A stretch of DNA of 64,000 nt, taken from Lachnospiraceae bacterium. GTDB lineage: Bacteria > Bacillota > Clostridia > Lachnospirales > Lachnospiraceae. Within the stretch, counting starts at the first letter, position 1; each line of letters opens with the position of its first letter. The notes under the pieces were generated by a model. The model ran no database searches. It worked only from the letters and a program-made list of their open reading frames with translations, and was not told where the DNA came from. The stretch is from the NCBI GenBank assembly GCA_910574865.1, contig CAJTDN010000003.1, positions 248,001-312,000 of the forward strand. Direction: 5' to 3'. The position numbers were made by a program, and so were the translations under genes. Of this stretch, positions 1-64,000 are shown in pieces.

Positions 1-19
1 CCCCGCGTTTACGCCGGAC

Positions 20-655
20 ATGCCCATGACCATCACGCACCGCCCAAGTCCCGACCGGCACGTCGTGGAAAAAACGGTTACCCTGAACGTGGGTAAAAGC
101 CGCTCCTTCCGCTTCACGGACGAACACGGGGACGAAGTGCAATGCCACATCAACAATGTCACCCTGATTGACGCGTGGAAGAGCGCGGAAGAAGATTTAA
201 GCCGCTTCGATTCAAGCGGCGATACGAACGACAAGCGGAGCGTTTGCGAGCCGGTTTGCGCCGGCAAACCGGAATCGGGCGAATCGGGCGGTTCCGGGAA
301 GGCCGAACAGCTTTCGCCCGAACATTTGGAACGGTTCAAAGAGCTGGGCCACGACGCCCTGGAGCAAAACTGCCCGAAAGGAATGTGCTATGTCGGCGTG
401 GAATACGAATGCAGCAAGGATTTAAACCTGGTGTTTTATTCCAAACAATATCTGGATTCGCAACCACAAACGCACGAAGGAAGCTCTCATTTCCTGATGA
501 TGCGCTTAAGACCCGACGCGGAGACGGGAACGCACGGCCTGCCGCTGAAAGGCTGCGTGATACAGACGCCGGTTCCCCCGGACACGTCCGAGATTCCTGC
601 GGAATTGTTCATGTATTACGAAAAAACCGGCGAATGGACGGAAATGGTTTCGTAA
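20..655 (+). CDS. Hypothetical soluble protein, possibly 5'-truncated by window edge
   Basis: I do not recognise this 211-residue protein. The frame is open back to base 2, so the real start may lie outside the window; ATG codons occur at 20 and 26. Residues 78-96 are a Gly/Ser/Glu-rich linker, and the second half (about 97-211) looks like a compact soluble domain with three closely spaced cysteines (NCPKGMCYVGVEYECS). There is no signal peptide or membrane segment. It ends at a TAA and a strong hairpin follows 55 bp downstream. No function is assigned. Confidence 0.6.
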   Translation: MPMTITHRPSPDRHVVEKTVTLNVGKSRSFRFTDEHGDEVQCHINNVTLIDAWKSAEEDLSRFDSSGDTNDKRSVCEPVCAGKPESGESGGSGKAEQLSPEHLERFKELGHDALEQNCPKGMCYVGVEYECSKDLNLVFYSKQYLDSQPQTHEGSSHFLMMRLRPDAETGTHGLPLKGCVIQTPVPPDTSEIPAELFMYYEKTGEWTEMVS

Positions 656-710
656 TGGTTCATATCGTGGGGTGGTCGGGTAATGACACTTTTTAGCCCC
701 GTTTCCCCCA

Positions 711-772
711 AAAGACATCTCCCGCAGAATTCCGTGCCTTCCAGCATGGACTCTTCTGCGGGAGACGTCTTT
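711..772. terminator. 19-bp stem hairpin, probable bidirectional terminator
   Basis: The arms 711-729 and 754-772 pair over 19 positions with one mismatch on the plus-strand RNA, which becomes a G-U pair on the minus-strand RNA. The loop is 24 nt and each arm is A/T-rich at its base. It lies between the end of the first gene and the remains of the esterase gene and could stop transcription from both sides. Confidence 0.6.
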
Positions 773-926
773 GATTGCGAAAATCCCCGGACTCGCCGCA
801 GCAGACCGTCAGCGGGCGGTAACCATTTTTATATCCGATTTCCAGAACTGCTGTCAACTCTGTCTCGAACCCGTACAGACTATAGAAAAAAGGGTTGAGC
901 CAAGTCCCAAGATTACCGCCTTGTTT

Positions 927-1525
927 TTACCACGAACACGCCTTCACGTCGCGTTCCAGAAAAACCGCAGCCCCCCTGTGGTCGCGGGACGCCGCAAGCC
1001 CTTCCGGCGCCGTGTTCTCCGCATAGGTGCTGTATTTGCCTTCCACGGCGGGAATCAGGTCGTTCACCAATTCATTGTGGAACTGGTCCGTAAGGCGCAA
1101 GGCAAGGCTATAGTCGCCGCTGTCCTTTTCGCTTGTGTTGTTATAAGTCGGAAGGACGATGATGAGCGGCTTTATCTTCCCGTCCTCTATGGCATGGTCA
1201 ACCACATGCTTGAAAGAACGCGGCCGGATGTCCGTACCCATGATGGTCGTTTCGTCGCTCCAACCGCCATGGCTTAAATACATCACGTTATATTTCTCGT
1301 TTTCCGTATATCCGTAGGGCAGGTATACCCAGGCTTCCTTCGTCAGCTTTTGCGCATGCTCCTCGTACGTAAATGATTCCCATGTGTCATAAGTAATCTT
1401 TTCCAATGTACCGGGATGTCCGGCCGGCCGCGTGTACCCGTCCGGTATATATTCCAATTCTTCCGGAACCGTGCCCAAGCCCCGGATATTTGTGGAACTC
1501 CGTATCGATGCCGGCGGTTTCCCAT
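927..1525 (-). pseudogene. Broken CE1/esterase-D-like (feruloyl esterase type) gene
   Basis: About 200 codons resemble the N-terminal two thirds of CE1-type esterases found near xylanases (NVMYLSHGGWSDE, KPLIIVLPTYNN). A strong ribosome-binding site (GGGAGG) stands before an ATG at 1525, but that ATG is one base out of frame with the homologous reading frame (EKYGKPPASIRSSTNIRG). At the 3' end the frame reads SRDHRG and then departs where the nucleophile elbow (GFGGFSMG type) is expected. The shifted frame there reads GGCGFSG, which looks like the remains of that elbow, and a stop follows. Both lesions touch short G-runs. The catalytic Ser region and everything downstream are lost, so the gene is probably dead. 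The family assignment is from memory of motifs. Confidence 0.65.
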
Positions 1526-1673
1526 ATTTTTCCTCCCTTTCCAAACACAAGGCTTTATTCCTGAGATTCACGGAAATATCCGTTACAAACAGTATACAAA
1601 AATCGAGACCTCCCAGGAAGTCTCGATTCGTTCACCAGTTTATACCTATAGGTTTTAACCGTTTTATGTGTTT

Positions 1674-3926
1674 TTACGCTTCTTTCTTTATCTTGTTCAG
1701 CGCGCCGTTCAATTCCTTCACCACGTCCGGCCCGATTGCCTTTGCCACCTGCTTCAGCATTTTATTTAACGGCGTCTTGTCCATCTGCCTTTGTACGGCC
1801 TCCGGCATCTCCACGCCCTGCGCCACCTCGCCGTACGAGCCCCTGGCCTTCGCCATGATTTTGCCCAGAAGCGCCGCCGCCTGCGGGTTCTTCTTCAAAT
1901 CCTCCATCGTGTCCATGATGGAATAATACCCTTCGCGGACCAGTTCCTCCGGCTTGTCAAACCAGTTGACGACCTCGCCGCCCTCCTTGACGTAATCCGG
2001 GTTCGGCTTGTCCACCTTGCGGATGCGGATGGAATCGGAAAGCTCCCCGCTCTTCGCCGTGATTTCATGCCCGCCGGAAATCTTCACCTCGAAATGGCAG
2101 GCCTTGTCACACTCCTTCGTCCCCAGCTCCACGCCGTCCACATAGAGCGTCACGCTTGGCTGGTTGGAGTATACAGTCACGTCCGTCACGTCCTCCGCGC
2201 GATCCGCGTAGCGTCTGCCACACACATGCACGAACGGGTCGTCCGACAGATACGCCTTGTAAATGTAGAACGCGTCCTTCCTCGTCTTTCGGTCGAACGT
2301 CACCAGCCCTTTTTGGTTCTGTCCCGGCTTGCCGCCCTCGTCACGCCCGTCCGCGCCGAAATCGAACATGTTCCAGCAGTGCATCGCCCATATGTAAGGC
2401 CGCTCGCTCCACATTTTCAGCAAGTGCTCATGGTAAACGGCCTGGTAATTCTCCGTCCAGTCGCCCTTTTCCGGCTTCCCGCTCTGGTAGGCCGGGTTGG
2501 CGTCCGCGCCATACTCGGACAAACCAATCACGGCCTCCGGGTGCGCGGCATGGAAATCGTCAAACCACTCGTCATTCTGCTCCTTCTCCCCGATGTACCA
2601 GCCATAGTACAAATTATAGCTACGGATGTCCGAAGCCATCACGAACGGGTGGTTCGCATCCAGCATGAACGCGTGCGCCATCGTGGTCGGCCTCGTCTCG
2701 TCCAGCTTGTGGCAGAGGTCGTTCAATATCCTGTGGTTTTCAATAATGTCGTCGTTGACGCCGCCGCCCGCGGTAATCTCGTTGGAAAGTCCCCAGCAAA
2801 TGATGGACGGGTGGTTATAATTCTGGATGACCAGCTCCGTCATCTGGCTGACGGTATTGTCGCTCCCGCCTTCCATGTGGCCCGTAATATACGGGATTTC
2901 CGCCCACACGATCATGCCGGCCTTGTCACACAAGTCATAAAAATACTGCGCGTGCTGGTAATGTGCCAGACGGACGGTGTTCGCCCCCATCTCCCGCATG
3001 ATGGCAAGGTCTTCCTCGTGCATCTCCTTCGTGATCGCGTAACCCACGCCCTGCCTGTCCTGATGGCGGGCCGCGCCGCAGAGCCGGTACGGCCTGCCGT
3101 TCAGGTAAAATCCTTCCCTTGCGTCAAATCCGAGGAAACGGCAGCCAAACGCCGACTCCACCACGTCGCCGTCCATCTCCGCCTTGGCCGTATAAAGGTA
3201 CGGATCCGCCACGCCGTCCCACAGATGTGGATTCTCCAACGTAAGCACCGCCTTGGCCGCCCCGTCTTTCACGGCCGCCTCCTGCGCAAGGCAGACATTC
3301 CCTTCCGCGTCCAGGATGGTAAACGTCACCGCGTCCGCGCCGCCGCTCACCCAGGCCTCCATCGTCACTTCCGCCGCGTTCTCCTTCACTTCCAAATTGG
3401 CTCCCCAGCCGATGCCATGCATCTTCGGGGTCACCTTGAACGCCGGGCCGCCATGGTAATCCAAGGCAAAATGCGCCTTCGGCACGGAAACCACCTTCAC
3501 GTCACGGTAAATCCCGCCATAAAACGTGAAGTCCGCCTTCTGCGGGTACACGGTCTCGTTCTTGCTGTTATCCACGGAAACGGCCAGCACGTTTTCCTCC
3601 CGCAAAACGTCCGTGATATTTACCCGGAACGTCGAATAGCCGCCCTCGTGGCGCGCGAGCTTCCTATCGTTCACATACACCTGTGCCGTCATCGCCACGC
3701 CCTCGAACTCCAACCACTGCTCGTCCGCCTGCGGCAAGTCCTTTCTCGAAAATTTCTTCGCGTACCAGCACGTCCCCCGGTAATAGTCGTTGCCGCCGTC
3801 CTGCCCGTCCTTGGCGTTCCAAGTGTGCGGCAGCGTCACCGCCTCGCCGGCTGCAAGAACGGCGGAAATTCCCCCGTCCTTTTTCAAAAACCGCCAACCA
3901 TCATTAAAATCCGTAATCCTTCGCAT
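1674..3926 (-). CDS. Glycoside hydrolase family 2 (beta-galactosidase-like), cytoplasmic
   Basis: A 750-residue GH2 enzyme that should hydrolyse beta-linked glycosides. The N-terminal jelly-roll (about 1-150; LPHTWN, RGTCWYAKKF, YGGIYRDV) is followed by the Ig-like domain and the TIM barrel (about 270-560). The acid/base Glu is E383 in ICWGLSNE and the nucleophile Glu is E471 in GLSEYGADANP. An Ig-like domain follows (about 575-640). The last 90 residues are a helical tail (SIMDTMEDLKKNPQAAALL...) that is not part of the catalytic fold and loosely resembles the tails of the SDR at 6753 and the GH78 at 42868. There is no signal peptide, so it acts inside the cell. The start is supported by AGCGAGG. 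Substrate (galactoside, glucuronide or mannoside) cannot be told from the sequence. Confidence 0.9.
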   Translation of the reverse strand: MRRITDFNDGWRFLKKDGGISAVLAAGEAVTLPHTWNAKDGQDGGNDYYRGTCWYAKKFSRKDLPQADEQWLEFEGVAMTAQVYVNDRKLARHEGGYSTFRVNITDVLREENVLAVSVDNSKNETVYPQKADFTFYGGIYRDVKVVSVPKAHFALDYHGGPAFKVTPKMHGIGWGANLEVKENAAEVTMEAWVSGGADAVTFTILDAEGNVCLAQEAAVKDGAAKAVLTLENPHLWDGVADPYLYTAKAEMDGDVVESAFGCRFLGFDAREGFYLNGRPYRLCGAARHQDRQGVGYAITKEMHEEDLAIMREMGANTVRLAHYQHAQYFYDLCDKAGMIVWAEIPYITGHMEGGSDNTVSQMTELVIQNYNHPSIICWGLSNEITAGGGVNDDIIENHRILNDLCHKLDETRPTTMAHAFMLDANHPFVMASDIRSYNLYYGWYIGEKEQNDEWFDDFHAAHPEAVIGLSEYGADANPAYQSGKPEKGDWTENYQAVYHEHLLKMWSERPYIWAMHCWNMFDFGADGRDEGGKPGQNQKGLVTFDRKTRKDAFYIYKAYLSDDPFVHVCGRRYADRAEDVTDVTVYSNQPSVTLYVDGVELGTKECDKACHFEVKISGGHEITAKSGELSDSIRIRKVDKPNPDYVKEGGEVVNWFDKPEELVREGYYSIMDTMEDLKKNPQAAALLGKIMAKARGSYGEVAQGVEMPEAVQRQMDKTPLNKMLKQVAKAIGPDVVKELNGALNKIKKEA

Positions 3927-4136
3927 CGCTTATACATCCTCGCTTTCCAATACTCATTTAATTCTGATTTGATGATATCAGAGTCAAAACACAATTTCTA
4001 GTATCATCATACCACGTTCACATGTTTTTGGTAGTCAATTTTTTGCCATAATGTCTCTTTTTTTGCTATGTTTGAGAAATTGAAATAGCCGCCCCATTTT
4101 CCTGAATCCCAAAAGCCAAAATCAAGCGGCCATCCC

Positions 4137-4364
4137 TCACGCGACCTTCGAATAATCAATGATGGAAATTTCTTGCATGAATCTTTTCGCCATTTCGACA
4201 ATCTTTTCCAAATGTTGTGCCACGTCGCCCGTATAAATAATCTCATTGCACTCCACACACTTATAGCAAGGCACGTTTCGTACGATAACAAGACAATCAC
4301 CCAAATCCGTGACATCTGTCGTATATCCTTTCTCAGCAGTTGCACCACATTCCATACATAGCAT
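4137..4364 (-). CDS. YgiT/MqsA-type zinc-finger antitoxin
   Basis: A 75-residue protein with CMECG near the N-terminus and CYKCVEC about 30 residues later, the paired-cysteine knuckle of YgiT-type zinc-finger proteins. These normally act as antitoxins and bind their own promoter. I choose the ATG at 4364 because GGAAGGAG lies at proper distance; the in-frame GTG at 4373 sits on top of that site. It starts 2 bp after the stop of the DUF4258 gene, so the two are translated from one mRNA. No helix-turn-helix half is visible, so it may be a zinc-finger-only antitoxin. Confidence 0.75.
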   Translation of the reverse strand: MLCMECGATAEKGYTTDVTDLGDCLVIVRNVPCYKCVECNEIIYTGDVAQHLEKIVEMAKRFMQEISIIDYSKVA

Positions 4365-4366
4365 GA

Positions 4367-4681
4367 CTAACACTCCTTCCTTGTTCTAAAATCTTCGTCC
4401 CACTTATTTGGGTCTGGATAATACGCGGTTACCAAATAAATATGCTCTTCGTCATTACTGACAACAATATGAATATAACTATCATTTACCGTATGCCCAA
4501 GAATCAAACAACTTGGAAGAGGTTTGTCATCTTCATACTTCTTAATAATTTCACCAGTTTCTATTCCCCGCACCACATCACTAATCGTTATACTTCTTTC
4601 CACCAGCCGCTCTTTTGCATGCTTCGTCAAGGCTATGTTCTCAGGCCTGTTCATCCGCCTTATCGTTTCAATATGAATCAA
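4367..4681 (-). CDS. DUF4258 family toxin-like protein
   Basis: A 104-residue basic protein with the DUF4258 signature: IALTKHAKERLVERSIT, a small beta core (LILGHTVNDSYIHIVVS) and the terminal VTAYYPDPNKW. The family has a RelE/BrnT-like fold and is usually the toxin of a pair with a YgiT zinc finger, exactly the arrangement here. The start is probably the TTG at 4681 behind GGGAGG. A promoter (TTGACG-N17-TATACT, 4740-4768) lies directly upstream. Confidence 0.75.
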   Translation of the reverse strand: MIHIETIRRMNRPENIALTKHAKERLVERSITISDVVRGIETGEIIKKYEDDKPLPSCLILGHTVNDSYIHIVVSNDEEHIYLVTAYYPDPNKWDEDFRTRKEC

Positions 4682-4739
4682 ATTTTATCATCCTCCCTTT
4701 TTATTGCCATTCATTCATATTTCCAAATCTCCTGCCAAA

Positions 4740-4768
4740 AGTATACATAAGTAAATCATGTTCGTCAA
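4740..4768 (-). promoter_or_regulatory. Sigma-A promoter of DUF4258-YgiT pair
   Basis: On the minus strand the sequence reads TTGACG, 17 bp, TATACT. It lies about 60 bp upstream of the DUF4258 start and matches five of six bases at each element. Confidence 0.65.
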
Positions 4769-4980
4769 TGATAGAATTTCTTTCCCGACACGATACCCCC
4801 GTCGCAAAGAATATCTTCACCCGTCAAACAGGAGTTACTTCCTTTGTTCCTCTCGTTTCTCCCATGATGGTTCCCTCCTCGCTATTTTCATTTAACGAAA
4901 CCATCATAAAATGGAGACATGACAAAATTGCTAACGACATGTTTACGAAATGTTTAAGATTTCTAAATCCCTTATGCGCC

Positions 4981-5847
4981 TTATTCCCCCGCCTCCATGT
5001 AGTACAATACGCCCAGCGTCCCCGGCCCGCAATGGCTCGAAATCACGCCGCCGGCCCGCGTCTCCAGGATTTCCTCAAACCGCCCGAGGGACTCCAAATA
5101 CGTTCTCACCTCGTCCACGATTTCCCTATCCACGCCCGAATGCGTGATAAATACCCGCCGCCCATCCGCCGCACGCAACTCTTCTTCCAAATCTTTCACG
5201 TAATTTCTCAGCGCATGGCCCAAACGTCCCCGGTATTTCTTGCCCACTTCCATCTTGCCGTCAATGACCTTGATACAAGGATGAAGTTTCAACGTGTTGG
5301 CCAACAAGGCCGTGGCCCCGCTGCAGCGCCCTCCCCGCGCAAGATAGGTCAGCGTGTCAACGACGAAGCTCGCACGAACCAGCGGCCTCGCGTCCTCGAT
5401 TTCCTTCACGATTTCTTCCGCCGTCTTTCCTTGCCCCGCCAGTTCCGCCGCGCGGATGACCTGAAGCCCGATGCCAGTGGACAAATTCTGCGAATCTATC
5501 ACGAACAGCCGTCCCGTCTCAAACTCCTCGCCGACCAGACGGGCCACGTTGCACGTCGAACTCATGTCCTCGGAAATGCCAAAGAAAATGACATCCTCTC
5601 CCGCCATCATGAACGGGGCTATGATTTCCTGCAATTTTTCAAACGGCACCGCCGCCGTCTTCGGGGTCTTCTTATGCTCGTCGGCCCACGCGAAAATCTG
5701 TGCCGGGCCCAGCTCCTCGCGGTCCAAATAGCTCTCGTCATCCAAAACGATGCACAACGGCGCCAGCGTGATGCCATATCGCTCCAGCAACTCATCCGAC
5801 AAGTCACACGTGCTGTCCGAGACAATCCTTACCTTTTTTCTTTCCAT
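4981..5847 (-). CDS. DegV family fatty-acid-binding protein
   Basis: A 288-residue DegV/FakB-type protein. It begins with VRIVSDSTCDLSDE, carries the GISEDMSSTCNVA fatty-acid-head-group region and the conserved RGGRCSG loop, and ends with HCGPGTLGVLY. FakB-like proteins hold a fatty acid for phosphorylation by FakA, but no FakA is in the window. The start is set at 5847, where GGAGGAACGTAAAA precedes ATG; a longer open frame upstream adds 27 residues without family character. The gene starts 19 bp after the TetR gene and is probably co-transcribed with it. Confidence 0.85.
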   Translation of the reverse strand: MERKKVRIVSDSTCDLSDELLERYGITLAPLCIVLDDESYLDREELGPAQIFAWADEHKKTPKTAAVPFEKLQEIIAPFMMAGEDVIFFGISEDMSSTCNVARLVGEEFETGRLFVIDSQNLSTGIGLQVIRAAELAGQGKTAEEIVKEIEDARPLVRASFVVDTLTYLARGGRCSGATALLANTLKLHPCIKVIDGKMEVGKKYRGRLGHALRNYVKDLEEELRAADGRRVFITHSGVDREIVDEVRTYLESLGRFEEILETRAGGVISSHCGPGTLGVLYYMEAGE

Positions 5848-5866
5848 TTTTACGTTCCTCCATTCC

Positions 5867-6454
5867 CTATACTTGGCTCTCTGCCATATTGTAATCACTA
5901 ACCATGAACCTGCCGACGATTCTGGCATATTCCTCCGCGCTACATTTCTTCTCCGCGCCCATTTTCATCCAGTTCTGCAACGCGTTGAGAATTCCGGCGC
6001 AATGATAAGAAACGAAACATCCCGCCTCGACGGGCGTACGCCAGAACCTATCCGCCACGGGGTTCTCCATCACCCTCTCCAAAATGTCCCGCAGCGCGAT
6101 TTCCAGATAGCGGTTGTTGCCCCCCTCAAAAAAATTCTTGTAAATGTCGCCATTCTCATCCACGTGCTTTATCAGTGCCAGCATGACCTTCTCGCCGATT
6201 GAATGCATGGAAAATGTTTCTGCCGCATCGCCCACGTAATCTTCCAATCCCAATTCCATCAGCTTTTCCCACTCATAATCCGTCACCAGCGCGTACACGT
6301 CATGGTAATGCGCATAAAAAGTCGGCCGCGACACCCGGGTTTTTTCACAAATTTCCCGCACCGTGATTTTACTCAAAGGCTTATGTTTCATCAATGCATG
6401 TAAGGATTCCTTCAACATCTTCTTCGTGACCCGGCCACGTATGTCCTCGTTCAT
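5867..6454 (-). CDS. TetR/AcrR family transcriptional regulator
   Basis: A 195-residue regulator. The N-terminal helix-turn-helix (about residues 10-55) includes LSKITVREICEKTRVSRPTFYAHYHD. The all-helical C-terminal domain resembles the TetR_C_8 type often seen in clostridia. GGGAGGTG precedes the ATG. It faces the SDR gene across a 298-bp divergent region that contains a 9+9 inverted repeat at 6559-6588, its likely operator, and it is followed by the DegV gene. Confidence 0.85.
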   Translation of the reverse strand: MNEDIRGRVTKKMLKESLHALMKHKPLSKITVREICEKTRVSRPTFYAHYHDVYALVTDYEWEKLMELGLEDYVGDAAETFSMHSIGEKVMLALIKHVDENGDIYKNFFEGGNNRYLEIALRDILERVMENPVADRFWRTPVEAGCFVSYHCAGILNALQNWMKMGAEKKCSAEEYARIVGRFMVSDYNMAESQV

Positions 6455-6558
6455 CTTTTCACCTCCCGTCGCGGCTGACTTTTATTTATGGTGATGTCGC
6501 CGTCATGCGACATGTCCGTTTCGTTTTAAAAAACCGTCGGAAAGTACGCTTCACCGCC

Positions 6559-6588
6559 AACTTTACATTTTTAACAACTTGTAAAGTT
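6559..6588. promoter_or_regulatory. Inverted repeat, candidate TetR operator between divergent genes
   Basis: Perfect arms AACTTTACA (6559-6567) and TGTAAAGTT (6580-6588) are separated by 12 bp. A further CTTGTAAAGT half-site stands about 48 bp further towards the SDR gene (6626-6635). The rest of the 6455-6752 intergenic region is A/T-rich promoter-like DNA. Binding by the TetR protein at 5867-6454 is inference from position and symmetry. Confidence 0.5.
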
Positions 6589-6752
6589 ATCTAACATATT
6601 TTTGATTTTATCACTTGTCCGTCCGCTTGTAAAGTATTAATATACGAATGTATTCAAAATAATTCGTCCTTTCGGCATGGTTCTAAGGCCGCCTGCCAGC
6701 CTGCCATGAACCGGATGCCGAGACGGACGACTTCACGCGAAAGGAGCAACCT

Positions 6753-7760
6753 ATGGATTTTTCAAGTGTACAAGGCAAGGTCGTGATCGTCACTGGCGCG
6801 ACACGTGGAATCGGCGAGGCCATCGCCAAAATTTTCGGGGAACACGGCATGAAGGTCGCGTGCGCCGCCAGAAGCGAAAAGCAAGGCGAGGCCGTTGCCA
6901 GGTCAATCGTGGAAAACGGGGGCGAAGCAATCTTCATTAAGACCGACTGCGGCAAGAAGGAAGACATAAAGGCCTTGGTCGCCAAGACGGTGGAAGCTTT
7001 CGGCCGCCTCGACGGCATCGTGAACAATGCCGGCATCGGAATGGGAGGCATCCCGTTGCACGAATACGACGACGAGGACTACGACAAAATTTTTGACATC
7101 AACAGCAAAGGCATCTTTATCGGCATGAAATATGCCGCGGAGGCCATTTTCAAATCCCGCTCCGAGGGCGGCTTCATCATCAACATCGCTTCCATCGCGG
7201 GCATCATGCCCCAACGGGGACAAGCGCTTTATACGGCCACGAAGCACGGCGTCGTGGGCATGACGAAATCGGCCGCCCTGGATTATGCACCGTACAACAT
7301 CACGGTCAACGCCATCTGCCCGGGCTACACGAAAACCACCATTTTCGGTGACGCGCCGGACGCGGCCCTTGACATGTTCGCGAAAGACTGCCCGGCGGGA
7401 CGCATGGGAAATTCGGAGGAATGCGCCTACCTGGCCCTATTCCTGGCCAGCGGAATGGCACGCTACATAACGGGCGCGGCCATTCCGGTTGACGGTGCCC
7501 TAAGTGCCGGACACCAAAACGTAAGCTCGTGGCGGCATCCGGAAATATTGACCGGAGCCTCCCTTAACTCCGGCAGCACGATTGCCGCGCTGATGGAAAA
7601 CGACACGAGCCGGGCCATCGTGGACAAATACCTTCCGGGGTTCTCCGCGAACGAGCAGGCCAAGCAAGCCTATGGCATGACATTCGGGGCAATCGCGCCC
7701 ATGTTCGGTTTGCCCGCAGAAACCGTGAAAAAAATGCTCGACGAACTGGATAACATGTAG
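6753..7760 (+). CDS. Short-chain dehydrogenase/reductase with extra C-terminal tail
   Basis: A 335-residue classical SDR. The NAD(P) motif TGATRGIG is at residues 14-21, NNAG at 91-94, and the catalytic Ser147, Tyr160 and Lys164 (YTATK) follow, with ICPGYTKT after them. It should reduce or oxidise a carbonyl/hydroxyl substrate that cannot be named. A usual SDR ends near residue 255. Here about 60 further residues (275-335: STIAALMEND...DKYLPGF...YGMTF...MLDEL) form a helical tail with close likeness to the C-terminus of the GH78 at 42868. GGAG precedes the ATG. A strong terminator follows. Confidence 0.9.
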   Translation: MDFSSVQGKVVIVTGATRGIGEAIAKIFGEHGMKVACAARSEKQGEAVARSIVENGGEAIFIKTDCGKKEDIKALVAKTVEAFGRLDGIVNNAGIGMGGIPLHEYDDEDYDKIFDINSKGIFIGMKYAAEAIFKSRSEGGFIINIASIAGIMPQRGQALYTATKHGVVGMTKSAALDYAPYNITVNAICPGYTKTTIFGDAPDAALDMFAKDCPAGRMGNSEECAYLALFLASGMARYITGAAIPVDGALSAGHQNVSSWRHPEILTGASLNSGSTIAALMENDTSRAIVDKYLPGFSANEQAKQAYGMTFGAIAPMFGLPAETVKKMLDELDNM

Positions 7761-7785
7761 ACCCACATGTAAACGCTGACACACC

Positions 7786-7826
7786 AAGACGGCGATTGTG
7801 TTTTACTCTTCCACAATCGCCGTCTT
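7786..7826. terminator. Bidirectional terminator between convergent SDR and TauE genes
   Basis: A perfect 15-bp stem (7786-7800 with 7812-7826) and an 11-nt loop sit between two converging genes. The plus strand continues GCTCTTG and the loop is T-rich. Confidence 0.8.
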
Positions 7827-7865
7827 GCTCTTGCATGTAAACAGATAACAGCAACCGACATTTAT

Positions 7866-8648
7866 TCACGTCCCACTTATTTTTGAAAAAGTGAATATCA
7901 CGATTCCCAATACCACCAGCACCACGCCCGTCGCCCGGTTTAGCGTCTTCGGGGTCGCCTTGTTGGCAAAGCGGGCCGCAATCCGCGCCCACAAAAGCGT
8001 GAAAATTACGCACAGTATAAATACCGGCCAGTCCGGCGCGCCGCCAATGGCAAAATGGGATGCCGCCCCGGTAAACGCCGTGAACGCCATGATGAACACG
8101 CTCGTCCCCACCGCCGTCTTCAACTCGTAGCCGAGAACCGAAGTCAGAATCAAAAGCATCATCATGCCGCCACCCGCGCCAACGAACCCGCAGATAAACC
8201 CAATCATGATTCCACATACAATCGACTGGATGACGCGCTTTTTCGGATTTACCGCCTGCATCGCCTCCTTCGTCGTCATCACCGGCCTGACGATGAACTT
8301 GATTCCCAGAATAAATGTCATGAATACGGAAAAACCTCCCATCGTCTGCGACGGAACCAGGCTCGAGACATAGCTCCCAATCACGGTAAAGACAAGGACG
8401 CTGGCCATCATCACCAGGCCGTTTTTCACGTCCAGGTTTTTATTCTTTCCATACGTATAGGCTGAGACCGCGCTCGCCAGCACGTCCGAGGACAGCGCGA
8501 TACCCACCGCCGCATACGGCTCCATCCCCAAAAACGTAATCAGCATCGGTGAAATCACCGCCGCCGCGCTCATCCCGGCAAAGCCGGTGCCGAGCCCCGC
8601 GCCCATCCCGGCAAAAAACGTCACCAAAACCATCACCAAAATTTCCAT
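7866..8648 (-). CDS. TauE/SafE family anion exporter-like membrane protein
   Basis: A 260-residue membrane protein with about eight hydrophobic segments and two repeated Gly-rich halves (AGMGAGLGTGFAGMSAA and CGFVGAGGGMMM), typical of TauE/SafE (sulfite/organosulfur exporter) proteins. The substrate is not known. ATG at 8648 has AGGAGG eight bases ahead; the in-frame TTG at 8657 touches that site and is unlikely. It lies 54 bp downstream of a MarR gene on the same strand, which suggests MarR-controlled export. Confidence 0.85.
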   Translation of the reverse strand: MEILVMVLVTFFAGMGAGLGTGFAGMSAAAVISPMLITFLGMEPYAAVGIALSSDVLASAVSAYTYGKNKNLDVKNGLVMMASVLVFTVIGSYVSSLVPSQTMGGFSVFMTFILGIKFIVRPVMTTKEAMQAVNPKKRVIQSIVCGIMIGFICGFVGAGGGMMMLLILTSVLGYELKTAVGTSVFIMAFTAFTGAASHFAIGGAPDWPVFILCVIFTLLWARIAARFANKATPKTLNRATGVVLVVLGIVIFTFSKISGT

Positions 8649-8702
8649 TTTAAACAACCTCCTTTTCGCACACCCGCGTCGCGTCTTTCACGCATCGGAC
8701 GT

Positions 8703-9149
8703 TTATTCCTCGTCCAACATGCTCTCCACATTTTTACAAATCGCCGCCATCACTTCCCGCTGCTGGCGCAGTGCCTCCTCGCCAATCCCCTTCGTCATGC
8801 GCAGGAAAAACTGTCTCTGCGCCTTTCGTCCCTGCCCGGCGACAAAATCCACCTTCTCCGTGCACAAAAGCCGTACCTTGCGGCGGTCTCCCGGCACGCC
8901 CTCGCGCACCAGATACCCTTCTTGCACCAGCTTCTCCACATGGAAGGACACGAGGTTCGGCTTCAGGCGCCGTAACCTGACGATGTCCCCCGCCGTCTGG
9001 TACTGCGGGTTGTTCGCCAAAAACATCAAAATGTCAAACGCCGTCTGGTTCAAGCCCAGCTCCCGGCACACGGGCCTGCACAATTTCTCATAGGCCGCCA
9101 TGGAATTTTCGGCCAGTTCCAAAATATTGGAAAACTCATGAATCTCCAT
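8703..9149 (-). CDS. MarR family regulator
   Basis: A 148-residue winged-helix regulator. The recognition region is TAGDIVRLRRLKPNLVSFHVEKLVQEG and the wing is EGVPGDRRKVRLLCTEK, the D-x-R-x-R pattern of MarR proteins. GGGAGG precedes the ATG. It heads a two-gene operon with the TauE-type exporter. Its promoter (9206-9234) and a short palindrome just downstream of it suggest autoregulation. Confidence 0.85.
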   Translation of the reverse strand: MEIHEFSNILELAENSMAAYEKLCRPVCRELGLNQTAFDILMFLANNPQYQTAGDIVRLRRLKPNLVSFHVEKLVQEGYLVREGVPGDRRKVRLLCTEKVDFVAGQGRKAQRQFFLRMTKGIGEEALRQQREVMAAICKNVESMLDEE

Positions 9150-9184
9150 TCATTTCCCTCCCATTTTTGTCCGTTTTTGAATAA

Positions 9185-9234
9185 TTCAATTTTGAACTTT
9201 CATAAATTGTACTACTTGTCTTACAAAAAGTCAA
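9185..9234 (-). promoter_or_regulatory. marR-tauE promoter with overlapping palindrome
   Basis: On the minus strand: TTGACT (9229-9234), 17 bp, TACAAT (9206-9211). The palindrome TTCAATTTTGAA (9185-9196, arms TTCAA/TTGAA) lies at the transcription start and fits a MarR operator. Confidence 0.65.
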
Positions 9235-9376
9235 CAAAAAATTCACCCTATAAAGAATTCCGCCCGAACGAAATGGGACGCATATTTTCTACCGACTGAA
9301 CAAAAAACGGTACAATGAAATCATGGAAGACTTAAAAAACGGAAAAAAGGTTAAAATACCATCATTTCATATTTCG

Positions 9377-9393
9377 TTAACATTTCTTTAACA
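9377..9393 (+). promoter_or_regulatory. TTAACA-N5-TTAACA direct repeat, PhoP-type box
   Basis: Two exact TTAACA repeats with five bases between them lie about 130 bp upstream of the dehydrogenase gene at 9525. This is the form of PhoP/OmpR-type boxes in Firmicutes. A near-identical box stands in the promoter of the response regulator gene (13350-13366), which suggests a shared regulon. Besides this and the marR promoter, the 9150-9524 intergenic region shows only a small ATGCAT inverted repeat near 9485-9506. Confidence 0.5.
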
Positions 9394-9524
9394 TTAAAAA
9401 AATAGTTCCATCCTATCCTAATGCGTGTAAGGAACATGCAAGCACGCGTTACCATCCGGCCTTATAAGGTCTTTGACGGTAACATGCATTCAAAAAAATA
9501 TGCATTGGAAAGGATGGAACAATC

Positions 9525-10634
9525 ATGAAAAAGAACACGAACAACACCATTTACTTATTAACCGGAGCGGCTGGATTTTTGGGGAGTCACATTTGCGACA
9601 CGCTTTTAGAGCGCGGCGACGCAGTGCGCGCCCTCGCCTTGCCCGGAGACAAATCCGTAAAATATATTCCAAACGAAGTGGACATCGTGGAGGGCAATTT
9701 GTGCGACGCAGATTCACTGGAAACATTTTTCACCGTTCCCGAGGGAGTCAAGACCATCGCCATTCATTGCGCCAGCATGGTCACGACCAACGCGGAGTTT
9801 AATCAAAAACTCATCGACGTCAACGTCGGCGGCACGAAGAACATGATTGACAAATGTCTGGAACACAAAGAATGCCAGAAAATGGTCTATGTAAGTTCCA
9901 CCGGGGCCATACCGGAACAGCCGAAGGGCATGGCCATCAAGGAAGCACCCCGCTTCACCCCGGTCAACGACATCGTGCAGCGGGGCTGCTACAGCCAGTC
10001 CAAGGCCATGGCCACCCAGGAAGTATTGGATGCCTGCCAGGAACGTGGCCTGAAAGCCTGCGTCGTGCACCCGAGCGGCATCCTCGGACCGAAGGACTAC
10101 GCCATAGGCGAGACGACCGGCACCGTCATCAAAATCATGAACGGACAGATGCCAATCGGCATGGGCGGATCATTCAATCTTTGTGACGTACGCGATCTGG
10201 CGGACGGTTGTGTCAAGGCCGCCGACAAGGGCCGTATCGGGGAATGCTATATTTTAGGAAACAAGGAAGTGACGCTGAAGGAAGTATGCCAGATGCTGCA
10301 TGACGCCAGCGGATGTAAAATGCCTTTCTTTTACGTGCCAATCAAAATGGCTTACAAACTGGCCGCACAGATGGAGAAGAAAGCCGAAAAGACCGGCGAA
10401 AAACCGATGATGACCAATTTCGCGGTCTACAATCTTGACCGGAACAACCAGTTCGACTATTCCAAGGCGGAAAGGGAGCTTGGCTACCATACGAGGCCTT
10501 ACGCCGAGACGCTCAAGGACGAGGCCGAATGGCTCGTTTCGAACGGCTATGTCAAGACGCGCGCGAACCATGGCGACAATACCGCGGCGGCCGGCACGGC
10601 CGCGCAGACGGCAAATGCCGTGGCACACGCCTGA
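9525..10634 (+). CDS. NAD-dependent epimerase/dehydratase-type extended SDR
   Basis: A 369-residue extended SDR. It has TGAAGFLGSH for NAD(P) binding at residues 14-23, VSSTGA, and the catalytic YSQSK, with HPSGILGP after it. The pattern is close to dihydroflavonol-4-reductase-like and sterol dehydrogenase-like proteins of gut clostridia. The substrate cannot be named. The C-terminus ends in a low-complexity Ala/Thr stretch (NTAAAGTAAQTANAVAHA) of unclear use. GGAAAGGATGG precedes the ATG. Confidence 0.85.
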   Translation: MKKNTNNTIYLLTGAAGFLGSHICDTLLERGDAVRALALPGDKSVKYIPNEVDIVEGNLCDADSLETFFTVPEGVKTIAIHCASMVTTNAEFNQKLIDVNVGGTKNMIDKCLEHKECQKMVYVSSTGAIPEQPKGMAIKEAPRFTPVNDIVQRGCYSQSKAMATQEVLDACQERGLKACVVHPSGILGPKDYAIGETTGTVIKIMNGQMPIGMGGSFNLCDVRDLADGCVKAADKGRIGECYILGNKEVTLKEVCQMLHDASGCKMPFFYVPIKMAYKLAAQMEKKAEKTGEKPMMTNFAVYNLDRNNQFDYSKAERELGYHTRPYAETLKDEAEWLVSNGYVKTRANHGDNTAAAGTAAQTANAVAHA

Positions 10635-10716
10635 CATGTTTTGATTCCAATATCATACGATTTGTTTTTCCATCCCCGGCCGGCCATCCGGCCTTTGCCG
10701 GGGGACGCAAGCAATT

Positions 10717-10770
10717 CATGCCGGCTGTCCGATTGCGGGACGCAAATCCCCGCAATGGGCCGTCGGCATG
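10717..10770. terminator. Large imperfect hairpin between convergent genes
   Basis: CATGCCGGC (10717-10725) pairs with GTCGGCATG (10762-10770), and inside it ATTGCGGG (10732-10739) pairs with CCCGCAAT (10749-10756). A second small GC hairpin (CCCCGGCC...CCGGGG) lies just upstream. The position between converging genes suggests a terminator, but there is no T-run. Confidence 0.4.
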
Positions 10771-10873
10771 TGGCCGCCATGAGCCGTATCACCAGGCTGA
10801 TACCGGGGCTTGACATGGTTAAACGACGACGGTGACAAATGGCATACCTGATTGCCATCGCGTGCGGCATTTC

Positions 10874-11302
10874 TCATTCCTCCAGTTCCCGGCAAAGCTT
10901 TTGAATCTGCTCCCCGTACTTTCCCTTTCCCTTTTTTAAAAGGAACTGGTTCACGGGAAATGCCAATGACAAAATTACCATCCCAAGCACCCCGACGACA
11001 ATTCCCGCCGCCATCTGGTTCATGGCAAGACTCATACTCATCCCCAGTCCCAGTACCAGCGTGCCGCCCCCCCCCAATGTCAGGGACACGACAAGCGCCG
11101 GCCTTTTTGCCTTTTCATCCAGCTTCCGCAATCTCTCCAGCCCGTCCTCGCCGACACGCTCTTCCTCCGCGGTTTCCCCCTGCGGCCGGTACTGGCTGCG
11201 AATGCGCTCAATCTCCTGGAGGCGCATTTTGTGCTCGTTCGCGCTATAGCGCATCTGAAAACCGTCCGAAGTTCCCGCGCCGCGTCTTGTCTCGTCATCC
11301 AT
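10874..11302 (-). CDS. Small membrane protein of the two-component operon, unknown function
   Basis: A 142-residue protein I do not recognise. A charged N-terminal half (about 1-65, likely helical) is followed by two hydrophobic segments near residues 69-90 and 95-117, then a basic tail ending in Glu. The ATG at 11302 overlaps the TGA of the sensor kinase gene (TGATG), with GGAGG upstream, so translation is coupled. It may be an accessory of the kinase, but nothing in the sequence proves that. Confidence 0.7.
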   Translation of the reverse strand: MDDETRRGAGTSDGFQMRYSANEHKMRLQEIERIRSQYRPQGETAEEERVGEDGLERLRKLDEKAKRPALVVSLTLGGGGTLVLGLGMSMSLAMNQMAAGIVVGVLGMVILSLAFPVNQFLLKKGKGKYGEQIQKLCRELEE

Positions 11303-12462
11303 CACCGTCCGCCTCCTTTTTCCGTACCTTCCTTTTCTTTCAGGTTTTTCGGTATCCTCACCGTAAAATTCGTACCCTCGCCCACCTGGCTGTCCACCCG
11401 GATTTCCCCGTCCACAATATCAATGACACGCTTCACCATCGCCAGGCCGAGGCCGTTTCCCTCCTTCGCGTGGGACGCCTCCCCCTGGTAAAACTTGTCA
11501 AACATGTGTTTCCCGGTTGCCGCGTCCATACCGCAGCCGCCGTCTATCACTGATGCCACGGCCATCTCCCCCTCGTCCTTTAACACGAGCCGCAGGCTTC
11601 CCCCCTTTGGGGTAAATTTGATGGCGTTGGAAACCAGGTTGCTCCACACGATTTCCAACAACCCCGCGTCCCCTTCCAGCATGACGTCGTCCACGTCAAC
11701 GTCAATCTCCAAATCCTTGTCGCTCCACGCCCCCTCGAACGACAAAAAGACGTTTCGAAACTGCTCGCCGACATTAAACCGTTCCCGCTCCGGGTAAATG
11801 TTCTGCTTCTCCAGCTTGTTCAACTTCAACATGTTCACGACGAGGCCGTTCAAACGTCTGGACGCGTTCACCAGCGTTTCCAGGTACTCCCTTCGTTCCC
11901 CGTCCGTCAAGTCCGCATTTTGCAGCAAGCCGGCGTGGTTTAAAATAATGGCCAGCGGCGTTTTCAGCTCATGCGTCACATTGGCCACGAAATCCGTCTT
12001 CAACGTCTCCGTGTTCGCCAGTTCCTTCGACAACTCGTTAATGCTGTCGATAATGTCGTCGAACTCGTTAATCCGCGACGTATAGGGCGGCTCAATCTGG
12101 TAGCCGTACTCCCCTTGTGAAATGTGGGCGAGCCCGTCCAAAATGCGCCTTAACGGAGCTTCGATCGTAAACCTGCGGCGCATCCCGTCAATGACGCAAA
12201 CCAGGGCGCTGACGAACATCACGTTGGCCGCCACCGCCACCACCGCCCACCAATCATGTCGAAAATCACCCACTACCCGCGCAATCGCCCGATATAACAA
12301 AAGATTGACCACGCTGATGAAGCACACGCACAAGAAAAATATAAAGTAACTGCTAAATGACATGATATTGTTCAGCTTCATCATGTACGCACCCTTCTTC
12401 CCCCGCCTTCCCGCCTCTTCTGTCCCGCTTTGCCCCGGCCTTCCCTCCGTTTTCACGTCCAT
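11302..12462 (-). CDS. Sensor histidine kinase (PhoR/OmpR-partner type)
   Basis: A 386-residue membrane kinase. Two transmembrane segments lie at about residues 37-57 and 72-92 with almost no extracellular loop between them. A HAMP-like linker follows, then the HisKA motif with His164 (VTHELKTPL) and the HATPase domain (SNLVSNAIKFTPKGG, IDGGCGM, GNGLGLAMVK). The short loop suggests sensing in or near the membrane. The start at 12462 has GGAGG 13 bases ahead; the ATG pair at 12384/12381 is an alternative that would omit 26-27 poorly conserved residues. It lies 19 bp after the regulator gene. Confidence 0.9.
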   Translation of the reverse strand: MDVKTEGRPGQSGTEEAGRRGKKGAYMMKLNNIMSFSSYFIFFLCVCFISVVNLLLYRAIARVVGDFRHDWWAVVAVAANVMFVSALVCVIDGMRRRFTIEAPLRRILDGLAHISQGEYGYQIEPPYTSRINEFDDIIDSINELSKELANTETLKTDFVANVTHELKTPLAIILNHAGLLQNADLTDGERREYLETLVNASRRLNGLVVNMLKLNKLEKQNIYPERERFNVGEQFRNVFLSFEGAWSDKDLEIDVDVDDVMLEGDAGLLEIVWSNLVSNAIKFTPKGGSLRLVLKDEGEMAVASVIDGGCGMDAATGKHMFDKFYQGEASHAKEGNGLGLAMVKRVIDIVDGEIRVDSQVGEGTNFTVRIPKNLKEKEGTEKGGGR

Positions 12463-12481
12463 ATTCTAATCCAAGCCTCCT

Positions 12482-13162
12482 TCATCCTTCCTCGTGCACG
12501 ATGGCCTTGTATCCAAGCCCGTGCACGGTCACGATTTCAAACGCGTCACAATTCTTAAACTTGCCGCGCAGCTTGGTGATGTACACGTCCACGGTCCGCG
12601 GGTCGGACTCGGTGTCATACCCCCAGAACTCGTCCATCAAGGCGATTCTCGTGAACGTCTTTTTCGGATAAGACAATAACTTGTGCAACACATGGAACTC
12701 CCGCACGGTCATCGGCACCTGCTCCCCGTCCACGTAGGCCGCCAATTCGTCCGAATCCAGCACCACGTTCCCGATTGTCAATTTTCGCTCCTGCAAAATG
12801 TTGGCCCGCCTCAAAAGTGCCTGAATCCGCATCAGAAGCTCGTCAAACTCGATCGGCTTAACCATGTAATCGTCAATCCCAATCCGAAATCCCTTCTTCT
12901 TGGAAGAAATATCGTCCAAGGCCGTCATGAACAGAATCGGTATCTTTTCATCCAGCCCGCGCACCGCGTCCGCGAACTCGAACCCGTCCATTCCCGGCAT
13001 CATGACGTCGGAAATAATCATGTCAATCATCTGGTCGGACATGACCTCCAACGCCTCGTTCGCGTCCATGCAGGGCACCGGGTCGTAACCATTGTCACGC
13101 AAAAACCTGCAGACAGACTTGTTTAACTTCTCCTCGTCTTCCACCACTAAAATCTTAACCAT
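12482..13162 (-). CDS. OmpR/PhoB-family response regulator
   Basis: A 226-residue regulator: receiver domain (1-120) with Asp52 as phosphoacceptor (SDVMMPGMDG), Thr and Lys switch residues (MTALDD, YMVKP), and a winged-helix DNA-binding domain (about 130-225, DEFWGYDTESDPRTVDVYITKLRGK). AAAGAGG precedes the ATG. It leads the operon with the kinase and the small membrane protein. A TTAACR repeat in its own promoter suggests autoregulation. Confidence 0.92.
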   Translation of the reverse strand: MVKILVVEDEEKLNKSVCRFLRDNGYDPVPCMDANEALEVMSDQMIDMIISDVMMPGMDGFEFADAVRGLDEKIPILFMTALDDISSKKKGFRIGIDDYMVKPIEFDELLMRIQALLRRANILQERKLTIGNVVLDSDELAAYVDGEQVPMTVREFHVLHKLLSYPKKTFTRIALMDEFWGYDTESDPRTVDVYITKLRGKFKNCDAFEIVTVHGLGYKAIVHEEG

Positions 13163-13334
13163 GTCGCACCTCTTTCCAATCTAAATATGTTCCATCGAGT
13201 TCCCTACCCGTCGCGCCGGGACAAGCCGCGTAAGCAGCATATACCTTTCCGTCCCGTGTGTCCAAGCATGTTCGCAGCCATAAAGTCGGCTCTGGACATT
13301 GCCCATGGAAATGAAAATCTTTTCAGTTCCTGAC

Positions 13335-13366
13335 ATCATAGCACGGAAATGTTAAAAAAACGTTAA
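13335..13366 (-). promoter_or_regulatory. Response-regulator promoter with TTAACG-N5-TTAACA box
   Basis: On the minus strand: TTAACG (13361-13366), five T, TTAACA (13350-13355), 9 bp, then a TATGAT -10 element (13335-13340). The box takes the place of a -35 element, as at PhoP-activated promoters. The remainder of the 13163-13559 intergenic region, about 190 bp on the coat-gene side, shows no gene or hairpin that I can support. Confidence 0.55.
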
Positions 13367-13559
13367 AGCACGCCGTATTTTCACAATAATGTAAAAAATG
13401 AAAAACATCAAATATTTTCCAGCTTTGGGGACATACTAAAAACCGAACAAGAACCACCGCGAAGCCCGCGCCAGGCGACGGGTTTCCGCACGATGGTGGA
13501 CCGTTATGATTCATGGCCACAATCGTAACATTGAACATTCATAAAGGAGGCAACAGACC

Positions 13560-13742
13560 ATGGCTGATTTATCTATGCTGGACTTACAAAACCTGCGCCA
13601 CTTAATCGGCGGCTACGACACGTCACACTGCAAGATGACGGAATACGCGTCCCAGGCGGAAGACCCGGAAGTCAAAAGATTCTTCCAGGAGGCGGCGGAC
13701 TCCGCCATGAAAAACAAACAAGACTTGATGAAATTTTTATAG
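13560..13742 (+). CDS. Small spore-coat-like protein (CotF-type), 60 aa
   Basis: A 60-residue helical protein (LDLQNLRHLIGGYDTSHCK...EVKRFFQEAAD) with the ferritin-like/CotF-type pattern seen in small coat proteins of clostridia. AAGGAGG precedes the ATG. It lies 12 bp ahead of a second CotF-like gene and the two share a terminator. The single Cys near residue 24 may serve in coat cross-linking, but that is speculation. Confidence 0.65.
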   Translation: MADLSMLDLQNLRHLIGGYDTSHCKMTEYASQAEDPEVKRFFQEAADSAMKNKQDLMKFL

Positions 13743-13754
13743 GAGGCGGCCACG

Positions 13755-14012
13755 ATGACTGAAAAAACGATGGTATCCGATGCCCTGAACGGCGTGAACG
13801 GAGAATTGAAAATGTTCGGGGACATGATTCCCCAGACGGAAAACGCGGAACTGAAACAATGCCTGAAGCAAATGCGCACCAAGTGCGAGTCGGCACAAGA
13901 ACGCATCTACCAGATTGCCAAGGAAAAGCAATACTACACCCCGGCGCAAAAGGCCACGCAGGAGGAAATCAACCATGTGAAATCCATCCTTAGCCAGCCG
14001 AAAATGTTCTAA
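13755..14012 (+). CDS. CotF-like spore coat protein, 85 aa
   Basis: An 85-residue, all-helical protein (EKTMVSDALNGVNGELKMF...RIYQIAKEKQYYTPAQKA) that matches small CotF-family coat proteins of Lachnospiraceae as I remember them. The C-terminal YYTPAQKATQEEI is typical. AGGAGGCGG precedes the ATG. It is co-transcribed with the 60-aa gene and both are expected late in sporulation in the mother cell. Confidence 0.75.
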   Translation: MTEKTMVSDALNGVNGELKMFGDMIPQTENAELKQCLKQMRTKCESAQERIYQIAKEKQYYTPAQKATQEEINHVKSILSQPKMF

Positions 14013-14061
14013 CAAATACGTTGACGGAAAAACAAGGTGTTTCACTTGCGAATCGACATAG

Positions 14062-14104
14062 GGAGCCGATATGACTCATGTGAATCACATCGGCTCCTTG
14101 TTTG
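14062..14104 (+). terminator. Rho-independent terminator after coat genes
   Basis: GGAGCCGAT (14062-14070) pairs with ATCGGCTCC (14089-14097), extended by TGA/TCA with one bulge, followed by TTGTTT. Confidence 0.75.
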
Positions 14105-14211
14105 GAACTATCCATTACCCGACAGCCTCCGTTTACATAAAAGGTTCCACAAAAAATCAGGTACTAGAAATCACTCGTACAGATTGCGTATGTACGGGCT
14201 ATTTCCCGTTC

Positions 14212-14940
14212 CTACTCCAAATACGGCCTGGACGGTGTCCCGGGATAGCTGCCCATGGACACGAGCAATCGCAGCCCCGCGTCCCGCGCGGTCAGCACGG
14301 CATTTTTTACCGCGCTGGCATCGCCGGTCACGGTCACGATGACCTCGTTCGAGTGGCTGGTCCCGCGCGTGGGGGTCATATACTTGATAATCTCCACCGG
14401 GGACGACTTCACGGCCAAATCCGCCATCACAAGCCCGATGGCGGCAGGAGATCCGCAAAAAAATCCGAACGGCCTGCCCAAGGGGGCATCAAACGCCATC
14501 TGCAACGCATAATCCGCATTTGCGGAATACGTAAACTCCAAATGTCCGGCCTCGCTGATATAAAGCTCGCCGGCATATTTTTCCGTATATTCCAAAGCAA
14601 TCTCCACGGCCCTCCGCACGTCGGACACGTTGTCGCCACCGATGACGATGAAATTGCCGTGGCCGCCCCACCCCTTCGTGTCACGGGGAAGCTCGATGGA
14701 AAGCACCTCCGTGTTCGTGGACTTCACGGCCTCGTCCACCGCGTTAATCTGTCCGGCCGCGCCAGTGCGCGAACTCAAAAGCCCGAGGCTTTTACATGCA
14801 CGCGGCAGGTTCATCTGCCCCAAGAGAGCCTCGCCGACCCCTGGAATTACCAGCCCGATGGTGTCAAGAACCGTCGTCCCTACGAATTCCGCCATGGAAC
14901 ATTCCATGGAAATGGACTTGATGTCGTGTACGTTTATCAT
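14212..14940 (-). CDS. pduB: PduB-type bacterial microcompartment shell protein (orphan)
   Basis: A 242-residue protein with two BMC domains in tandem. The first (about 18-125) has EFVGTTVLDTIGLVIPGV, SSRTGAAGQI and SIELPRDTKG; the second (about 130-235) has APLGRPFGFF, PAAIGLVMADLAVKSSPVE and LLVSMGSYP. These are the trimeric BMC-T features of PduB/EutL-like proteins, nearest to PduB. AGGAAGG precedes the ATG. No other shell protein, encapsulated enzyme or cofactor gene is within the window, so its partners must be elsewhere or lost. Confidence 0.85.
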   Translation of the reverse strand: MINVHDIKSISMECSMAEFVGTTVLDTIGLVIPGVGEALLGQMNLPRACKSLGLLSSRTGAAGQINAVDEAVKSTNTEVLSIELPRDTKGWGGHGNFIVIGGDNVSDVRRAVEIALEYTEKYAGELYISEAGHLEFTYSANADYALQMAFDAPLGRPFGFFCGSPAAIGLVMADLAVKSSPVEIIKYMTPTRGTSHSNEVIVTVTGDASAVKNAVLTARDAGLRLLVSMGSYPGTPSRPYLE

Positions 14941-14957
14941 GATGAAATCCTTCCTAT

Positions 14958-15104
14958 TTATCCCAGATGAAAACTTAACTGTTCGTATGTTTCTTTCGTT
15001 TCTTCTTGCTCCGTTAATTCCTCCTCTAATTCGTCGTCCGACATTTCAATATAGGGCAATCCCATTTTGCCATACAATGTAATTAGATCCATCTTAAGTT
15101 CCAT
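14958..15104 (-). CDS. Small acidic protein, 48 aa, paralogous to fragment at 60.3-60.5 kb
   Basis: MELKMDLITLYGKMGLPYIE and an acidic stretch make a 48-residue frame. The segment LITLYxxMGL is shared with a fragment near 60.5 kb that precedes a PIN-toxin remnant, so this may be the leftover of an antitoxin-like gene. The ribosome-binding site is weak. It ends 17 bp before the pduB start, within its leader. Confidence 0.4.
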   Translation of the reverse strand: MELKMDLITLYGKMGLPYIEMSDDELEEELTEQEETKETYEQLSFHLG

Positions 15105-15202
15105 AACGCATTTTAGCCGTTTCAAGTAACTTTTTGTTGTAAACCGTTCGATTTGATTCGTTTCAAAACAACCGTTTTGACTACAAAATGATACAATATG
15201 CA

Positions 15203-15236
15203 CCCCGGAAAGTCAACACTTTCCGGGGGATTTTTG
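15203..15236 (+). terminator. Rho-independent terminator, plus strand
   Basis: CCCCGGAAAGT (15203-15213) and ACTTTCCGGGG (15218-15228) form a perfect 11-bp stem with a 4-nt loop followed by ATTTTT. No plus-strand gene precedes it within the window, so it may be a relic of the prophage boundary or of a lost gene. Confidence 0.75.
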
Positions 15237-15240
15237 CGCG

Positions 15241-15540
15241 TCAGCCGTATAACTTGTTTACCATCTTCTGTACCGCCACCGGGTCGTACCCGGCCGCCCG
15301 GAGCCTATTCAATCGGTCGGTACCTTTTCCCCATTTGCCATTAATAACTTCTTCGGCAATCTGGTCGTTGGTTTTTTTGGTTGGAGCGGCTGCGGACGCG
15401 CCGCCCGTATATGTACCGGCCAGCATCTTGTTGACGATTACCTGCACCGCGTTGGCATCGTATCCGGCGGCCTGCAGGCGGCTTGTACGATCCTGGCCAT
15501 TGCCCCAAGACCCGTTAATGACCTCGCGGGCGATTTCCCG
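15241..15540 (-). pseudogene. Phage endolysin C-terminal fragment with two CW_7 repeats
   Basis: Two adjacent repeats of the Cpl-7/CW_7 wall-binding module can be read: IAREVINGSWGNGQDRTSRL and IAEEVINGKWGKGTDRLNRL, each followed by AAGYD and a Val-rich helix and joined by an Ala/Thr linker (TYTGGASAAAPTKK). The frame opens directly after a TAA at 15541-15543, and no catalytic domain (amidase or lysozyme) precedes it. This is the tail of a prophage lysin left after deletion. An ATG at 15447 could still give a 68-residue single-repeat protein. Confidence 0.75.
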
Positions 15541-15581
15541 TTAGATGGGTGCTTTTCCATTATTCAAATCTTTCTATTTTT

Positions 15582-16052
15582 CTAGCTGTCAGCCATTCTC
15601 AGCATCAAAACCAGAATAATGAAACTTATAAATACATCGATAAACGTCATTAGCGAAAAGCATATAAACAAAAACATTTGGAACAAATCAAACGCGTTTA
15701 TCACAATAATGCATACAAAAACCAATATGTACACCAGTAGTTTCACGCTAGTCTGGGTGTACTGAAAAATAACGGTCATATAATGCCCTGTTTTCTTGAA
15801 TTCCTGGGTAAACGAACCATTACTAAATGCAATCAATATTGATTCTGCCGTAATTATAAAACCAAGCAATGTTCCCCATACGCCTATCATTACCTTGGAA
15901 ACATCAATCATGTTAATTGCATCAATAACAAAATGGATTTTCGTTATTTGTCTGCATATTATAAGCGACACCATTACCCCAAAGACAATTGAAAACCAGA
16001 ACAAGAAGCATCTTCGCCACAAATGCTTTTTATCTTTTTTCATTTTCACCAC
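15582..16052 (-). CDS. Four-TM membrane protein, RexB-like
   Basis: A 156-residue protein with four hydrophobic segments (about 13-33, 53-75, 93-118, 122-150). Size and topology match phage lambda RexB (144 residues, four TM). By memory, the second TM with its following loop also aligns: query GTLLGFIITAES then KKTGHYMTVI, RexB GTMIAILIAALT then REYGYMTSVV. RexB is a membrane channel that collapses the potential when RexA signals phage infection. The gene overlaps the stop of the upstream gene by one base (TAG/GTG), so the pair is translationally coupled. Base composition is A/T-rich against the neighbours. A KwaA-like protein is the main alternative. Confidence 0.5.
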   Translation of the reverse strand: MVKMKKDKKHLWRRCFLFWFSIVFGVMVSLIICRQITKIHFVIDAINMIDVSKVMIGVWGTLLGFIITAESILIAFSNGSFTQEFKKTGHYMTVIFQYTQTSVKLLVYILVFVCIIVINAFDLFQMFLFICFSLMTFIDVFISFIILVLMLRMADS

Positions 16053-17008
16053 TACGCTTCCTTGATTGAACTCTCATAAAAACTTCTAATCGCATCATAC
16101 ATAGAATCACTATCAATCGTTTTATTCTTTGTCATAACAAATTCTTTTCTTGTTACCATTTTGTCTTTCAACAAATTTACGGGTTCTTTATAAACACCTT
16201 GATTCACTTCAAATTTTTCGATATTTTCAATGTTTTTATTAACGAACTCCTGCATCTCATCTTTGCTCATAACCGCCGGAAATCCAAGCTTCTTTTTTCC
16301 AATCTTTCTGCGTAGCACAATTTCATATGTATCAAGTTCATCTATTCTGCTAATCATACTACCTATGAATCCCATTTTATCCCGTAAAAACAATCTCATT
16401 TCAGGAGTATTTTTTACTTTTAGTTGAAACAATGAATATCCCCTATCATTAGCAATTCGCTTAAAGGTATCATTTCGCAATTTAGGAGTACATATAAGTC
16501 TGTCAATTTTACTGCATTTAAATGTCGCATAGGCAGAAATAGCACTCGGGCGAGCTCCATTAAAGTTGAATTCCGCTCCCATAATGCCCTCATTGTAAAA
16601 CATCATGCAATGCGTAACTTCAGCAAGATTAAATTCACCCGAAACCAGCCCTACTATATTTTCCAATTTCCCCTCTTTCTCAATATATGGAAAAGCATCT
16701 GGTCTACATAAAACAAGTCTGAAAGCAACGTTTCCTTTCTCTTCGTTAATTTCATCCACCTCCACATAAAGCTTATCGCCCGTTTCGGTCATATATTCCA
16801 TTTTTTCCAATATTTCTTGTCTTTCTTCATTGTTTTTTGATTTTTTCAATCTAATATTTAGTTCTTGAAAGTATCTAAATACCAATAATGTTTTTTCAGG
16901 TTGATTTTTATAACTTACAAACGCATCTTCATCTCCCATACCTATTCGCTGTAACGTAATATCAAAATAATGTATACTTCTTTCTATTTTACCCTTCTTT
17001 TTTCCCAT
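16052..17008 (-). CDS. RexA-like cytoplasmic partner of the membrane protein
   Basis: A 318-residue soluble protein I do not recognise by a firm motif. Its order of elements follows lambda RexA: a basic start (KKKGKIERSIHYFDITL), a strand-rich part ending in LVSGEFNLAEVTHCMMFYNE and NGARPSAIS, then LKVKNTPEMRLFLRDKMGF and the strand DTYEIVLRRKIG. RexA is the sensor of the Rex exclusion system. ATG at 17008 has GGAGG seven bases ahead; the longer frame to 17107 has no such site. The promoter contains an SOS box. The gene is A/T-rich and lies in a prophage remnant. KwaB-like or another two-gene anti-phage pair remains possible. Confidence 0.45.
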   Translation of the reverse strand: MGKKKGKIERSIHYFDITLQRIGMGDEDAFVSYKNQPEKTLLVFRYFQELNIRLKKSKNNEERQEILEKMEYMTETGDKLYVEVDEINEEKGNVAFRLVLCRPDAFPYIEKEGKLENIVGLVSGEFNLAEVTHCMMFYNEGIMGAEFNFNGARPSAISAYATFKCSKIDRLICTPKLRNDTFKRIANDRGYSLFQLKVKNTPEMRLFLRDKMGFIGSMISRIDELDTYEIVLRRKIGKKKLGFPAVMSKDEMQEFVNKNIENIEKFEVNQGVYKEPVNLLKDKMVTRKEFVMTKNKTIDSDSMYDAIRSFYESSIKEA

Positions 17009-17124
17009 AACACAATCCTCCACACATCCCACACGAAAGAAAGTCACCGCCCTTATGATATACCATATTCTGACAGGTTTCAACAAAACGCAAGCAATTT
17101 CTTGCATTTCTTTTGTGCAATACT

Positions 17125-17153
17125 GTGATAGAACATTTGTTCTTGTTTGTCAA
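17125..17153 (-). promoter_or_regulatory. Promoter with SOS (LexA) box in front of the RexAB-like pair
   Basis: On the minus strand: TTGACA (17148-17153), 17 bp, TATCAC (17125-17130). The spacer ends with GAACAAATGTTC (17131-17142), a perfect match to the Gram-positive LexA consensus GAAC-RNRY-GTTC. LexA bound there would block the promoter until DNA damage. The start codon is about 110 nt downstream of the expected start site. Confidence 0.65.
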
Positions 17154-17252
17154 TATGCAGATTGCACAAAAAACGCCCGAGCCGTCCGGGACGTTTTCTG
17201 TGGTGTTCAGGATTATTATGGTGTCAGCCGTCTGGTGATGTACCTTTCGGCT

Positions 17253-17522
17253 TTATAACATATTACCACATTCAAACCCGCCATGAACCGCCATTTTCAA
17301 AAAATCTTTTATTTTTTTCCAGCAACTGTTTTCCGTGTATTTCACCTTCCGCTTCGGGAACATCTGGTTCATCCTCATGGCCACCTGCGCCCAGGCCAGG
17401 TTGTCAATGTAGTATAGGCGAAACATTGTCCGCAACTCGCTCTTCTCAATCCCTTGTATGTACTCCTCGACCTCGTTCTGCTTCTCCAGAAGCTTCGCCT
17501 CCATCTTTCCAAGAAGAGCCAT
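17253..17522 (-). pseudogene. ArpU/sigma-like phage late-regulator fragment
   Basis: The C-terminal part holds a sigma-70-region-4-like helix-turn-helix (LRTMFRLYYIDNLAWAQVAM) of the kind found in ArpU/DUF1492 late regulators of Firmicute phages, with a helical region before it. The N-terminal half of such proteins is missing. The frame continues upstream into DNA that codes, in another frame, for an antirepressor, so a deletion probably fused the two genes near 17520-17540. The start is uncertain (ATG 17522 or 17549). Confidence 0.5.
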
Positions 17523-17789
17523 CTTTCTTTCCAATCTCCTTGTAAGCATCAGCTCCCTTACCGCCGAGCACGTCAATCACCGTCTTGTTGACCGTATCTT
17601 CAAGCACCCGTTGTTGACCGTAATCTAGGGTCATGTTGTTCTCCAAGTTCGAAATACGATTTTCATGGTCATCCACCATGCCGAGCCGAATCCGCATCAT
17701 TTCTATTTGCGACAAGGGCTTGACTTTCCTAAAGTACGAATCAACCAGTTTTCGCTGAAATTCTTCAATACTATACGAAAGGAGAAATT
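17446..17789 (-). pseudogene. Phage antirepressor (ORF6C/KilA-C type) fragment
   Basis: The frame reads IEEFQRKLVDSYFRKVKPL, then QIEMMRIRLGMVDDHENRI, then MTLDYGQQRVLE and LGGKGADAYKEIGKK. This is the C-terminal coiled-coil and ORF6C-like part of phage antirepressors. It begins after a stop codon and loses homology after IGKK, where it runs out of frame into the ArpU fragment. It is truncated at both ends. Confidence 0.55.
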
Positions 17790-17792
17790 ACC

Positions 17793-17987
17793 ATGAATGA
17801 AACACTTAAGGGCTTATATAACTACTTGTTAGCACACAAGAACGAATCCCTAACGGAAGTCGGCTGCGTCGGAACCGTGGAGGGGGTCACAACCGACAAT
17901 GTCATGCAATTGCTAAACGTCTTACAAAATGAAGGTAAGATAGCTTTGGAGCACGACTACCTCCACTATGAAATAACCGTTCTTTAG
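17793..17987 (+). CDS. Small protein, 64 aa, unknown
   Basis: A 64-residue protein (LKGLYNYLLAHKNESLTEVG...VTTDNVMQLLNVLQNEGKI) that looks like a small winged-helix fold, behind AAAGGAGAAATTACC and ATG. It runs against the phage fragments around it. It converges with the 93-aa phage gene and overlaps its 3' end by four bases. No family is recognised. Confidence 0.55.
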   Translation: MNETLKGLYNYLLAHKNESLTEVGCVGTVEGVTTDNVMQLLNVLQNEGKIALEHDYLHYEITVL

Positions 17988-18265
17988 TGCTTCTTCTTGG
18001 AGGGAGCATGTTTATGAGTGCTACGGGTAGTCTCTATCCTCTCCCTCCCCACTCTTCTCATAACCGTGACATGCGGGTGTAGCTTTAATTTTAAAACTGG
18101 TGGCTTTTTCTCGTTCCCTATACTGCCCGCATGAAAACCCACTTCGAGAACTCCGCTTGAAATCTCCATACCGTCCAGATAGATGTAAGTACTCCTGCCG
18201 TAACAATCTATCCTTAAATTCGGGAACGGTAGATTTGGTGCGACGTTAATTTTTCTTCTACTCAT
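17984..18265 (-). CDS. Phage-type hypothetical protein, 93 aa
   Basis: A 93-residue basic protein with a strand-rich core (LRIDCYGRSTYIYLDGMEI, VLKLKLHPHV) and a Lys/His-rich end. Similar small proteins lie in the early region of clostridial prophages. AAGGAGGCAAAGG precedes the ATG, and the stop of the small upstream gene overlaps this start. No function is known. Confidence 0.55.
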   Translation of the reverse strand: MSRRKINVAPNLPFPNLRIDCYGRSTYIYLDGMEISSGVLEVGFHAGSIGNEKKPPVLKLKLHPHVTVMRRVGRERIETTRSTHKHAPSKKKH

Positions 18266-18460
18266 CCTTTGCCTCCTTGCATCTCCTTTTCAGTTCTTCA
18301 ATCACGTAGCAACTGACATCGTGGGCTAAACCAGGCATCGCATCCATGGCATATTTCCGAAAAACTGTTCCATTTCCGATTGAACTTCCGAAAGTTTGCC
18401 TGATAACGCTTGGTTTAGCCGCTCTTTTTCTCGGACATGCTTTTCTGCATCAATCAACAT
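18258..18460 (-). pseudogene. Frameshifted small phage gene
   Basis: Behind GGGGG and ATG at 18460 a 44-codon frame (MLIDAEKHVREKERLNQALS...) stops at 18326-18328. From the run TTTTTC onward the -1 frame continues sensibly as FRKYAMDAMPGLAHDVS and CYVIEELKRRCKEAKDE to a stop at 18258-18260, overlapping the next start. A single-base change most likely split a gene of about 66 codons. Programmed frameshifting is less likely because the heptamer is not a standard slippery site. Confidence 0.5.
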
Positions 18461-18499
18461 AACGTACCCCCTTTCATTTCTTTGGCGGGATTCATAACC

Positions 18500-18715
18500 T
18501 TACACTACGCATTTCTTGGCGCAGGAAGCACCTCCAAGCAAATATTCCATAGGAACCCCAAAGAAATCGGACATAAGCAGGAGTTTTTTGCTTGGAATAT
18601 CGACATCTTCATTTATCCAGTTGTAATACGTTTTAACCGAAACGCCAAATTTAGATGCTGTAGCTTCCTTTGTCATTTGCTTCCTTACTCTTTCTGTTTC
18701 TATATTTACTAACAT
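18500..18715 (-). CDS. Cro/XRE-type DNA-binding protein
   Basis: A 71-residue helix-turn-helix protein (VRKQMTKEATASKFGVSVKT, YYNWINEDVDIPSKKLLLMS). It is transcribed away from the S24 repressor gene, the arrangement of a cro/cI lysogeny switch. GGAGGATAT precedes the ATG, and a promoter (TTGAGA-N17-TATAAA) stands at 18769-18797. Confidence 0.75.
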   Translation of the reverse strand: MLVNIETERVRKQMTKEATASKFGVSVKTYYNWINEDVDIPSKKLLLMSDFFGVPMEYLLGGASCAKKCVV

Positions 18716-18768
18716 ATATCCTCCTTTCCGTATCTGTTTTTGATGCTTTCTACAGGAAAATATACCAT

Positions 18769-18797
18769 TTTATAGTACTTATCGATACGTTTCTCAA
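18769..18797 (-). promoter_or_regulatory. Cro-side promoter of prophage switch
   Basis: On the minus strand: TTGAGA (18792-18797), 17 bp, TATAAA (18769-18774). The spacer holds the imperfect palindrome CGTATCGATAAGTAC, and related GTATC/GTATA half-sites lie on either side. These are candidate repressor operators. Confidence 0.6.
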
Positions 18798-18827
18798 AAA
18801 AGCTTACCAGAATATGATACTTTTATA

Positions 18828-18856
18828 TTGACAACCTGTAAGATATTTCATATAAT
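18828..18856 (+). promoter_or_regulatory. cI-side promoter, consensus sigma-A
   Basis: TTGACA (18828-18833), 17 bp, TATAAT (18851-18856) is a perfect consensus promoter. It is followed after 8 bp by AGGAGG and the repressor start codon, so the leader is very short. Confidence 0.85.
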
Positions 18857-18876
18857 GCTTTTAAAGGAGGGATATT

Positions 18877-19629
18877 ATGGGTCTGGGAAGAAGAATAATA
18901 CAATTAAGAAAAGAAAACGGATACACGAGAGAGAAGCTTGCCGAAATCCTTGAAATATCTCCATACACATTAAGAAATTATGAATTAGAAGTTACTGATG
19001 CCGGACATCCTTTTTTGATAAAAGTTTCTGATTTATTTAATGTGTCAATAGATTATCTTATGGGTGTAACCGAGGAAAGAGAAAAAATGACTTCTCACAG
19101 TCTTAAATCTTCCGAATATGACATGGTAGAAAAATACCGCTTCATCTCCACCCACTCCCCGGACGGAGCAGTCGTGGTAGATACGGTACTGGATAGGGAG
19201 CATGCCATTGCGGAGAAGCTAAAAAAGAAGACCGAGCGGATTATCGACTTGGAGGAAAGGCTCGTCCCGAAACGGATATTTTCCTACCACGGGAAGATTG
19301 CCGCCGCAGGAACCAGCTACGGGTTCGACGACATCACTTCCGGGACAATCGAGGTGCCACTGAACAAGGCGAACGAGAGTGCGGACTACACCATAGGGGT
19401 CAACGGCGACAGCATGGAACCCACGTACTACGACGGCGACATCGTGTACGTCCAGAAAGCCACGCACCTGGACGTGGGGGATGTCGGGATTTTCCAGAAA
19501 GACAACTGCATCTATATCAAGGAAGTCGGTGAGAACGGCCTGCTTTCCCACAACGAAAATTACAAGCCCATGACCAACGGCGGCGATGTCATCTGCCTGG
19601 GAAAGGTGCTGGGAAGGGTCGAGGAATGA
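18877..19629 (+). CDS. CI-like prophage repressor with S24 autoprotease domain
   Basis: A 250-residue repressor. The XRE helix-turn-helix occupies residues 5-62 and a helical linker 70-130. The LexA/S24 peptidase domain follows, with cleavage site Ala144-Gly145 (IAAAG), nucleophile Ser179 (NGDSMEPTY) and Lys215 (CIYIKEV). All three are present, so RecA-stimulated self-cleavage on DNA damage should work. It faces the Cro-like gene. The N-terminal coding half is A/T-rich while the peptidase half is G/C-rich, which suggests a mosaic gene. Confidence 0.9.
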   Translation: MGLGRRIIQLRKENGYTREKLAEILEISPYTLRNYELEVTDAGHPFLIKVSDLFNVSIDYLMGVTEEREKMTSHSLKSSEYDMVEKYRFISTHSPDGAVVVDTVLDREHAIAEKLKKKTERIIDLEERLVPKRIFSYHGKIAAAGTSYGFDDITSGTIEVPLNKANESADYTIGVNGDSMEPTYYDGDIVYVQKATHLDVGDVGIFQKDNCIYIKEVGENGLLSHNENYKPMTNGGDVICLGKVLGRVEE

Positions 19630-19678
19630 TTAATTCGCCACGGCGTTTTAAAAAATCAAAAGGAAAGGGGAGAAGCAT

Positions 19679-19909
19679 TTGAAAATCAACTATTCAAAGC
19701 AAGCCGTAAAGTTTCTTAGCAAACAAGACAAATCAACGCAAAAGAGAATTGTTGTCGCAATCAACAAACTGCCAAACGGTGACGTTAAAAAATTACAAGG
19801 GAAAATCGGATATCGTCTTCGCGTTGGGAATTACCGCATTATATTCAACGCTTTCGGGAATATCCTATACATTGAAGAAATCAACAACCGCGGGCAAATC
19901 TATAAATAG
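19679..19909 (+). CDS. RelE/ParE-type toxin
   Basis: A 76-residue basic protein (INYSKQAVKFLSKQDKSTQK, YRLRVGNYRIIF, IEEINNRGQIYK) with the RelE mRNA-interferase fold pattern. The start is TTG at 19679 behind AAGGGGAG. It is the first gene of a two-gene module, with the antitoxin 11 bp downstream, and lies between the prophage repressor and the integrase fragment. Confidence 0.8.
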   Translation: MKINYSKQAVKFLSKQDKSTQKRIVVAINKLPNGDVKKLQGKIGYRLRVGNYRIIFNAFGNILYIEEINNRGQIYK

Positions 19910-19920
19910 GAGGTTTTATC

Positions 19921-20157
19921 ATGAACGCTATAAAAGAAAGAATACTAGGTGCTGTCACCATTATGAATGATTCTGATGCGGAAAAAGTATGGAACTTTGT
20001 AATTGAAAACCTTTCTCCAAAATCATGGGACGATATTGAGGAAGTGCCCCCTGATGAATGGGATTTGAAAATGCTTGAAGATATAGACAAGAACCCGGAT
20101 TGCCGTGAATTCGTATCCCAAGACGACTTACTAAAAGAATTAAATCTCACCCTATAG
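19921..20157 (+). CDS. Antitoxin of RelE-type module
   Basis: A 78-residue acidic protein (IKERILGAVTIMNDSDAEKV, WDDIEEVPPDEWDLKML) with a helical N-terminus and an acidic tail, as in toxin-first RelE/HigB modules of clostridia. AGGAGGTTTTATC precedes the ATG. No DNA-binding motif is obvious. Confidence 0.65.
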   Translation: MNAIKERILGAVTIMNDSDAEKVWNFVIENLSPKSWDDIEEVPPDEWDLKMLEDIDKNPDCREFVSQDDLLKELNLTL

Positions 20158-20303
20158 CAAAAACCGCCCGGTGCGCCAACACTGAACGGCTTTCATCGCA
20201 CCTCCGAAGAGATACTCTTACCAATGACAAGGCATATTGTATCATCTTCGGGGCATCCAGTCAACCAGAACGTCCGTTTCTGGTCGGGGTGCTGTTTTTA
20301 TAC

Positions 20304-20451
20304 GTTACTATTCACGGGGCTGTGCGCCCCGCCGCACAGCCACCGTCCGATAAAGTGATGGTGCCAGTGGGCATCCAGCCCATTGCCGGAGGCAATTTTA
20401 GATGGCTGGATGCCGTTACAATCCACGGCCGGTTAGGCCGTGAATTGTAAC
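20304..20451. repeat. 148-bp structured element with GTTAC...GTAAC ends
   Basis: The element begins GTTACTATTCACGG and ends CCGTGAATTGTAAC, which match as inverted ends at 13 of 14 positions. Inside are three hairpins: GGCTGTGCG/CGCACAGCC (20318-20326, 20333-20341), GGCATCCAG/CTGGATGCC (20370-20378, 20406-20414) enclosing ATTGCC/GGCAAT, and 20415-20451. It is related in its ends to the MITE at 61131 and the hairpin at 41836. The rest of the 20158-20479 gap shows only a small ACCAGAA/TTCTGGT hairpin. Confidence 0.55.
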
Positions 20452-20479
20452 TTTTATACTCAAAAGGGAGGTGATAACC

Positions 20480-20780
20480 ATGCCTAAAAGGAAAAAATAC
20501 CCAAAACTTCCTAACGGCTACTGAATACGGGCAAATTAGATTCCTCGGCAAAGGCCGACGCAACCCTTACGGGGTCTACCCGCCAGCGACGGAAGTGGAC
20601 GACATCGGTCGGCCGAAAACGCCAAAGGCATTGTGCTACGTTCCTGACTGGCTGACCGGCTTCGCGGTGCTGACATCTTACCGCGCCGGGACTTACCAGG
20701 CGGGGGACGAGCGGTCCCTACAAGTCAGGCCGGGCGAGTCCGCGGATTTGAACGGCATGGTCCAGAGGCTCTTTTTTTAA
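20480..20780 (+). pseudogene. Phage integrase N-terminal fragment with frameshift
   Basis: GGGAGGTGATAACC and ATG start a frame MPKRKKYPKLPNGY that meets a stop at once. After a seven-base insertion-like offset the homology continues as YGQIRFLGKGRRNPYGVYPP, RPKTPKALCYVPDWLTGFAV and TSYRAGTYQAGDE, the arm-binding N-terminus of tyrosine integrases of clostridial prophages. It then ends at a TAA with no catalytic domain. The fragment marks the int end of the decayed prophage. Confidence 0.7.
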
Positions 20781-20802
20781 GCATGATAAAACTCAATTTC
20801 AT

Positions 20803-20840
20803 CCCCCGAAAACCCGCATGGTTGAGCGGTTTCCCGGGGG
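20803..20840 (+). terminator. Imperfect GC hairpin after integrase fragment
   Basis: CCCCCGAAAACCCGC (20803-20817) pairs imperfectly with GCGGTTTCCCGGGGG (20826-20840) and is followed by TATTGGCT. It would end transcription coming out of the prophage remnant. Confidence 0.5.
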
Positions 20841-20967
20841 TATTGGCTAAAAATCGGTATTGGTTGATAACACATGCAAATTTAGATTCATTTAAATATA
20901 CCTAATATTTCAGCCGAACTCCCATGTGATATCGTCCCCTGACGTATATATGGATACATTTCTCTCG

Positions 20968-21330
20968 TCAATCTTCCTCAACATGTTCCATTCCTTGTGC
21001 GATAATCGTCTTCACATGGTCGTCCGCCAACGAGTAAAATATCGACTTTCCCTCCCGCCTGCTTTTGACCAGCTTGCTCTGCTTGAGTATTCGAAGCTGG
21101 TGGGAAATCGCCGACTGTGTCATATTTAACGCCTCCGCCAAATCACACACGCACACCTCTGCCCCGAACAACACGAACAAAATGCGTATCCGCGTGGAAT
21201 CCCCAAATACCTTGAACAATTCCGCCAAATCATAAAGCACGCCCTCCCCCGGCATCGTCTCATGGACGAGCCGCACCAAGTCCTCGTGAACCTCTATCGC
21301 GTCACACGTTTCAATTTCTTCTCTATGCAT
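20968..21330 (-). CDS. ArsR/SmtB (CadC-type) metal-responsive repressor
   Basis: A 120-residue winged-helix repressor. The motif EVCVCDLAEALNMTQSAISH carries the two cysteines of the alpha-3 metal site seen in CadC/ArsR sensors, and RREGKSIFYSLAD is the wing. I set the start at 21330, behind GCGAGG; the longer frame to 21447 reads through repeat DNA. It lies downstream of the metal ATPase, and the palindrome at 23569-23590 before that ATPase is its likely operator. Confidence 0.85.
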   Translation of the reverse strand: MHREEIETCDAIEVHEDLVRLVHETMPGEGVLYDLAELFKVFGDSTRIRILFVLFGAEVCVCDLAEALNMTQSAISHQLRILKQSKLVKSRREGKSIFYSLADDHVKTIIAQGMEHVEED

Positions 21331-21381
21331 TTGCTTTCCTCGCTTTCCTGCATGTATTAAAGCATCCTGATTTCTATTTCC

Positions 21382-21404
21382 CAAGGAAGTTCTTTTCGCT
21401 AAGT
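21382..21404. repeat. Partial copy of dispersed repeat (family R1)
   Basis: CCAAGGAAGTTCTTTTCGCT with its following TAAG repeats the first 23 bases of the 115-bp element at 21486. The DNA between the two (21432-21485) contains CGCCAAGTTT and CGCTAAATTCGCGCT, which in the other full copy (42676) stand after the element. The order is permuted. Confidence 0.6.
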
Positions 21405-21485
21405 ACCATAACATCCACTCAACTAAGCTCGTGAAATACCCCGCCAAGTTTCGGGATGGGCACTGAACGCTAAATTCGCGCTAAT

Positions 21486-21600
21486 CAAGGAAGTTCTTTT
21501 CGCTAAATTCGTCCTACGGCCTTGCCAATCTCAAAGAACGACCTCGCGCTAACCGCATCCTTCTCTCTCGCTCGGATTCGCTAAGCCGCTTTCGGCCTCG
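21486..21600. repeat. Dispersed 115-bp repeat R1, copy A, overlapping the ATPase stop codon
   Basis: This 115-bp stretch aligns without gaps to 42676-42790 with 18 mismatches (97 of 115 identical by my count). Its last 20 bp overlap the end of the metal ATPase gene and supply its final codons and TAG stop. Confidence 0.75.
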
Positions 21601-23539
21601 GTCCGAACAACGCCCGCACGGCATTGAGCACGGCGATTACCATCACGCCCACGTCGGCAAAAATAGCCAGCCACATGTTGGCAATGCCGACCGCCCCCAG
21701 AATCAGGCACAGTATCTTGACGCCAATCGCGAAATAAATGTTTTCATACACGATGCGAATGCATTTTCTGGCAATGCCAATTGCCTGGGCAATTTTTACC
21801 GGGTCGTCATCCATCAGCACGATGTCCGCCGCCTCGATGGCCGCGTCGGAACCCAGCGCCCCCATGGCGATTCCAATATCGGCGCGGGATAGGACGGGCG
21901 CGTCATTAATGCCGTCTCCCACGAATGCCAGCTTTTCGTTTGCCGCCTTCTCGTCGAGCAATTTCTCCACCATGGATACTTTGTCACCCGGGAGCAACTC
22001 GGCATGCACCTCGTCAATGCCCAGCTCCCTTGCCACTTGTTCGGCCACCCGTGCGGAGTCGCCGGTCAACATCACGGTCTTCTTCACGCCGGCCTGCTTC
22101 AATTTTGAGATTGCCTCTTTTGCATGTGGCTTAATCATGTCCGAAATCAAAATATGTCCGGCATATTCCCCGTCCAACGCCATGTGTACGACGGTTCCCA
22201 CATGATGGCACTCACGATACGCGATACCCAGCCGCCGCATCAGCTTCCCGTTGCCTGCCGCCACCCGAATTCCGTCAACCGTCGCCAATACGCCTTCCCC
22301 GCCGATTTCCTCCACGTCGGAAACCCGCGCCTGGTCCAACGCCACATTTACGGCTTCATCCGTGGCCTTGCCCGCCTCATGCTTCGCCTCCGCAGTCACG
22401 GCCACACTCTCCCCATGACTTGCGTTCGCGTAAGCCCTCTGCAGGCTCTTGCTAATCGGATGGGTGGAATAACTTTCCGCCAGCGCCGCATATTCCAAAA
22501 GCTTTTTCTCTTCCAGTTCATTGTGGTGCACTCCGCTCACCTCGAACACGCCCAGCGTCATCGTCCCGGTCTTGTCAAACACCACGTACTTCGCCGAAGC
22601 CAGCGCCTCCAAATAATTCGACCCCTTGACTAGCACGCCCTGGCTGCTCGTTCCGCCAATCCCGGCAAAAAAACTCAAAGGAATGCTGATGACCAGCGCG
22701 CACGGACAACTGATGACGAGGAACGTAAGCGCCCGGTAAATCCAAACGCCCCACTGCGCGTCCGCACCCAAAAACAACAACCGCACGAGCGGCGGCAAAA
22801 TCGCCAACGCCAACGCCCCGTAACACACTGCCGGGGTATAGTATTTGGCGAACCTGCTGATAAAATTTTCAGACCGGGACTTTCTGGAACTCGCGTTTTC
22901 CACCAGTTCCAAAATCTTCGACACCGTGGACTCCCCGAACTCCTTCGTCGTTTGCACCTTGATGACGCCGTTCAAATTGATGCAGCCGCTAATCACCTCG
23001 TCACCACTCTTGGCACTTCGCGGTACACTCTCACCGGTCAGCGCGCTGGTGTTAAGAGTCGTGTTTCCCTCTACGATAATTCCGTCAATCGGCACTTTTT
23101 CACCGGGCTGCACGACGATTATCGAACCAATCTCCACCTCGTCGGGATCTGTCTTTATCAACTTGCCGTCCTGCTCCACGTTGGCGCAATCCGGACGAAT
23201 GTCCATCAAGTCACTGATGTTGCGCCTGCTCTTGCCGACCGCGTAGCTTTGGAACAATTCCCCAATCTGGTAAAACAACATCACGGCCACGCCTTCCGTG
23301 TACTCCCCTAAAAGTATGGCGCCCACTGTCGCCACCGCCATCAGGAAATTCTCGTCAAACACTTGGCGGTTTAAAATCCCCTTCCCGGCCTTCTTCAAAA
23401 TGTCATACCCGATTACCAGATATGGTATCATGAACAAGGCAAAACGAAAAATCCCCTCCACTGACAACACGCTGAATCCGACCATCAGCACTGCCGCTAT
23501 AAAAATGCGAACCAAAACCTTTTTCTGCTTTTTATTCAT
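21581..23539 (-). CDS. P1B-type heavy-metal-transporting ATPase (Zn/Cd/Co-like)
   Basis: A 652-residue pump. The CPC motif (VISCPCALVIS, about residue 278), phosphorylation site DKTGTMT (about 320), TGDS and the GDGINDAP hinge are all present, with six to eight TM segments. It lacks the N-terminal HMA metal-binding domain that many CadA/ZntA pumps have, so it is a short version. The start at 23539 is supported by GAGAGG. An ArsR-type operator and promoter lie directly upstream and the ArsR gene is downstream on the same strand. The last residues (GPRPKAA) come from repeat R1. Confidence 0.9.
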   Translation of the reverse strand: MNKKQKKVLVRIFIAAVLMVGFSVLSVEGIFRFALFMIPYLVIGYDILKKAGKGILNRQVFDENFLMAVATVGAILLGEYTEGVAVMLFYQIGELFQSYAVGKSRRNISDLMDIRPDCANVEQDGKLIKTDPDEVEIGSIIVVQPGEKVPIDGIIVEGNTTLNTSALTGESVPRSAKSGDEVISGCINLNGVIKVQTTKEFGESTVSKILELVENASSRKSRSENFISRFAKYYTPAVCYGALALAILPPLVRLLFLGADAQWGVWIYRALTFLVISCPCALVISIPLSFFAGIGGTSSQGVLVKGSNYLEALASAKYVVFDKTGTMTLGVFEVSGVHHNELEEKKLLEYAALAESYSTHPISKSLQRAYANASHGESVAVTAEAKHEAGKATDEAVNVALDQARVSDVEEIGGEGVLATVDGIRVAAGNGKLMRRLGIAYRECHHVGTVVHMALDGEYAGHILISDMIKPHAKEAISKLKQAGVKKTVMLTGDSARVAEQVARELGIDEVHAELLPGDKVSMVEKLLDEKAANEKLAFVGDGINDAPVLSRADIGIAMGALGSDAAIEAADIVLMDDDPVKIAQAIGIARKCIRIVYENIYFAIGVKILCLILGAVGIANMWLAIFADVGVMVIAVLNAVRALFGPRPKAA

Positions 23540-23568
23540 CGTTTCATTTCCTCTCCGCTTCATTATTA

Positions 23569-23590
23569 CATATGAACACCTATTCATATG
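23569..23590. promoter_or_regulatory. ArsR/CadC-type operator palindrome
   Basis: CATATGAA (23569-23576) and TTCATATG (23583-23590) form a perfect 8+8 inverted repeat with a 6-bp centre, the form of CadC/SmtB operators. It lies just downstream of the -10 element of the ATPase promoter. Confidence 0.75.
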
Positions 23591-23599
23591 TTTAAATAA

Positions 23600-23627
23600 A
23601 TTATAACACGCAAATCGGAAATGTCAA
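23600..23627 (-). promoter_or_regulatory. Promoter of the metal ATPase
   Basis: On the minus strand: TTGACA (23622-23627), 16 bp, TATAAT (23600-23605). Both hexamers are perfect. The operator palindrome begins 9 bp downstream. Confidence 0.8.
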
Positions 23628-23629
23628 TA

Positions 23630-24337
23630 CTAAAATTTTAGTTCCGTCGCCAATGCCTGCATCTTTTGGTCGGCCTCCGCCATCAGGTCGGCACACTTTT
23701 TCAATTCCTCCTGCATTTCCTTTGTCAATGCCCGGTCTTTTTTATAACGGAGCTGGTGCTCGGTGCTCGCCCAACAGTTCATGGCGATGGAGCGCAACTG
23801 GATTTCCACCGGGATTTGCTGCATCTGCTCGGAAAAGAACACGTCCACCAGGACAATCAAGTGAAGGCTTCGATAGCCATTTGGCTTTGGTTCCTTTATG
23901 TAGTCCTTCATCGTCACCAGATTGATGTCTTTCTGCGATAAAATCATCCGAGCCACCTGGTACACGTCAGAGATGAACGGGCAGACCACCCGTATCCCGG
24001 CGATGTCATAAATATTTCCCATCATGGCGCTAATCGTCATTGGCAGACCCTTCTTCTTCATCTTCTCTACGATGCTCCGTTCCGACTTCACCCTGCTTTT
24101 CACGTTTTCTATCGGGTTTCGGTCATTGCCATACTGGAACTCGCGGTTCAATATCTCCAGCTTCGCCATAATCTGCTGCAATCCGGCCTCGTAAAAAAAC
24201 AGCGCCTTGCGAAACTGCCTTTCCGTATCCAGATAATCATGAAGCTGGGGCAAAAGCTTGTCATCCTCCTCCACTATTTCTTCATAAGCCAACTCGCCCA
24301 CCGTTTGCCGAATTGTCACATCAACCGTATTTCTCAC
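23630..24337 (-). CDS. Small alarmone synthetase ((p)ppGpp synthetase, RelQ/YjbM type)
   Basis: A 235-residue RelA/SpoT-domain protein that should transfer pyrophosphate from ATP to GDP/GTP. Visible elements are RVKSERSIVEKMKKK (ATP/basic helix), DIAGIRVVCPF, KPNGYRSLHL (G-loop) and PVEIQLRSIAMNCWASTEHQ. There is no HD hydrolase domain and no TGS/ACT region, so it makes but does not degrade alarmone. The start appears to be GTG at 24337 after ACGAGG. Confidence 0.9.
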   Translation of the reverse strand: MRNTVDVTIRQTVGELAYEEIVEEDDKLLPQLHDYLDTERQFRKALFFYEAGLQQIMAKLEILNREFQYGNDRNPIENVKSRVKSERSIVEKMKKKGLPMTISAMMGNIYDIAGIRVVCPFISDVYQVARMILSQKDINLVTMKDYIKEPKPNGYRSLHLIVLVDVFFSEQMQQIPVEIQLRSIAMNCWASTEHQLRYKKDRALTKEMQEELKKCADLMAEADQKMQALATELKF

Positions 24338-24449
24338 GTCTCACTACCTCGTATCCTCATAATAAAATGTCTTCATTTGTAGCAAACGCGTACATCCTTG
24401 CTTTTTTTGGCACGCGACCACAAATACCAAAAATAAGTATATCTGATAT

Positions 24450-24478
24450 TTGTTAAGAAAGTTCTTCTATTTTATAAA
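24450..24478 (+). promoter_or_regulatory. Promoter and leader of the repeat protein gene
   Basis: TTGTTA (24450-24455), 17 bp, TATAAA (24473-24478). The leader of about 140 nt holds one hairpin (GCTACGA 24552-24558 with TCGTAGC 24564-24570). I recognise no riboswitch there. Confidence 0.5.
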
Positions 24479-24626
24479 AGATGTGTAAAATCATCGGGAT
24501 TTAAACATGTGTTCTATGCCCGCATCCGTATTTACAATTTGAAATTCCCGTGCTACGATTGTCTCGTAGCCCAAAAACGTATCGACGTCAGTATACGAAA
24601 CCCAGTATAGTCAAGGAGGGACACTT

Positions 24627-25220
24627 ATGCTAGAACAACAAGACATGACAAACTTGGAAAGCATGATGAAGCGCATTGTAAATGCCAGCGAGAAACGCAT
24701 GAAGGCGCATGCCGCCGACTCCATCCGCGGCAGCGAGGAGCGCATGAAGACCCACGTCGCCAGCTCCATCCGCGGCAGCGAGGAGCGCATGAAGACCCAC
24801 GTCGCCAGCTCCATCCGCGGCAGCGAGGAGCGCATGAAGACCCACGTCGCCGACTCCATCCGCGGCAGCGAGGAGCGCATGAAGACCCACGTCGCCGACT
24901 CCATCCGCGACAGTGAAAGGCGCATGAAGGCACATGTCGCAAAGACGGTTCACGACAGTGAAACGCTCATGTTGGACGAAATGGAGCGATACAGCAACGC
25001 CAACCTCAAGAAGATTGAAAAGCTGGAGCGAAAAATGGATCTCATCTACCCTTTTTACCAGGTGACGCGGATGGACTCTGACCACATGAACAGCCTCTTC
25101 AACCTTTACTACAAATTGCAGGAAAAGCTGGAGTCGCATGACAAAATCCTTTGCGACCACCGCGACAAGCTCGATGCGCATACCGAGCAGTTGGGGCAGT
25201 TGACGGCATGCTACGCATGA
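24627..25220 (+). CDS. Coiled-coil protein with six 15-residue tandem repeats
   Basis: A 197-residue protein I do not recognise. Residues 25-114 are six tandem 15-residue repeats, best copies MKTHVASSIRGSEER; the later ones drift (RDSERR, VHDSETL). Hydrophobic residues recur so as to give a long amphipathic helix. The C-terminal part (about 125-197) is also helical (LFNLYYKLQEKLESHD). There is no signal peptide. AAGGAGGGACAC precedes the ATG. The inner repeats are nearly identical at the DNA level, so copy number may vary by slippage. A structural or DNA-binding role is possible but not shown. Confidence 0.75.
   Translation: MLEQQDMTNLESMMKRIVNASEKRMKAHAADSIRGSEERMKTHVASSIRGSEERMKTHVASSIRGSEERMKTHVADSIRGSEERMKTHVADSIRDSERRMKAHVAKTVHDSETLMLDEMERYSNANLKKIEKLERKMDLIYPFYQVTRMDSDHMNSLFNLYYKLQEKLESHDKILCDHRDKLDAHTEQLGQLTACYA
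24699..24968 (+). repeat. Six-copy 45-bp coding minisatellite
   Basis: Six 45-bp units in frame. Units 2 and 3 (24744-24788, 24789-24833) look identical and unit 4 differs from them by only about two bases (AGC/GAC). The first and last units are diverged. This is the usual picture of a tandem repeat that expands in the middle. Confidence 0.85.
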
Positions 25221-25225
25221 GCCCC

Positions 25226-25271
25226 GGAGTCGGTACATGAATGGCCATGCCACCATCCATGTGCCGGCTCC
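25226..25271. terminator. 19-bp hairpin between convergent genes
   Basis: Arms 25226-25244 and 25253-25271 pair over 19 bp with three mismatches, all G-U on one strand, and an 8-nt loop. It separates the repeat protein gene from the converging MATE gene. Confidence 0.55.
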
Positions 25272-25362
25272 CCAAGTTCTTACGAAATGCTACATGCTAA
25301 TGCGCTCCCGCCGGCTCCTCCACGATTCCAAAGTCATGCATGCCCTTTCGACCCTGATATCG

Positions 25363-26694
25363 TTACATATAGTGGTATTTCTTCCGTTTCACGAACAAGA
25401 ACGTCAGCGATATCAAAAACGCGAACACCTCCGCCACCGCGATGGCCCACCAGATTCCGTTCAAGCCCCAGATCATCGGCAATACGAGGACGGAAAACAT
25501 CTGGAACACGAGCGTGCGCAAAAACGAGATTGCCGCCGACACGCCCCCGTTGTTCAAGGCCGTGAAAAACGAGGACGTAAAAATATTGATTCCGGACAAG
25601 ACGAAGGAGAAGGAAAATATTTGGAACGCGTACTTCGTCATCTCAAAAAGTTCCATGTCATATCCGACAAATATGTTGGACAACGGCGCGGCCAGCGCCC
25701 TCGCGGTTACCATCATCAGAAATCCCGTCACCCCCATCAGCACCATGCTCTTTTGAAGCAGGCTTTTTAACTCGCCGTGGTTTCCCGCCCCATAATGGTA
25801 TCCGACGACCGGGGCCGTCCCAATCGTGTAACCGATGTAAACCGCGATGAAAATGAACTGGATGTACATCAACACGCCGTAAGCCGCCACGCCATTTTCT
25901 CCCGCGAAACGTAACAGCTGGAAATTATAAAGCATGCTCACGAGCGACCCGGAAATGTTCGTCATCAATTCCGAAGAACCGTTCGTGCAAGCCTTCCATA
26001 AGATTTTCACCTCTAGCCTGGTCTTCGCAAGACGCAAAAGGCTTCCGTTTGGACGTGCAAAATAAATGAGCGGCAAAAATCCCCCGATACACTCGCTCAG
26101 CCCCGTAGCCAACGCAGCCCCAGCCACGCCCCATTTGAAAACCACGATGAACAGCGCGTCCAGGGCCATGTTGGCGACGCCGGCCGCCACCGTCGCCGCC
26201 AGCCCCAGCTTCGGCTTCTCCGCCGTCGTAAAAAACGTGTGGAACAAACTCTGCATCATGAAGGACGTGTTAAACGCCAGCGCAATCGTTCCATACACGA
26301 CGCAATCCTCCAACATGGCGTCCGTCGCCCCTAAAAATAAGCAGACCGGGCGCATGAAAAGAATTCCCAGCACCGAAAAAAACACGCCGCAAATCACGGT
26401 GAATTCCACCATCATCGTAAAATAACGGTTCGCCCCCTCGCGGTTTCCCTCGCCCAGCGTCTTTGCCACCCAGGCGCTGCCGCCCGTGCCAATCATGAAG
26501 CCGATGCCGCCGATAATCATGATGAACGGCATGACCAGGTTGATGGCGGCGAACGGAACCTTGCCGACAAAATTGGATATGAACAACCCGTCCACCACGC
26601 CGTAAACCGAAGTGAAAATCATCATGACGATGGACGGAAAACAAAATTTCAATATTTTCTTATAAGTAAAATGATCTGACAACTGTATAGCCAT
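25363..26694 (-). CDS. MATE family multidrug/Na+ exporter
   Basis: A 443-residue membrane protein with about twelve TM segments in two homologous halves. The start (ILKFCFPSIVMMIFTSVYGV, VDGLFISNFVG) and IGTGGSAWVAKTLGEG are typical of MepA-like MATE exporters. It should expel cationic drugs by ion exchange. It lies 72 bp after a MarR gene on the same strand and is presumably controlled by it. Confidence 0.9.
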   Translation of the reverse strand: MAIQLSDHFTYKKILKFCFPSIVMMIFTSVYGVVDGLFISNFVGKVPFAAINLVMPFIMIIGGIGFMIGTGGSAWVAKTLGEGNREGANRYFTMMVEFTVICGVFFSVLGILFMRPVCLFLGATDAMLEDCVVYGTIALAFNTSFMMQSLFHTFFTTAEKPKLGLAATVAAGVANMALDALFIVVFKWGVAGAALATGLSECIGGFLPLIYFARPNGSLLRLAKTRLEVKILWKACTNGSSELMTNISGSLVSMLYNFQLLRFAGENGVAAYGVLMYIQFIFIAVYIGYTIGTAPVVGYHYGAGNHGELKSLLQKSMVLMGVTGFLMMVTARALAAPLSNIFVGYDMELFEMTKYAFQIFSFSFVLSGINIFTSSFFTALNNGGVSAAISFLRTLVFQMFSVLVLPMIWGLNGIWWAIAVAEVFAFLISLTFLFVKRKKYHYM

Positions 26695-26766
26695 TTAAAA
26701 CTTCCTGCCTTTCTGTAACCAGTATAACCCTTGCGGTGACTTTCGCCTTACAAATCCCCGCATGTT

Positions 26767-27234
26767 TCATTCTTGCATATCGCCTTTCTGCAACTCCGCC
26801 TTCACGTTTTCACGCAGCCTCTTGGAAAACGTACGAAACAATTCAAAAAAGGCATCCACTTCCTCCTCTTTCATGTCTGCCAATGCGTGCTGCTCGGCGA
26901 CAATCACCTTGTCCACCGTCTCCCTTGCAAGCCCCTCCCCTTTCTCCGTCAAATGAAGCCGCTTGCTGCGTTTATCCTTCATTTCCAACAATTCGATGAT
27001 TCCGTCACGCTCCAACTTCTTCAATGCGGAATTCACCGTCTGCTTCGGCTCGTACATGGCATGGCAAACCTCGCTCTGCGTCATCTCCCGATTCGCCTCG
27101 CGCAACGTGTACAAAATCCAAAACGTCCCTTCCGATAAACCAAGCTTTTTCGCGGCCATCCGATAAATGTCTTCGTTTTCCTTCCAAATGCCGTTATATT
27201 CCGAAAGCTCACGCCCCATCCCATTTTCTTCCAT
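26767..27234 (-). CDS. MarR family regulator of the MATE gene
   Basis: A 155-residue winged-helix protein (MTQSEVCHAMYEPKQTVNSA, EMKDKRSKRLHLTEKGE). The D-K-R-S-K-R wing is characteristic. The promoter upstream carries two copies of the palindrome TCCGAwwTCGGA, one in the spacer and one after the start site, so autorepression is likely. Confidence 0.85.
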   Translation of the reverse strand: MEENGMGRELSEYNGIWKENEDIYRMAAKKLGLSEGTFWILYTLREANREMTQSEVCHAMYEPKQTVNSALKKLERDGIIELLEMKDKRSKRLHLTEKGEGLARETVDKVIVAEQHALADMKEEEVDAFFELFRTFSKRLRENVKAELQKGDMQE

Positions 27235-27276
27235 CTCGCATTACCACCTCCATGCCTATGTACCGCCCTTAAAAAA

Positions 27277-27325
27277 TCCGAAATCGGACTATCTATAGTT
27301 TATTCCGATTTCGGACTTTTGTCAA
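27277..27325 (-). promoter_or_regulatory. MarR-MATE promoter with twin operators
   Basis: On the minus strand: TTGACA (27320-27325), 17 bp, TAAACT (27297-27302). Palindromes TCCGATTTCGGA (27304-27315, in the spacer) and TCCGAAATCGGA (27277-27288, after the start site) have centres 27 bp apart. They are exact reverse complements of each other. Confidence 0.75.
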
Positions 27326-27465
27326 GCCGTGAAAATCAACAAACTTAAACGGATTCTTTTTCTATATACTGGACAAAACATGCAAAAAGCCGGCAAAGAA
27401 TCCCAAAACAAGATTCTTTGTCAGCTTTTCCTCTATTTTTTTCTTTTATTATTTTCCGCCACGCG

Positions 27466-29394
27466 TCACCGAACCCGCATGACCTCCCCTTCCGTAATCC
27501 CGCTCTCATTGAACGCGTCCACCCGCAGGTACACGTCCTGGTCTTTCACGAGGCCGCCAATTGACACTTTCGGCTCGAACACCATGTAACTGTGGTACAA
27601 TTTCTCCGGCGCGAAGCCCCACTGTACGACATAGCCGGTCGCCTGATTTGTGCCTGCAGTCTGCGCCTCGCCTATCGCTTTGCCTTCTGACGACTCTGCC
27701 ATTTCTCCGCCCGCGGCGGCCGTTTGAGCCACATCACCCCCGTCTTCCCATGCAACGTCCATGTCAATCGGCGTGCGAAGAACCGCTTGCACGTTTTTCA
27801 CCTGTCCCGGAAGCGCTACGTCGCCAAGGCCGAACACGCGCAGGCCGGACACGCAGGCCACTTGTCCGTAAGGCAATTCCGTGACGGTCAGGCGGACATG
27901 GCGCACCCCGCGCCCTTCCTCCAGCACGACCAGGTCATGCGGCAAATCCGTCTCGGCCTCGCGTTTGTCCTCTATCACGAACCATTCTTCCCCGTCCACG
28001 GAACCTTCCAGAAGCCACCTCGTCTTTTGCGCCACCGGGTCAATCCACCGCTCCTGCATCAGCGCGCCTTTCAGGGCAAAACCTTCCGGCAGCTCGGGAA
28101 CCAGCCCGTCGTCGGCAAAATTCACCTGGATGGCATGCACGTCCATCACCTTCCCGAGGTCAAGCGCGAGCCACTCCCCGGATTCGGCCGTGGCGGCCTT
28201 CCACCACGTCTGGACGTTCTCGTCCGCCGCGTTTTCCGGCGTATAGGCCGTGACGACCGGTTCCCTTTTTCCCAACATCATCATTTCCCGGTTCAAAACG
28301 CGCTTCGGCTCCGCCACTGACGACGCGCTCGCCTTCGCATGATAGGAAAGCAGCATCCACTGCGGGTCGGCCCACGGGTTTTCTTTTAATTTCTCCACGT
28401 CCATCGGCCAGTCGCCATATCTCTGGTTACAGAACAACTCCCCGTCCGCGTCAAACCCGGCCGGCCACAGCCCGATGCGCCGCTCGAAATTGTGGTTCAT
28501 ACAAATGCGCATCGTGGAAATGTGCCACACGTCGCCGTTTTTGTCTTCCATCGTCGACCCATGTCCCGCGCCCGGCAAGAATCCGCCCGGCTTGTAGGAA
28601 TACGGGTTGTTTCGCGCCAATTCAAACGGCCCTAACGGCTGGTCGCTCACATAAACCCCGTCCCCGTAAATATTGTGGCCGGATGACGGCGTCCCGTACT
28701 GCAGATAATATTTCCCGCCATGCTTGTTGACCCAGACGCCCTCCATATAAGGAAGCTCCATGATGTAGCCCCGCGCGGCCTCCCTCGTGGCCTCGGGAAC
28801 GCCCGCTTTGTCCATCCCGGCTAAAATCATCTCAATCTGCTCCGGCGTGCGGCTCGGCACATGGTCTTCGCCGTTGCGCTCATAGCCCTTCACTTCCGTG
28901 TCAACGGCGCACAATTCCTTCTTCTCGCCAATCGGCTGCAGCGTTTGCGGGTCAAGTTCCACCCCGTAAAGCGGCTCCGTCGTCGACGAACCCCAGTAAA
29001 AATAAAACCGCCCGTCGTCATCGACCAAAAGGTCGGGATCCCAGAACGGGAACGCCCCGTCTATCCGCTCGTACTCGTCGCCAAACGGATCCGTCGTGCG
29101 GTAATGCACCCCATGCTCATGGCTGGACGCGCAGAAATACAAATAATCCCCCGCCGCCCTCACGTCCGGCGCGTAATCATATATCGGCAGATGGCTCGTC
29201 GGATGGAAGTCCCAATGCGCCAAATCGTCGCTGTAAAGAAATCCTGCCGTCATCGAGGGGAAAATGTAGTATTTCCCCTTGAACAAAATCATCGACGGGT
29301 CGGCGGACTCCCGGGACGCGATGACACCTCCATCCTTCTGCTTGTTAAACTGGTACTTGTAACTAAAATTCACCGGGTTGCAAAAAATATTCAT
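27466..29394 (-). CDS. Glycoside hydrolase family 43 with appended beta domains
   Basis: About 640 residues. The five-bladed GH43 propeller (about 20-340) shows the catalytic base region ESADPSMILFKGKYY, the pKa-modulator region WDPDLLVDDDGRFYFYW and the acid region LPYMEGVWVNKHGGKYYL. It is followed by a discoidin/F5-8-type domain (about 375-540, NVQTWWKAATAESGEWLALD) and a fibronectin-III-like end split by a low-complexity Ala/Gly insert. Expected activity is beta-xylosidase or alpha-L-arabinofuranosidase. No signal peptide, so intracellular. ATG at 29394 is better spaced from AGGAGG than the ATG at 29400. Last gene of the symporter-GH1-GH43 operon. Confidence 0.88.
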   Translation of the reverse strand: MNIFCNPVNFSYKYQFNKQKDGGVIASRESADPSMILFKGKYYIFPSMTAGFLYSDDLAHWDFHPTSHLPIYDYAPDVRAAGDYLYFCASSHEHGVHYRTTDPFGDEYERIDGAFPFWDPDLLVDDDGRFYFYWGSSTTEPLYGVELDPQTLQPIGEKKELCAVDTEVKGYERNGEDHVPSRTPEQIEMILAGMDKAGVPEATREAARGYIMELPYMEGVWVNKHGGKYYLQYGTPSSGHNIYGDGVYVSDQPLGPFELARNNPYSYKPGGFLPGAGHGSTMEDKNGDVWHISTMRICMNHNFERRIGLWPAGFDADGELFCNQRYGDWPMDVEKLKENPWADPQWMLLSYHAKASASSVAEPKRVLNREMMMLGKREPVVTAYTPENAADENVQTWWKAATAESGEWLALDLGKVMDVHAIQVNFADDGLVPELPEGFALKGALMQERWIDPVAQKTRWLLEGSVDGEEWFVIEDKREAETDLPHDLVVLEEGRGVRHVRLTVTELPYGQVACVSGLRVFGLGDVALPGQVKNVQAVLRTPIDMDVAWEDGGDVAQTAAAGGEMAESSEGKAIGEAQTAGTNQATGYVVQWGFAPEKLYHSYMVFEPKVSIGGLVKDQDVYLRVDAFNESGITEGEVMRVR

Positions 29395-29419
29395 TGCCAT
29401 ATCCTCCTCTCTATTCTTT

Positions 29420-30688
29420 TCACGGCGCGTAACTTCCCAGACACCACAAGCTTTCCTTCGGCGTACGTTCCATCGTCTCGCGGTTCACGCCAATCAATCC
29501 AAAGTGCTTGCAATATCCTGACTGCCACTCAAAATTGTCCAACAGGCTCCAATACAAGTACCCGACCACGGGCAACCCCTCCTCCACGCATTCCTGCACG
29601 GACTTCACGGCACGTTGGATGAATTCCACCCTTCTGGAATCATCATCCGTCGCCAATCCGTTCTCCGTAACGAAGATTTCCCCATGGTAGTCCTTTGCCA
29701 TGCGCCGAATCACGCCCGCGACGGACTCCGGATAATACTCGTACCCCATCTGCGTGACCTCCGCCCCGTCCGGTACCGGCCGTTCCCCGTCCGGCCCGAC
29801 AATCGAACGCGTATAATTTTGCACGCCGATGAAATCGTCATCCTTGATGACCGGCAAATAATGGGAAAATTCATCCTTCCATATTTTTTCGGCCTGCTCA
29901 CCGCCGCCCGGCAAGACATCCAGAAAATGCAGGCTCATAGTCGCCCCAACTTTCAAATCGGGCCTCACGGTCTTGATGGCGTTTCTCGCCGCCTCGTGCA
30001 CATGTAACAAAAACGCATCCGACTCTTCATCCGCCTGAGACATGAATGTGTGCACGCCCATAATATCCTCCACGCCAAAAGCCTCCGCCTGCGCGCGCAA
30101 CATTTTTTTCTTCTCATCCGGCAACATGTCCGTCGTAAGCTTCATACCAACCTGCAAATTGAGCCCCATCTTCTTATACACTTTCTGCATGATTGCTTCC
30201 ATCTGCAACCCCATGTTGTACTCGTTCAACGTACATACATAATGCATGAGGTCGCCCAGCCGTTCCACGACATAGACACAATAACGTGTGAAATACTCCA
30301 CCGTGCCCTCCGCCTTCCAGCCTCCCTCCGAAATCAGCCACTTCGGGCTGGTCCCATGAAGCAATGTCACGATTGGCTCAATCCGGTTCTCCCGGCAATA
30401 TGTCAACACGTCCCGGTAATGCTCGACCTGCGCCTCGTCAAATCGTCCCTTTTCCGGCTCGATCCGCGCCCACTCAATGGAAAACCGATATGCGTTCAGG
30501 CCGGCCTTTTTCATATAATCAATGTCTTCCTTATAACGACGATAATGGTCACAAGCGATGCCCGACGGATCCGTAAACGCGGACCCCGGCAAATTCTCCA
30601 TCACCCAATAATCGCTGTTCGTATTGTTTCCCTCCACCTGGTGGGCGGCAGTCGCCGCCCCCAGATAAAAACCTTTTTGAAATTTCAT
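29420..30688 (-). CDS. Glycoside hydrolase family 1 beta-glucosidase-like
   Basis: A 422-residue GH1 enzyme. FYLGAATAAHQVEGN opens the barrel, the acid/base Glu156 is in CTLNEYN and the nucleophile Glu342 is in FVTENGLA. WSLLDNFEWQSGY near the end is the aglycone-side signature. It should cleave beta-glucosides or beta-galactosides. The lack of a phosphate-binding loop signature and the neighbouring ion symporter (not a PTS) suggest non-phosphorylated substrates. It lies between the symporter gene and the GH43 gene with short gaps. Confidence 0.92.
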   Translation of the reverse strand: MKFQKGFYLGAATAAHQVEGNNTNSDYWVMENLPGSAFTDPSGIACDHYRRYKEDIDYMKKAGLNAYRFSIEWARIEPEKGRFDEAQVEHYRDVLTYCRENRIEPIVTLLHGTSPKWLISEGGWKAEGTVEYFTRYCVYVVERLGDLMHYVCTLNEYNMGLQMEAIMQKVYKKMGLNLQVGMKLTTDMLPDEKKKMLRAQAEAFGVEDIMGVHTFMSQADEESDAFLLHVHEAARNAIKTVRPDLKVGATMSLHFLDVLPGGGEQAEKIWKDEFSHYLPVIKDDDFIGVQNYTRSIVGPDGERPVPDGAEVTQMGYEYYPESVAGVIRRMAKDYHGEIFVTENGLATDDDSRRVEFIQRAVKSVQECVEEGLPVVGYLYWSLLDNFEWQSGYCKHFGLIGVNRETMERTPKESLWCLGSYAP

Positions 30689-30765
30689 GCCTTTCTTCCT
30701 CTTTCAATTTCAATTTGACATTTGTCAGATTCACGTATTTCAATAGACCTTCCAACGCCAAGATT

Positions 30766-32262
30766 TTATACTTTTCCTTGGTTTTCCAAACGTTTCGCCT
30801 GGTTGTGCGCCTGTACCTTGGACAAAGTCTCCACGTCCAGCGTATAGTTCTTCATCGCCAGCAAATTGCAGACAAAGCCCAGTATCGGCAATCCGAACGA
30901 CAGTACCAGGGTCAGGACGAAAATCGGGACGGTAACCTCGTCGCCCATCTGCGGCACGGTATTCGCATATCCCACGAAAGAAATCGCCACGGCCGCCACA
31001 GTCGCGCAAATCGAACTCATGCCCTTGTCAAACAAGGAGTACACGCCTGACACGACGGACGGCATGAAGTTGCCGGAACGATATTCCTCGCCGTCCACCA
31101 CGTCGCCCCTCATCGTCATGGCCGTCACGGAAAGCAGCATCCTGGACGCCGTCATGCCGACCGTGCAGAACACCCAGAGAAGGAAGCACCACGAACCGGT
31201 ATCGCCAATCTGCTTCATGCCGTTTGGTCCCAGAATCAGACACACGACCAACTGGAGTACGGACACGCCGATGGAAACCCAGGAAAACCATACCGTTCCC
31301 TTTTTGGAGCCGATTTTCCCGATAATCATGCCGCCGACAAAGGCAAATACCAGTCCCACTGCCGAAGCATAATTGTTGGCCACCTGCGTCGCCTGGTAGC
31401 TGCCAATCAGCACGCCCGACAACAAGGTCAGGATGACGGCCTGCGTCGCCGTCGTCTGGGCAAACTTGTCGGTCGCGCACGTCACGATGTAACGCTGCAC
31501 GTCCTTGTTCTTGGAAAGCACCTCCCACATCTCCTTCAATGATGCTTTCTCCTGCTTCTTGCCGACACCCGCAGACTTTGTGGACTCCCATACTTCCGCG
31601 GTGTCGCTCCTCCAGATGCCAATCACGGAGATAACGCAGAACAACAGCGCCAGAAATATGTAGAACGTCGTCATTTCCTTCAGCATCGGTACGTTGTACT
31701 GATTGTCATATCTCGGCAGCATCGTGAATATTACGATGTTGTTCGCTATAACCGGTACTCCATAAGAATACAGTGTGTTAAAGAAGCTCATCATCGGACG
31801 CTGCTTCGGGTCGTTCGTCAAAACGGAAACCATGACATAGCCGCCCATGTTGTTGATGGTATAGCCGATGATGTACACGATGTAAATCAACACGAACATC
31901 ACGACTCCGGCAATTCCGTCAAAATGATTCACTCCTACCGTGTACATCAGAAAAACGGCCAACGATTCAACGCCCCAGCCGATAAGCAAAAACGGCCGGC
32001 ATTTTCCGTACTTGGTCGGAAACTTCTCAAACACGTACGCGATTGCCGCGTCGGTAACGGCGTCCAAAATACGGGTGGCCGTGATAATCACCCCGACCAG
32101 GGCCGTGGCGATGCCGTAGCCCGCGCTTCCCACGTAGCTGGCATAGACCATGCACAGATACATACAAATGTTGTTTCCCGAACATGCCGGGGCCGCGATC
32201 AGCTCCCAGAGTTTTGCCCTATGGTACTGCACCGCGGGCTTGCTTGCGTTTCCATTACTCAT
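30766..32262 (-). CDS. GPH family sugar:cation symporter (MelB/XynP-like)
   Basis: A 498-residue, twelve-TM transporter of the glycoside-pentoside-hexuronide:cation family (RILDAVTDAAIAYVFEKFPT carries the cation-site Asp residues; PTKYGKCRPFLLIGW is the GPH signature loop). It should import an oligosaccharide or glycoside that the following GH1 and GH43 enzymes split. AGGAGGAG precedes the ATG. It heads the operon, divergent from the AraC regulator. Confidence 0.9.
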   Translation of the reverse strand: MSNGNASKPAVQYHRAKLWELIAAPACSGNNICMYLCMVYASYVGSAGYGIATALVGVIITATRILDAVTDAAIAYVFEKFPTKYGKCRPFLLIGWGVESLAVFLMYTVGVNHFDGIAGVVMFVLIYIVYIIGYTINNMGGYVMVSVLTNDPKQRPMMSFFNTLYSYGVPVIANNIVIFTMLPRYDNQYNVPMLKEMTTFYIFLALLFCVISVIGIWRSDTAEVWESTKSAGVGKKQEKASLKEMWEVLSKNKDVQRYIVTCATDKFAQTTATQAVILTLLSGVLIGSYQATQVANNYASAVGLVFAFVGGMIIGKIGSKKGTVWFSWVSIGVSVLQLVVCLILGPNGMKQIGDTGSWCFLLWVFCTVGMTASRMLLSVTAMTMRGDVVDGEEYRSGNFMPSVVSGVYSLFDKGMSSICATVAAVAISFVGYANTVPQMGDEVTVPIFVLTLVLSFGLPILGFVCNLLAMKNYTLDVETLSKVQAHNQAKRLENQGKV

Positions 32263-32332
32263 GATTAACTCCTCCTATCATTTTATATAAATTTTATAAA
32301 TATATTACCATCCCCGTCCAAAAATGTATTTC

Positions 32333-32492
32333 CAAATACTTGCGTTTATTTTCATATTTTGGTAAAATATGAAAAACACAAGCACTAAGTGCTCATAACG
32401 CGCCGCCTGGTAAGCTCGAAATCACCTCGCTAACGGCGGCGGCATGTATCGCACGTAAGTGCCTGAAACATAGGCACTAAGTGCTCATAACG
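32333..32492. promoter_or_regulatory. Divergent regulatory region: inverted repeat and two 19-bp direct repeats
   Basis: TTTTCATATTTT (32349-32360) and AAAATATGAAAA (32364-32375) form a perfect 12-bp inverted repeat with a 3-nt centre. GCACTAAGTGCTCATAACG occurs exactly at 32382-32400 and again at 32474-32492. CAAATACTTG at 32333-32342 also occurs upstream of the solute-binding protein gene (35719-35728), in both cases followed by TTTTCAT. These are candidate sites for the AraC protein. Confidence 0.55.
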
Positions 32493-32506
32493 AAAGGATT
32501 TTTATC

Positions 32507-33733
32507 ATGTGTGACCAGAGATTAAACATGTTCAAAGAATTGCTGCCCTGTATCGGGAACCTTTATTTCCGCACGTACGACACGTCCTGGAACCTGCCCT
32601 TTGGCACGCCCGACGAATCCTTTGGTGAAGACGAATTCCTGCTCCATTATTTTTTCCTAAACTGCGGTTTCCGGGAACGCATCACGGAATACGCGCGCAC
32701 GCAGGACGCCCCTTACGCCCTCGGCACATACAATGGCTTGTCGTGGTACGCGGTACTTGAAAAAAGCAACGGCGTGTTGGAACGGATCCACCTGCTTGGT
32801 CCCGTCCTGCACACCCCCCTTGACATAGAGGAAATGGAAAGGTTTTTCAAAAACTACGAGGAAAAAGGCATGAGCTTCCGTTCCCGGCATTTGCTTTTAA
32901 AGGCGATGCACAAACTGCCCGTAATTTTCCGTAACCAGTTTGACCACCTTGCCCTCATGCTGCATTTCTGTGCCAACGGCGAATACCTGTCTGCCGATTC
33001 ACTAAATTCCCTGGTAGATTCCAGGCTGGATGAGACAAAGGCCACCGCGCCTTTTCTCTACCGGGACATTTATACCCATTTAAAGGCCATCGCGGATTCC
33101 CTGCGGGAGGGAATCCTCCCGACGAAAATAGACGGCTCCCACGTCCTGCGCGCCATGCTCCCGACCAATGCCGCGCATATCGGCACCCCGCTCCGTCAAC
33201 AAAAAGACTCGTTGATTCTCCTCGCCTTTTTGTTTGCCAACGCCTCCATCGAGGGCGGCGTTTCCCCGGAGGTCGCTTACCCCCTCGCGGACAAATACAT
33301 GCATGCCGCGGAATCCGAGCGTTCCGTCACGGAGCTGACCGCCTTGTGCCGCTCCCTCTATCCGGATTTCCTAAAACACGTGCAGGACGCGAAGGCCAGG
33401 GCCGGTAATCATTCCCCCGAGATAGAGACCTGCCTCCTCTATATCAACCGGCATCCGGGGGAAGATTTGTCACTTCGGGCCCTTTCCGAAATATGCGGCT
33501 ATGGAGGCTATTACCTGAGCAGGAAGTTCAAGGCGGAAACGGGCATGTCCCTGCCGGATTATATACGCCGCCAAAAAATACAGTATGCCGCCCTGCTCCT
33601 TCGCACGACCAGCGAACCGATCGGCGCCATCGCGGAGCGGCTACATTTTTCCTCACACAGCCACTTTTCCACCGTCTTCCATGACGTTATGGGAATGTCG
33701 CCGAACGACTATCGGAAAAATCCGCCAAACTAA
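32507..33733 (+). CDS. AraC family transcriptional regulator
   Basis: A 408-residue regulator. The C-terminal 100 residues hold the double helix-turn-helix (LSLRALSEICGYGGYYLSRK, IGAIAERLHFSSHSHFSTVF). The N-terminal 300 residues are a large ligand- or signal-sensing part without recognisable motif, similar in size to YesN/YtdP-like regulators of glycan loci. GAAAGG precedes the ATG. It is transcribed away from the GPH-GH1-GH43 operon and converges with the solute-binding protein gene, so both are likely targets. Confidence 0.9.
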   Translation: MCDQRLNMFKELLPCIGNLYFRTYDTSWNLPFGTPDESFGEDEFLLHYFFLNCGFRERITEYARTQDAPYALGTYNGLSWYAVLEKSNGVLERIHLLGPVLHTPLDIEEMERFFKNYEEKGMSFRSRHLLLKAMHKLPVIFRNQFDHLALMLHFCANGEYLSADSLNSLVDSRLDETKATAPFLYRDIYTHLKAIADSLREGILPTKIDGSHVLRAMLPTNAAHIGTPLRQQKDSLILLAFLFANASIEGGVSPEVAYPLADKYMHAAESERSVTELTALCRSLYPDFLKHVQDAKARAGNHSPEIETCLLYINRHPGEDLSLRALSEICGYGGYYLSRKFKAETGMSLPDYIRRQKIQYAALLLRTTSEPIGAIAERLHFSSHSHFSTVFHDVMGMSPNDYRKNPPN

Positions 33734-33854
33734 TCCCTTGGCTTGACGGCACCATTCCACCAAAAACGGCGTTCCACCGTCGGCCGACAACTGCCGCCGG
33801 GAAACGCCGTCATAACTCCCTCAAACTCCCGTGAGGAACTGTTAAGAAGGTTCC

Positions 33855-35621
33855 TTACTCCATGATATGGTTCTGTAGATATTCCACCACGCTCTCCGGC
33901 TGAATGGCTTCCAGCCCGTCCACGTAAGCCTCCCATGTGGTTTTGCCTTTGATTACATTTGGCAGCGTCTGCGCCTGGTAGTCCAAAAGCGCGGTCTCCG
34001 TCTTGCCAAAGGCCTCTCCTTCCTCCGCGTTCAAAAGGCCTTTATAATCCAGAATGCTCCCCTTGTTCACATATACCGACCACACCTCGTACGCCTTCTG
34101 GTTGATGGCCGCCACCCCATAGTCCAACATATATTCATCTGAATTCGTCGTCCCTAGTCCCGTGCCCATGCGCATCGCACGAACCGCATTGATAAGCGGA
34201 TCGGACTGGTCAATCGTATATTTAATGACACTCCTGCCATCCTCCGCTTTCCCCAGCTCATATGTCTCCTCTATCGAATACGCTTCATACAAGTCCGGAT
34301 TTAATTCCACCGACGCAAGCTGCTCCTTGGAAAGCCCGACGCCAAGCACCATCGCGCCCTCCCTCGTGTAAGTCCAGTCAAGATAGGTAAACAAGGCTTC
34401 CAAATCCTTTCCCTCCGCCTTCGTCGTGATGCCGGTCTTTCCACCCACGCGTCCAAGCTGGAACATGGCGTCCGGTTCATGGTACATCTGCTCTTTTGAG
34501 CCATAAACGTCATTTATCGGGTACGGACAAGGCATCACGTAAGAATCCCTCGCGTCCTCCTCGTTCTGGCAGGTAATCCGCAGGGCCGTTCCCAGATTGC
34601 TGATGTGCCCGTCCCACATGCCGATTTTTCCTTGTGACACGCTGTTGATATTAATCTTATAAAACAACTCCCCCGCCCTCGTATTGAAGTCCTGGTCCAG
34701 CCAGCCTTTCTCATACCAGTGGTTCATACACTCCACATAGGCCTTAAAATTGTCCGAAGCCCCGTCAAAGCTTGCCTTTCCATCACGGATGTAGTACTCT
34801 CCCGTACCCCCGCCGAACGATGACACGATATTGCCCGCCTGGATATAACCGGAATAAGGGATGGACATGCAATAGGAATTACTGTCATTCTCCCAGCCGC
34901 GCTCCTTAATCGCTTTTTCAAAAGCCTCGTACATCCACTCCCAGTCGCTAATCGTCAGCGGGTCATTCTTCCCGCTCGGGAAAATCACGTTGTCCGTGTA
35001 ATCCTCGTCCGGATTTTCACCATAGTCGGCTTTGAATTCTTTCACCTCGTTCTTCTTCCACCCGTCCATGTTCTTCTCTTCCACCGCCCTGGCAAGCGGA
35101 GTCACGGCCGGATGCCCGTTTTCTTTGACAGAGTCGCTCTCCCAGTCCCACACGTACTCTGTGGGCTTTGCATACTTCACGACCCAGTCCCTGCGATAGC
35201 AAATACCCTGCCACGAATCCCCAGGGCCGTCCGACAGGACATACAGCGCGTAATAATGGGTCTTTCCTTCCTCGTCTTGCACCTGCACGAACGGCTTCAG
35301 TTCCGGGTTCGCGTCCAAATACGCGAGGTAATTCGGCATGTATTTTTCCACGTACTCGGTAAGGTCCATCAGCACGCCGTTTTCGTATAATGTCTGCGGG
35401 TTGTCCTTGTAGTCCTCATAATACGTCCCTTCCCCGTCCGTCTTGTAAATCCACCACGTAAACGACGCGTCCTTGGCCTCCCTCTCCTCTTTCTTCCCTT
35501 CCTCTTTCTTTCCCGCGTCATCCGCCGGTTCCCCTTGTTTCGCACAGCCGCAGACGGCGGACAATGCCAGTCCCGCCGCCAGCCCCATCGTGAGAAACCG
35601 TTTCACAAACTTGCTTTTCAT
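33855..35621 (-). CDS. Large extracellular solute-binding lipoprotein (family 1 type), orphan
   Basis: A 588-residue lipoprotein. A lipoprotein signal sequence (KRFLTMGLAAGLALSAVCGC) has its probable lipid Cys at 26; a Lys/Glu-rich tether (residues 33-50) follows. The mature part is a large sugar-binding fold of the LplA/YtcQ kind that serves oligosaccharide ABC importers (FTWWIYKTDGEGTYYEDY, EEGKTHYYALYVLSDGPGDS). No permease or ATPase genes for it are in the window. GGAGGAACAAGG precedes the ATG. A motif upstream is shared with the GPH operon. Confidence 0.85.
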   Translation of the reverse strand: MKSKFVKRFLTMGLAAGLALSAVCGCAKQGEPADDAGKKEEGKKEEREAKDASFTWWIYKTDGEGTYYEDYKDNPQTLYENGVLMDLTEYVEKYMPNYLAYLDANPELKPFVQVQDEEGKTHYYALYVLSDGPGDSWQGICYRRDWVVKYAKPTEYVWDWESDSVKENGHPAVTPLARAVEEKNMDGWKKNEVKEFKADYGENPDEDYTDNVIFPSGKNDPLTISDWEWMYEAFEKAIKERGWENDSNSYCMSIPYSGYIQAGNIVSSFGGGTGEYYIRDGKASFDGASDNFKAYVECMNHWYEKGWLDQDFNTRAGELFYKININSVSQGKIGMWDGHISNLGTALRITCQNEEDARDSYVMPCPYPINDVYGSKEQMYHEPDAMFQLGRVGGKTGITTKAEGKDLEALFTYLDWTYTREGAMVLGVGLSKEQLASVELNPDLYEAYSIEETYELGKAEDGRSVIKYTIDQSDPLINAVRAMRMGTGLGTTNSDEYMLDYGVAAINQKAYEVWSVYVNKGSILDYKGLLNAEEGEAFGKTETALLDYQAQTLPNVIKGKTTWEAYVDGLEAIQPESVVEYLQNHIME

Positions 35622-35863
35622 AACACCTTGTTCCTCCTCGAAATTTTTTACTCGACAGTATTTTCCTTTCTGCCGTAATATACTGCCATTTTATCAAGCC
35701 ATTGCAGAAATTTACATTCAAATACTTGTTTTCATTGTCGGATTCTAGTAAAACACCCCGCCTAAAACGATGCATGCAATCGGAAAATTTTCGTTGCCTA
35801 ATCAACAAAACATGATATAATGTAATTGGAGTAATTACTCTAAATAAAGCGAAAGGATTTTTT

Positions 35864-36646
35864 ATGAGCAATAAAGCTAAAATACGTGAAGAGGCAAAAC
35901 GATTAAATCCAATTGACGACTTGATGTTTCGCAAGATGGCGGAGGACAAAGAATTTTGTCAGGAAATACTTCGCGTCATACTTGACGATGATAATTTGAT
36001 AGTGCTTGAATCCATTCCGCAATGGATTGGTACAAACCTACAAGGCCGCTCCGTCATCCTTGACGCAAAATGTATCAAAGGCGATGGCACCCAGGTGGAT
36101 ATCGAAATACAGAAGGCCGATGACGATGACCACCAGCGACGGGTTCGTTACAACGGTGCTATCCTCACAACCAATATTACAAATCCTGGCATTAAATTTG
36201 AGAATGTTCCCGATGTATGTGTGGTATTCATTTCCAAGTTTGACATATTCGGGGGCAATCTTCCACGCTATCATGTTGACCGCGTGGTAAGGGAAACGGG
36301 CAAAATTGTCGATAACGGATTTGAAGAAATTTATGTAAACACACAAATTAATGATGGTTCAAAAGTATCCGAACTCATGGAGGTGTTTGTATATGATGAT
36401 GTCTACAATGACAAATTTCCAAAAACCTCCGAAGTCAAACGTCTGTACAAAAAAACGGAAGGAGGTTTGAATGTCATGTACGATATCGTAAAGCGGTTTA
36501 CAATGGAAGAGAGAAACAGGATTAATAAATTAACTTCCATTTTATTAAAAGAGAAGCGTTATGACGATTTACAACGTGCCACTGAAGATGACGAATTTCA
36601 AGAAAAACTACTAGAAGAACTAGTTCCCGATGAAATTGCCAGTTAA
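35864..36646 (+). CDS. Rpn/PD-(D/E)XK nuclease family transposase-like protein
   Basis: A 260-residue protein of the PDDEXK_2/Rpn group: NPIDDLMFRKM at the start, then the nuclease core with an Asp (SVILDAKCIKGDGTQVDIEI) and E-x-Q (IEIQK), and the helical tail. Family members promote recA-independent DNA exchange or serve as phage-defence-like nucleases. The gene is A/T-rich compared with its surroundings, which suggests transfer. GCGAAAGG precedes the ATG. Confidence 0.8.
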   Translation: MSNKAKIREEAKRLNPIDDLMFRKMAEDKEFCQEILRVILDDDNLIVLESIPQWIGTNLQGRSVILDAKCIKGDGTQVDIEIQKADDDDHQRRVRYNGAILTTNITNPGIKFENVPDVCVVFISKFDIFGGNLPRYHVDRVVRETGKIVDNGFEEIYVNTQINDGSKVSELMEVFVYDDVYNDKFPKTSEVKRLYKKTEGGLNVMYDIVKRFTMEERNRINKLTSILLKEKRYDDLQRATEDDEFQEKLLEELVPDEIAS

Positions 36647-36740
36647 AAAACACAATATAAGAACTCCATTGCCCCAAATGTCATTACGAGGTTATCATCC
36701 ACGGACAACGAGGCTCTTTCTATCACCAAAGGAGAATACA

Positions 36741-37409
36741 ATGGCAAACATCTTAATCGTAGAAGATGAACAAAACATGCAAGACATCATCGCCGAATAC
36801 ATGCACCGGGGCGGCCACGCCTGCCATACCGCCGCCGACGGCGTGGATGCCTTGTTATTACTAAAAAACAACCCCATGGACTTGATGATTTTAGACGTCA
36901 TGATGCCGCACCTTGACGGCTTTTCCGTCTGCAAGCTGGCACGGGAAATGAGCAGCCTGCCCATCGTCATGCTGACCGCGAAGGGTGACGAAGACGACAA
37001 GTTGAAAGGCTACGAATACGGCGCCGACGACTATATGACAAAACCTTTCAGTCCCAAGGTATTGCTTGCGAAAGTAAACGCCTTGCTGCGTCGTTTTTCC
37101 GTCAGTCCGGCAAATTCGCTTAGCGCGGGAAAAATCACGATGCTCCCCGCCGCCCGCAAAGTATTTTTGGACGGCACTGAAATCACTTTGACACATAAGG
37201 AATATGAATTATTATATTTCTTCATGGCAAACCCGGAACAAGTCTTTTCCCGCGAGCAACTGTTAAATCGAATCTGGGGCTATGATTTCGAGGGGAACAC
37301 GCGAACCGTGGACACGCACGTCAAAACCCTGCGCCAGAAACTGGGCGACGAGGGAAGGCATGTCGTGACGCTGATTCGTTCAGGATACAAGTTCGAGGTG
37401 GCAAAATGA
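36741..37409 (+). CDS. OmpR-family response regulator of ABC-transporter locus
   Basis: A 222-residue regulator with receiver Asp52 (ILDVMMPHLDG), MLTAKGDEDD, DYMTKPFSP and a winged-helix output domain (RIWGYDFEGNTRTVDTHVKT). AAAGGAG precedes the ATG at 36741; the upstream part of the frame is not family-like. The kinase gene overlaps its stop by four bases. Confidence 0.92.
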   Translation: MANILIVEDEQNMQDIIAEYMHRGGHACHTAADGVDALLLLKNNPMDLMILDVMMPHLDGFSVCKLAREMSSLPIVMLTAKGDEDDKLKGYEYGADDYMTKPFSPKVLLAKVNALLRRFSVSPANSLSAGKITMLPAARKVFLDGTEITLTHKEYELLYFFMANPEQVFSREQLLNRIWGYDFEGNTRTVDTHVKTLRQKLGDEGRHVVTLIRSGYKFEVAK

Positions 37410-38482
37410 ATGAACAATTTTCACTCCATACCGTGCGAAAAAAGATTATCGTGATTTCCAAAATCGGGGGCGGCATTTTAATCATTTCCTATATCGTCTC
37501 CACCCAATTGCCCTTTGGACAAGACGTCTCCTATTTGATTTGGATTGCCGTCGTCATTTTCATGATATTGGTGATAGATTCCTTATTAAGGCGTTTTATT
37601 TCAAACCCGGTTTCCGACATTTGCGAGGCGGCATATCGAATGGCCCGATTGGATTTTTCATCCCCTTGCGAACTGGACTCGAGGGACGAATTTGGCGAAC
37701 TGGCAGAAAACCTGAACAAAATGTCCGATAACCTGCAGCAAGCGCTTGAAAAGCTGGAACAAGCAAACATGCAGCTTGAAAAGGACGTACAACAAAAACG
37801 GCAGCTTTTAAACGAACGGAAAGAATTGGCAGACCATCTTTCGCACGAAATGAAAACGCCCTTGGGAGTCATTCGCGCCTATGCGGAAGGGTTGCAAGAC
37901 GAAGTGGACGAGGAAAAAAGACAAAGATATTCCGAAATCATCTTGTCGGAAACCGAACGGATGAACTCGCTCATCACGACGCTGTTGGATTTGTCCGCCT
38001 TGGAAAACGGGGCGGTCTCGCTGACCCCCGAACGCTTTGACTTTACCGAGTTTCTGGAAACGATAGCGGGCCGGTTATTAATGGACGTGCCGGAAGCGAA
38101 TTTTGTATTGCAATACGAAATCCCCGAACACGAAGTCCATGTTTTTGCGGACAAGCCGCGCATGGAGCAAGTTTTAAACAACCTGATTGTCAACGCGAAA
38201 AAAAACGTGTCGCCGAACGGCATTTTAAAATTGTCCCTGATTGAACAAGACGACATGCTGCACGTTTCCGTTTTCAACCAGGGACGCCCCATCCCGCCGG
38301 ACGCGTTGCCCAAGGTCTGGGAAAAATTTTATCGTGACAAAAATGCAAAGCATGGCGGCTCCGGATTGGGACTTGCCATTGTCGCGCAAATTTTGTCCAT
38401 GCACGATTACGAATATGGTGTAAAAAACGTGGACGACGGAGTTGCATTCTTCTTTTCCATTCCCGTCATTCCACGCCCATGA
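37406..38482 (+). CDS. Sensor histidine kinase of ABC-transporter locus
   Basis: A 358-residue kinase with two TM segments (about 13-33 and 41-61) and a very short outer loop, a HAMP domain, a coiled coil, His147 (HLSHEMKTPLG) and the ATP-binding domain (NNLIVNAKKN, GSGLGLAIV). The short loop is typical of intramembrane-sensing kinases that work with peptide-antibiotic ABC transporters. It is translated in overlap with the regulator and is followed by the transporter operon. Confidence 0.9.
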   Translation: MNEQFSLHTVRKKIIVISKIGGGILIISYIVSTQLPFGQDVSYLIWIAVVIFMILVIDSLLRRFISNPVSDICEAAYRMARLDFSSPCELDSRDEFGELAENLNKMSDNLQQALEKLEQANMQLEKDVQQKRQLLNERKELADHLSHEMKTPLGVIRAYAEGLQDEVDEEKRQRYSEIILSETERMNSLITTLLDLSALENGAVSLTPERFDFTEFLETIAGRLLMDVPEANFVLQYEIPEHEVHVFADKPRMEQVLNNLIVNAKKNVSPNGILKLSLIEQDDMLHVSVFNQGRPIPPDALPKVWEKFYRDKNAKHGGSGLGLAIVAQILSMHDYEYGVKNVDDGVAFFFSIPVIPRP

Positions 38483-38561
38483 TTCCACTTCATGGACATC
38501 TTCTTCAAGAACATCTTCACGAAAGCGTCGGTGGGGGACGTCCTTCCCCATGCACCGGCGC

Positions 38562-38605
38562 TTTCACACGTTTCACACCGATTTCACATCGACCGCACCT
38601 TGACT
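38562..38605 (+). promoter_or_regulatory. TTTCACA direct repeats upstream of the ABC operon
   Basis: TTTCACAC (38562-38569), TTTCACAC (38571-38578) and TTTCACAT (38582-38589) are spaced 9 and 11 bp apart, close to one helical turn. They lie just before a possible TTGACT -35 element (38600-38605). This is the usual form of an OmpR-family regulator site; the neighbouring regulator is the natural candidate. The rest of 38483-38744 shows nothing else. Confidence 0.55.
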
Positions 38606-38744
38606 TCACCGCGCCGTTTTATCCTTAAAACAACGCGCGAGGGAGCTCGTACTCTACAAATTCCCCCGTCGCGAATTCAAAATTCCGCAATCGCGCCGAT
38701 GTGCCAGCCACTTGGCATTGCGGGAACAAAAAGGAGGCGTACAT

Positions 38745-38891
38745 ATGTTTTTAGGATTGGAATGGTACTGGTGGATCGTCATAGTGATGATAATCGTGAT
38801 TCCACTCAAGGTAAAGTTTGTGAATTGGTGGATGAAGCGTCAGCAAGAACGGCGTGAGAACGAGTGCGGGAAATGGGGGGATGAACAATGA
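38745..38891 (+). CDS. Small membrane protein, 48 aa, first gene of ABC operon
   Basis: A 48-residue frame starts at ATG 38745 behind AAGGAGGCGTACAT: MFLGLEWYWWIVIVMIIVIP, then a basic stretch and a charged tail. One TM helix with a Trp-rich N-terminus. Its TGA overlaps the ATG of the ABC ATPase (ATGA), so the two are coupled. It is probably real because of the strong ribosome-binding site and the coupling. Its role (assembly or regulation of the transporter) is unknown. Confidence 0.7.
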   Translation: MFLGLEWYWWIVIVMIIVIPLKVKFVNWWMKRQQERRENECGKWGDEQ

Positions 38892-39736
38892 TCGAAGTAA
38901 AGAATCTGACCTTTTCCTATGGCAAGGAAAAACAAGCCTTGCACGGACTGGATTTCACGGTGGATGATGGGGAAATCTTCGGATTTTTGGGACCGAACGG
39001 CTCCGGGAAATCCACCACGCAGAAAATCCTGACCGGCATTTTGAATGGACACGGCGGTTTTGTCTCGCTGTTCGGACAAGAGGTCACGTCGGCACGCACG
39101 CGGGAGTTTTTTCAAAAAATCGGCGTCCTATTTGAATTTCCCTATTTGTACACCAATTTGAGCGCGATTGACAACCTGAATTATTTCGCGTCCTTTTACC
39201 CGGAACGACAAGTCCGCGACGTGAACGAATTGTTGGAGCAATTGGAGTTCAAAAAGGATTTTCTGAAAAAGCCCGTGTCCTCCTATTCCAAGGGAATGCG
39301 GCAACGGGTCAGCATGGCGCGCGCCCTCATCAGCAATCCAAGGCTTTTGTTCCTAGACGAGCCCACCAGCGGGCTTGACCCGTCGGGCGCGGTATTATTC
39401 CGCAAAATCATCGAGGAAGAACGGCGAAAGGGAACGACGGTGTTTTTGACGACCCATAACATGGTGGATGCCGACCTGCTTTGCGACCGCGTGGCCTTTA
39501 TTTCCAACGGAAACATCGTCGCCCTTGACACGCCGAGGAAATTGAAAGAAAAAAACAGCAGCCACCAAACCGTGATTGACTATTTATACCGCGGAAAGCG
39601 GGAAGAAAAGACAGTGGAGGCGGCAGAATTAGAAGAGGGGTTTTTCTTCCCGCACGATGAAATCCTCAGCATCCACTCGCAGGAGCCCACCTTGGAGGAC
39701 ATGTTCATCCAATATACGGGAAGGGGGTTGTCCTGA
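38888..39736 (+). CDS. ABC transporter ATP-binding protein
   Basis: A 282-residue ATPase: Walker A GPNGSGKSTT, Q-loop, signature YSKGMRQRVSMARAL, Walker B LLFLDEPTSGLD and the switch His (TTHNM). The length and the C-terminal extension fit the lantibiotic-immunity/ABC-2 class rather than the BceA class. It overlaps the next gene by one base (TGATG). Confidence 0.92.
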   Translation: MIEVKNLTFSYGKEKQALHGLDFTVDDGEIFGFLGPNGSGKSTTQKILTGILNGHGGFVSLFGQEVTSARTREFFQKIGVLFEFPYLYTNLSAIDNLNYFASFYPERQVRDVNELLEQLEFKKDFLKKPVSSYSKGMRQRVSMARALISNPRLLFLDEPTSGLDPSGAVLFRKIIEEERRKGTTVFLTTHNMVDADLLCDRVAFISNGNIVALDTPRKLKEKNSSHQTVIDYLYRGKREEKTVEAAELEEGFFFPHDEILSIHSQEPTLEDMFIQYTGRGLS

Positions 39737-40776
39737 TGTGGAAAGGTTTCACGCATTTATTAAAAAAAGACTTGAAAATGATGTTGTCCGGAAAATTTTT
39801 TCTATTGGCACTTTTTTCACTTGTTTTGTATTCCTGCTACATCAACCTGGTCTATGTGAATCTGGAACAAGAAGATTACCAGGTATACCTTTTTGACCCG
39901 CATGGCGCGTCAGCCAGGCAGGACGCGCCGTCTGGGCAAAACGAACATGTAACGGACGTAGGCAGCAGGCAGGAGCTTGAAAATGCCTGCGCGGACGGGG
40001 TCTCCATCGGCATCGACCTCTCCGCCGGCACGCCGGAAATTTACATGCTTTCATCCGGGACACAGACGGCCGACCATTACCGAACCGAATGGGGGAAAGC
40101 CGTATTGACGAAAATAATGGACGAAAAGGCCGTGTTATCGGAAACGACGGATCACGAGGTCGAAATTATCGGAGCATTTGACAAAGAACAGAAAAGCCGC
40201 CGTGAAATCACTTGCGAATTCTTATTTTTTGAATTGTCGGCAGTAGGATTCTTAGGATTGGCCTCCATATTATTCAAAGAAAAACAAATGGGCGTCATCC
40301 GCGTGCACGGAATCCTTCCCGTCCACAAGGCCGCATTCATCTTGTCCAAATTATGCGTGTTTTTACTGTCCGACTTGTTTTTTGCCATATTATTGACGTT
40401 CATCAATATCGGCTTTGGGGAAGGCCTTGCCATCTTACCGGGAATTCTTGCCCAGGCGGGAATTTTATCCCTCGTCATGGCCCTGGTCGGATTCCTATGC
40501 GCCGTTTGGCTGCCTGATTTCAAGCAGTTTTCCTTGTTTTACCTCGTCCTCGCCGTATTTATCACGACTCCCGTTTTCCTGGCCGGGCAGACGGGCGTGT
40601 CCTGGGACTGGATCATTTTCCATCCCATGTACCACTTGTTTACGGCCATGAAATCCGCGTATTTCGGCGTGGCGACAACTTCGTTCCCCTTCTATTCCAT
40701 ATGCGCGGGAACGACGGCACTACTATTTTACATCGCCTACCGCGTATTGGCGCGTGAAATGACAAAGGAGGGATAA
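39736..40776 (+). CDS. ABC-2 type permease subunit
   Basis: A 346-residue membrane protein with one N-terminal TM helix (about 18-36), a large outer domain (about 40-155) and five TM helices at the end. It should pair with the following permease and the ATPase to export or clear a lipid-linked or peptide substrate. The coupled start overlaps the ATPase stop. Confidence 0.85.
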   Translation: MWKGFTHLLKKDLKMMLSGKFFLLALFSLVLYSCYINLVYVNLEQEDYQVYLFDPHGASARQDAPSGQNEHVTDVGSRQELENACADGVSIGIDLSAGTPEIYMLSSGTQTADHYRTEWGKAVLTKIMDEKAVLSETTDHEVEIIGAFDKEQKSRREITCEFLFFELSAVGFLGLASILFKEKQMGVIRVHGILPVHKAAFILSKLCVFLLSDLFFAILLTFINIGFGEGLAILPGILAQAGILSLVMALVGFLCAVWLPDFKQFSLFYLVLAVFITTPVFLAGQTGVSWDWIIFHPMYHLFTAMKSAYFGVATTSFPFYSICAGTTALLFYIAYRVLAREMTKEG

Positions 40777-40777
40777 C

Positions 40778-41800
40778 ATGAGGCGAATCATGAAACGGCT
40801 AACATACCAGTTGAAAAATCTCCGCAAGGACAAACTGTGCCTATTGACCTTTCTCCTGCCCATCGTCGTCGGAATCGTAATCAACGTGTTGCCCACCATG
40901 AACACGCAGACACTTGGCGAGATGTCGTTTGGATGCGTGAAAAGTGATTTACCCGCAAAAACCGTAAGATGGCTGCGGGAAAACGGAACCCTTACGGAAT
41001 ATGGGACGTTGGGCGAACTGGAAACGGCGGTAAACGACCCGGCCACACAGATGATTGGCGTTTTACGTTCCGAAAATGGCATTCGTACTCTTTTATCCGG
41101 CGATGAATTGAAATTATACGAGACGACGGGAAAAACCTTGCCACGACTTTATGACAACCGCATGAATAAAATTGCCTTTTCCCAGACAATCGTTCCGATT
41201 CGGTCAAATTACGACGGGCTGAAGTCCCTCCTCATCGTGATTACGCTGGTCACGGCCATGTTCATGGGATGCACGTTCAACTCCATGAACATCATCGGCG
41301 AAAAGGAGGACGGCGTCGCGCTCGTCAACCAAATCCTGCCGATGGGCACCGGCGACTACATTTTACAAAAATTGACGTTGGGATTCATCGGGGGATGCGC
41401 CTCAACCGCGATATGTGCCTTCCTCTGCATACGGATTGCGCCCGCGCAAATTCCGCCCTTGTTTTTACTGATTGTCTTGTCGGCCTATACCGCGTCGCTG
41501 ATTGGTTTGTTTATCGGGTATTTTTCATCAGGACTGATGACTGGAATCGTCTATATCAAGATTCTCATGATTTTGTTCCTCGCGCCGCCCATCATCTTCT
41601 ACCTGGTCGTGCCAACGGACAACGTGGTTTTCCCCTTGTCCTACTTGTTCCCGTCAAGCGCCGCATTCTACGGGCTGATGGATGTATTGGGCGGGCAGGC
41701 GCATAGGCCGTGGCTAAACCTCGCCATACTCGCGGGACACGCCGGGTTGCTGAGCGGAATCTATTTCCTCATCATGGCAAAAAAAAGAAAACGCCAATAA
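40778..41800 (+). CDS. ABC-2 type permease subunit
   Basis: A 340-residue paralogue with the same plan: TM1 near residues 18-38, outer domain with NDPATQMIGVLRSENG, then six TM helices from about residue 145. GGAGGG precedes the ATG at 40778, two bases after the previous stop. The operon ends at a strong double hairpin. Confidence 0.85.
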   Translation: MRRIMKRLTYQLKNLRKDKLCLLTFLLPIVVGIVINVLPTMNTQTLGEMSFGCVKSDLPAKTVRWLRENGTLTEYGTLGELETAVNDPATQMIGVLRSENGIRTLLSGDELKLYETTGKTLPRLYDNRMNKIAFSQTIVPIRSNYDGLKSLLIVITLVTAMFMGCTFNSMNIIGEKEDGVALVNQILPMGTGDYILQKLTLGFIGGCASTAICAFLCIRIAPAQIPPLFLLIVLSAYTASLIGLFIGYFSSGLMTGIVYIKILMILFLAPPIIFYLVVPTDNVVFPLSYLFPSSAAFYGLMDVLGGQAHRPWLNLAILAGHAGLLSGIYFLIMAKKRKRQ

Positions 41801-41819
41801 AAATATCTTAATCGAACTC

Positions 41820-41911
41820 AAAAACAAGGATTTTCGTTACTTTTCACGGGCGGCCACCCCGTGAAAAGTAACAATTTTTCGACCAATTCGTCGAAAAGTC
41901 CTTGTTTTTTT
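41820..41911 (+). terminator. Nested hairpin terminator carrying GTTAC...GTAAC repeat
   Basis: Inner stem: GTTACTTTTCACGGG (41836-41850) with CCCGTGAAAAGTAAC (41858-41872), 15 bp perfect. Outer stem: AAAAACAAGGA...TTTTCG with CGAAAAG...TCCTTGTTTTTTT. The right outer arm supplies a T-run. The inner stem is the same sequence as the ends of the MITE at 61131-61326. Confidence 0.75.
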
Positions 41912-41961
41912 ATGAAAGCCATGATAGTATGGTGACATAAAAAAGGAGGAGGAAGGTTTTT

Positions 41962-42234
41962 ATGCCCACGATTACACCTATATCAGATTTAAGAAATTAT
42001 GGTAGCGTACTGGAAAAAGTGACGGCAGGTTCGCCGGTATATCTGACCCGGAACGGACATGGCGCATACAGTATTCGGGACATGAGCGATGAGGAACATT
42101 TTCAAAAAGCGGAAGCCATGATTCAGCTTTTATGTGAATTGAACGCCGGTATCCGCTCCGCGGAAGAGGAGGGGTGGATATCAGAGGAAGATTTCAGGAA
42201 TCACTTTCGAAATCGCAGGAGCGAGAAACAATGA
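41962..42234 (+). CDS. Phd/YefM-type antitoxin
   Basis: A 90-residue protein: ITPISDLRNYGSVLEKVTAG and SPVYLTRNGHGAYSIRDMSD are the Phd/YefM DNA-binding start, and the acidic C-terminus neutralises the toxin. GGAGGAGG precedes the ATG. Its TGA overlaps the toxin ATG. Confidence 0.88.
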   Translation: MPTITPISDLRNYGSVLEKVTAGSPVYLTRNGHGAYSIRDMSDEEHFQKAEAMIQLLCELNAGIRSAEEEGWISEEDFRNHFRNRRSEKQ

Positions 42235-42548
42235 GATATATAATACGATATACCCCCGCCGCACAAAAAGATATGGACGATGTATGGGACGGCGTGCTAG
42301 AAGCTTCAAGGAGTTTTGATATCGCTGATAAATATGTCGATGAATTTGTCAACGAGATTGCCAATAAGAAGAATTTTCCAAAATCAGGAACCCCGATATA
42401 TTATAGAGGATTGTTTACTGGCTTCTATTCTGTTGATTTCAAGGCATACAAAGCTTTTTATAGAGTGAATGAGGAATATATTGACGTAATTCGAATCCTC
42501 CTCGCAAAAATGGACTATTTAAAAATACTTTTCGGGAAAAGTGAATGA
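42231..42548 (+). CDS. RelE/ParE-type toxin
   Basis: A 105-residue protein (RYTPAAQKDMDDVWDGVLEA, FYRVNEEYIDVIRILLAKMD) of the ParE/RelE superfamily. The start is the ATG at 42231 overlapping the antitoxin stop; the frame further upstream is inside the antitoxin gene. Confidence 0.88.
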   Translation: MRYIIRYTPAAQKDMDDVWDGVLEASRSFDIADKYVDEFVNEIANKKNFPKSGTPIYYRGLFTGFYSVDFKAYKAFYRVNEEYIDVIRILLAKMDYLKILFGKSE

Positions 42549-42632
42549 TGCCTCAACCATGTTGCATGCCGCTTTGCGGCCGCAGTCGGCGCAATACTCA
42601 CGACAGGTTTCATCGGCCGTGAATATAATTAC

Positions 42633-42666
42633 AATGCGGGAGCTACCACAACGTAACTCCCGCATT
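42633..42666. terminator. Hairpin between toxin gene and GH78
   Basis: AATGCGGGAG (42633-42642) and CTCCCGCATT (42657-42666) form a 10-bp stem. It stands between converging genes. Just before it GGCCGTGAATATAATTAC recalls the GTTAC repeat ends. Confidence 0.55.
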
Positions 42667-42675
42667 CTAATATTC

Positions 42676-42790
42676 CAAGGAAGTTCTTTTCGCTAAGCTC
42701 GGCCTACGGCCTTGCTAATCTCAAAGAACGGCCTCGCACTAAGTTCATCCTCCGCTTCCGCTCGGATTCACTAAGTTGCTTTCGGTTTCG
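42676..42790. repeat. Dispersed 115-bp repeat R1, copy B
   Basis: Gapless match to 21486-21600 (97 of 115 by my count). It lies 78 bp beyond the GH78 stop codon. The following 50 bp (CGCCAAGTTT...CGCTAAATTCGCGCT) are also shared with the copy A region. Together with the hairpin at 42633 it fills the 42549-42867 gap. Confidence 0.75.
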
Positions 42791-42867
42791 CCAAGTTTGG
42801 GGATGGGATTTCTCGCTAAATTCGCGCTTTCTGCGCTCATTAAGCGTTCAATGCCAGTTGCTTCCGG

Positions 42868-45645
42868 TTAGAATTGTGCCAGCATCGCGTCCAACTGTGC
42901 GAGCTGCTCGTCTGACATCTCCTGCCCGAACTGTGCCCCAAGATCCTTTATGGACATCGACTGGTACTGCATCGGTATCATCTCGACCGGGAACATTTTC
43001 CCCAACGCTTCCTTCACCTTGCCATTTTCAAAAAGTTCCTGAATCGGCGTGTCCGTACTGTACTTTGTCTTAAGCGGCCGCACGGTCTGGTAGGAAACCG
43101 TATAAACCCCCGGCTCCAAATGGCAGATGCCATCCCGCACGTCGGCAAATATCGGGTTTTCCTTCTCTTCGTACACGGAAACGTCCGCCAACGGCAGACA
43201 AATCGTCGCGCGGCAGCCAAACGGCACCTCGACCGTCAGCTCCACGTGAGTTTCATCCAAAATCTTCCACGCGCTCTTATACAATCCCGCCGGGGAATCG
43301 TACTCCGTCTGCTGCTCCTTCAAATCCCAATGGTAGCTCGGCGTGAACGTGACCTCCTTAAACCCAAGCGTCCCCGCGGTCGCCTGGATGCCCGCCACGT
43401 GACGGTACATCCACTCCACGACGGAACCATAGGAATAATGGTTCAAGCTATTCATGCCCGTACCGGAAATGCTTCCGTCGTCCAGCACGCTGTTCCACCG
43501 CTCCCAAACCGTGGTCGCGCCCAGCTTCACCTCGTGCAGCCATCCCGGGTAATCCTCGTTGAGCAACAACTTCCACGCGATGTCCTCCATGCCGTTGTCA
43601 GACAAAATATTGCACATGAGCGGCGTGCCCACGAACCCGGTCTTCAACTTGTTACCATTTTCCACATATAATTTGCGCAGTGTCTTCCGCGTGTACTCGA
43701 CGTTGTCGGAAAGGCCGTATTTCAACGTCAAAAGCAGGGCGGTCTGCGTCTTGATGCAACACCGTCCGGTCACGCTGTAATACTCCTTGCGCACCTCGTC
43801 GAACTGCTCCTCGGACAATTTCTTATATTCCTCGGCCTCCTTCTCATGTCCCAGTACCCTGGCCGCCTTGGACACCAGCTCCGCGCTGGCCGCATAGTAC
43901 ACGTTGGCGATGAACTCCTCGTCCGTGCCGCCCAGTACCTGCTCCGCCGACATGTTCGGGTGGTCGAGCGCCAGCCAGTCACCGTAGTGGAACACGTGCC
44001 GCCAACCGTGGTCGTCCCCGTCCACTTTGCGAATATAATCGACCCAGTCCTTCATGCTCGAGAACTGGTCTTCGAGAATGCTCTTGTCGCCATAGAACAA
44101 ATATAGGTTCCATGGAATGATGCAGGAAGCGTCGCCCCACACGCAGGCACTGCTGTCCACGCCGCAGGACGGAATCACGTCCGGCACCTTGCCGTCCTTT
44201 GACTTCTGCTCCTGCTTCATGTCATATAAATACTTTGCATAAAACGCGTAGGTATCCTCCAAATAGGTCGCCGTCGCCGAAAACACCTGCGCGTCGCCCG
44301 TCCAGCCCATGCGCTCGTCACGCTGCGGACAGTCCGTCGGCACGTCCACGAAGTTGTCCTTAAGTCCCCAGCGCACGTTTGACAAAAACTGGTTTAACAA
44401 GGCATGGTCGGTTTTCATCGTCCCCTTGTCCGTAATGCCGCTATACAAGGTCAGTCCCGTAAAGTCCTCTTTCTTCAAATCTGGAATTCCCTCGATTTTC
44501 ACGTAGCGATAACCGTAAAACGTAAAATGCGGAACCAAATCGATTTCATTTCCGTTTGACACGTAATAATATTCCGACTTCGCGCTGCGCAGATTGTCAT
44601 TGTAGAAATTCCCCTGCTGCAAAATCTCCCCCGTCTGGACATGAACCGTCGTCCCCGCGGGCACGTTCACGCGCAACTTGAAAATGCCGGTAATCTCCTG
44701 CCCCATATCCAGCACCAGCTCGCCCGCCGGAGTGTGAATCAACTCCACCGGCGCGAACGTCTCGTGAACCGTCACCGGCAGGCTCATCCGCGCGGTCAGC
44801 CCGCCCTTTGGAGCCTCGCACGAAACCGCCTTCTCCGACGTAAGCTCGGGAAGCGTGTCGTCCCTATGCTCCCCGTCATAGAGGGTCGCATATGTAAGGT
44901 TGCTCCTGCGCACGTTCCAGCCCTCGTCCGTGCCGATGACCTCTTCGGTTCCATCCGCATAAGAAATACGAAGCTCGGCAATCAATTTGTATGAATCGCC
45001 AAAAAATCCCTTCTCTTCCCGCGAGGAAAAACCGAAACGCCCCTTGTACCAGCCATTGCCCAACATTACCGAGAGCGTCCCCGCCTGGCCAAGTTCCTGC
45101 GTCACGTCGTAGGTCTGGTACTGCACCCATTCATCATAATCATTACTATATGGAGTCAGATATTCGCCGCCGATGCGCCTTCCATCATAAGAGGCCTCGT
45201 AAAGTCCCAGACCACAAATGTACAGCCTGGCCGATTCGACCGTCTTCGCCGGACGGATTTCCTTCTCAAATATCGGCAGGCGCGTCTCATCATTACCACA
45301 ACTAATCCACTCGGCCGACCAAGCCTCGTCCATCTTGGCAGTCTCGAACCACTGCACCTCGCTCGTCTCTTCCTCCCCCGCATCCGTGCGCACGGCCACC
45401 GTCCAGAAGTAGCGCGTCCGCGCGGACAGTTCCACTTCCGCCTTGTAGCCCAGGCTGTCCGCCGCCTCGTCCCAACCGGAGTCAAAAAGCACGTTCTTTT
45501 GTCCCTCGTCCGCCGACACGACGACGCGTGCGGCCGCTTGTTTCTTTCCTGCCGCCTCTTTCACTTTCCAGGAAAACACCGTCCGCCTCATCAAAAAGCC
45601 GAGCGGGTTCGTCAAATGGTTAACCTGCAAATCATAAATCTTCAT
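42868..45645 (-). CDS. Glycoside hydrolase family 78 alpha-L-rhamnosidase with C-terminal tail
   Basis: A 925-residue enzyme that should release L-rhamnose from plant or microbial glycans. The N-terminal beta domains carry the Bac_rhamnosid signatures; the alpha/alpha barrel holds DCPQRDERMGWTGDAQVF (catalytic acid region, about residue 442) and the later WNSVLDDGSISGTGMNSLNH. The final 60 residues (866-925: TPIQELFENGKVKEALGKMF...MSIKDLGAQFG...QLDAML) are an extra helical tail like that of the SDR at 6753. No signal peptide. ATG 45645 with GCGAGG is chosen; the longer frame runs through hairpin DNA. Confidence 0.93.
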   Translation of the reverse strand: MKIYDLQVNHLTNPLGFLMRRTVFSWKVKEAAGKKQAAARVVVSADEGQKNVLFDSGWDEAADSLGYKAEVELSARTRYFWTVAVRTDAGEEETSEVQWFETAKMDEAWSAEWISCGNDETRLPIFEKEIRPAKTVESARLYICGLGLYEASYDGRRIGGEYLTPYSNDYDEWVQYQTYDVTQELGQAGTLSVMLGNGWYKGRFGFSSREEKGFFGDSYKLIAELRISYADGTEEVIGTDEGWNVRRSNLTYATLYDGEHRDDTLPELTSEKAVSCEAPKGGLTARMSLPVTVHETFAPVELIHTPAGELVLDMGQEITGIFKLRVNVPAGTTVHVQTGEILQQGNFYNDNLRSAKSEYYYVSNGNEIDLVPHFTFYGYRYVKIEGIPDLKKEDFTGLTLYSGITDKGTMKTDHALLNQFLSNVRWGLKDNFVDVPTDCPQRDERMGWTGDAQVFSATATYLEDTYAFYAKYLYDMKQEQKSKDGKVPDVIPSCGVDSSACVWGDASCIIPWNLYLFYGDKSILEDQFSSMKDWVDYIRKVDGDDHGWRHVFHYGDWLALDHPNMSAEQVLGGTDEEFIANVYYAASAELVSKAARVLGHEKEAEEYKKLSEEQFDEVRKEYYSVTGRCCIKTQTALLLTLKYGLSDNVEYTRKTLRKLYVENGNKLKTGFVGTPLMCNILSDNGMEDIAWKLLLNEDYPGWLHEVKLGATTVWERWNSVLDDGSISGTGMNSLNHYSYGSVVEWMYRHVAGIQATAGTLGFKEVTFTPSYHWDLKEQQTEYDSPAGLYKSAWKILDETHVELTVEVPFGCRATICLPLADVSVYEEKENPIFADVRDGICHLEPGVYTVSYQTVRPLKTKYSTDTPIQELFENGKVKEALGKMFPVEMIPMQYQSMSIKDLGAQFGQEMSDEQLAQLDAMLAQF

Positions 45646-45720
45646 CTGGTAAAATCCTCGCTTTCTTTTCATCATTGCATGACGGCCGCCGTTTGCCGCC
45701 GTCACTTTTGAAACGAATGC

Positions 45721-45757
45721 CGTGCTGAACGTGTGCCAGTGGCACACGTTCAGCACG
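45721..45757. promoter_or_regulatory. Perfect 17-bp inverted repeat in GH78 leader
   Basis: Positions 45721-45737 and 45741-45757 are exact reverse complements (CGTGCTGAACGTGTGCC / GGCACACGTTCAGCACG) around a 3-nt loop. It lies between the promoter and the start codon. It could be an mRNA hairpin that controls expression or a binding site. Confidence 0.6.
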
Positions 45758-45802
45758 AACCGGGGCGGCAGCGTAGAAGCGCACGGCACCGTAAGTGATA
45801 CT

Positions 45803-45882
45803 ATTTTACTTTGTTCTGACGCAATACACAATCCTTTTTTGAAAAAATATGATTTTACCATAAAACGTCAAGCTTTCACCAT
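45803..45882 (-). promoter_or_regulatory. GH78 promoter with two direct repeats 21 bp apart
   Basis: On the minus strand: TTGTGT (45826-45831), 17 bp, TAAAAT (45803-45808). Upstream stand ATGGTAAAA (45853-45861) and ATGGTGAAA (45874-45882), exactly 21 bp apart, as in AraC-type half-sites. A related TTTTGGTAAAATATG lies in the GPH/AraC divergent region. Confidence 0.5.
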
Positions 45883-45898
45883 ATAAAAAAGTAGTGAA

Positions 45899-45957
45899 AT
45901 ACCCCGCAGCAAGCTACGGGGCATCATAGCTTGAATGCGCAGCAAGCTGCGGGGTAT
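45899..45957. repeat. Inverted repeat with ATACCCCGCAGC arms
   Basis: ATACCCCGCAGC (45899-45910) pairs with GCTGCGGGGTAT (45946-45957), and a small CCCCG.../...CGGGG hairpin lies inside. It is part of a hairpin-rich stretch between the GH43 and GH78 genes. Confidence 0.55.
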
Positions 45958-45963
45958 TGCACC

Positions 45964-46023
45964 CTCGCGGCAGTCGCCAAGGTCATGCAAGCATGACTTT
46001 GGCTCGTTGCTCGCGGGAATAAA
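45964..46023. repeat. Dispersed palindromic repeat R2, copy 1
   Basis: About 60 bp: CGCGGCAGTCGCCAAGGTC, then a GCCAAGGTCATGC/GCATGACTTTGGC hairpin, then CTCGTTGCTCGCGGGAATAA. It matches 59560-59620 in reverse orientation with about six differences. It lies just beyond the stop of the GH43 gene. Confidence 0.7.
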
Positions 46024-46077
46024 CCTAATCACCCATGCTTTGCCAGCATGCAGGCCGCACGGCCGCCAAGCGGGACT

Positions 46078-47667
46078 TTATATGGTGAATTTCAACAAAT
46101 CCAGACTACCCTCTCCCACGTAACGCAGGTAGAGCGCGCACTCCCCGGCGGGAAATTGCACCGCGCCGCTTACGTTGGTCCAATTGCCAGTGTCTTCCAC
46201 GCCCGCGTTGCCGCCAATCTCAATCTCCACGCTGCCGCACACCATCCCCTGCATGTCCGCATAACGCTCCGTAATCGTGATACCTTTCGGCACGGCGACC
46301 ACTTCCACACTTCCCTTCGCCTCGCCGCGCACGGTAAGCGTAATGGACTTCGTATCCTCAAACTTGAAATATTTGTACCCGGCCACGGAGCCGTCCGTCA
46401 TATTTTTTATGTACTGCACCGGCGTTTCCGAATCCGTCCTCGCACGCTCGTCCTCCGGCTCGACGTCGCCCCCGTCCTGCGTCAAATACGGGAAATTCAT
46501 CTGCATGGCCAGCGGATGGGCGAACGTCGTTCCTTGTTTTGCCCGCAATGCGCAACAAATATATGCGGGATACGTCCCCTTCCCTTCCAGCGCGCCCTTG
46601 TTCATGCCACAAGAAGTCACCTCGACCTGGCCAATTCTCCCATCCTCGTCAAAATAAATCTTCTCCGCGCAGCCCTGGCGGCTGTAGTTCGTGCGATTAC
46701 TCTGTCGATGATAGAAAATATACCACTGCCCGTCAATGCATTCCATGCCGCCATGCGTATTTCCCAGACAATTGACCGCGTCCTTCGCATCCCTTCCGTC
46801 TAAGTACACGTCCCCGATATCGACCAGCGTCCCGCCATACTCATATCCCTCGTCCGGCTTGTCGCTCACCGCGTAGCACAATTCATGGCTATTGATGGAG
46901 GAATAGACAAAATAGTACTTTCCGCCGACCTTGCGAATCGAGCTTGCCTCGAAAAACTCATGTCCCGCATAACCGGTGCCCTCGCTCTCCGTCACGGACG
47001 GCATCAGCTTCTTCGGCCCGCCCTTGATGGTCAGCATGTCGGGCTCCAAACTCATTACCACGGAATGCTTCGTCCCATCCTCCTGCTCCGGACGAATCGG
47101 CCCATTTCCCACGTAGAGGTAAATTTCCCCGTCATCATCGACAAAAACACCGGGGTCAAACGTCGTATAGTCGCCCTCGCGCCGCCCCAGAATCGTGCCG
47201 TCGGCATACTTCACCATGCCAAGGTACTCATAAGCCCCCGCCGGAGTGTCGCAGACCGCCACACAAGTTTCCGAATACGGATCCAGGCAATAATACAAGT
47301 AATACCTCCCGTCCGGCCCGCACACCACGTCCGGCGCGAACATCGGGCAAATGCCGGGGGCGTTCAAGTCCTTCGGCTCAAAATCCGCCTTCGCGCAAAA
47401 TCCCGGCTTCGCCTCCGGCGCGTTTGCCGGAACATTTTGATTGCGGGGATCTTGCATTCCCCTATAAATGACGCCCTCGTACCGCCAATCTGTCAAATCG
47501 TGCACGTCGGCAGAATAACTGACATAATCGTTCAGGCAAAAGTCCGCGCCGTCAAAACGGTCGTGGCTTCCATAGATGTACACTCTGTCGCCGAACACGT
47601 GCGGCTCCCCGTCGGGAACATATTCGTAGGACGGCAAATACGGATTAAAACTTTGCTTCTTGCTCAT
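46078..47667 (-). CDS. Glycoside hydrolase family 43 with CBM6-like end
   Basis: A 529-residue enzyme. The propeller (about 5-330) shows the base region YEYVPDGEPHVFGDRVYIYG, the second Asp in FAPDVVCGPDGRYYLYYC and the acid Glu in HEFFEASSIRKVGGKYYFVY. The C-terminal 130 residues (GYKYFKFEDTKSITLTVRGE) look like a CBM6-type beta-sandwich. Expected to act on arabinan or arabinoxylan side chains. No signal peptide. ATG at 47667 has GGAG eight bases ahead. It lies upstream of the GH78 gene on the same strand, separated by 432 bp with its own promoter. Confidence 0.88.
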   Translation of the reverse strand: MSKKQSFNPYLPSYEYVPDGEPHVFGDRVYIYGSHDRFDGADFCLNDYVSYSADVHDLTDWRYEGVIYRGMQDPRNQNVPANAPEAKPGFCAKADFEPKDLNAPGICPMFAPDVVCGPDGRYYLYYCLDPYSETCVAVCDTPAGAYEYLGMVKYADGTILGRREGDYTTFDPGVFVDDDGEIYLYVGNGPIRPEQEDGTKHSVVMSLEPDMLTIKGGPKKLMPSVTESEGTGYAGHEFFEASSIRKVGGKYYFVYSSINSHELCYAVSDKPDEGYEYGGTLVDIGDVYLDGRDAKDAVNCLGNTHGGMECIDGQWYIFYHRQSNRTNYSRQGCAEKIYFDEDGRIGQVEVTSCGMNKGALEGKGTYPAYICCALRAKQGTTFAHPLAMQMNFPYLTQDGGDVEPEDERARTDSETPVQYIKNMTDGSVAGYKYFKFEDTKSITLTVRGEAKGSVEVVAVPKGITITERYADMQGMVCGSVEIEIGGNAGVEDTGNWTNVSGAVQFPAGECALYLRYVGEGSLDLLKFTI

Positions 47668-47931
47668 GGTAACGTTCTCCAATCTTCATAATCATTTTGC
47701 GCGAGCGACAAATCCAAAGCATTCGCCGCATCCGTTCTAGTTATCATACCACGATTTGCGAACATTCGTACATACACTTTTTCGCTTCCAATTGCACATT
47801 TTCGTCACTTTTTATGAACAGACAAAATCGAGGAGGTCGCCCATAAGTCCATTTCGCCTTCCTCCTTGTTCAACACCGATTTATCATTCCAGTCGCAATC
47901 CTCGGCCGTTCACAATCGACGGTTAATTCTT

Positions 47932-49248
47932 TTACCGTGAAACGCCTTCTTCCTGACATGGAATAATAAGCAGCACATGGAGGACGAATGCCGCGTCTTG
48001 CGTTTTCACGCTTATCGCCCCATGATACTTTTCCGCCACCGCCTTTACGTTCGACAAGCCGGTTCCTTTTTTGAACGTGACGTTCCCCTGAAAACCATTT
48101 TCAACTTCCATCAGAAGGAAGTCCCCCTGCATGCGTCCCGACACGCGGATGTACCTTTCCGCGTCGGCATCCATGTTTTTACACGCACGGATGGCATTGT
48201 CCAAGGCATTTGACAAGATAATGCAGAGGTCAATGTCACGCAAGCCACATGGGTACGGCAAAAGGAGCGAACAATGGACGTCGATTCCCATGCTCTTCGC
48301 GATTCCCAACTTATTTCCCACCAAAATGTCCACCACCGGATTATTGGTGCTGCATGGAAATGACAATTCCTCCGCCATGTCTTCCATGTCCCTGATATAA
48401 TGCAACGCTTGTTCCGCCTTTCCATTTTGCAGAAGTTCCTTCACCACCGTAATGTGGTTCTTGACGTCATGGCGGAACGACTTTGTTTTTTCATAATGGG
48501 CCTTCGCCTCTTCCACGTACTGGTTCAGGGAATGCTCCTCCTGCTCCAACAATGACAATTCCGTGCTGAGATGAAAACTCTGCAACAGCTTCTTATAGGC
48601 GAACAAGATGCAGAACAGGCTGACGATTCCCAAAAGCTGTATAACGAGCATCTCCCAATGGCTGATCAGATATCTCGCGGTTCCGTCAGTCTCTATAATC
48701 TGCCAGTGAAATTCGATGAAACTGATATATTCGCCCATTAAAAATATCATCAGAATCGGAATGAAAACTAAAAACATATATTGAATTTCTTCGGAAGTAT
48801 GATAGGAAAAATACCGATATACCATGCAATAACAAAACCCTGCCAAAATCAGTGCGCCCACCTCGCTGACCAGCATAAACACCATGCCAGACGTATTACA
48901 AAGGGCGGCAGAAGACATCAGCGGATACAAGACGCCAAGCAGGGACTTCACGATTCCATAACAAAGATGCATAATCTCGACCACCAGTGCCGCATATAAA
49001 AGCGAAGACTTAAAATCTGCACCGCAAATCCAAATCCCGCCCGCCGCAAGCAAAAGGACAAGCCCCCCGAATCCGATGATCGTAGTGACCGGGACAGCAA
49101 GGACGAGCGCAGTCGCGCATACCGCATACAAAAAATAAAAAAGATGTCTTACTTTCTTTTTTAAAATCCTGGCAAAGAAATAAAACTGGAAAAGCATTTC
49201 AACGCTTCCCATGATATACACATTAAAAAAATCGATATACTCGGCCAT
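47932..49248 (-). CDS. GHKL-type sensor histidine kinase (AgrC/LytS-like)
   Basis: A 438-residue kinase with about six or seven TM helices (residues 10-205), a coiled linker, a His in SFRHDVKNH and a GHKL ATPase domain (CIILSNALDNAI, GTGLSNV). This is the AgrC-like class that senses a peptide or other outside signal. No AgrB or AgrD gene is nearby, so the signal is unknown. ATG at 49248 has GAGG ahead; the longer frame reads through a GTTAC repeat. It follows the LytTR regulator gene. Confidence 0.88.
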   Translation of the reverse strand: MAEYIDFFNVYIMGSVEMLFQFYFFARILKKKVRHLFYFLYAVCATALVLAVPVTTIIGFGGLVLLLAAGGIWICGADFKSSLLYAALVVEIMHLCYGIVKSLLGVLYPLMSSAALCNTSGMVFMLVSEVGALILAGFCYCMVYRYFSYHTSEEIQYMFLVFIPILMIFLMGEYISFIEFHWQIIETDGTARYLISHWEMLVIQLLGIVSLFCILFAYKKLLQSFHLSTELSLLEQEEHSLNQYVEEAKAHYEKTKSFRHDVKNHITVVKELLQNGKAEQALHYIRDMEDMAEELSFPCSTNNPVVDILVGNKLGIAKSMGIDVHCSLLLPYPCGLRDIDLCIILSNALDNAIRACKNMDADAERYIRVSGRMQGDFLLMEVENGFQGNVTFKKGTGLSNVKAVAEKYHGAISVKTQDAAFVLHVLLIIPCQEEGVSR

Positions 49249-49274
49249 TTTACATACCTCATATGCAAAAGCTT

Positions 49275-49311
49275 CATTACGGTCCACGACCGTTAGGCCG
49301 TAAATTGTAAC
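49275..49311. repeat. GTTAC-family hairpin between regulator and kinase genes
   Basis: ATTACGGTCCACGACC, CGTTAG and GGCCGTAAATTGTAAC form an imperfect hairpin whose sequence resembles the right end of the element at 20304-20451. On the minus strand it reads GTTACAATTTACGGCC. Confidence 0.55.
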
Positions 49312-49319
49312 AAAGATTC

Positions 49320-50024
49320 TCACATGTTCTTCATATATTGTAATACGACACTGGAAAACTCCTTGCTCCTAAGCCGTGACACGGGAATCTCCTTCCCGCC
49401 CTCCATGTAAGCCACCCCGTTTTTATAGCTTTTTAAATATTTCAAATGAATCAGGTAACTCCTATGGCACCGAAAAAACTTACCGTCCAGTTTTGCTTCC
49501 AGATTTTCAAGCCGTTCGTAATAATCAACGACCTCCGACGATGCCAGGTGCAGATATATTTTTCGGTCAATGATTTCGCAAAAAACAAGGTCCTCCAGAG
49601 AAATAATGCGGCTTTCGTGTCCTTTTTGGACAAGCAAACTGGCCTCACCGGCCTTCTGCATGGAAACGACGAGCCGCTCCATCGTCCTTTCAAAACGCCG
49701 TTCTTCGACCGGCTTCACCAGATAGTCATATGCCTGCACCTCGAAAGACTGAAATACCATTTCTCCCAGGACGGTTATGAAAATCAAAAATCCCCGGAAC
49801 TTGCGCTCGCGCAGTTTTCTCGCGGTTTCCATGCCGTCCATCCCATTCATCTGAATGTCCAAAAACAAAATGTCCACTTGCTTGTCATATTTCAACAAAT
49901 CCTCGCCGCAGGAAAACCGCCGGATTTCCACCTCCATGTTTTTTCCATGAAAAAAATCAACCGCCATCGTCCGTATACGGTCGGACATGTATGCTTCATC
50001 ATCACAGATTGCAACACGAATCAT
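49320..50024 (-). CDS. LytTR-family response regulator (AgrA/LytR-like)
   Basis: A 234-residue regulator: receiver domain with Asp56 (LFLDIQMNGMDG) and a LytTR DNA-binding domain (about 130-232; VFCEIIDRKIYLHL, FFRCHRSYLIHLKYLKSYKN). GGAGGGGATGAC precedes the ATG. It heads the operon with the GHKL kinase. A four-copy 21-bp tandem array stands just upstream of its promoter. Confidence 0.9.
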   Translation of the reverse strand: MIRVAICDDEAYMSDRIRTMAVDFFHGKNMEVEIRRFSCGEDLLKYDKQVDILFLDIQMNGMDGMETARKLRERKFRGFLIFITVLGEMVFQSFEVQAYDYLVKPVEERRFERTMERLVVSMQKAGEASLLVQKGHESRIISLEDLVFCEIIDRKIYLHLASSEVVDYYERLENLEAKLDGKFFRCHRSYLIHLKYLKSYKNGVAYMEGGKEIPVSRLRSKEFSSVVLQYMKNM

Positions 50025-50063
50025 GTCATCCCCTCCTGGTTTTTATCATAAGAACCCGTTAAA

Positions 50064-50092
50064 ATAGTAACACTACTCTCCAAAGGTTGCAA
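50064..50092 (-). promoter_or_regulatory. Promoter of LytTR regulator operon
   Basis: On the minus strand: TTGCAA (50087-50092), 17 bp, TACTAT (50064-50069). It is a weak match at both hexamers, as expected for an activated promoter. Confidence 0.5.
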
Positions 50093-50107
50093 GCCGCAAA
50101 ATGGCAT

Positions 50108-50191
50108 ATGCCGTAAAATGCTTTCCGAATGCCGTGGAATGTCGTATTGATGCCGCAGGATGTCGTATCAATGTCGTAGGATGTTAACATC
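50108..50191. repeat. Four-copy 21-bp tandem array (10.5-bp half units) upstream of LytTR promoter
   Basis: ATG trinucleotides start at 50108, 50118, 50129, 50139, 50150, 50160, 50171 and 50181, spaced 10, 11, 10, 11, 10, 11, 10. Most are followed by YCGY. The array is four imperfect 21-bp units beginning ATGCCG or ATGTCG. It ends 16 bp before the -35 element. Binding by the LytTR regulator is the simplest explanation. Confidence 0.75.
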
Positions 50192-50207
50192 AGTGTACAG
50201 TGGTTTT

Positions 50208-50236
50208 AAAAGGAAAGACGCCCCCGAAGGGACGCC
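50208..50236 (-). terminator. Terminator of the hydrogenase-phosphatase operon
   Basis: On the minus strand GGCGTCCC and GGGGCGTC form an 8-bp stem with two G-U pairs (50217-50236), followed by TTTCCTTTT. It lies 80 bp after the phosphatase stop codon. Confidence 0.6.
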
Positions 50237-50317
50237 TTTCAAATGACCATGCCATAGTCCGGCGGATGGATTCTTTCAAGCGGACATTCAGAAAGTATTT
50301 CCTCTAGCATGAATTCT

Positions 50318-51493
50318 CTAATAATACCTCGCCTTCACGCTCTTCCCCATCTTCTCCACGACCGCCCGCAACTGCTCCACCAGGTTCATGCGCATGCTCA
50401 GGTCAAATGTCAACTCGCTCTCCACATGAGCCTCGTTCATGGCCGTCCCGACAAAGAGGTTCAGTTCCGTGCATTCCTCTATCAATAGCTTCGCCAATTT
50501 GGCCGCCCCGTTGTCGGCGTCGAGTTCGTCAAAGAAATCCGCGTCAAAGTCCGCGTCCTGATACCTCTTGAGGAGCTTTAACACCTTCCCGAGCGTCAAC
50601 ACGCCCTCCGTCACCAGGTCCAGCCCCTCGATAAACGCCATTGGCGGCACACCCGGGGTCGTCTCGCTAACCTTCGTTATGATTTCCTTATGCAAATAAC
50701 GGGCGGCAATCTGCGAACTGGTTCCGCCGGACACCACCTTTTTTCCTTCCATGCGCATGAACTCGCCCATCAAGGCCGCGTCGTCCTCCTTGGCTTTCGG
50801 AGGCCCGGTGAAAATGTTCACCACCTTGCGCTCAATCACCCTTGCCACGGCAACCGTCGTGTCGTCCCCCGGTTTCTGGACGTACAAATCGTCACACGCC
50901 TGGCTAAGCATCGAAGCCAACCGCGCGGCGGACAGCGTCTTTTTCGTACATTGCAACGTATAATCGGCCATGCTTTCCCAAGTCCAGCCCTGCAGGTTTA
51001 AAATTTCTCCCGCGCCCGCATAAATGACTCCGTCGCTCATCAACACGAAACAGTCATTTTGCTTGACATTGAAACGATATTCGTGAATCTGCTTCCCCTC
51101 GATTTCCCGCGTCTCGTACGGGTACTTCACGACCTTCTTGTCACGGACGAACACGCAGTCGGGATTGTCAAACTCCGCCAAATAGGCCGTCCCGTCATGG
51201 AAAATCTGTAAAATGCTAAACGTCGCGTAGGCCACCTTGCGTACCTGGCATATGGGCAAAGTCTTCGCAATCGTCTCCACGCAGGACTCAATCGTCGCGC
51301 CCTCATGCATCATCGTCGCCAAAATCTTTGAAGTCAGCGTGGCCAAAATGTTGGCCTTTACGCCGCTTCCCATCCCGTCCGCCAAAATCAGGATGTCCGA
51401 ATCGTCGGTCTTTACGATTTCCACCTTGTCGCCACAAAGCTCCTCGTCATGCTTGTTCAAACTTTTATAAGCCACGTCGATACTTACGCTCAT
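50318..51493 (-). CDS. SpoIIE-family Ser/Thr protein phosphatase linked to sensory hydrogenase
   Basis: A 391-residue PP2C-type phosphatase. Metal-binding Asp motifs are ILILADGMGSGVKAN, VLMSDGV and GDDTTVAVARV (residues about 33-220). The C-terminal 170 residues, mainly helical with an acidic patch, are not part of the catalytic fold. It probably dephosphorylates an unknown target in response to the upstream hydrogenase-like sensor, a pairing known for group C [FeFe]-hydrogenases. AAGGAGGAAATT precedes the ATG. Located 49 bp after the hydrogenase gene. Confidence 0.88.
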   Translation of the reverse strand: MSVSIDVAYKSLNKHDEELCGDKVEIVKTDDSDILILADGMGSGVKANILATLTSKILATMMHEGATIESCVETIAKTLPICQVRKVAYATFSILQIFHDGTAYLAEFDNPDCVFVRDKKVVKYPYETREIEGKQIHEYRFNVKQNDCFVLMSDGVIYAGAGEILNLQGWTWESMADYTLQCTKKTLSAARLASMLSQACDDLYVQKPGDDTTVAVARVIERKVVNIFTGPPKAKEDDAALMGEFMRMEGKKVVSGGTSSQIAARYLHKEIITKVSETTPGVPPMAFIEGLDLVTEGVLTLGKVLKLLKRYQDADFDADFFDELDADNGAAKLAKLLIEECTELNLFVGTAMNEAHVESELTFDLSMRMNLVEQLRAVVEKMGKSVKARYY

Positions 51494-51542
51494 AATTTCC
51501 TCCTTGTCGCCGTCACGTCACCATGCCCCGCATTGCCACTTC

Positions 51543-53252
51543 TCATTCCTCTTCGTTCAGCACGGAATCCCTAAGTTTCGTCAGCGTCACCTTCGTCTCG
51601 GCCGTCGTCTCGCCCAGAAGTCCTGCGATTTCCTGCGCCACCATCATCTGCTTGTCAATGACCTTCTGCGCCATTTCCATCGTTTCCAGCTTTAAATTAT
51701 AGTGTTGCTCCTTGATTTTCTCCTCGTGGGTAATGTCCCGGAAAATCACCAGCGCCGAGTCCAGATTCTCGATATAGACGACCGTCTCCTCCACTGTCAG
51801 CCCCTCGTGCGTGAGCTTCATTTTCTTGTTCATCACCGCGTCTTTGGTGCGCAGCGTCTCCTCGATGTCCGTCGCGTCCATGAACTCGAATATGTACCGC
51901 GTAAGCGCCTCCTCCCGGCCGACCCCGAGAAGCTCCTGCCCGCTCTTGTTGCATTCGCGGATACGCAGCTCGCCGTCCACGACGTAAATCATGTTCGGGG
52001 TCGTGTCCATCACGACGTTCGACATCGATTCCGCCTGCATCAGCGCATAAGGCATGCACATTTCCAGCTCCGCCTTGCCCTGGTAGACGGCAATCGCTTT
52101 CTCACGGCAGGTCGAATAGCCGCACGCGCCACAATTCAATTCGTCCTCGGCCGAATATTTGCCGGTCGATTTCAAAATTTCCTGAATCTGTTCCTCGCTC
52201 GGCATCTCGTCGTGCAACGAACGATTCGTAAATTCCTTCCGCATCTCTTCCATGCCCATCTTTGGCAGGTCACGCGCCGGCTGGTAAGTCACTTCCTTGT
52301 CAATGCGCACCTTCGCCTTCACGTACGACGTGTTCCAACGCGCCGAGGCCGGTCCTTTCGCGCACCCGCCCTCGCAGACGTTCGCCTCGATAAAGCAATG
52401 CTCCAGCTCGCCCTTTTGCAAACATTCTAACATCTCCATGCAATTTTCCAACCCGTCCACGTAAACCTTCTGATACGTGTCCATCTCTTCCCCGGTAATG
52501 ACGGACTGCACCACGCCTCCGCTGACCGGATACAACCGGTTAATTCTCGGGTCGGGATTTCCCATCGGCCTATCCTCACAGTCATGGAGCCGAACCTGCT
52601 CCTCCTCCAGCCACTCGGCCAGCTCCTCGAACGTCAAAATGGCGTCAATCGCCCCCGCCACACGCTCGTCTCCGCCCGCCTCCTGCTTTTTGGCAATGCA
52701 CGGGCCTAAGAACACCACCTTCGTCCCCTCGCCATATAATTTCTTGATATAACGCCCGTGCGCAATCATCGGGGACACGACCGGAGCCATGAACCTCGCG
52801 CACTTCGGATAATATTTCTCAACCAGGTCGTTGACGCTTGGACAACAAGTCGTGATAATATTTGGCATTTGCCCTTCCCGAATCAATTTCTTGTACTCTT
52901 CCGTCACCAGCGCCGCACCCTCGGCGGTCTCGCGCACCTCGGCAAAGCCTAGCCGCAAAAGGGCGTCCACCACCTGGCCGGGACGGTCAAATTCCAACAC
53001 GCCCACGTAGGAGGGGGCGATGGAGATGACCACCTTTTCCCCTTTTCTCAAAAAACGCTTCACGCGCCCCATGTCGCTGGAAAACGTCTTCGCATTCTGC
53101 GGGCAGATTTCCATGCACTTTCCACAGTGAATACAGTGATCCTCCATGATGTGCGCCTGTGAATCCTTCACGGAAATCGCCTTCACCATGCAATGGCGCA
53201 CACATTTGTAACAATGCCTGCACTTCGCATCCGTAAAATCAATGACTCTCAT
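51543..53252 (-). CDS. Sensory [FeFe]-hydrogenase-like protein (HydS, group C) with PAS domain
   Basis: A 569-residue protein. Two [4Fe4S] clusters: Cys11/14/17/21 and Cys40/43/46/50. H-cluster domain (about 70-320) with L1 TTCCPSV (Cys136, 137), L2 GPCIAKK (Cys185) and L3 EANVCEGGCAKG (Cys293, 297), so all cluster ligands are kept though the surrounding residues differ from bidirectional HydA. A further Fe-S motif CGACGYSTC (374-382) plus Cys399, then a PAS domain (about 405-510) and a coiled coil. This layout is that of putative H2-sensing hydrogenases rather than catalytic ones. GGAGGGACG precedes the ATG. It stands 16 bp after ktrA. Confidence 0.88.
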   Translation of the reverse strand: MRVIDFTDAKCRHCYKCVRHCMVKAISVKDSQAHIMEDHCIHCGKCMEICPQNAKTFSSDMGRVKRFLRKGEKVVISIAPSYVGVLEFDRPGQVVDALLRLGFAEVRETAEGAALVTEEYKKLIREGQMPNIITTCCPSVNDLVEKYYPKCARFMAPVVSPMIAHGRYIKKLYGEGTKVVFLGPCIAKKQEAGGDERVAGAIDAILTFEELAEWLEEEQVRLHDCEDRPMGNPDPRINRLYPVSGGVVQSVITGEEMDTYQKVYVDGLENCMEMLECLQKGELEHCFIEANVCEGGCAKGPASARWNTSYVKAKVRIDKEVTYQPARDLPKMGMEEMRKEFTNRSLHDEMPSEEQIQEILKSTGKYSAEDELNCGACGYSTCREKAIAVYQGKAELEMCMPYALMQAESMSNVVMDTTPNMIYVVDGELRIRECNKSGQELLGVGREEALTRYIFEFMDATDIEETLRTKDAVMNKKMKLTHEGLTVEETVVYIENLDSALVIFRDITHEEKIKEQHYNLKLETMEMAQKVIDKQMMVAQEIAGLLGETTAETKVTLTKLRDSVLNEEE

Positions 53253-53267
53253 CTTTTCGTCCCTCCA

Positions 53268-53918
53268 TCACGCATCTTCCAATATTCGATCAACGTCCTC
53301 TTTTTTTCCAATCACCATCAAATGGTCGTCCGCCTCCATCTTCCGGCTTGCCGAAGGCATGATGGTCAGCTTGCCGCGCTGTTTCACGCCCACGATACTG
53401 ACATGATAGTTCTTGCGCACGTCCAGTTCCAAAATGCTTTTCCCGACCCAATGCTTTGCCGGAAGGATTTCATATATCGAATACTCCTCCGTCAATTCGA
53501 TATAGTCAAACACGTTATTCGCACTGTGCTGCACGGCCAGCCGTTCCGCCACGTCCCGATCCGGATAAACGACCTCGTCGGCCCCGTTGCGCAAAAGGAA
53601 CTTCGCCTGCAAGTCGCGGTTCGCCTTGCTGACCACGTACTTCGCCCCCAGTTCCTTCAACTGGCTGGTAATCTCCAGGCTGCTCTGGAAATTCGAACCA
53701 ATGCAAACATAACACAAGTCATAATTTCCCACCCCGAGGCTTTTTAATACCTCGATGTCCGTACAATCCCCGACCCGCGCCAACGTGGCATACTGCAAAA
53801 GATCGCGCATCTGCTCCTCGTCCTCGTCCACGATCATGATTTCATTTCCCAGTTCCGCCATCTTTTCACACAAATGATGCCCGAACCTTCCCAGGCCGAT
53901 AATTAAAACCGATTTCAT
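53268..53918 (-). CDS. ktrA: KtrA/TrkA-type potassium channel regulatory subunit
   Basis: A 216-residue RCK protein. The Rossmann domain starts VLIIGLGRFGHHLCEKMAEL and binds nucleotide (acidic residue in IVDEDEEQM); the RCK_C domain (about 140-216) is at the end. It gates the KtrB channel by ATP/ADP. AAAGGAG precedes the ATG. It lies between ktrB and the hydrogenase gene. Confidence 0.9.
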   Translation of the reverse strand: MKSVLIIGLGRFGHHLCEKMAELGNEIMIVDEDEEQMRDLLQYATLARVGDCTDIEVLKSLGVGNYDLCYVCIGSNFQSSLEITSQLKELGAKYVVSKANRDLQAKFLLRNGADEVVYPDRDVAERLAVQHSANNVFDYIELTEEYSIYEILPAKHWVGKSILELDVRKNYHVSIVGVKQRGKLTIMPSASRKMEADDHLMVIGKKEDVDRILEDA

Positions 53919-54003
53919 TTTCTTTCCACTCCTTTACCCAATCTCATACCGCGTCATCAAGTCGGCGCGCCGCTTACAGACTGCCGTTTTCCCACCCCGG
54001 CGC

Positions 54004-55362
54004 TCACCCGATCATGATTTGCTCCACCGGCTGCTTGACCGCCGCGTCCACCTTGTGCCCGCGCAGGGAAAACGCGAACGTCAAGCTTCCCACCCGTCCG
54101 CAGTACATCAGAAATATCAGGACGAATTTGGAAACCGCCGTCATCTCCCGCGTCACCCCGGTCGTCATGCCGACCGTGCCAATCGCCGAGAACACCTCGA
54201 ACAGCACGTCCGTCAACGGCAGCGCCTGCGCCCCGCTGATAATGACGATGGCGGCCACTGCCGCGAACAAGTTGATGCACAACACGGAACTCGCCTTGTG
54301 GATACTGCCGTCATCCAGCCTGCGCCCGAACACGTTGCAGTCCTTTTTCTGCTGCAGGCTGGCAACCGCGTAAATAATCAACACTAAAAACGTCGTCGTC
54401 TTGATGCCGCCCGCCGTCGAACCCGGACTGCCGCCGATAAACATCAAAATCATCGTGATCATTTTTCCGCTGTCCGATAACGCCGCCGTATCCACCGTGT
54501 TAAACCCGGCCGTCCTCGCCGTCACCGAACCGAACATGGAACACAGAATCTGGTCTCCCGGCGGCATCCCCTTCAGCGTATAGTCCTGCTCCGCGATAAA
54601 AAGCAAAACCGTCCCCGCCGCCAAAAGCACCGCCGTCGTCAAAACGACCAGCTTCGTGTGCAGGCGGTATTTGCGGAATCGCAATTTATTTTGTTTCAAG
54701 TCGCTCCATACGAAAAATCCCAGACCACCCAGTATAATCAGTGCCATCAATACCAGGTTGACAAACCAGTCATCGTAATATGCGGTAAAAGAAGAATATG
54801 CTTCCCCCTCCCCCATCAGGTCGAACCCCGCATTGCAAAATGCTGAAACAGAGTGAAAAATCCCGTAAAACAACGCCTTTCCAAACGGCATCTTCCGCCA
54901 GAAGCACAAGGTCAGAAGAACCGCTCCCGTCCCCTCAATTAAAAATGTCCCCTTGATAATGAATTTCGTCAGGCGCACGATTCCGCCAAGCTGCAAGGCG
55001 TTCACGCTCTCCTGCATCGTGCCGCGCATCCAAAGGCCCACCCTGCGCCGAAGGAGCGTGGCAAAAAACACGCCGATGGTCATAAATCCCAATCCACCGA
55101 TTTGGATGATGCCGATAATCACGCACTGCCCGAACGTGGACCAGTACTGGTACGTGTCACGCACCACCAGGCCCGTCACGCAGGCCGCCGAAGTGGCCGT
55201 GAACATCGCGTCCGTAAACGGCGTGACTACCCCCTCCCGGGTGGAGACCGGCAACATCAAAAGCCCCGTCCCCAACAATATAATCAACGTATATCCAAGC
55301 ACCAGCATCTGCGTCTGCGTCAGCCGGTTCAGTCTCCAATTTTTCATTGCACTAATTCCCAT
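54004..55362 (-). CDS. ktrB: KtrB/TrkH-type potassium transporter membrane subunit
   Basis: A 452-residue membrane protein with four M1-P-M2 repeats. Filter-like loops are SAACVTGLVV, SAFCNAGFDL, SVTARTAGFNTV and SAIGTVGMTTGVT. It imports K+ (with Na+ in many species). The start is ATG 55362, with a second ATG at 55347 possible; neither has a strong binding site. It is first in line of ktrB-ktrA-hydrogenase-phosphatase, which may form one transcript. Confidence 0.9.
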   Translation of the reverse strand: MGISAMKNWRLNRLTQTQMLVLGYTLIILLGTGLLMLPVSTREGVVTPFTDAMFTATSAACVTGLVVRDTYQYWSTFGQCVIIGIIQIGGLGFMTIGVFFATLLRRRVGLWMRGTMQESVNALQLGGIVRLTKFIIKGTFLIEGTGAVLLTLCFWRKMPFGKALFYGIFHSVSAFCNAGFDLMGEGEAYSSFTAYYDDWFVNLVLMALIILGGLGFFVWSDLKQNKLRFRKYRLHTKLVVLTTAVLLAAGTVLLFIAEQDYTLKGMPPGDQILCSMFGSVTARTAGFNTVDTAALSDSGKMITMILMFIGGSPGSTAGGIKTTTFLVLIIYAVASLQQKKDCNVFGRRLDDGSIHKASSVLCINLFAAVAAIVIISGAQALPLTDVLFEVFSAIGTVGMTTGVTREMTAVSKFVLIFLMYCGRVGSLTFAFSLRGHKVDAAVKQPVEQIMIG

Positions 55363-55526
55363 CTTGATTTACTGTAAAAGTCCCGGACGGCAGCGAAACG
55401 ATAGCAATCTTACTTGCATATTCGTTTCGACATCGGACGGGCTAACCCGTATGAGCAAGTAGGGCGATAGCCCGAATTGCGAATGCGGGTGTCGATTGCT
55501 TCGTGCAGGGCATTCCCGCAATCGCC
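55363..55526. other. Hairpin-rich intergenic stretch before ktrB
   Basis: Inverted repeats CGAAACG/CGTTTCG, GCAATC...GATTGC and GGGCGATAGCCC-like elements fill this stretch. I cannot assign it to a riboswitch class; c-di-AMP or K+-related control would be natural before ktr genes, but the conserved ydaO core is not recognised. Confidence 0.3.
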
Positions 55527-55868
55527 TCACGAATTCTTTAAATCCAGTTGCCGCAAAATCTCATCCATATTTCGCCTTCCATAAACAACTCGCAAAATAT
55601 AGATGGTTTTCTCTTCTAAATTGGCAAAATAATATAACACATAATTGCCAACAAGCTTTTTCCTTATTTCTTTATCTGGCAAAAAATCATTGACGACAAG
55701 CGTGCCGCTATTCGGAAATGTCCGCGTTTCCTCAATGACCTTTTGAAGTTTATTCATAAAATCTGATGCGACTTTGGGATTTGACAACTCTCTTGCAATA
55801 TATAAAATAATGTCATCCAAGTCAGCCTCCGCTTTTTGTGTGAACTGATAGTTATACTTAGATTCCAT
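55527..55868 (-). CDS. RelE/ParE-type toxin cut off from its antitoxin by a MITE
   Basis: A 113-residue toxin (YQFTQKAEADLDDIILYIAR, LVGNYVLYYFANLEEKTIYI, VVYGRRNMDEIL) of the RelE/ParE superfamily. Its ATG (55866-55868) now abuts the end of an inserted element and has no ribosome-binding site. Before the insertion the start lay inside the antitoxin gene behind AGAGG. The coding frame is intact, so the protein could still be made if translation starts by another route. Confidence 0.8.
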   Translation of the reverse strand: MESKYNYQFTQKAEADLDDIILYIARELSNPKVASDFMNKLQKVIEETRTFPNSGTLVVNDFLPDKEIRKKLVGNYVLYYFANLEEKTIYILRVVYGRRNMDEILRQLDLKNS

Positions 55869-56146
55869 AGCGTCGGTGTACGGAGGGCAACACGCCCGGG
55901 CCCATGTGATTTCAAGGGTTTTCAGCGTCATCTTCAATCGGCGTACGTCCTTGTACGCCTCATTCATCTTCCTTGAAAACCCTTGAAATCCCTATGGGTG
56001 AGGTCGTAGAGTCGTGAAGAGGCATATTTCCCCTCTTTCAAGGCACTTAAGCGACGCGTACAAGGACGTACGCGGAGTGAAAGTAACGATGAAAGAGGGG
56101 AAATATGCCCTTCATCGACCGTGTTGCCTTCTGTACACCGACGCTA
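55868..56146. mobile_element. MITE with 25-bp terminal inverted repeats, inserted at TA between antitoxin and toxin
   Basis: The element is bounded by TA (55868-55869 and 56145-56146). Its ends, 55870-55894 and 56120-56144, are inverted repeats at 23 of 25 positions and begin GCGTCGGTGTAC. Inside are two large hairpins (GATTTCAAGGGTTTTCA with TGAAAACCCTTGAAATC; CATATTTCCCCTCTTTCA with its complement) each enclosing a GCGTAC/GTACGC hairpin. It has no coding capacity. TA duplication points to an IS630/Tc1-mariner-type transposase acting in trans. Confidence 0.85.
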
Positions 56147-56392
56147 TCTACCTCTTATATTACCAATAACCGTTTCCCCATCTACAAGACGACCTGCCTT
56201 CACGTCTTCTATCCCCTCCATAACGGTCTTTGCCTCATACATTTTCTGCATGGTACGTTCATAATACTCGATATCCATGACGACCAGGCGTCCATATCCG
56301 TTTTTTGTCACATAAATCGGCCCGTTTTCTTCCGCGCAACGTCGTTCCACCTCGACTGTATTCTTCAAATCACGCATAGGAATAATCTGCAT
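56144..56392 (-). CDS. Phd/YefM-type antitoxin with C-terminus altered by MITE
   Basis: An 82-residue antitoxin (MQIIPMRDLKNTVEVERRCA, ENGPIYVTKNGYGRLVVMDI) with acidic C-terminus. GGAGGCG precedes the ATG and a TTGACT-N17-TACAAT promoter lies upstream. Its TAG stop is created at the junction with the MITE; without the element the frame would read on three codons (Tyr-Gly-Ile) to a TAA that overlaps the toxin start. The protein should still be functional. Confidence 0.85.
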   Translation of the reverse strand: MQIIPMRDLKNTVEVERRCAEENGPIYVTKNGYGRLVVMDIEYYERTMQKMYEAKTVMEGIEDVKAGRLVDGETVIGNIRGR

Positions 56393-56419
56393 AAAAATCG
56401 CCTCCTTTTTCATGGTCGT

Positions 56420-56448
56420 ATTGTATCTCATATTTAGCCACAAGTCAA
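56420..56448 (-). promoter_or_regulatory. Promoter of the MITE-split toxin-antitoxin operon
   Basis: On the minus strand: TTGACT (56443-56448), 17 bp, TACAAT (56420-56425), 28 bp before the antitoxin start codon. Confidence 0.7.
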
Positions 56449-56482
56449 CAAATCCACTAAAAAAAGCGCAGAAGATTTCCTT

Positions 56483-57643
56483 CTACGCTTTTCCAAACCT
56501 TATTTTCAAATTTCCCTCCTCCCACTTTGCCCCGGCGATTTCCATGCCGGCAAACCCGGCCGGTGCGGGAAAGCGGCGGCTCTCGTTTCCGACCCCCACC
56601 ACGATTTCATTTCCATCCTGACGCAAATCCAAATCTTCCTTCTCGGCAAACGGCAGGTATATCGTAAGCGTCCTATTCTCGTCGTCCACCCGGTAAATCT
56701 CTTTGTGAAACAGCACCGCGTCCGGGTCAGCGTCCTGGAACATCCCGTCCCCCACTTCCTCCAGCACGTCGAGCGTCCGAAGCTCCTTCGGTAACAGTTC
56801 CACGTAAATGCGAGGCACCTCACTAAAGCTCTCGCTGATTTCACGCAACGCCTCTTCCTGCAATTTCTTCCACTTGCAAAAATACCCTTCCATCGCCTTT
56901 TCCGGATAAATGTGGTTCACGATGACCGCGTCCACGTTGTAATGGTACAAGTAAAGACATGTAAAATTGCGTTTTGCCTCACTGATGACGATTTTTTCCG
57001 GCGTTGTCACGACGCGCAGGCTCACGATGTCCTGATTAAGCAGCAGTTCCTGCAGCCGCAACATTTTGTCCAGCAAATATTCCACGTCGTCAAACACCTC
57101 GTCCTTCGGCATGGGAACCTTCATCAGCCCTTCCATAAGCACGCCCACGGTTTTCACCCCCGCCTTTTCAATCGGCAGCAATCTCCGTATCAGGCCGGCC
57201 AGCCGCTCCGGGTATTTAAGCAAGGCCAACGTCTCGCCCGTGGGCGCGCAGTCCACGATAATCGTGTCATAATCCCCGCTTTCATACATGTCCAGGATTC
57301 GGAACATGGAAAACAATTCCTCCAAGCCGGGAAATACAAGCAGTTCTTCCACTTCGATTCCCGTCCCGCCTTGTGACGCGAGGAATTGTTTGAAATATCC
57401 CTTCAAATTTCCCCAGCTTTTCTCGCCCTCGTACACGGTATCGACTTCCATCGCGTACAAACGCCCCGAAACCTTCGTCGGCTCCCGCCCGATTTTAATA
57501 TCGAACGAATCCCCCAGGCTGTGCGCCTGATCCGTGCTCATGATGAGCACACGTTTCCCGCCCTTCGCGATTTTGCAGGCGGTCGCGGCCGCCATGCTCG
57601 TCTTGCCCACGCCGCCTTTGCCTGTATAAATGATAATCCTCAT
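56483..57643 (-). CDS. ArsA/Get3-like ATPase with HSP20-like C-terminal domain (copy 1)
   Basis: A 386-residue ATPase. Deviant Walker A GKGGVGKTS at residues 8-16, switch I STDQAHSLGDSF, switch II VDCAPTGETLALLKYP. The last 80 residues (LTIYLPFAEKEDLDLRQDGN, IVVGVGNESRRF) form the alpha-crystallin-like ArsA_HSP20 domain. Family members couple ATP use to metalloid export or to handling membrane proteins, but no ArsB, ArsD or tail-anchor partner is nearby. ATG at 57643 follows GGAAGGCGG. Last gene of a four-gene operon with a MarR regulator, a paralogous ATPase and a 75-aa protein. Confidence 0.85.
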   Translation of the reverse strand: MRIIIYTGKGGVGKTSMAAATACKIAKGGKRVLIMSTDQAHSLGDSFDIKIGREPTKVSGRLYAMEVDTVYEGEKSWGNLKGYFKQFLASQGGTGIEVEELLVFPGLEELFSMFRILDMYESGDYDTIIVDCAPTGETLALLKYPERLAGLIRRLLPIEKAGVKTVGVLMEGLMKVPMPKDEVFDDVEYLLDKMLRLQELLLNQDIVSLRVVTTPEKIVISEAKRNFTCLYLYHYNVDAVIVNHIYPEKAMEGYFCKWKKLQEEALREISESFSEVPRIYVELLPKELRTLDVLEEVGDGMFQDADPDAVLFHKEIYRVDDENRTLTIYLPFAEKEDLDLRQDGNEIVVGVGNESRRFPAPAGFAGMEIAGAKWEEGNLKIRFGKA

Positions 57644-57733
57644 GCTCCGCCTTCCTTTCCATTCAACATGACCCACTTTCAGCATTATCCACGAGGCCGC
57701 GTGCCATGCCGCACAGCCACCCGTTTCCATGAT

Positions 57734-57961
57734 TCACGCGATTTCCACCTTTTTTGCTTTTGGCTTTTTTGTCGCGTCAAAATCTCCGTTTCCTTTCCCG
57801 CAGCCTTTCAACAAATCCGCGGCCGTTTCCAAAACCATACATTTTACTTCCCGCTCAATCACGTCGATATGGGCATTCATCTTCTCTGGAAACAACGCAC
57901 GAAATGCCTTTTTCTGATAGGCGCCCGCCGTCTTAATCCTATCCAATAACCCTCGACTCAT
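57734..57961 (-). CDS. Small protein between two ArsA-like ATPases, 75 aa
   Basis: A 75-residue protein I do not recognise: MSRGLLDRIKTAGAYQKKAF, then RALFPEKMNAHIDVIEREVK, a helix and a Lys-rich tail (ATKKPKAKKVEIA). The ATG at 57961 has AAGGAAG ahead; a longer frame to 58003 is less likely. It lies 90 bp before copy 1 and is in line with the operon, so it may be a partner of the ATPases. Confidence 0.6.
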   Translation of the reverse strand: MSRGLLDRIKTAGAYQKKAFRALFPEKMNAHIDVIEREVKCMVLETAADLLKGCGKGNGDFDATKKPKAKKVEIA

Positions 57962-58015
57962 CCTTGCCACTTCCTTTCTCAACAAATCGCAAATTTGTTC
58001 CAACTGTGCGGTTGC

Positions 58016-58070
58016 AATCCGATAACCGACTGGAATGCAATTTATTGCAATGACAGCCTGTTATCGGATT
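58016..58070. repeat. Inverted repeat inside the ArsA operon
   Basis: AATCCGATAAC (58016-58026) pairs with GTTATCGGATT (58060-58070) and encloses TGCAAT/TTGCA. A second repeat GTAAAAC.../...GTTTTAC with an inner GCGCGTAAGCGCG follows to 58142. No T-run, so mRNA processing or stability is as likely as termination. Confidence 0.5.
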
Positions 58071-58165
58071 AGCACCCCATCCCCCTAATGAGTAAAACAC
58101 GGCTGCGTCAGCAGACGTAAGAGCGCGTAAGCGCGAGTTTTACGAATGTATGGATGGGTTGGAAT

Positions 58166-59407
58166 TTATTCTACTTCATTTTCCGCCCTCTCGAATCGAA
58201 TCCGCAGCCTCCCGTTTTCCAGCTTCGCTCCCGCCACCTCATAGCTTCTAAGGACGTTCGGGAGCGGGATGTTTCTCTTGAAATTCCCCGTCTTAACAAT
58301 GATGTCCGTTCCCCCCTGGTACAAGTCGACGTCCTCTTTCCTCGCGCACGGCAGGACGACCTCCAATTGATACGCGTCCCCGTCCTGCTTGAAACACTCC
58401 CGTTCGGTAATGGCCTTCGCCGCGAACACGTCATTTTCATCCAGCACGTCTTGCACGATACGCCCGATATTTTCCTCGCCCCGAAGCTCCTCGTCATACC
58501 ACGGGATTTCATAGATGGGGAGCGCCGCAAACGTTTCCTTTAAAATCGTGACATACTCCTGCTGGATGTCCAGCCATTGCTCAAAAAAATTATTTCCGAC
58601 ATTTCTTGGAAGAATCCGGTTAATATAAAGCCCGTCCACGTTAAAATTATATAAGTTCATATACATGTAATTCCGCTTCGTTTCCTCCACGACCATCTTC
58701 TCCGGCGCGGTCACGATACGGATGCTGGTAATGTCCCGGTTTTTCAACAGCTCCTGCAGTTCGGCCAATTTCAGGTACAGCTTCTCTATGTCGTTCATGG
58801 CATCCTTGTTGGGCATTTCCACCTTAAACGCCGCTTTTGAAATCGGCTCCAGAATCCGCACGCCCACCTTCCCAATCGGAAAAAGCTTCTCCATGTACCA
58901 CGAAAGCAGCTCGGGAAATTTTAACAGCGACAATGTTTCGCCCGTGGGCGCGCAATCCACGATAATTCTTTCATAATCCTCCTTTTGATAAATGTCCGCG
59001 ATTTTCAAAAGGGAAAAAAGCTCCTCCAACCCCGGAATCATCGCCATTTCCTGCAAGGCGGACGTCGGCTCTTTTGCCGCGTTCTTTTGGTTGTTTTTGG
59101 ACGGACGTTTCTCACGGCCACCCAGGTCCGCCGCCCCCGAAAGCAGTTTCCCCAGATAATTTCCCATGGCCGGAAAATCGTGCTCCATCACATGCTCCGG
59201 AGCGATTTCATAAAGGTCTGGCCCAAGTGAAACCCGCTCAATTTCCTTTCCCAGCTTTTTGCCAAAAATGTCCCCCAGATTGTGCGCCATGTCGGTGCTG
59301 ACAAGCAGCGTCCTTACCCCTTCCCGCGCGCTTTTGATGGCATGCGCCGCGGCAACACTGCTTTTCCCCACGCCGCCCTTTCCCGTAAAAATGTAAATCC
59401 GCTTCAT
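58166..59407 (-). CDS. ArsA/Get3-like ATPase with HSP20-like C-terminal domain (copy 2)
   Basis: A 413-residue paralogue of the ATPase at 56483. GKGGVGKSSV near residue 9, STDMAHNLGDIF, VDCAPTGETLSLLKFP and the C-terminal HSP20-like domain (LEVVLPCARKEDVDLYQGGT) are all present. It has an inserted basic linker (about residues 98-115, GREKRPSKNNQKNAAKEP) that copy 1 lacks. The two may form a heterodimer in place of the fused double ATPase of classical ArsA. ATG at 59407 behind GGGAG; GTG at 59410 is an alternative. Confidence 0.85.
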   Translation of the reverse strand: MKRIYIFTGKGGVGKSSVAAAHAIKSAREGVRTLLVSTDMAHNLGDIFGKKLGKEIERVSLGPDLYEIAPEHVMEHDFPAMGNYLGKLLSGAADLGGREKRPSKNNQKNAAKEPTSALQEMAMIPGLEELFSLLKIADIYQKEDYERIIVDCAPTGETLSLLKFPELLSWYMEKLFPIGKVGVRILEPISKAAFKVEMPNKDAMNDIEKLYLKLAELQELLKNRDITSIRIVTAPEKMVVEETKRNYMYMNLYNFNVDGLYINRILPRNVGNNFFEQWLDIQQEYVTILKETFAALPIYEIPWYDEELRGEENIGRIVQDVLDENDVFAAKAITERECFKQDGDAYQLEVVLPCARKEDVDLYQGGTDIIVKTGNFKRNIPLPNVLRSYEVAGAKLENGRLRIRFERAENEVE

Positions 59408-59559
59408 CACGTTCTCCCTTCCCTAATCATTCTCCACTCGAATAATTCGCCATTCGAAGTATTGTCCTGAAAGCAAGGCGGCCTCTTTACCGCCTCTATT
59501 ACAGCCTATCTTGCCTTTGTCCCGCCGCCAACCAGCACCATCGCCGCGTCCACGCGCCT

Positions 59560-59620
59560 TTTATTCCCGCGAGCAACGAGTCAAAGTCATACCTTGCATG
59601 GCCTTGGCGGCTGCCGCGGG
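59560..59620. repeat. Dispersed palindromic repeat R2, copy 2 (reverse orientation)
   Basis: The reverse complement of this stretch matches 45964-46023 with about six differences (CTCGTTGCTCGCGGGAATAA is identical). It lies directly beyond the stop of the MarR gene. Confidence 0.7.
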
Positions 59621-59625
59621 GGATT

Positions 59626-60123
59626 TCACTCAATCATGATTTTTCGTACCTTTCTCGGCGCTTCCTCGGCCTTCCGCTCCTCCTTGAGAATGTCTTTGAC
59701 CTTGGCCGCCACCTTGTAAAACAACTCCATCTCATCTTTCGTAAGCGAACCGAATATCTTCATGCCATAGCGCGTCAATTCCCGGACCAGCTTTTCAAAC
59801 TGTGCCATCCCTTTCTCGCTAAATCCGATCAAGACCACCCTTTTGTCCTCCGTAGAACGCGTCCGCACGATAAACCCGCCCTTTTCCATCCGGTTGACAA
59901 TCCCCGTCGCCGTGTTCAAAGGCACATGGATGTACTCCGCAATCTCCGTCATGTTCACCTCGCGTTTCCGGTAAAGCAGCCAGAAAATCAAGACCTCGTT
60001 CTTCGAACAATTGAGGAAAATATTCTCCCATAGGTCGGAAGACAATAATTCCTTCACTTCCTCGACATACTCGAAAATAAAATCAAACACCGCGCCGGCC
60101 GCGCCCTGCTCCTTCCACTCCAT
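59626..60123 (-). CDS. MarR family regulator heading the ArsA-like operon
   Basis: A 165-residue winged-helix regulator (VNMTEIAEYIHVPLNTATGI, TRSTEDKRVVLIGFSEKGMA). ATG at 60123 has AAGGAG ahead; the frame further upstream reads through the promoter. The promoter TTGACA-N17-TAGAAT (60224-60252) carries the palindrome GAATTA-AAA-TAATTC over its -10 element, a likely autoregulatory site. The two ATPases and the 75-aa gene follow in line. Confidence 0.8.
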   Translation of the reverse strand: MEWKEQGAAGAVFDFIFEYVEEVKELLSSDLWENIFLNCSKNEVLIFWLLYRKREVNMTEIAEYIHVPLNTATGIVNRMEKGGFIVRTRSTEDKRVVLIGFSEKGMAQFEKLVRELTRYGMKIFGSLTKDEMELFYKVAAKVKDILKEERKAEEAPRKVRKIMIE

Positions 60124-60212
60124 AACGACTCCTTGCCAAATCTTGCACTTAACGGCTTTTGTCACCGTGTTCTCCACTCCATGTGACTTTTCACGGATAT
60201 GCTTCGGCTTTC

Positions 60213-60252
60213 GAATTATTTTAATTCTATCACCGAGGTATTTTGTTGTCAA
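60213..60252 (-). promoter_or_regulatory. Promoter and operator of the MarR-ArsA operon
   Basis: On the minus strand: TTGACA (60247-60252), 17 bp, TAGAAT (60224-60229). The inverted repeat GAATTA...TAATTC (60213-60227) overlaps the -10 element. The -35 element lies inside the 3' end of the PIN-toxin remnant. Confidence 0.7.
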
Positions 60253-60436
60253 GCACTTTTTCAATATACTCTGCCTTATTCACCGCGTCCGCTTCATCCC
60301 GGAATTGTGTACTTGATGTCAGTCCATTATATACCGCTTGTGGAATCATGATTTTCCCGAACAACTTTTGTAGCAAGTCCAATCTTTTTATCTTTGACAA
60401 AGTAATGATAGGTGTAGTATCTGAAATCACAATCAT
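60230..60436 (-). pseudogene. PIN-domain (DUF3368-type) toxin, N-terminal fragment
   Basis: MIVISDTTPIITLSKIKRLD, then LLQKLFGKIMIPQAVYNGL is the start of a DUF3368 PIN nuclease, with the first catalytic Asp present. The family is about 150 residues; this frame stops after 68 residues and lacks the other acidic residues. AAGGAG precedes the ATG. It is probably inactive. Confidence 0.65.
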
Positions 60437-60557
60437 ATTGCTTCTCCTTCAATCTTTCATATGTCTCCATATCTTCTTCAATTTCTGAAATGTCTTGATC
60501 CAAATACGCCAATCCCATCCTATCATACAAGGTAATAAGTTCCCATTTTGATACGCC
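60437..60557 (-). pseudogene. Small antitoxin-like fragment before PIN remnant
   Basis: Directly after the Fic stop codon the frame reads WELITLYDRMGLAYLDQDIS, then an acidic helix (EIEEDMETYERLKEKQ) that overlaps the start of the PIN gene. No normal start codon is visible (only CTG/GTA/TTG). It is related to the 48-residue frame at 14958-15104. The frame continues past 60437 as far as 60327. Confidence 0.4.
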
Positions 60558-60560
60558 CAG

Positions 60561-61004
60561 TTAGTCTTCCTTGTCCACTTTGCTCCAGTCAATCACCATT
60601 TCCAACTCTTTTTTCAGAACTGCATCAAGCCATATTCGTGTACTGCGGCCATTGCCCTCCCGAAACGGATGAGCGACATTCATTTCGACATATTTTTCTA
60701 TAATCTCATCAAATGTCGCCTGCGGCATTTTTTCAATCGTTGCAAGTGCCGCTTCGAGATACATGGCCGGAACAAATCGAAAATTTCCTTTTGCCATATT
60801 TACAGTTCTCATTCGACCGGCAAATTCATAAATATCTTCGAACAAATATTTATGGATTCTTGACAGTCCTTCGAATGAACCGACTTCAAATATATCAAGC
60901 AAACCCTTTTCAAATAATTCAAGGGCCTTCGTTTTACTGATTTTCTCCTCGACACGGGCAAGCTCTGACGAATCGGTAATTCCCAATTTATTTTCTAATG
61001 CCAT
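60561..61004 (-). CDS. Fic family protein, C-terminally truncated
   Basis: A 147-residue Fic-domain protein with the full catalytic motif [12 protein letters not shown] and the flap region upstream ([20 protein letters not shown]). Fic enzymes transfer AMP or other groups to target proteins. The usual C-terminal helices (about 40-50 residues after [11 protein letters not shown]) are missing: the frame stops and foreign antitoxin-like sequence follows. ATG 61004 (GAGGG ahead) and ATG 61040 are both possible starts. No inhibitory antitoxin with the (S/T)xxxE(G/N) motif is seen next to it. Confidence 0.75.
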
Positions 61005-61130
61005 AAAACAACCCTCTTTTCTAATCATATATTCGTCCATGATACATCGCCTTTCTCTTCATAATATACACGAAAGTGGCATCAAACACAATACGAAAAA
61101 TGCATACTTTCCAGAATATTTCCTCCTAAA

Positions 61131-61326
61131 GTTACTTTTCACGGGGTGGGAAAACAAGGAATTAAGCGTTGCAAGCTTGCTTGCATAACGCCAAATTCCT
61201 TGTTTCCCCTAACCCGAAAAGGGTGGCTGCCCTCACAACGAGAAACATAATCCCTTGAAAAGGGCGACGTGCGCCTTCTGCGCACGGTTTCGCAGCTGTT
61301 TGGGCATCCACCCCGTGAAAAGTAAC
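61131..61326. mobile_element. MITE-like 196-bp element with perfect 19-bp terminal inverted repeats
   Basis: GTTACTTTTCACGGGGTGG (61131-61149) and its exact complement (61308-61326) bound a 196-bp stretch without genes. Inside, AAACAAGGAATT pairs with AATTCCTTGTTT around GCGTTGCAAGC/GCTTGCATAACGC. The ends equal the stem at 41836-41872 and resemble those at 20304-20451. No clear target duplication is seen. It fills most of the 61005-61396 gap. Confidence 0.75.
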
Positions 61327-61396
61327 CTCCCCAAACAACCACGGGGCCGTGCATACGCACGGCCCCGCCAATCACGTCGCAAACAGATTTTCCTTT

Positions 61397-62188
61397 TCAA
61401 AACATTTCTTCCAAATACTTCGCGATTCCCTCCTCGTCATTCCCGCCAATTACCACGTCGGCATGTTCCTTGACCGCCTCTACGGCATTTCCCATGGCAA
61501 CACCTTTCCCGCATACTTCAAGCATTCCTATGTCCACATAGTCATCGCCAAACGCGATAACCTCCTCCAACAGGATTTTGCACATGGCACATATTTTTCG
61601 AATGGCATGTTCCTTCGTGGCCTCTTTCCTGGTAAATTTATACCAGCCCCCATCCGAAAATCGCACGCAGTCATATTCACTCAGTGCTTCCCGAAGCCTT
61701 CCCGCCTGAATCTCGTCAGAAGGATCCACGCATATTTTCAAGGCGTTTTCCTCAAAATCACTGAAATCCGTATAAATCCCCTTACTCCAACTCTTATCCT
61801 GTCCGTCCGAATCCATCCCGTGACTCCAATACTGGGCATCCATCGTGTCAACCGTTATCTTACAGTCATCACCACATATCCGTCTGGCCTCTGCAATCAC
61901 CCGCCCCGTTTCCTCCCGTGAAAATTCCAACCGGCAGACATACTCGTCCTTGTATTTCGCCACCGCCCCGCCGCTCGCGATGAACACGTCCGGTTGCAGC
62001 TGCTTGATAAAGAACATCGCGTTTTGCCGCGCTCTCGAGGTGCATATGCCAAGCATCACCCCCCTTTTCCGACATTTTTCCAATGCCCGCGCCGTCCTTG
62101 GAGAAATCGTCTTGTCGCTTCGGAGCAATGTCCCGTCCAAATCAAACAAAAGCAATCTACAATTCTCTGCTTTACCATCCTTCTTCAT
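61397..62188 (-). CDS. HAD-superfamily phosphatase (Cof/YidA type)
   Basis: A 263-residue Cof-type HAD enzyme: motif I FDLDGTLLRSD, motif II ICTSR, the C2 cap domain (about 85-190), motif III Lys (FTRKEATKEHA) and motif IV FGDDYVDIGML. It should dephosphorylate sugar phosphates or cofactors. Its ATG overlaps the ptsI stop (ATGA) with GAAGGTGGG ahead, so the two are translated together; this hints at control of sugar-phosphate levels. Confidence 0.88.
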   Translation of the reverse strand: MKKDGKAENCRLLLFDLDGTLLRSDKTISPRTARALEKCRKRGVMLGICTSRARQNAMFFIKQLQPDVFIASGGAVAKYKDEYVCRLEFSREETGRVIAEARRICGDDCKITVDTMDAQYWSHGMDSDGQDKSWSKGIYTDFSDFEENALKICVDPSDEIQAGRLREALSEYDCVRFSDGGWYKFTRKEATKEHAIRKICAMCKILLEEVIAFGDDYVDIGMLEVCGKGVAMGNAVEAVKEHADVVIGGNDEEGIAKYLEEMF

Positions 62189-63819
62189 TTTCCCACCTTC
62201 ATCTCCCTGACAATTTTCCGCAAACTTAGCACCATGCCCGGTGCCACGGACAGCTCGTCCACGCCCATGCGCACGAAACGCTCCGTCAGTTCCAGGTCCG
62301 ACCCCAGCTCGCCACAGATTCCGACCCATTTCCCATGCGCGTGCGCGTTGACCACGACCATCTGTATCATCCGCAAAATGGCCGGATGATGTGGATTGTA
62401 AAAGTCATCCAGCCTCTCGTTCTGCCGGTCGATGGCCAGCGTGTACTGCGTCAAATCGTTCGTCCCGATGCTGAAAAAATCCACCAACCTTGCCAGCTCG
62501 TCGCTCACCATGACCGCCGCCGGGGTCTCGACCATGATGCCCTGTTCGGGAACCTTGTGCGGGATGTCCAGGCTTTCCAGTTCTCCATGCACTTCCGCCA
62601 CGATGCCCCAAACCGCCCGCACTTCCTCCACCGACGTAATCATCGGGTACATGACGGACAGATTGCCAAAGACAGCCGCGCGCAACAACGCCCGAAGCTG
62701 CGTCTTGAAAATGTCAGGCTGTTTCAGGCAAATGCGGATTGCCCGGTACCCCATGGCCGGATTGTCCTCTTTTCCGAAATTGAAATATTCCACCTGCTTA
62801 TCCGCCCCGATGTCCAGCGTGCGGATGATCACTTTCTTTCCGGCCATGTTCAAAAGCACTTGCCGGTAGGCCTGGAACTGTTCTTCTTCCGTGGGAAAAT
62901 CATTCCGTCCCAGGTACAAGAACTCGCTGCGGAAAAGCCCGATTCCGCCCGCGTCATTCTCCAGGACATAGCCCACATCGCCGATATTCCCGATGTTGGC
63001 ATAAATATTGATTTTGTGGCCGTCCAACGTTATGTTTTCCTTTCCCTTCAACGTTTGCAAAAGCCACAGCTGCTCGCGCTCCTTCTCCATCCGCGTCTCG
63101 GCCTTACGGCATGCCTCCCCGGACGGTTCGAAAACCACTTGTCCCTGGTAGCCGTCCACGATTGCCAGCGTCCCGTCTTCTAAATTTTCCAAATCCACGG
63201 GTACCCCGACCAGTGCCGGGATATTCATCATGCGGGCCAGTATGGCCGTGTGCGAATTCGTCGAGCCGTGCACGGTCACAAACCCGAGGATTTTCCCCTT
63301 GTCCATCTGCACCGTCTCACTGGGACTTAAGTCGTCCGCTACCACGATAACCGGATTTGCAAAATCAAAACCCGTTTCCCCACGCCCCGCCAGGTTCCTG
63401 GCCAGCCTGTCGGAAATGTCCCGGACGTCCGCCGCCCTCGCCCGCATGTAATCATCGTCCATGTCGGCAAACATGCCGGCAAAATTGTCCCCCGTGACAG
63501 CAACGGCATACTCCGCGTTGACGTGTTCCGCACGTATCATGTTGTGAACCGCGTCTAGATAATCCTCGTCCTCCAGAAGCATCTGGTGCACCTCGAAAAT
63601 CGCCGCGCTGCTTTCCCCGACCTCCTTCAATGCCTTGTCATATAACGCCTGCAACTGCCTTACCGACTCCGTGACCGCGACACCCACCCGCGACACCTCC
63701 GCTTCGGCATCCTCTATTTTCAAACGTTTTATCTGAACGTTATTTTTCTTCCAAATCAAGATAGAACCCATCGCAATTCCCTTATATACTGATTTCCCAT
63801 GAAAACTTTGCATTTCCAC
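62185..63819 (-). CDS. ptsI: PTS enzyme I (phosphoenolpyruvate-protein phosphotransferase)
   Basis: A 544-residue Enzyme I that takes phosphate from PEP and passes it to HPr. The phospho-His is His190 in GSTNSHTAILAR. The PEP barrel (about 260-544) includes the conserved GIGLFRSEFLYL and the active-site Cys in VGICGELGSD. The start appears to be GTG at 63819 behind GAGGAAG, with ATG at 63813 as alternative. No ptsH is in the window; it may lie upstream beyond the edge. A structured leader stands at 63856-63912. Confidence 0.93.
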   Translation of the reverse strand: MEMQSFHGKSVYKGIAMGSILIWKKNNVQIKRLKIEDAEAEVSRVGVAVTESVRQLQALYDKALKEVGESSAAIFEVHQMLLEDEDYLDAVHNMIRAEHVNAEYAVAVTGDNFAGMFADMDDDYMRARAADVRDISDRLARNLAGRGETGFDFANPVIVVADDLSPSETVQMDKGKILGFVTVHGSTNSHTAILARMMNIPALVGVPVDLENLEDGTLAIVDGYQGQVVFEPSGEACRKAETRMEKEREQLWLLQTLKGKENITLDGHKINIYANIGNIGDVGYVLENDAGGIGLFRSEFLYLGRNDFPTEEEQFQAYRQVLLNMAGKKVIIRTLDIGADKQVEYFNFGKEDNPAMGYRAIRICLKQPDIFKTQLRALLRAAVFGNLSVMYPMITSVEEVRAVWGIVAEVHGELESLDIPHKVPEQGIMVETPAAVMVSDELARLVDFFSIGTNDLTQYTLAIDRQNERLDDFYNPHHPAILRMIQMVVVNAHAHGKWVGICGELGSDLELTERFVRMGVDELSVAPGMVLSLRKIVREMKVGK

Positions 63820-63855
63820 TTCGCTTCCTCTCTTTCTATTCTTCTATCTTCTAAT

Positions 63856-63912
63856 GCAAAAGGCCATGGGTATCATGAGGTCAAAACGCCTTTTGCCCCC
63901 ATGATACCCATG
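63856..63912. promoter_or_regulatory. Interlocked inverted repeats (pseudoknot-like) upstream of ptsI
   Basis: Four segments are in the order A-B-A'-B': GCAAAAGGC (63856-63864), CATGGGTATCATG (63865-63877), GCCTTTTGC (63888-63896), CATGATACCCATG (63900-63912). A pairs perfectly with A' (9 bp) and B with B' (13 bp), so the stems exclude each other or form an H-type pseudoknot. It ends 37 bp before the ptsI start codon. No T-run follows on either strand. Confidence 0.65.
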
Positions 63913-64000
63913 AATTGCCACGCACTATGTGCTCCCGCAATTCCAAAACACCTCAAATCCGCGTTTTTCCAAATCACAAATTTTCTTCGAAAAATTTTTT

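Follow-up and report, generated by a model that had tools for sequence, protein, structure and literature searches.

The locus analysed here raised the question of what an A/T-rich pair of genes, intact within a decayed prophage of a Lachnospiraceae bacterium, might do and how it might be switched. The pair was located on the minus strand of the window (the whole 64,000-nt stretch of DNA under analysis), and the original prediction had taken it for a RexAB-like phage-exclusion pair under an SOS-box promoter.

The gene pair and its prophage surroundings

The pair was composed of a 318-aa soluble protein gene (16052 to 17008, minus strand), designated RexA-like from a DUF6731 (PF20505) match in Pfam, a PDB fold match, and hhalign (see below), and a 156-aa membrane protein gene (15582 to 16052, minus strand), designated RexB-like from an AlphaFold model with four helices and from the recurrence of a downstream membrane gene (see below). 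The one-base overlap that had been predicted agreed with the coordinates (17008 to 16052 and 16052 to 15582), the start of the membrane ORF being the last base of the stop codon of the soluble gene. The soluble ORF began with ATG and had GGAGG 8 nt 5′ of it; the membrane ORF began with GTG and had an alternative ATG three codons further in. Both genes were A/T-rich, also as predicted, with GC contents of 33% (soluble) and 34% (membrane) compared to 51% for the window. The four transmembrane segments claimed for the 156-aa protein were plausible because its AlphaFold model displayed four long helices (residues 5–34, 51–77, 90–117, and 123–155), while a simple hydropathy scan marked five stretches. 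Compared to the closest relative (locus L004 in genome G008), the two genes had pN values of 0.16 and 0.22 with pS values of 0.85 and 0.83, respectively; since the pair was intact and under selection although the prophage around it had decayed, a service to the host is favoured over the rival explanations (see below). The soluble gene of L004 itself was interrupted near its start, with the first 45 residues in another frame and one stop, and it could represent a pseudogene or reflect a misassembly.

The surroundings included (i) an ArpU/DUF1492-like ORF upstream of the pair (17256 to 17576, minus strand; PF07374, E = 3e-4), (ii) a CW_7 lysin repeat as the next phage remnant downstream (15244 to 15447, minus strand; PF08230, E = 4e-19), and (iii) a CI-type repressor composed of HTH and Peptidase_S24 (18877 to 19626, plus strand; PF00717, E = 5e-14). 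The prophage remnants of the original prediction were largely recovered: an ORF6C piece, CW_7, an HTH gene, and the HTH plus Peptidase_S24 repressor scored above Pfam cut-offs, while the ArpU-like ORF fell just below its own (21.3 vs 21.5 bits). No head or tail gene was found in the window ORF list or by Pfam between the pair and the CW_7 lysin repeat. The pair was divergent from the S24 repressor at a distance of about 1.9 kb and had in front of it its own promoter, P1 (see below), and a terminator-like hairpin plus T run (17176 to 17190, minus strand; sequence scan) located between the ArpU-like gene and P1, such sites numbering three in the region vs 1.6 expected. Beside the repressor, a ParE-like toxin ORF (just below the Pfam cut-off), followed by a small ORF, occupied positions 19679 to 20154 and represented a possible toxin–antitoxin pair. 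The product of positions 14215 to 14940 had two matches to BMC (bacterial microcompartment shell) domains, and its gene adjoined the prophage remnant.

Kinship of the soluble protein and conservation of its membrane partner

The soluble protein was a distant homologue of lambda RexA. The top PDB structural match of its model was lambda RexA (8TWQ), with the RexA (split RdgC-like) fold, and the structure comparison proposed by the original prediction thus gave RexA as its best structural relative. The proposed profile comparison agreed with the fold match: hhalign of the soluble family against RexA gave E = 2.8e-6 over 196 columns with a score of 48, compared to at most 20.9 for 60 column shuffles, and the match was collinear and spanned the C-terminal two thirds. 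Pfam assigned the protein to DUF6731 (E = 6e-8, 33 bits vs the cut-off of 27), the sole other match being a weak one to T3SchapCesA, and the gene fell in phrog_10865. The Pfam RexA model (PF15969) matched lambda RexA itself at 1e-97 and did not match the window protein, and the PADLOC RexA model matched one of 40 soluble family members. The kinship was not visible when an HMM of four RexA sequences was run against these 40 members (best E = 0.065), while the reverse search with the family HMM against the four RexA sequences reached E = 1.5e-4. Among viral structure predictions, the model of the soluble protein matched four uncharacterised phage proteins under 0.001, with a best TM-score of 0.68. 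The DNA-binding residues of RexA are R219 and K221 (PMC11077077); when columns were matched by eye from hhalign, K or R occupied the K221 position in 33/40 members and the R219 position in 12/40, and both positions were gapped in the window protein. The Methanocaldococcus jannaschii control genome gave a PF20505 match below the cut-off, a possible lead to archaeal relatives.

The soluble gene and a small membrane gene constituted a conserved two-gene unit. A downstream ORF of >120 aa with at least two hydrophobic stretches, whose start fell between −60 and +300 nt relative to the end of the soluble gene, was present in 47 of 49 loci checked. After removal of near-identical loci, the co-occurrence proposed in the original prediction was borne out, the membrane gene (ORFs of 151–207 aa) directly following in 41/43 loci; of the two exceptions, L022 ended at a contig end, and L046 had the frame present but overlapping. 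The membrane gene was also found in seven other family-level genomes (L005 to L011, with L007 and L009 probably recurring as L020 and L027), G008, L019, and Streptococcus phage Javan1 (L075). In the latter, it was unannotated and lay after position 9918, separating the DUF6731 gene from the small terminase gene.

The RexAB likeness of the pair held for the RexA-like soluble protein and the conserved pairing, and no sequence kinship between the membrane partner and RexB could be demonstrated: hhalign of the membrane family against RexB (only four sequences) gave E = 0.18, no better than shuffles, HMMs of the four RexB sequences found nothing above shuffles, and the structure search with the membrane model returned a single weak PDB row. 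As described in the available text of PMC12894663, the Pseudomonas putida pair had a similar profile, HHpred finding RexA for the first gene and no homologue for the second. PADLOC models (E up to 0.01) flagged parts of the family as candidate defence genes, PDC-M67A matching 2/40 soluble members and PDC-M67B and PDC-M18B matching 3/39 and 9/39 membrane members, respectively; no PADLOC model matched the two proteins of the window.

Genomic slot, SOS box, and exchangeable cargo

Relatives of the pair occurred in genomes and were carried by phages. With the window genome counted, the soluble protein was found by sequence in 3/98 related genomes and 2/295 genomes of the order, the membrane protein in 2/61 genomes, PF20505 in 8/397 genomes of the family, and a nine-row model in 2/291 genomes of the class (the other being L073). 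The typical member L007 as query gave two phage records and no plasmid, and two other queries gave five phage records each. Nothing was found by single-sequence searches with the soluble protein in viral contigs, phages, and plasmids, or by the membrane-protein and two-row-alignment searches of viral contigs; the single-sequence searches of viral contigs were not sensitive, since they missed a 31% relative (L112, see below).

The original prediction had proposed looking for the pair next to cI genes; no such case was met in the annotated records or the most frequent neighbour families, and terminase genes often adjoined instead. In phage AP45, the pair (both hypothetical) was followed by a minus-strand terminase small subunit gene, a DNA-binding protein gene, and the terminase large subunit gene, and in Javan1 no annotated gene stood between the soluble gene and that of the small terminase. 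The neighbour tally, which counted proteins rather than loci, covered 72 downstream and 58 upstream proteins selected from 116 and 106, respectively; the PHROGs among its 25 most frequent families included phrog_2606 (terminase small subunit) in up to 16 proteins, phrog_2 (terminase large subunit) in up to 14, and phrog_248 and phrog_36 (transcriptional activator or regulator) in 10 each, the reading of these regulators as late ones being an interpretation. Of the 140 upstream and 103 downstream families, the 25 most frequent included no repressor family; endolysin and integrase neighbours were also present near relatives.

A LexA-type box lay between the −35 and −10 elements in front of the pair and recurred before divergent relatives. 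P1 (17125 to 17153, minus strand; read from the sequence) was composed of TTGACA (17153 to 17148), a 17-nt spacer ending in the box GAACAAATGTTC (17131 to 17142, minus strand), and TATCAC (17130 to 17125). As the original prediction had stated, this box was an exact GAAC-RNRY-GTTC fit at the end of the promoter spacer, and it was the sole exact match to GAACRNRYGTTC in the window; at least one occurrence was found in 23/100 window shuffles, so the single box is weak evidence. The claim of an SOS-box promoter thus drew its strength from the relatives, the −10 element in the window being imperfect. Exact GAACNNNNGTTC was present within 300 bp upstream of the soluble gene in 11/51 members, compared to a mean of 0.1 and a maximum of 2 under a Markov null (200 runs), 0 or 1 for each of twelve rearranged box patterns, and two occurrences in 431,091 bases for the rest of the same loci (window left out). 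About nine of the 11 boxed cases were independent, as upstream regions were partly related (L053 vs L067, 88% over 301 nt; L021 vs L068, 83% over 105). Ten of these 11 boxes fitted RNRY, and in nine of the 11 a hexamer beginning with TA stood immediately after the box in the −10 position (exactly TATAAT in L009, L011, L015, and L021), five of these nine having TTGACA as −35. L007 and L003 (a fragment in G004) displayed a P1-like layout with one box mismatch. Boxes with up to one mismatch, found upstream in 13/51 members, add little because the null (mean 3.4) and the rearranged patterns both reached 9.

A possible second promoter without a box, P2 (TTGAAA-17-TATCAT; 17055 to 17083, minus strand), was listed by the consensus scan instead of P1, with two sites of this type found vs 7.2 expected, no commoner than in shuffles. 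Since 40/51 members had no exact box, the −10 of P1 was poor, and in 17/51 members the best-scoring promoter was box-free and lay at −56 to −75 (a plain count with no null computed), a second promoter may allow basal expression, P2 being a candidate for it. In the host genome, GAACAATTGTTC began 34 nt upstream of the recA ORF (its centre not fitting RNRY), GAACGTATGTTC was located upstream of uvrB (named by eye), and lexA had three one-mismatch boxes upstream, for which no control was computed. A genome-wide box count was rejected as proof of a regulon, with 16 boxes vs 20 in the control.

The exact P1 promoter was found in 45 viral-contig stretches, where the genes behind it, as inspected by eye, included lexA, recA, and many uncharacterised phage genes; a promoter exclusive to the pair was rejected, as other genes stood behind nearly all inspected copies. 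A family-HMM scan of these 45 contigs gave no relative, while ORF inspection revealed L112, a pair of the window's own subfamily behind the exact promoter (soluble protein 31% over 254 residues, E = 2e-33; membrane partner 28% over 99); the family HMM thus misses this subfamily, and the family counts are lower bounds. Other arrangements behind the SOS promoter were as follows: (i) in L138, a different 329-aa soluble gene plus a 241-aa membrane gene in which five stretches are hydrophobic, located 87 to 1796 nt downstream and flanked by genes identified by eye as ArpU-like and terminase, which might be an even remoter pair of the Rex type; (ii) in L110 and L134, one 317-aa gene standing alone, its product having one hydrophobic stretch, driven by the SOS promoter sequence of L112, the L110 leader being nearly identical to the L112 leader; and (iii) in L099, L123, L126, L130, and L131, a recurrent pair of 110–127 aa plus 337–378 aa behind the exact promoter (L116 being cut short). 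The genes of L112, L138, and L110 indicated that the cargo behind the SOS promoter is exchangeable, the Rex-type pair being one example.

Candidate function and comparison with known systems

The pair is probably an exclusion module of the RexAB type that belonged to a temperate phage of Firmicutes, is switched by damage via LexA, and outlived much of its prophage; this reading, in line with the original prediction, was supported by the RexA fold match, the hhalign comparison, the pairing in 41/43 loci, and the upstream box in 11/51 members. LexA would keep P1 low, as judged from the box, with P2 possibly supplying a basal level. DNA damage, caused by a genotoxin or by a phage that injures or recombines DNA during infection, would relieve LexA repression and raise the RexA-like sensor. 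By analogy with lambda and P. putida RexAB (PMC12894663), this sensor would bind DNA or DNA–protein complexes and then activate the membrane protein, which would permeabilise or depolarise the membrane, so that growth would stop and the infection abort. With moderate confidence, the pair can be further placed in a large Firmicute branch of RexAB, composed of DUF6731 plus a membrane partner and often occupying a pre-terminase cargo slot, one wing of which would be LexA-wired and form a damage-armed, membrane-acting exclusion system, the same SOS slot holding other cargo elsewhere.

SOS induces many prophages, and the window retains an S24-type repressor, so the pair might alternatively act in lytic commitment: the SOS-made RexA-like protein would bind DNA and push the inducing prophage into lytic growth, with the membrane protein tuning the timing and exclusion as a by-product. 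The position of relatives, often ahead of terminase genes and behind genes for transcriptional activators, would suit such a role, and RexA has been reported to bias the lambda CI/Cro switch independently of RexB (PMC11077077). The terminator-like site and own promoter in front of the pair, the membrane gene following in nearly all loci, and the intactness of the pair with no head or tail gene left before the lysin repeat fit a host-serving defence better, and lytic commitment is considered unlikely.

SOS-controlled membrane toxins exist, and a LexA-type promoter with a small membrane protein would also be expected of a damage-induced toxin or suicide pair not directed at phages, in which an SOS-switched pore would slow damaged cells and the RexA-like protein would be its activator or brake. 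RexB-type proteins are described as harming membranes without phage when RexA is overproduced, but the relatives of the window pair are phage-borne and the characterised homologues act in exclusion (PMC12894663), making this a decidedly improbable reading. It is very improbable that the GAAC-N4-GTTC palindrome is a chance match rather than a LexA site, or a phage-repressor operator: its frequency in window shuffles and a genome-wide count not above control would allow this, but the recurrence upstream of relatives and the boxes at host recA and uvrB speak against chance, and with no second copy in the window, it is not a CI operator that recurs there. A Kiwa-like system, in which the membrane protein KwaA is paired with KwaB and for which the original prediction had proposed a comparison, is highly implausible: Kiwa has the same coarse architecture of a soluble protein of about 300 aa plus a four-TM protein, but no KwaA or KwaB model matched in Pfam or among the PADLOC matches of 39 and 40 members (E up to 0.01), and the best fold match was RexA (a search for PF16162 in the genome gave no match and was uninformative, as the controls also gave none).

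Taken as an exclusion module, the pair and its relatives add about 40 non-redundant candidate pairs (41 counted) to the five RexAB-like systems described, and DUF6731, a Pfam family of unknown function, gains a proposed role. The DNA-damage-response promoter before a Rex-type pair is a wiring absent from lambda, suggesting that damage acts as the trigger for some prophage defences, which would then not be constantly active, and the old idea that Rex answers DNA or recombination intermediates becomes testable in easily handled Bacillota. The name RexAB in several Firmicute paper titles denotes a nuclease rather than the exclusion pair. In the literature, covered mostly at title and abstract level, no link of DUF6731 or of the Firmicute pair to Rex, and no Rex pair under LexA, was found; no mention was found of DUF6731, annotated solely as a family of unknown function, or of the names PDC-M67 and PDC-M18. 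The available text of PMC11077077 and PMC12894663 mentioned neither Firmicutes nor DUF, and that of PMC12894663 did not mention SOS.

As of January 2026, the five described RexAB-like systems were those of lambda, P. putida, and actinophages (PMC12894663, as available). Phage exclusion has been shown for RexABpp of P. putida and for the actinophage pairs Sbash gp30/31, CarolAnn gp44/43, and Butters gp30/31, whereas exclusion by the window pair is predicted. Compared to lambda RexA/RexB (PF15969 and PF15968; 8TWQ), the soluble protein of the window had no Pfam RexA match and its partner no RexB sequence match; lambda rexAB lies in the immunity region and is expressed with cI, while the window pair was not next to cI and had its own promoter with a LexA-type box. 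Some actinophage Rex pairs are also located away from cI (PMC11077077, as available). With lambda, the window pair shared a RexA-fold soluble protein followed by a small membrane protein in a temperate phage, and with RexABpp it shared a RexA-like first gene, a four-TM second gene, and residence in a cryptic prophage (PMC12894663).
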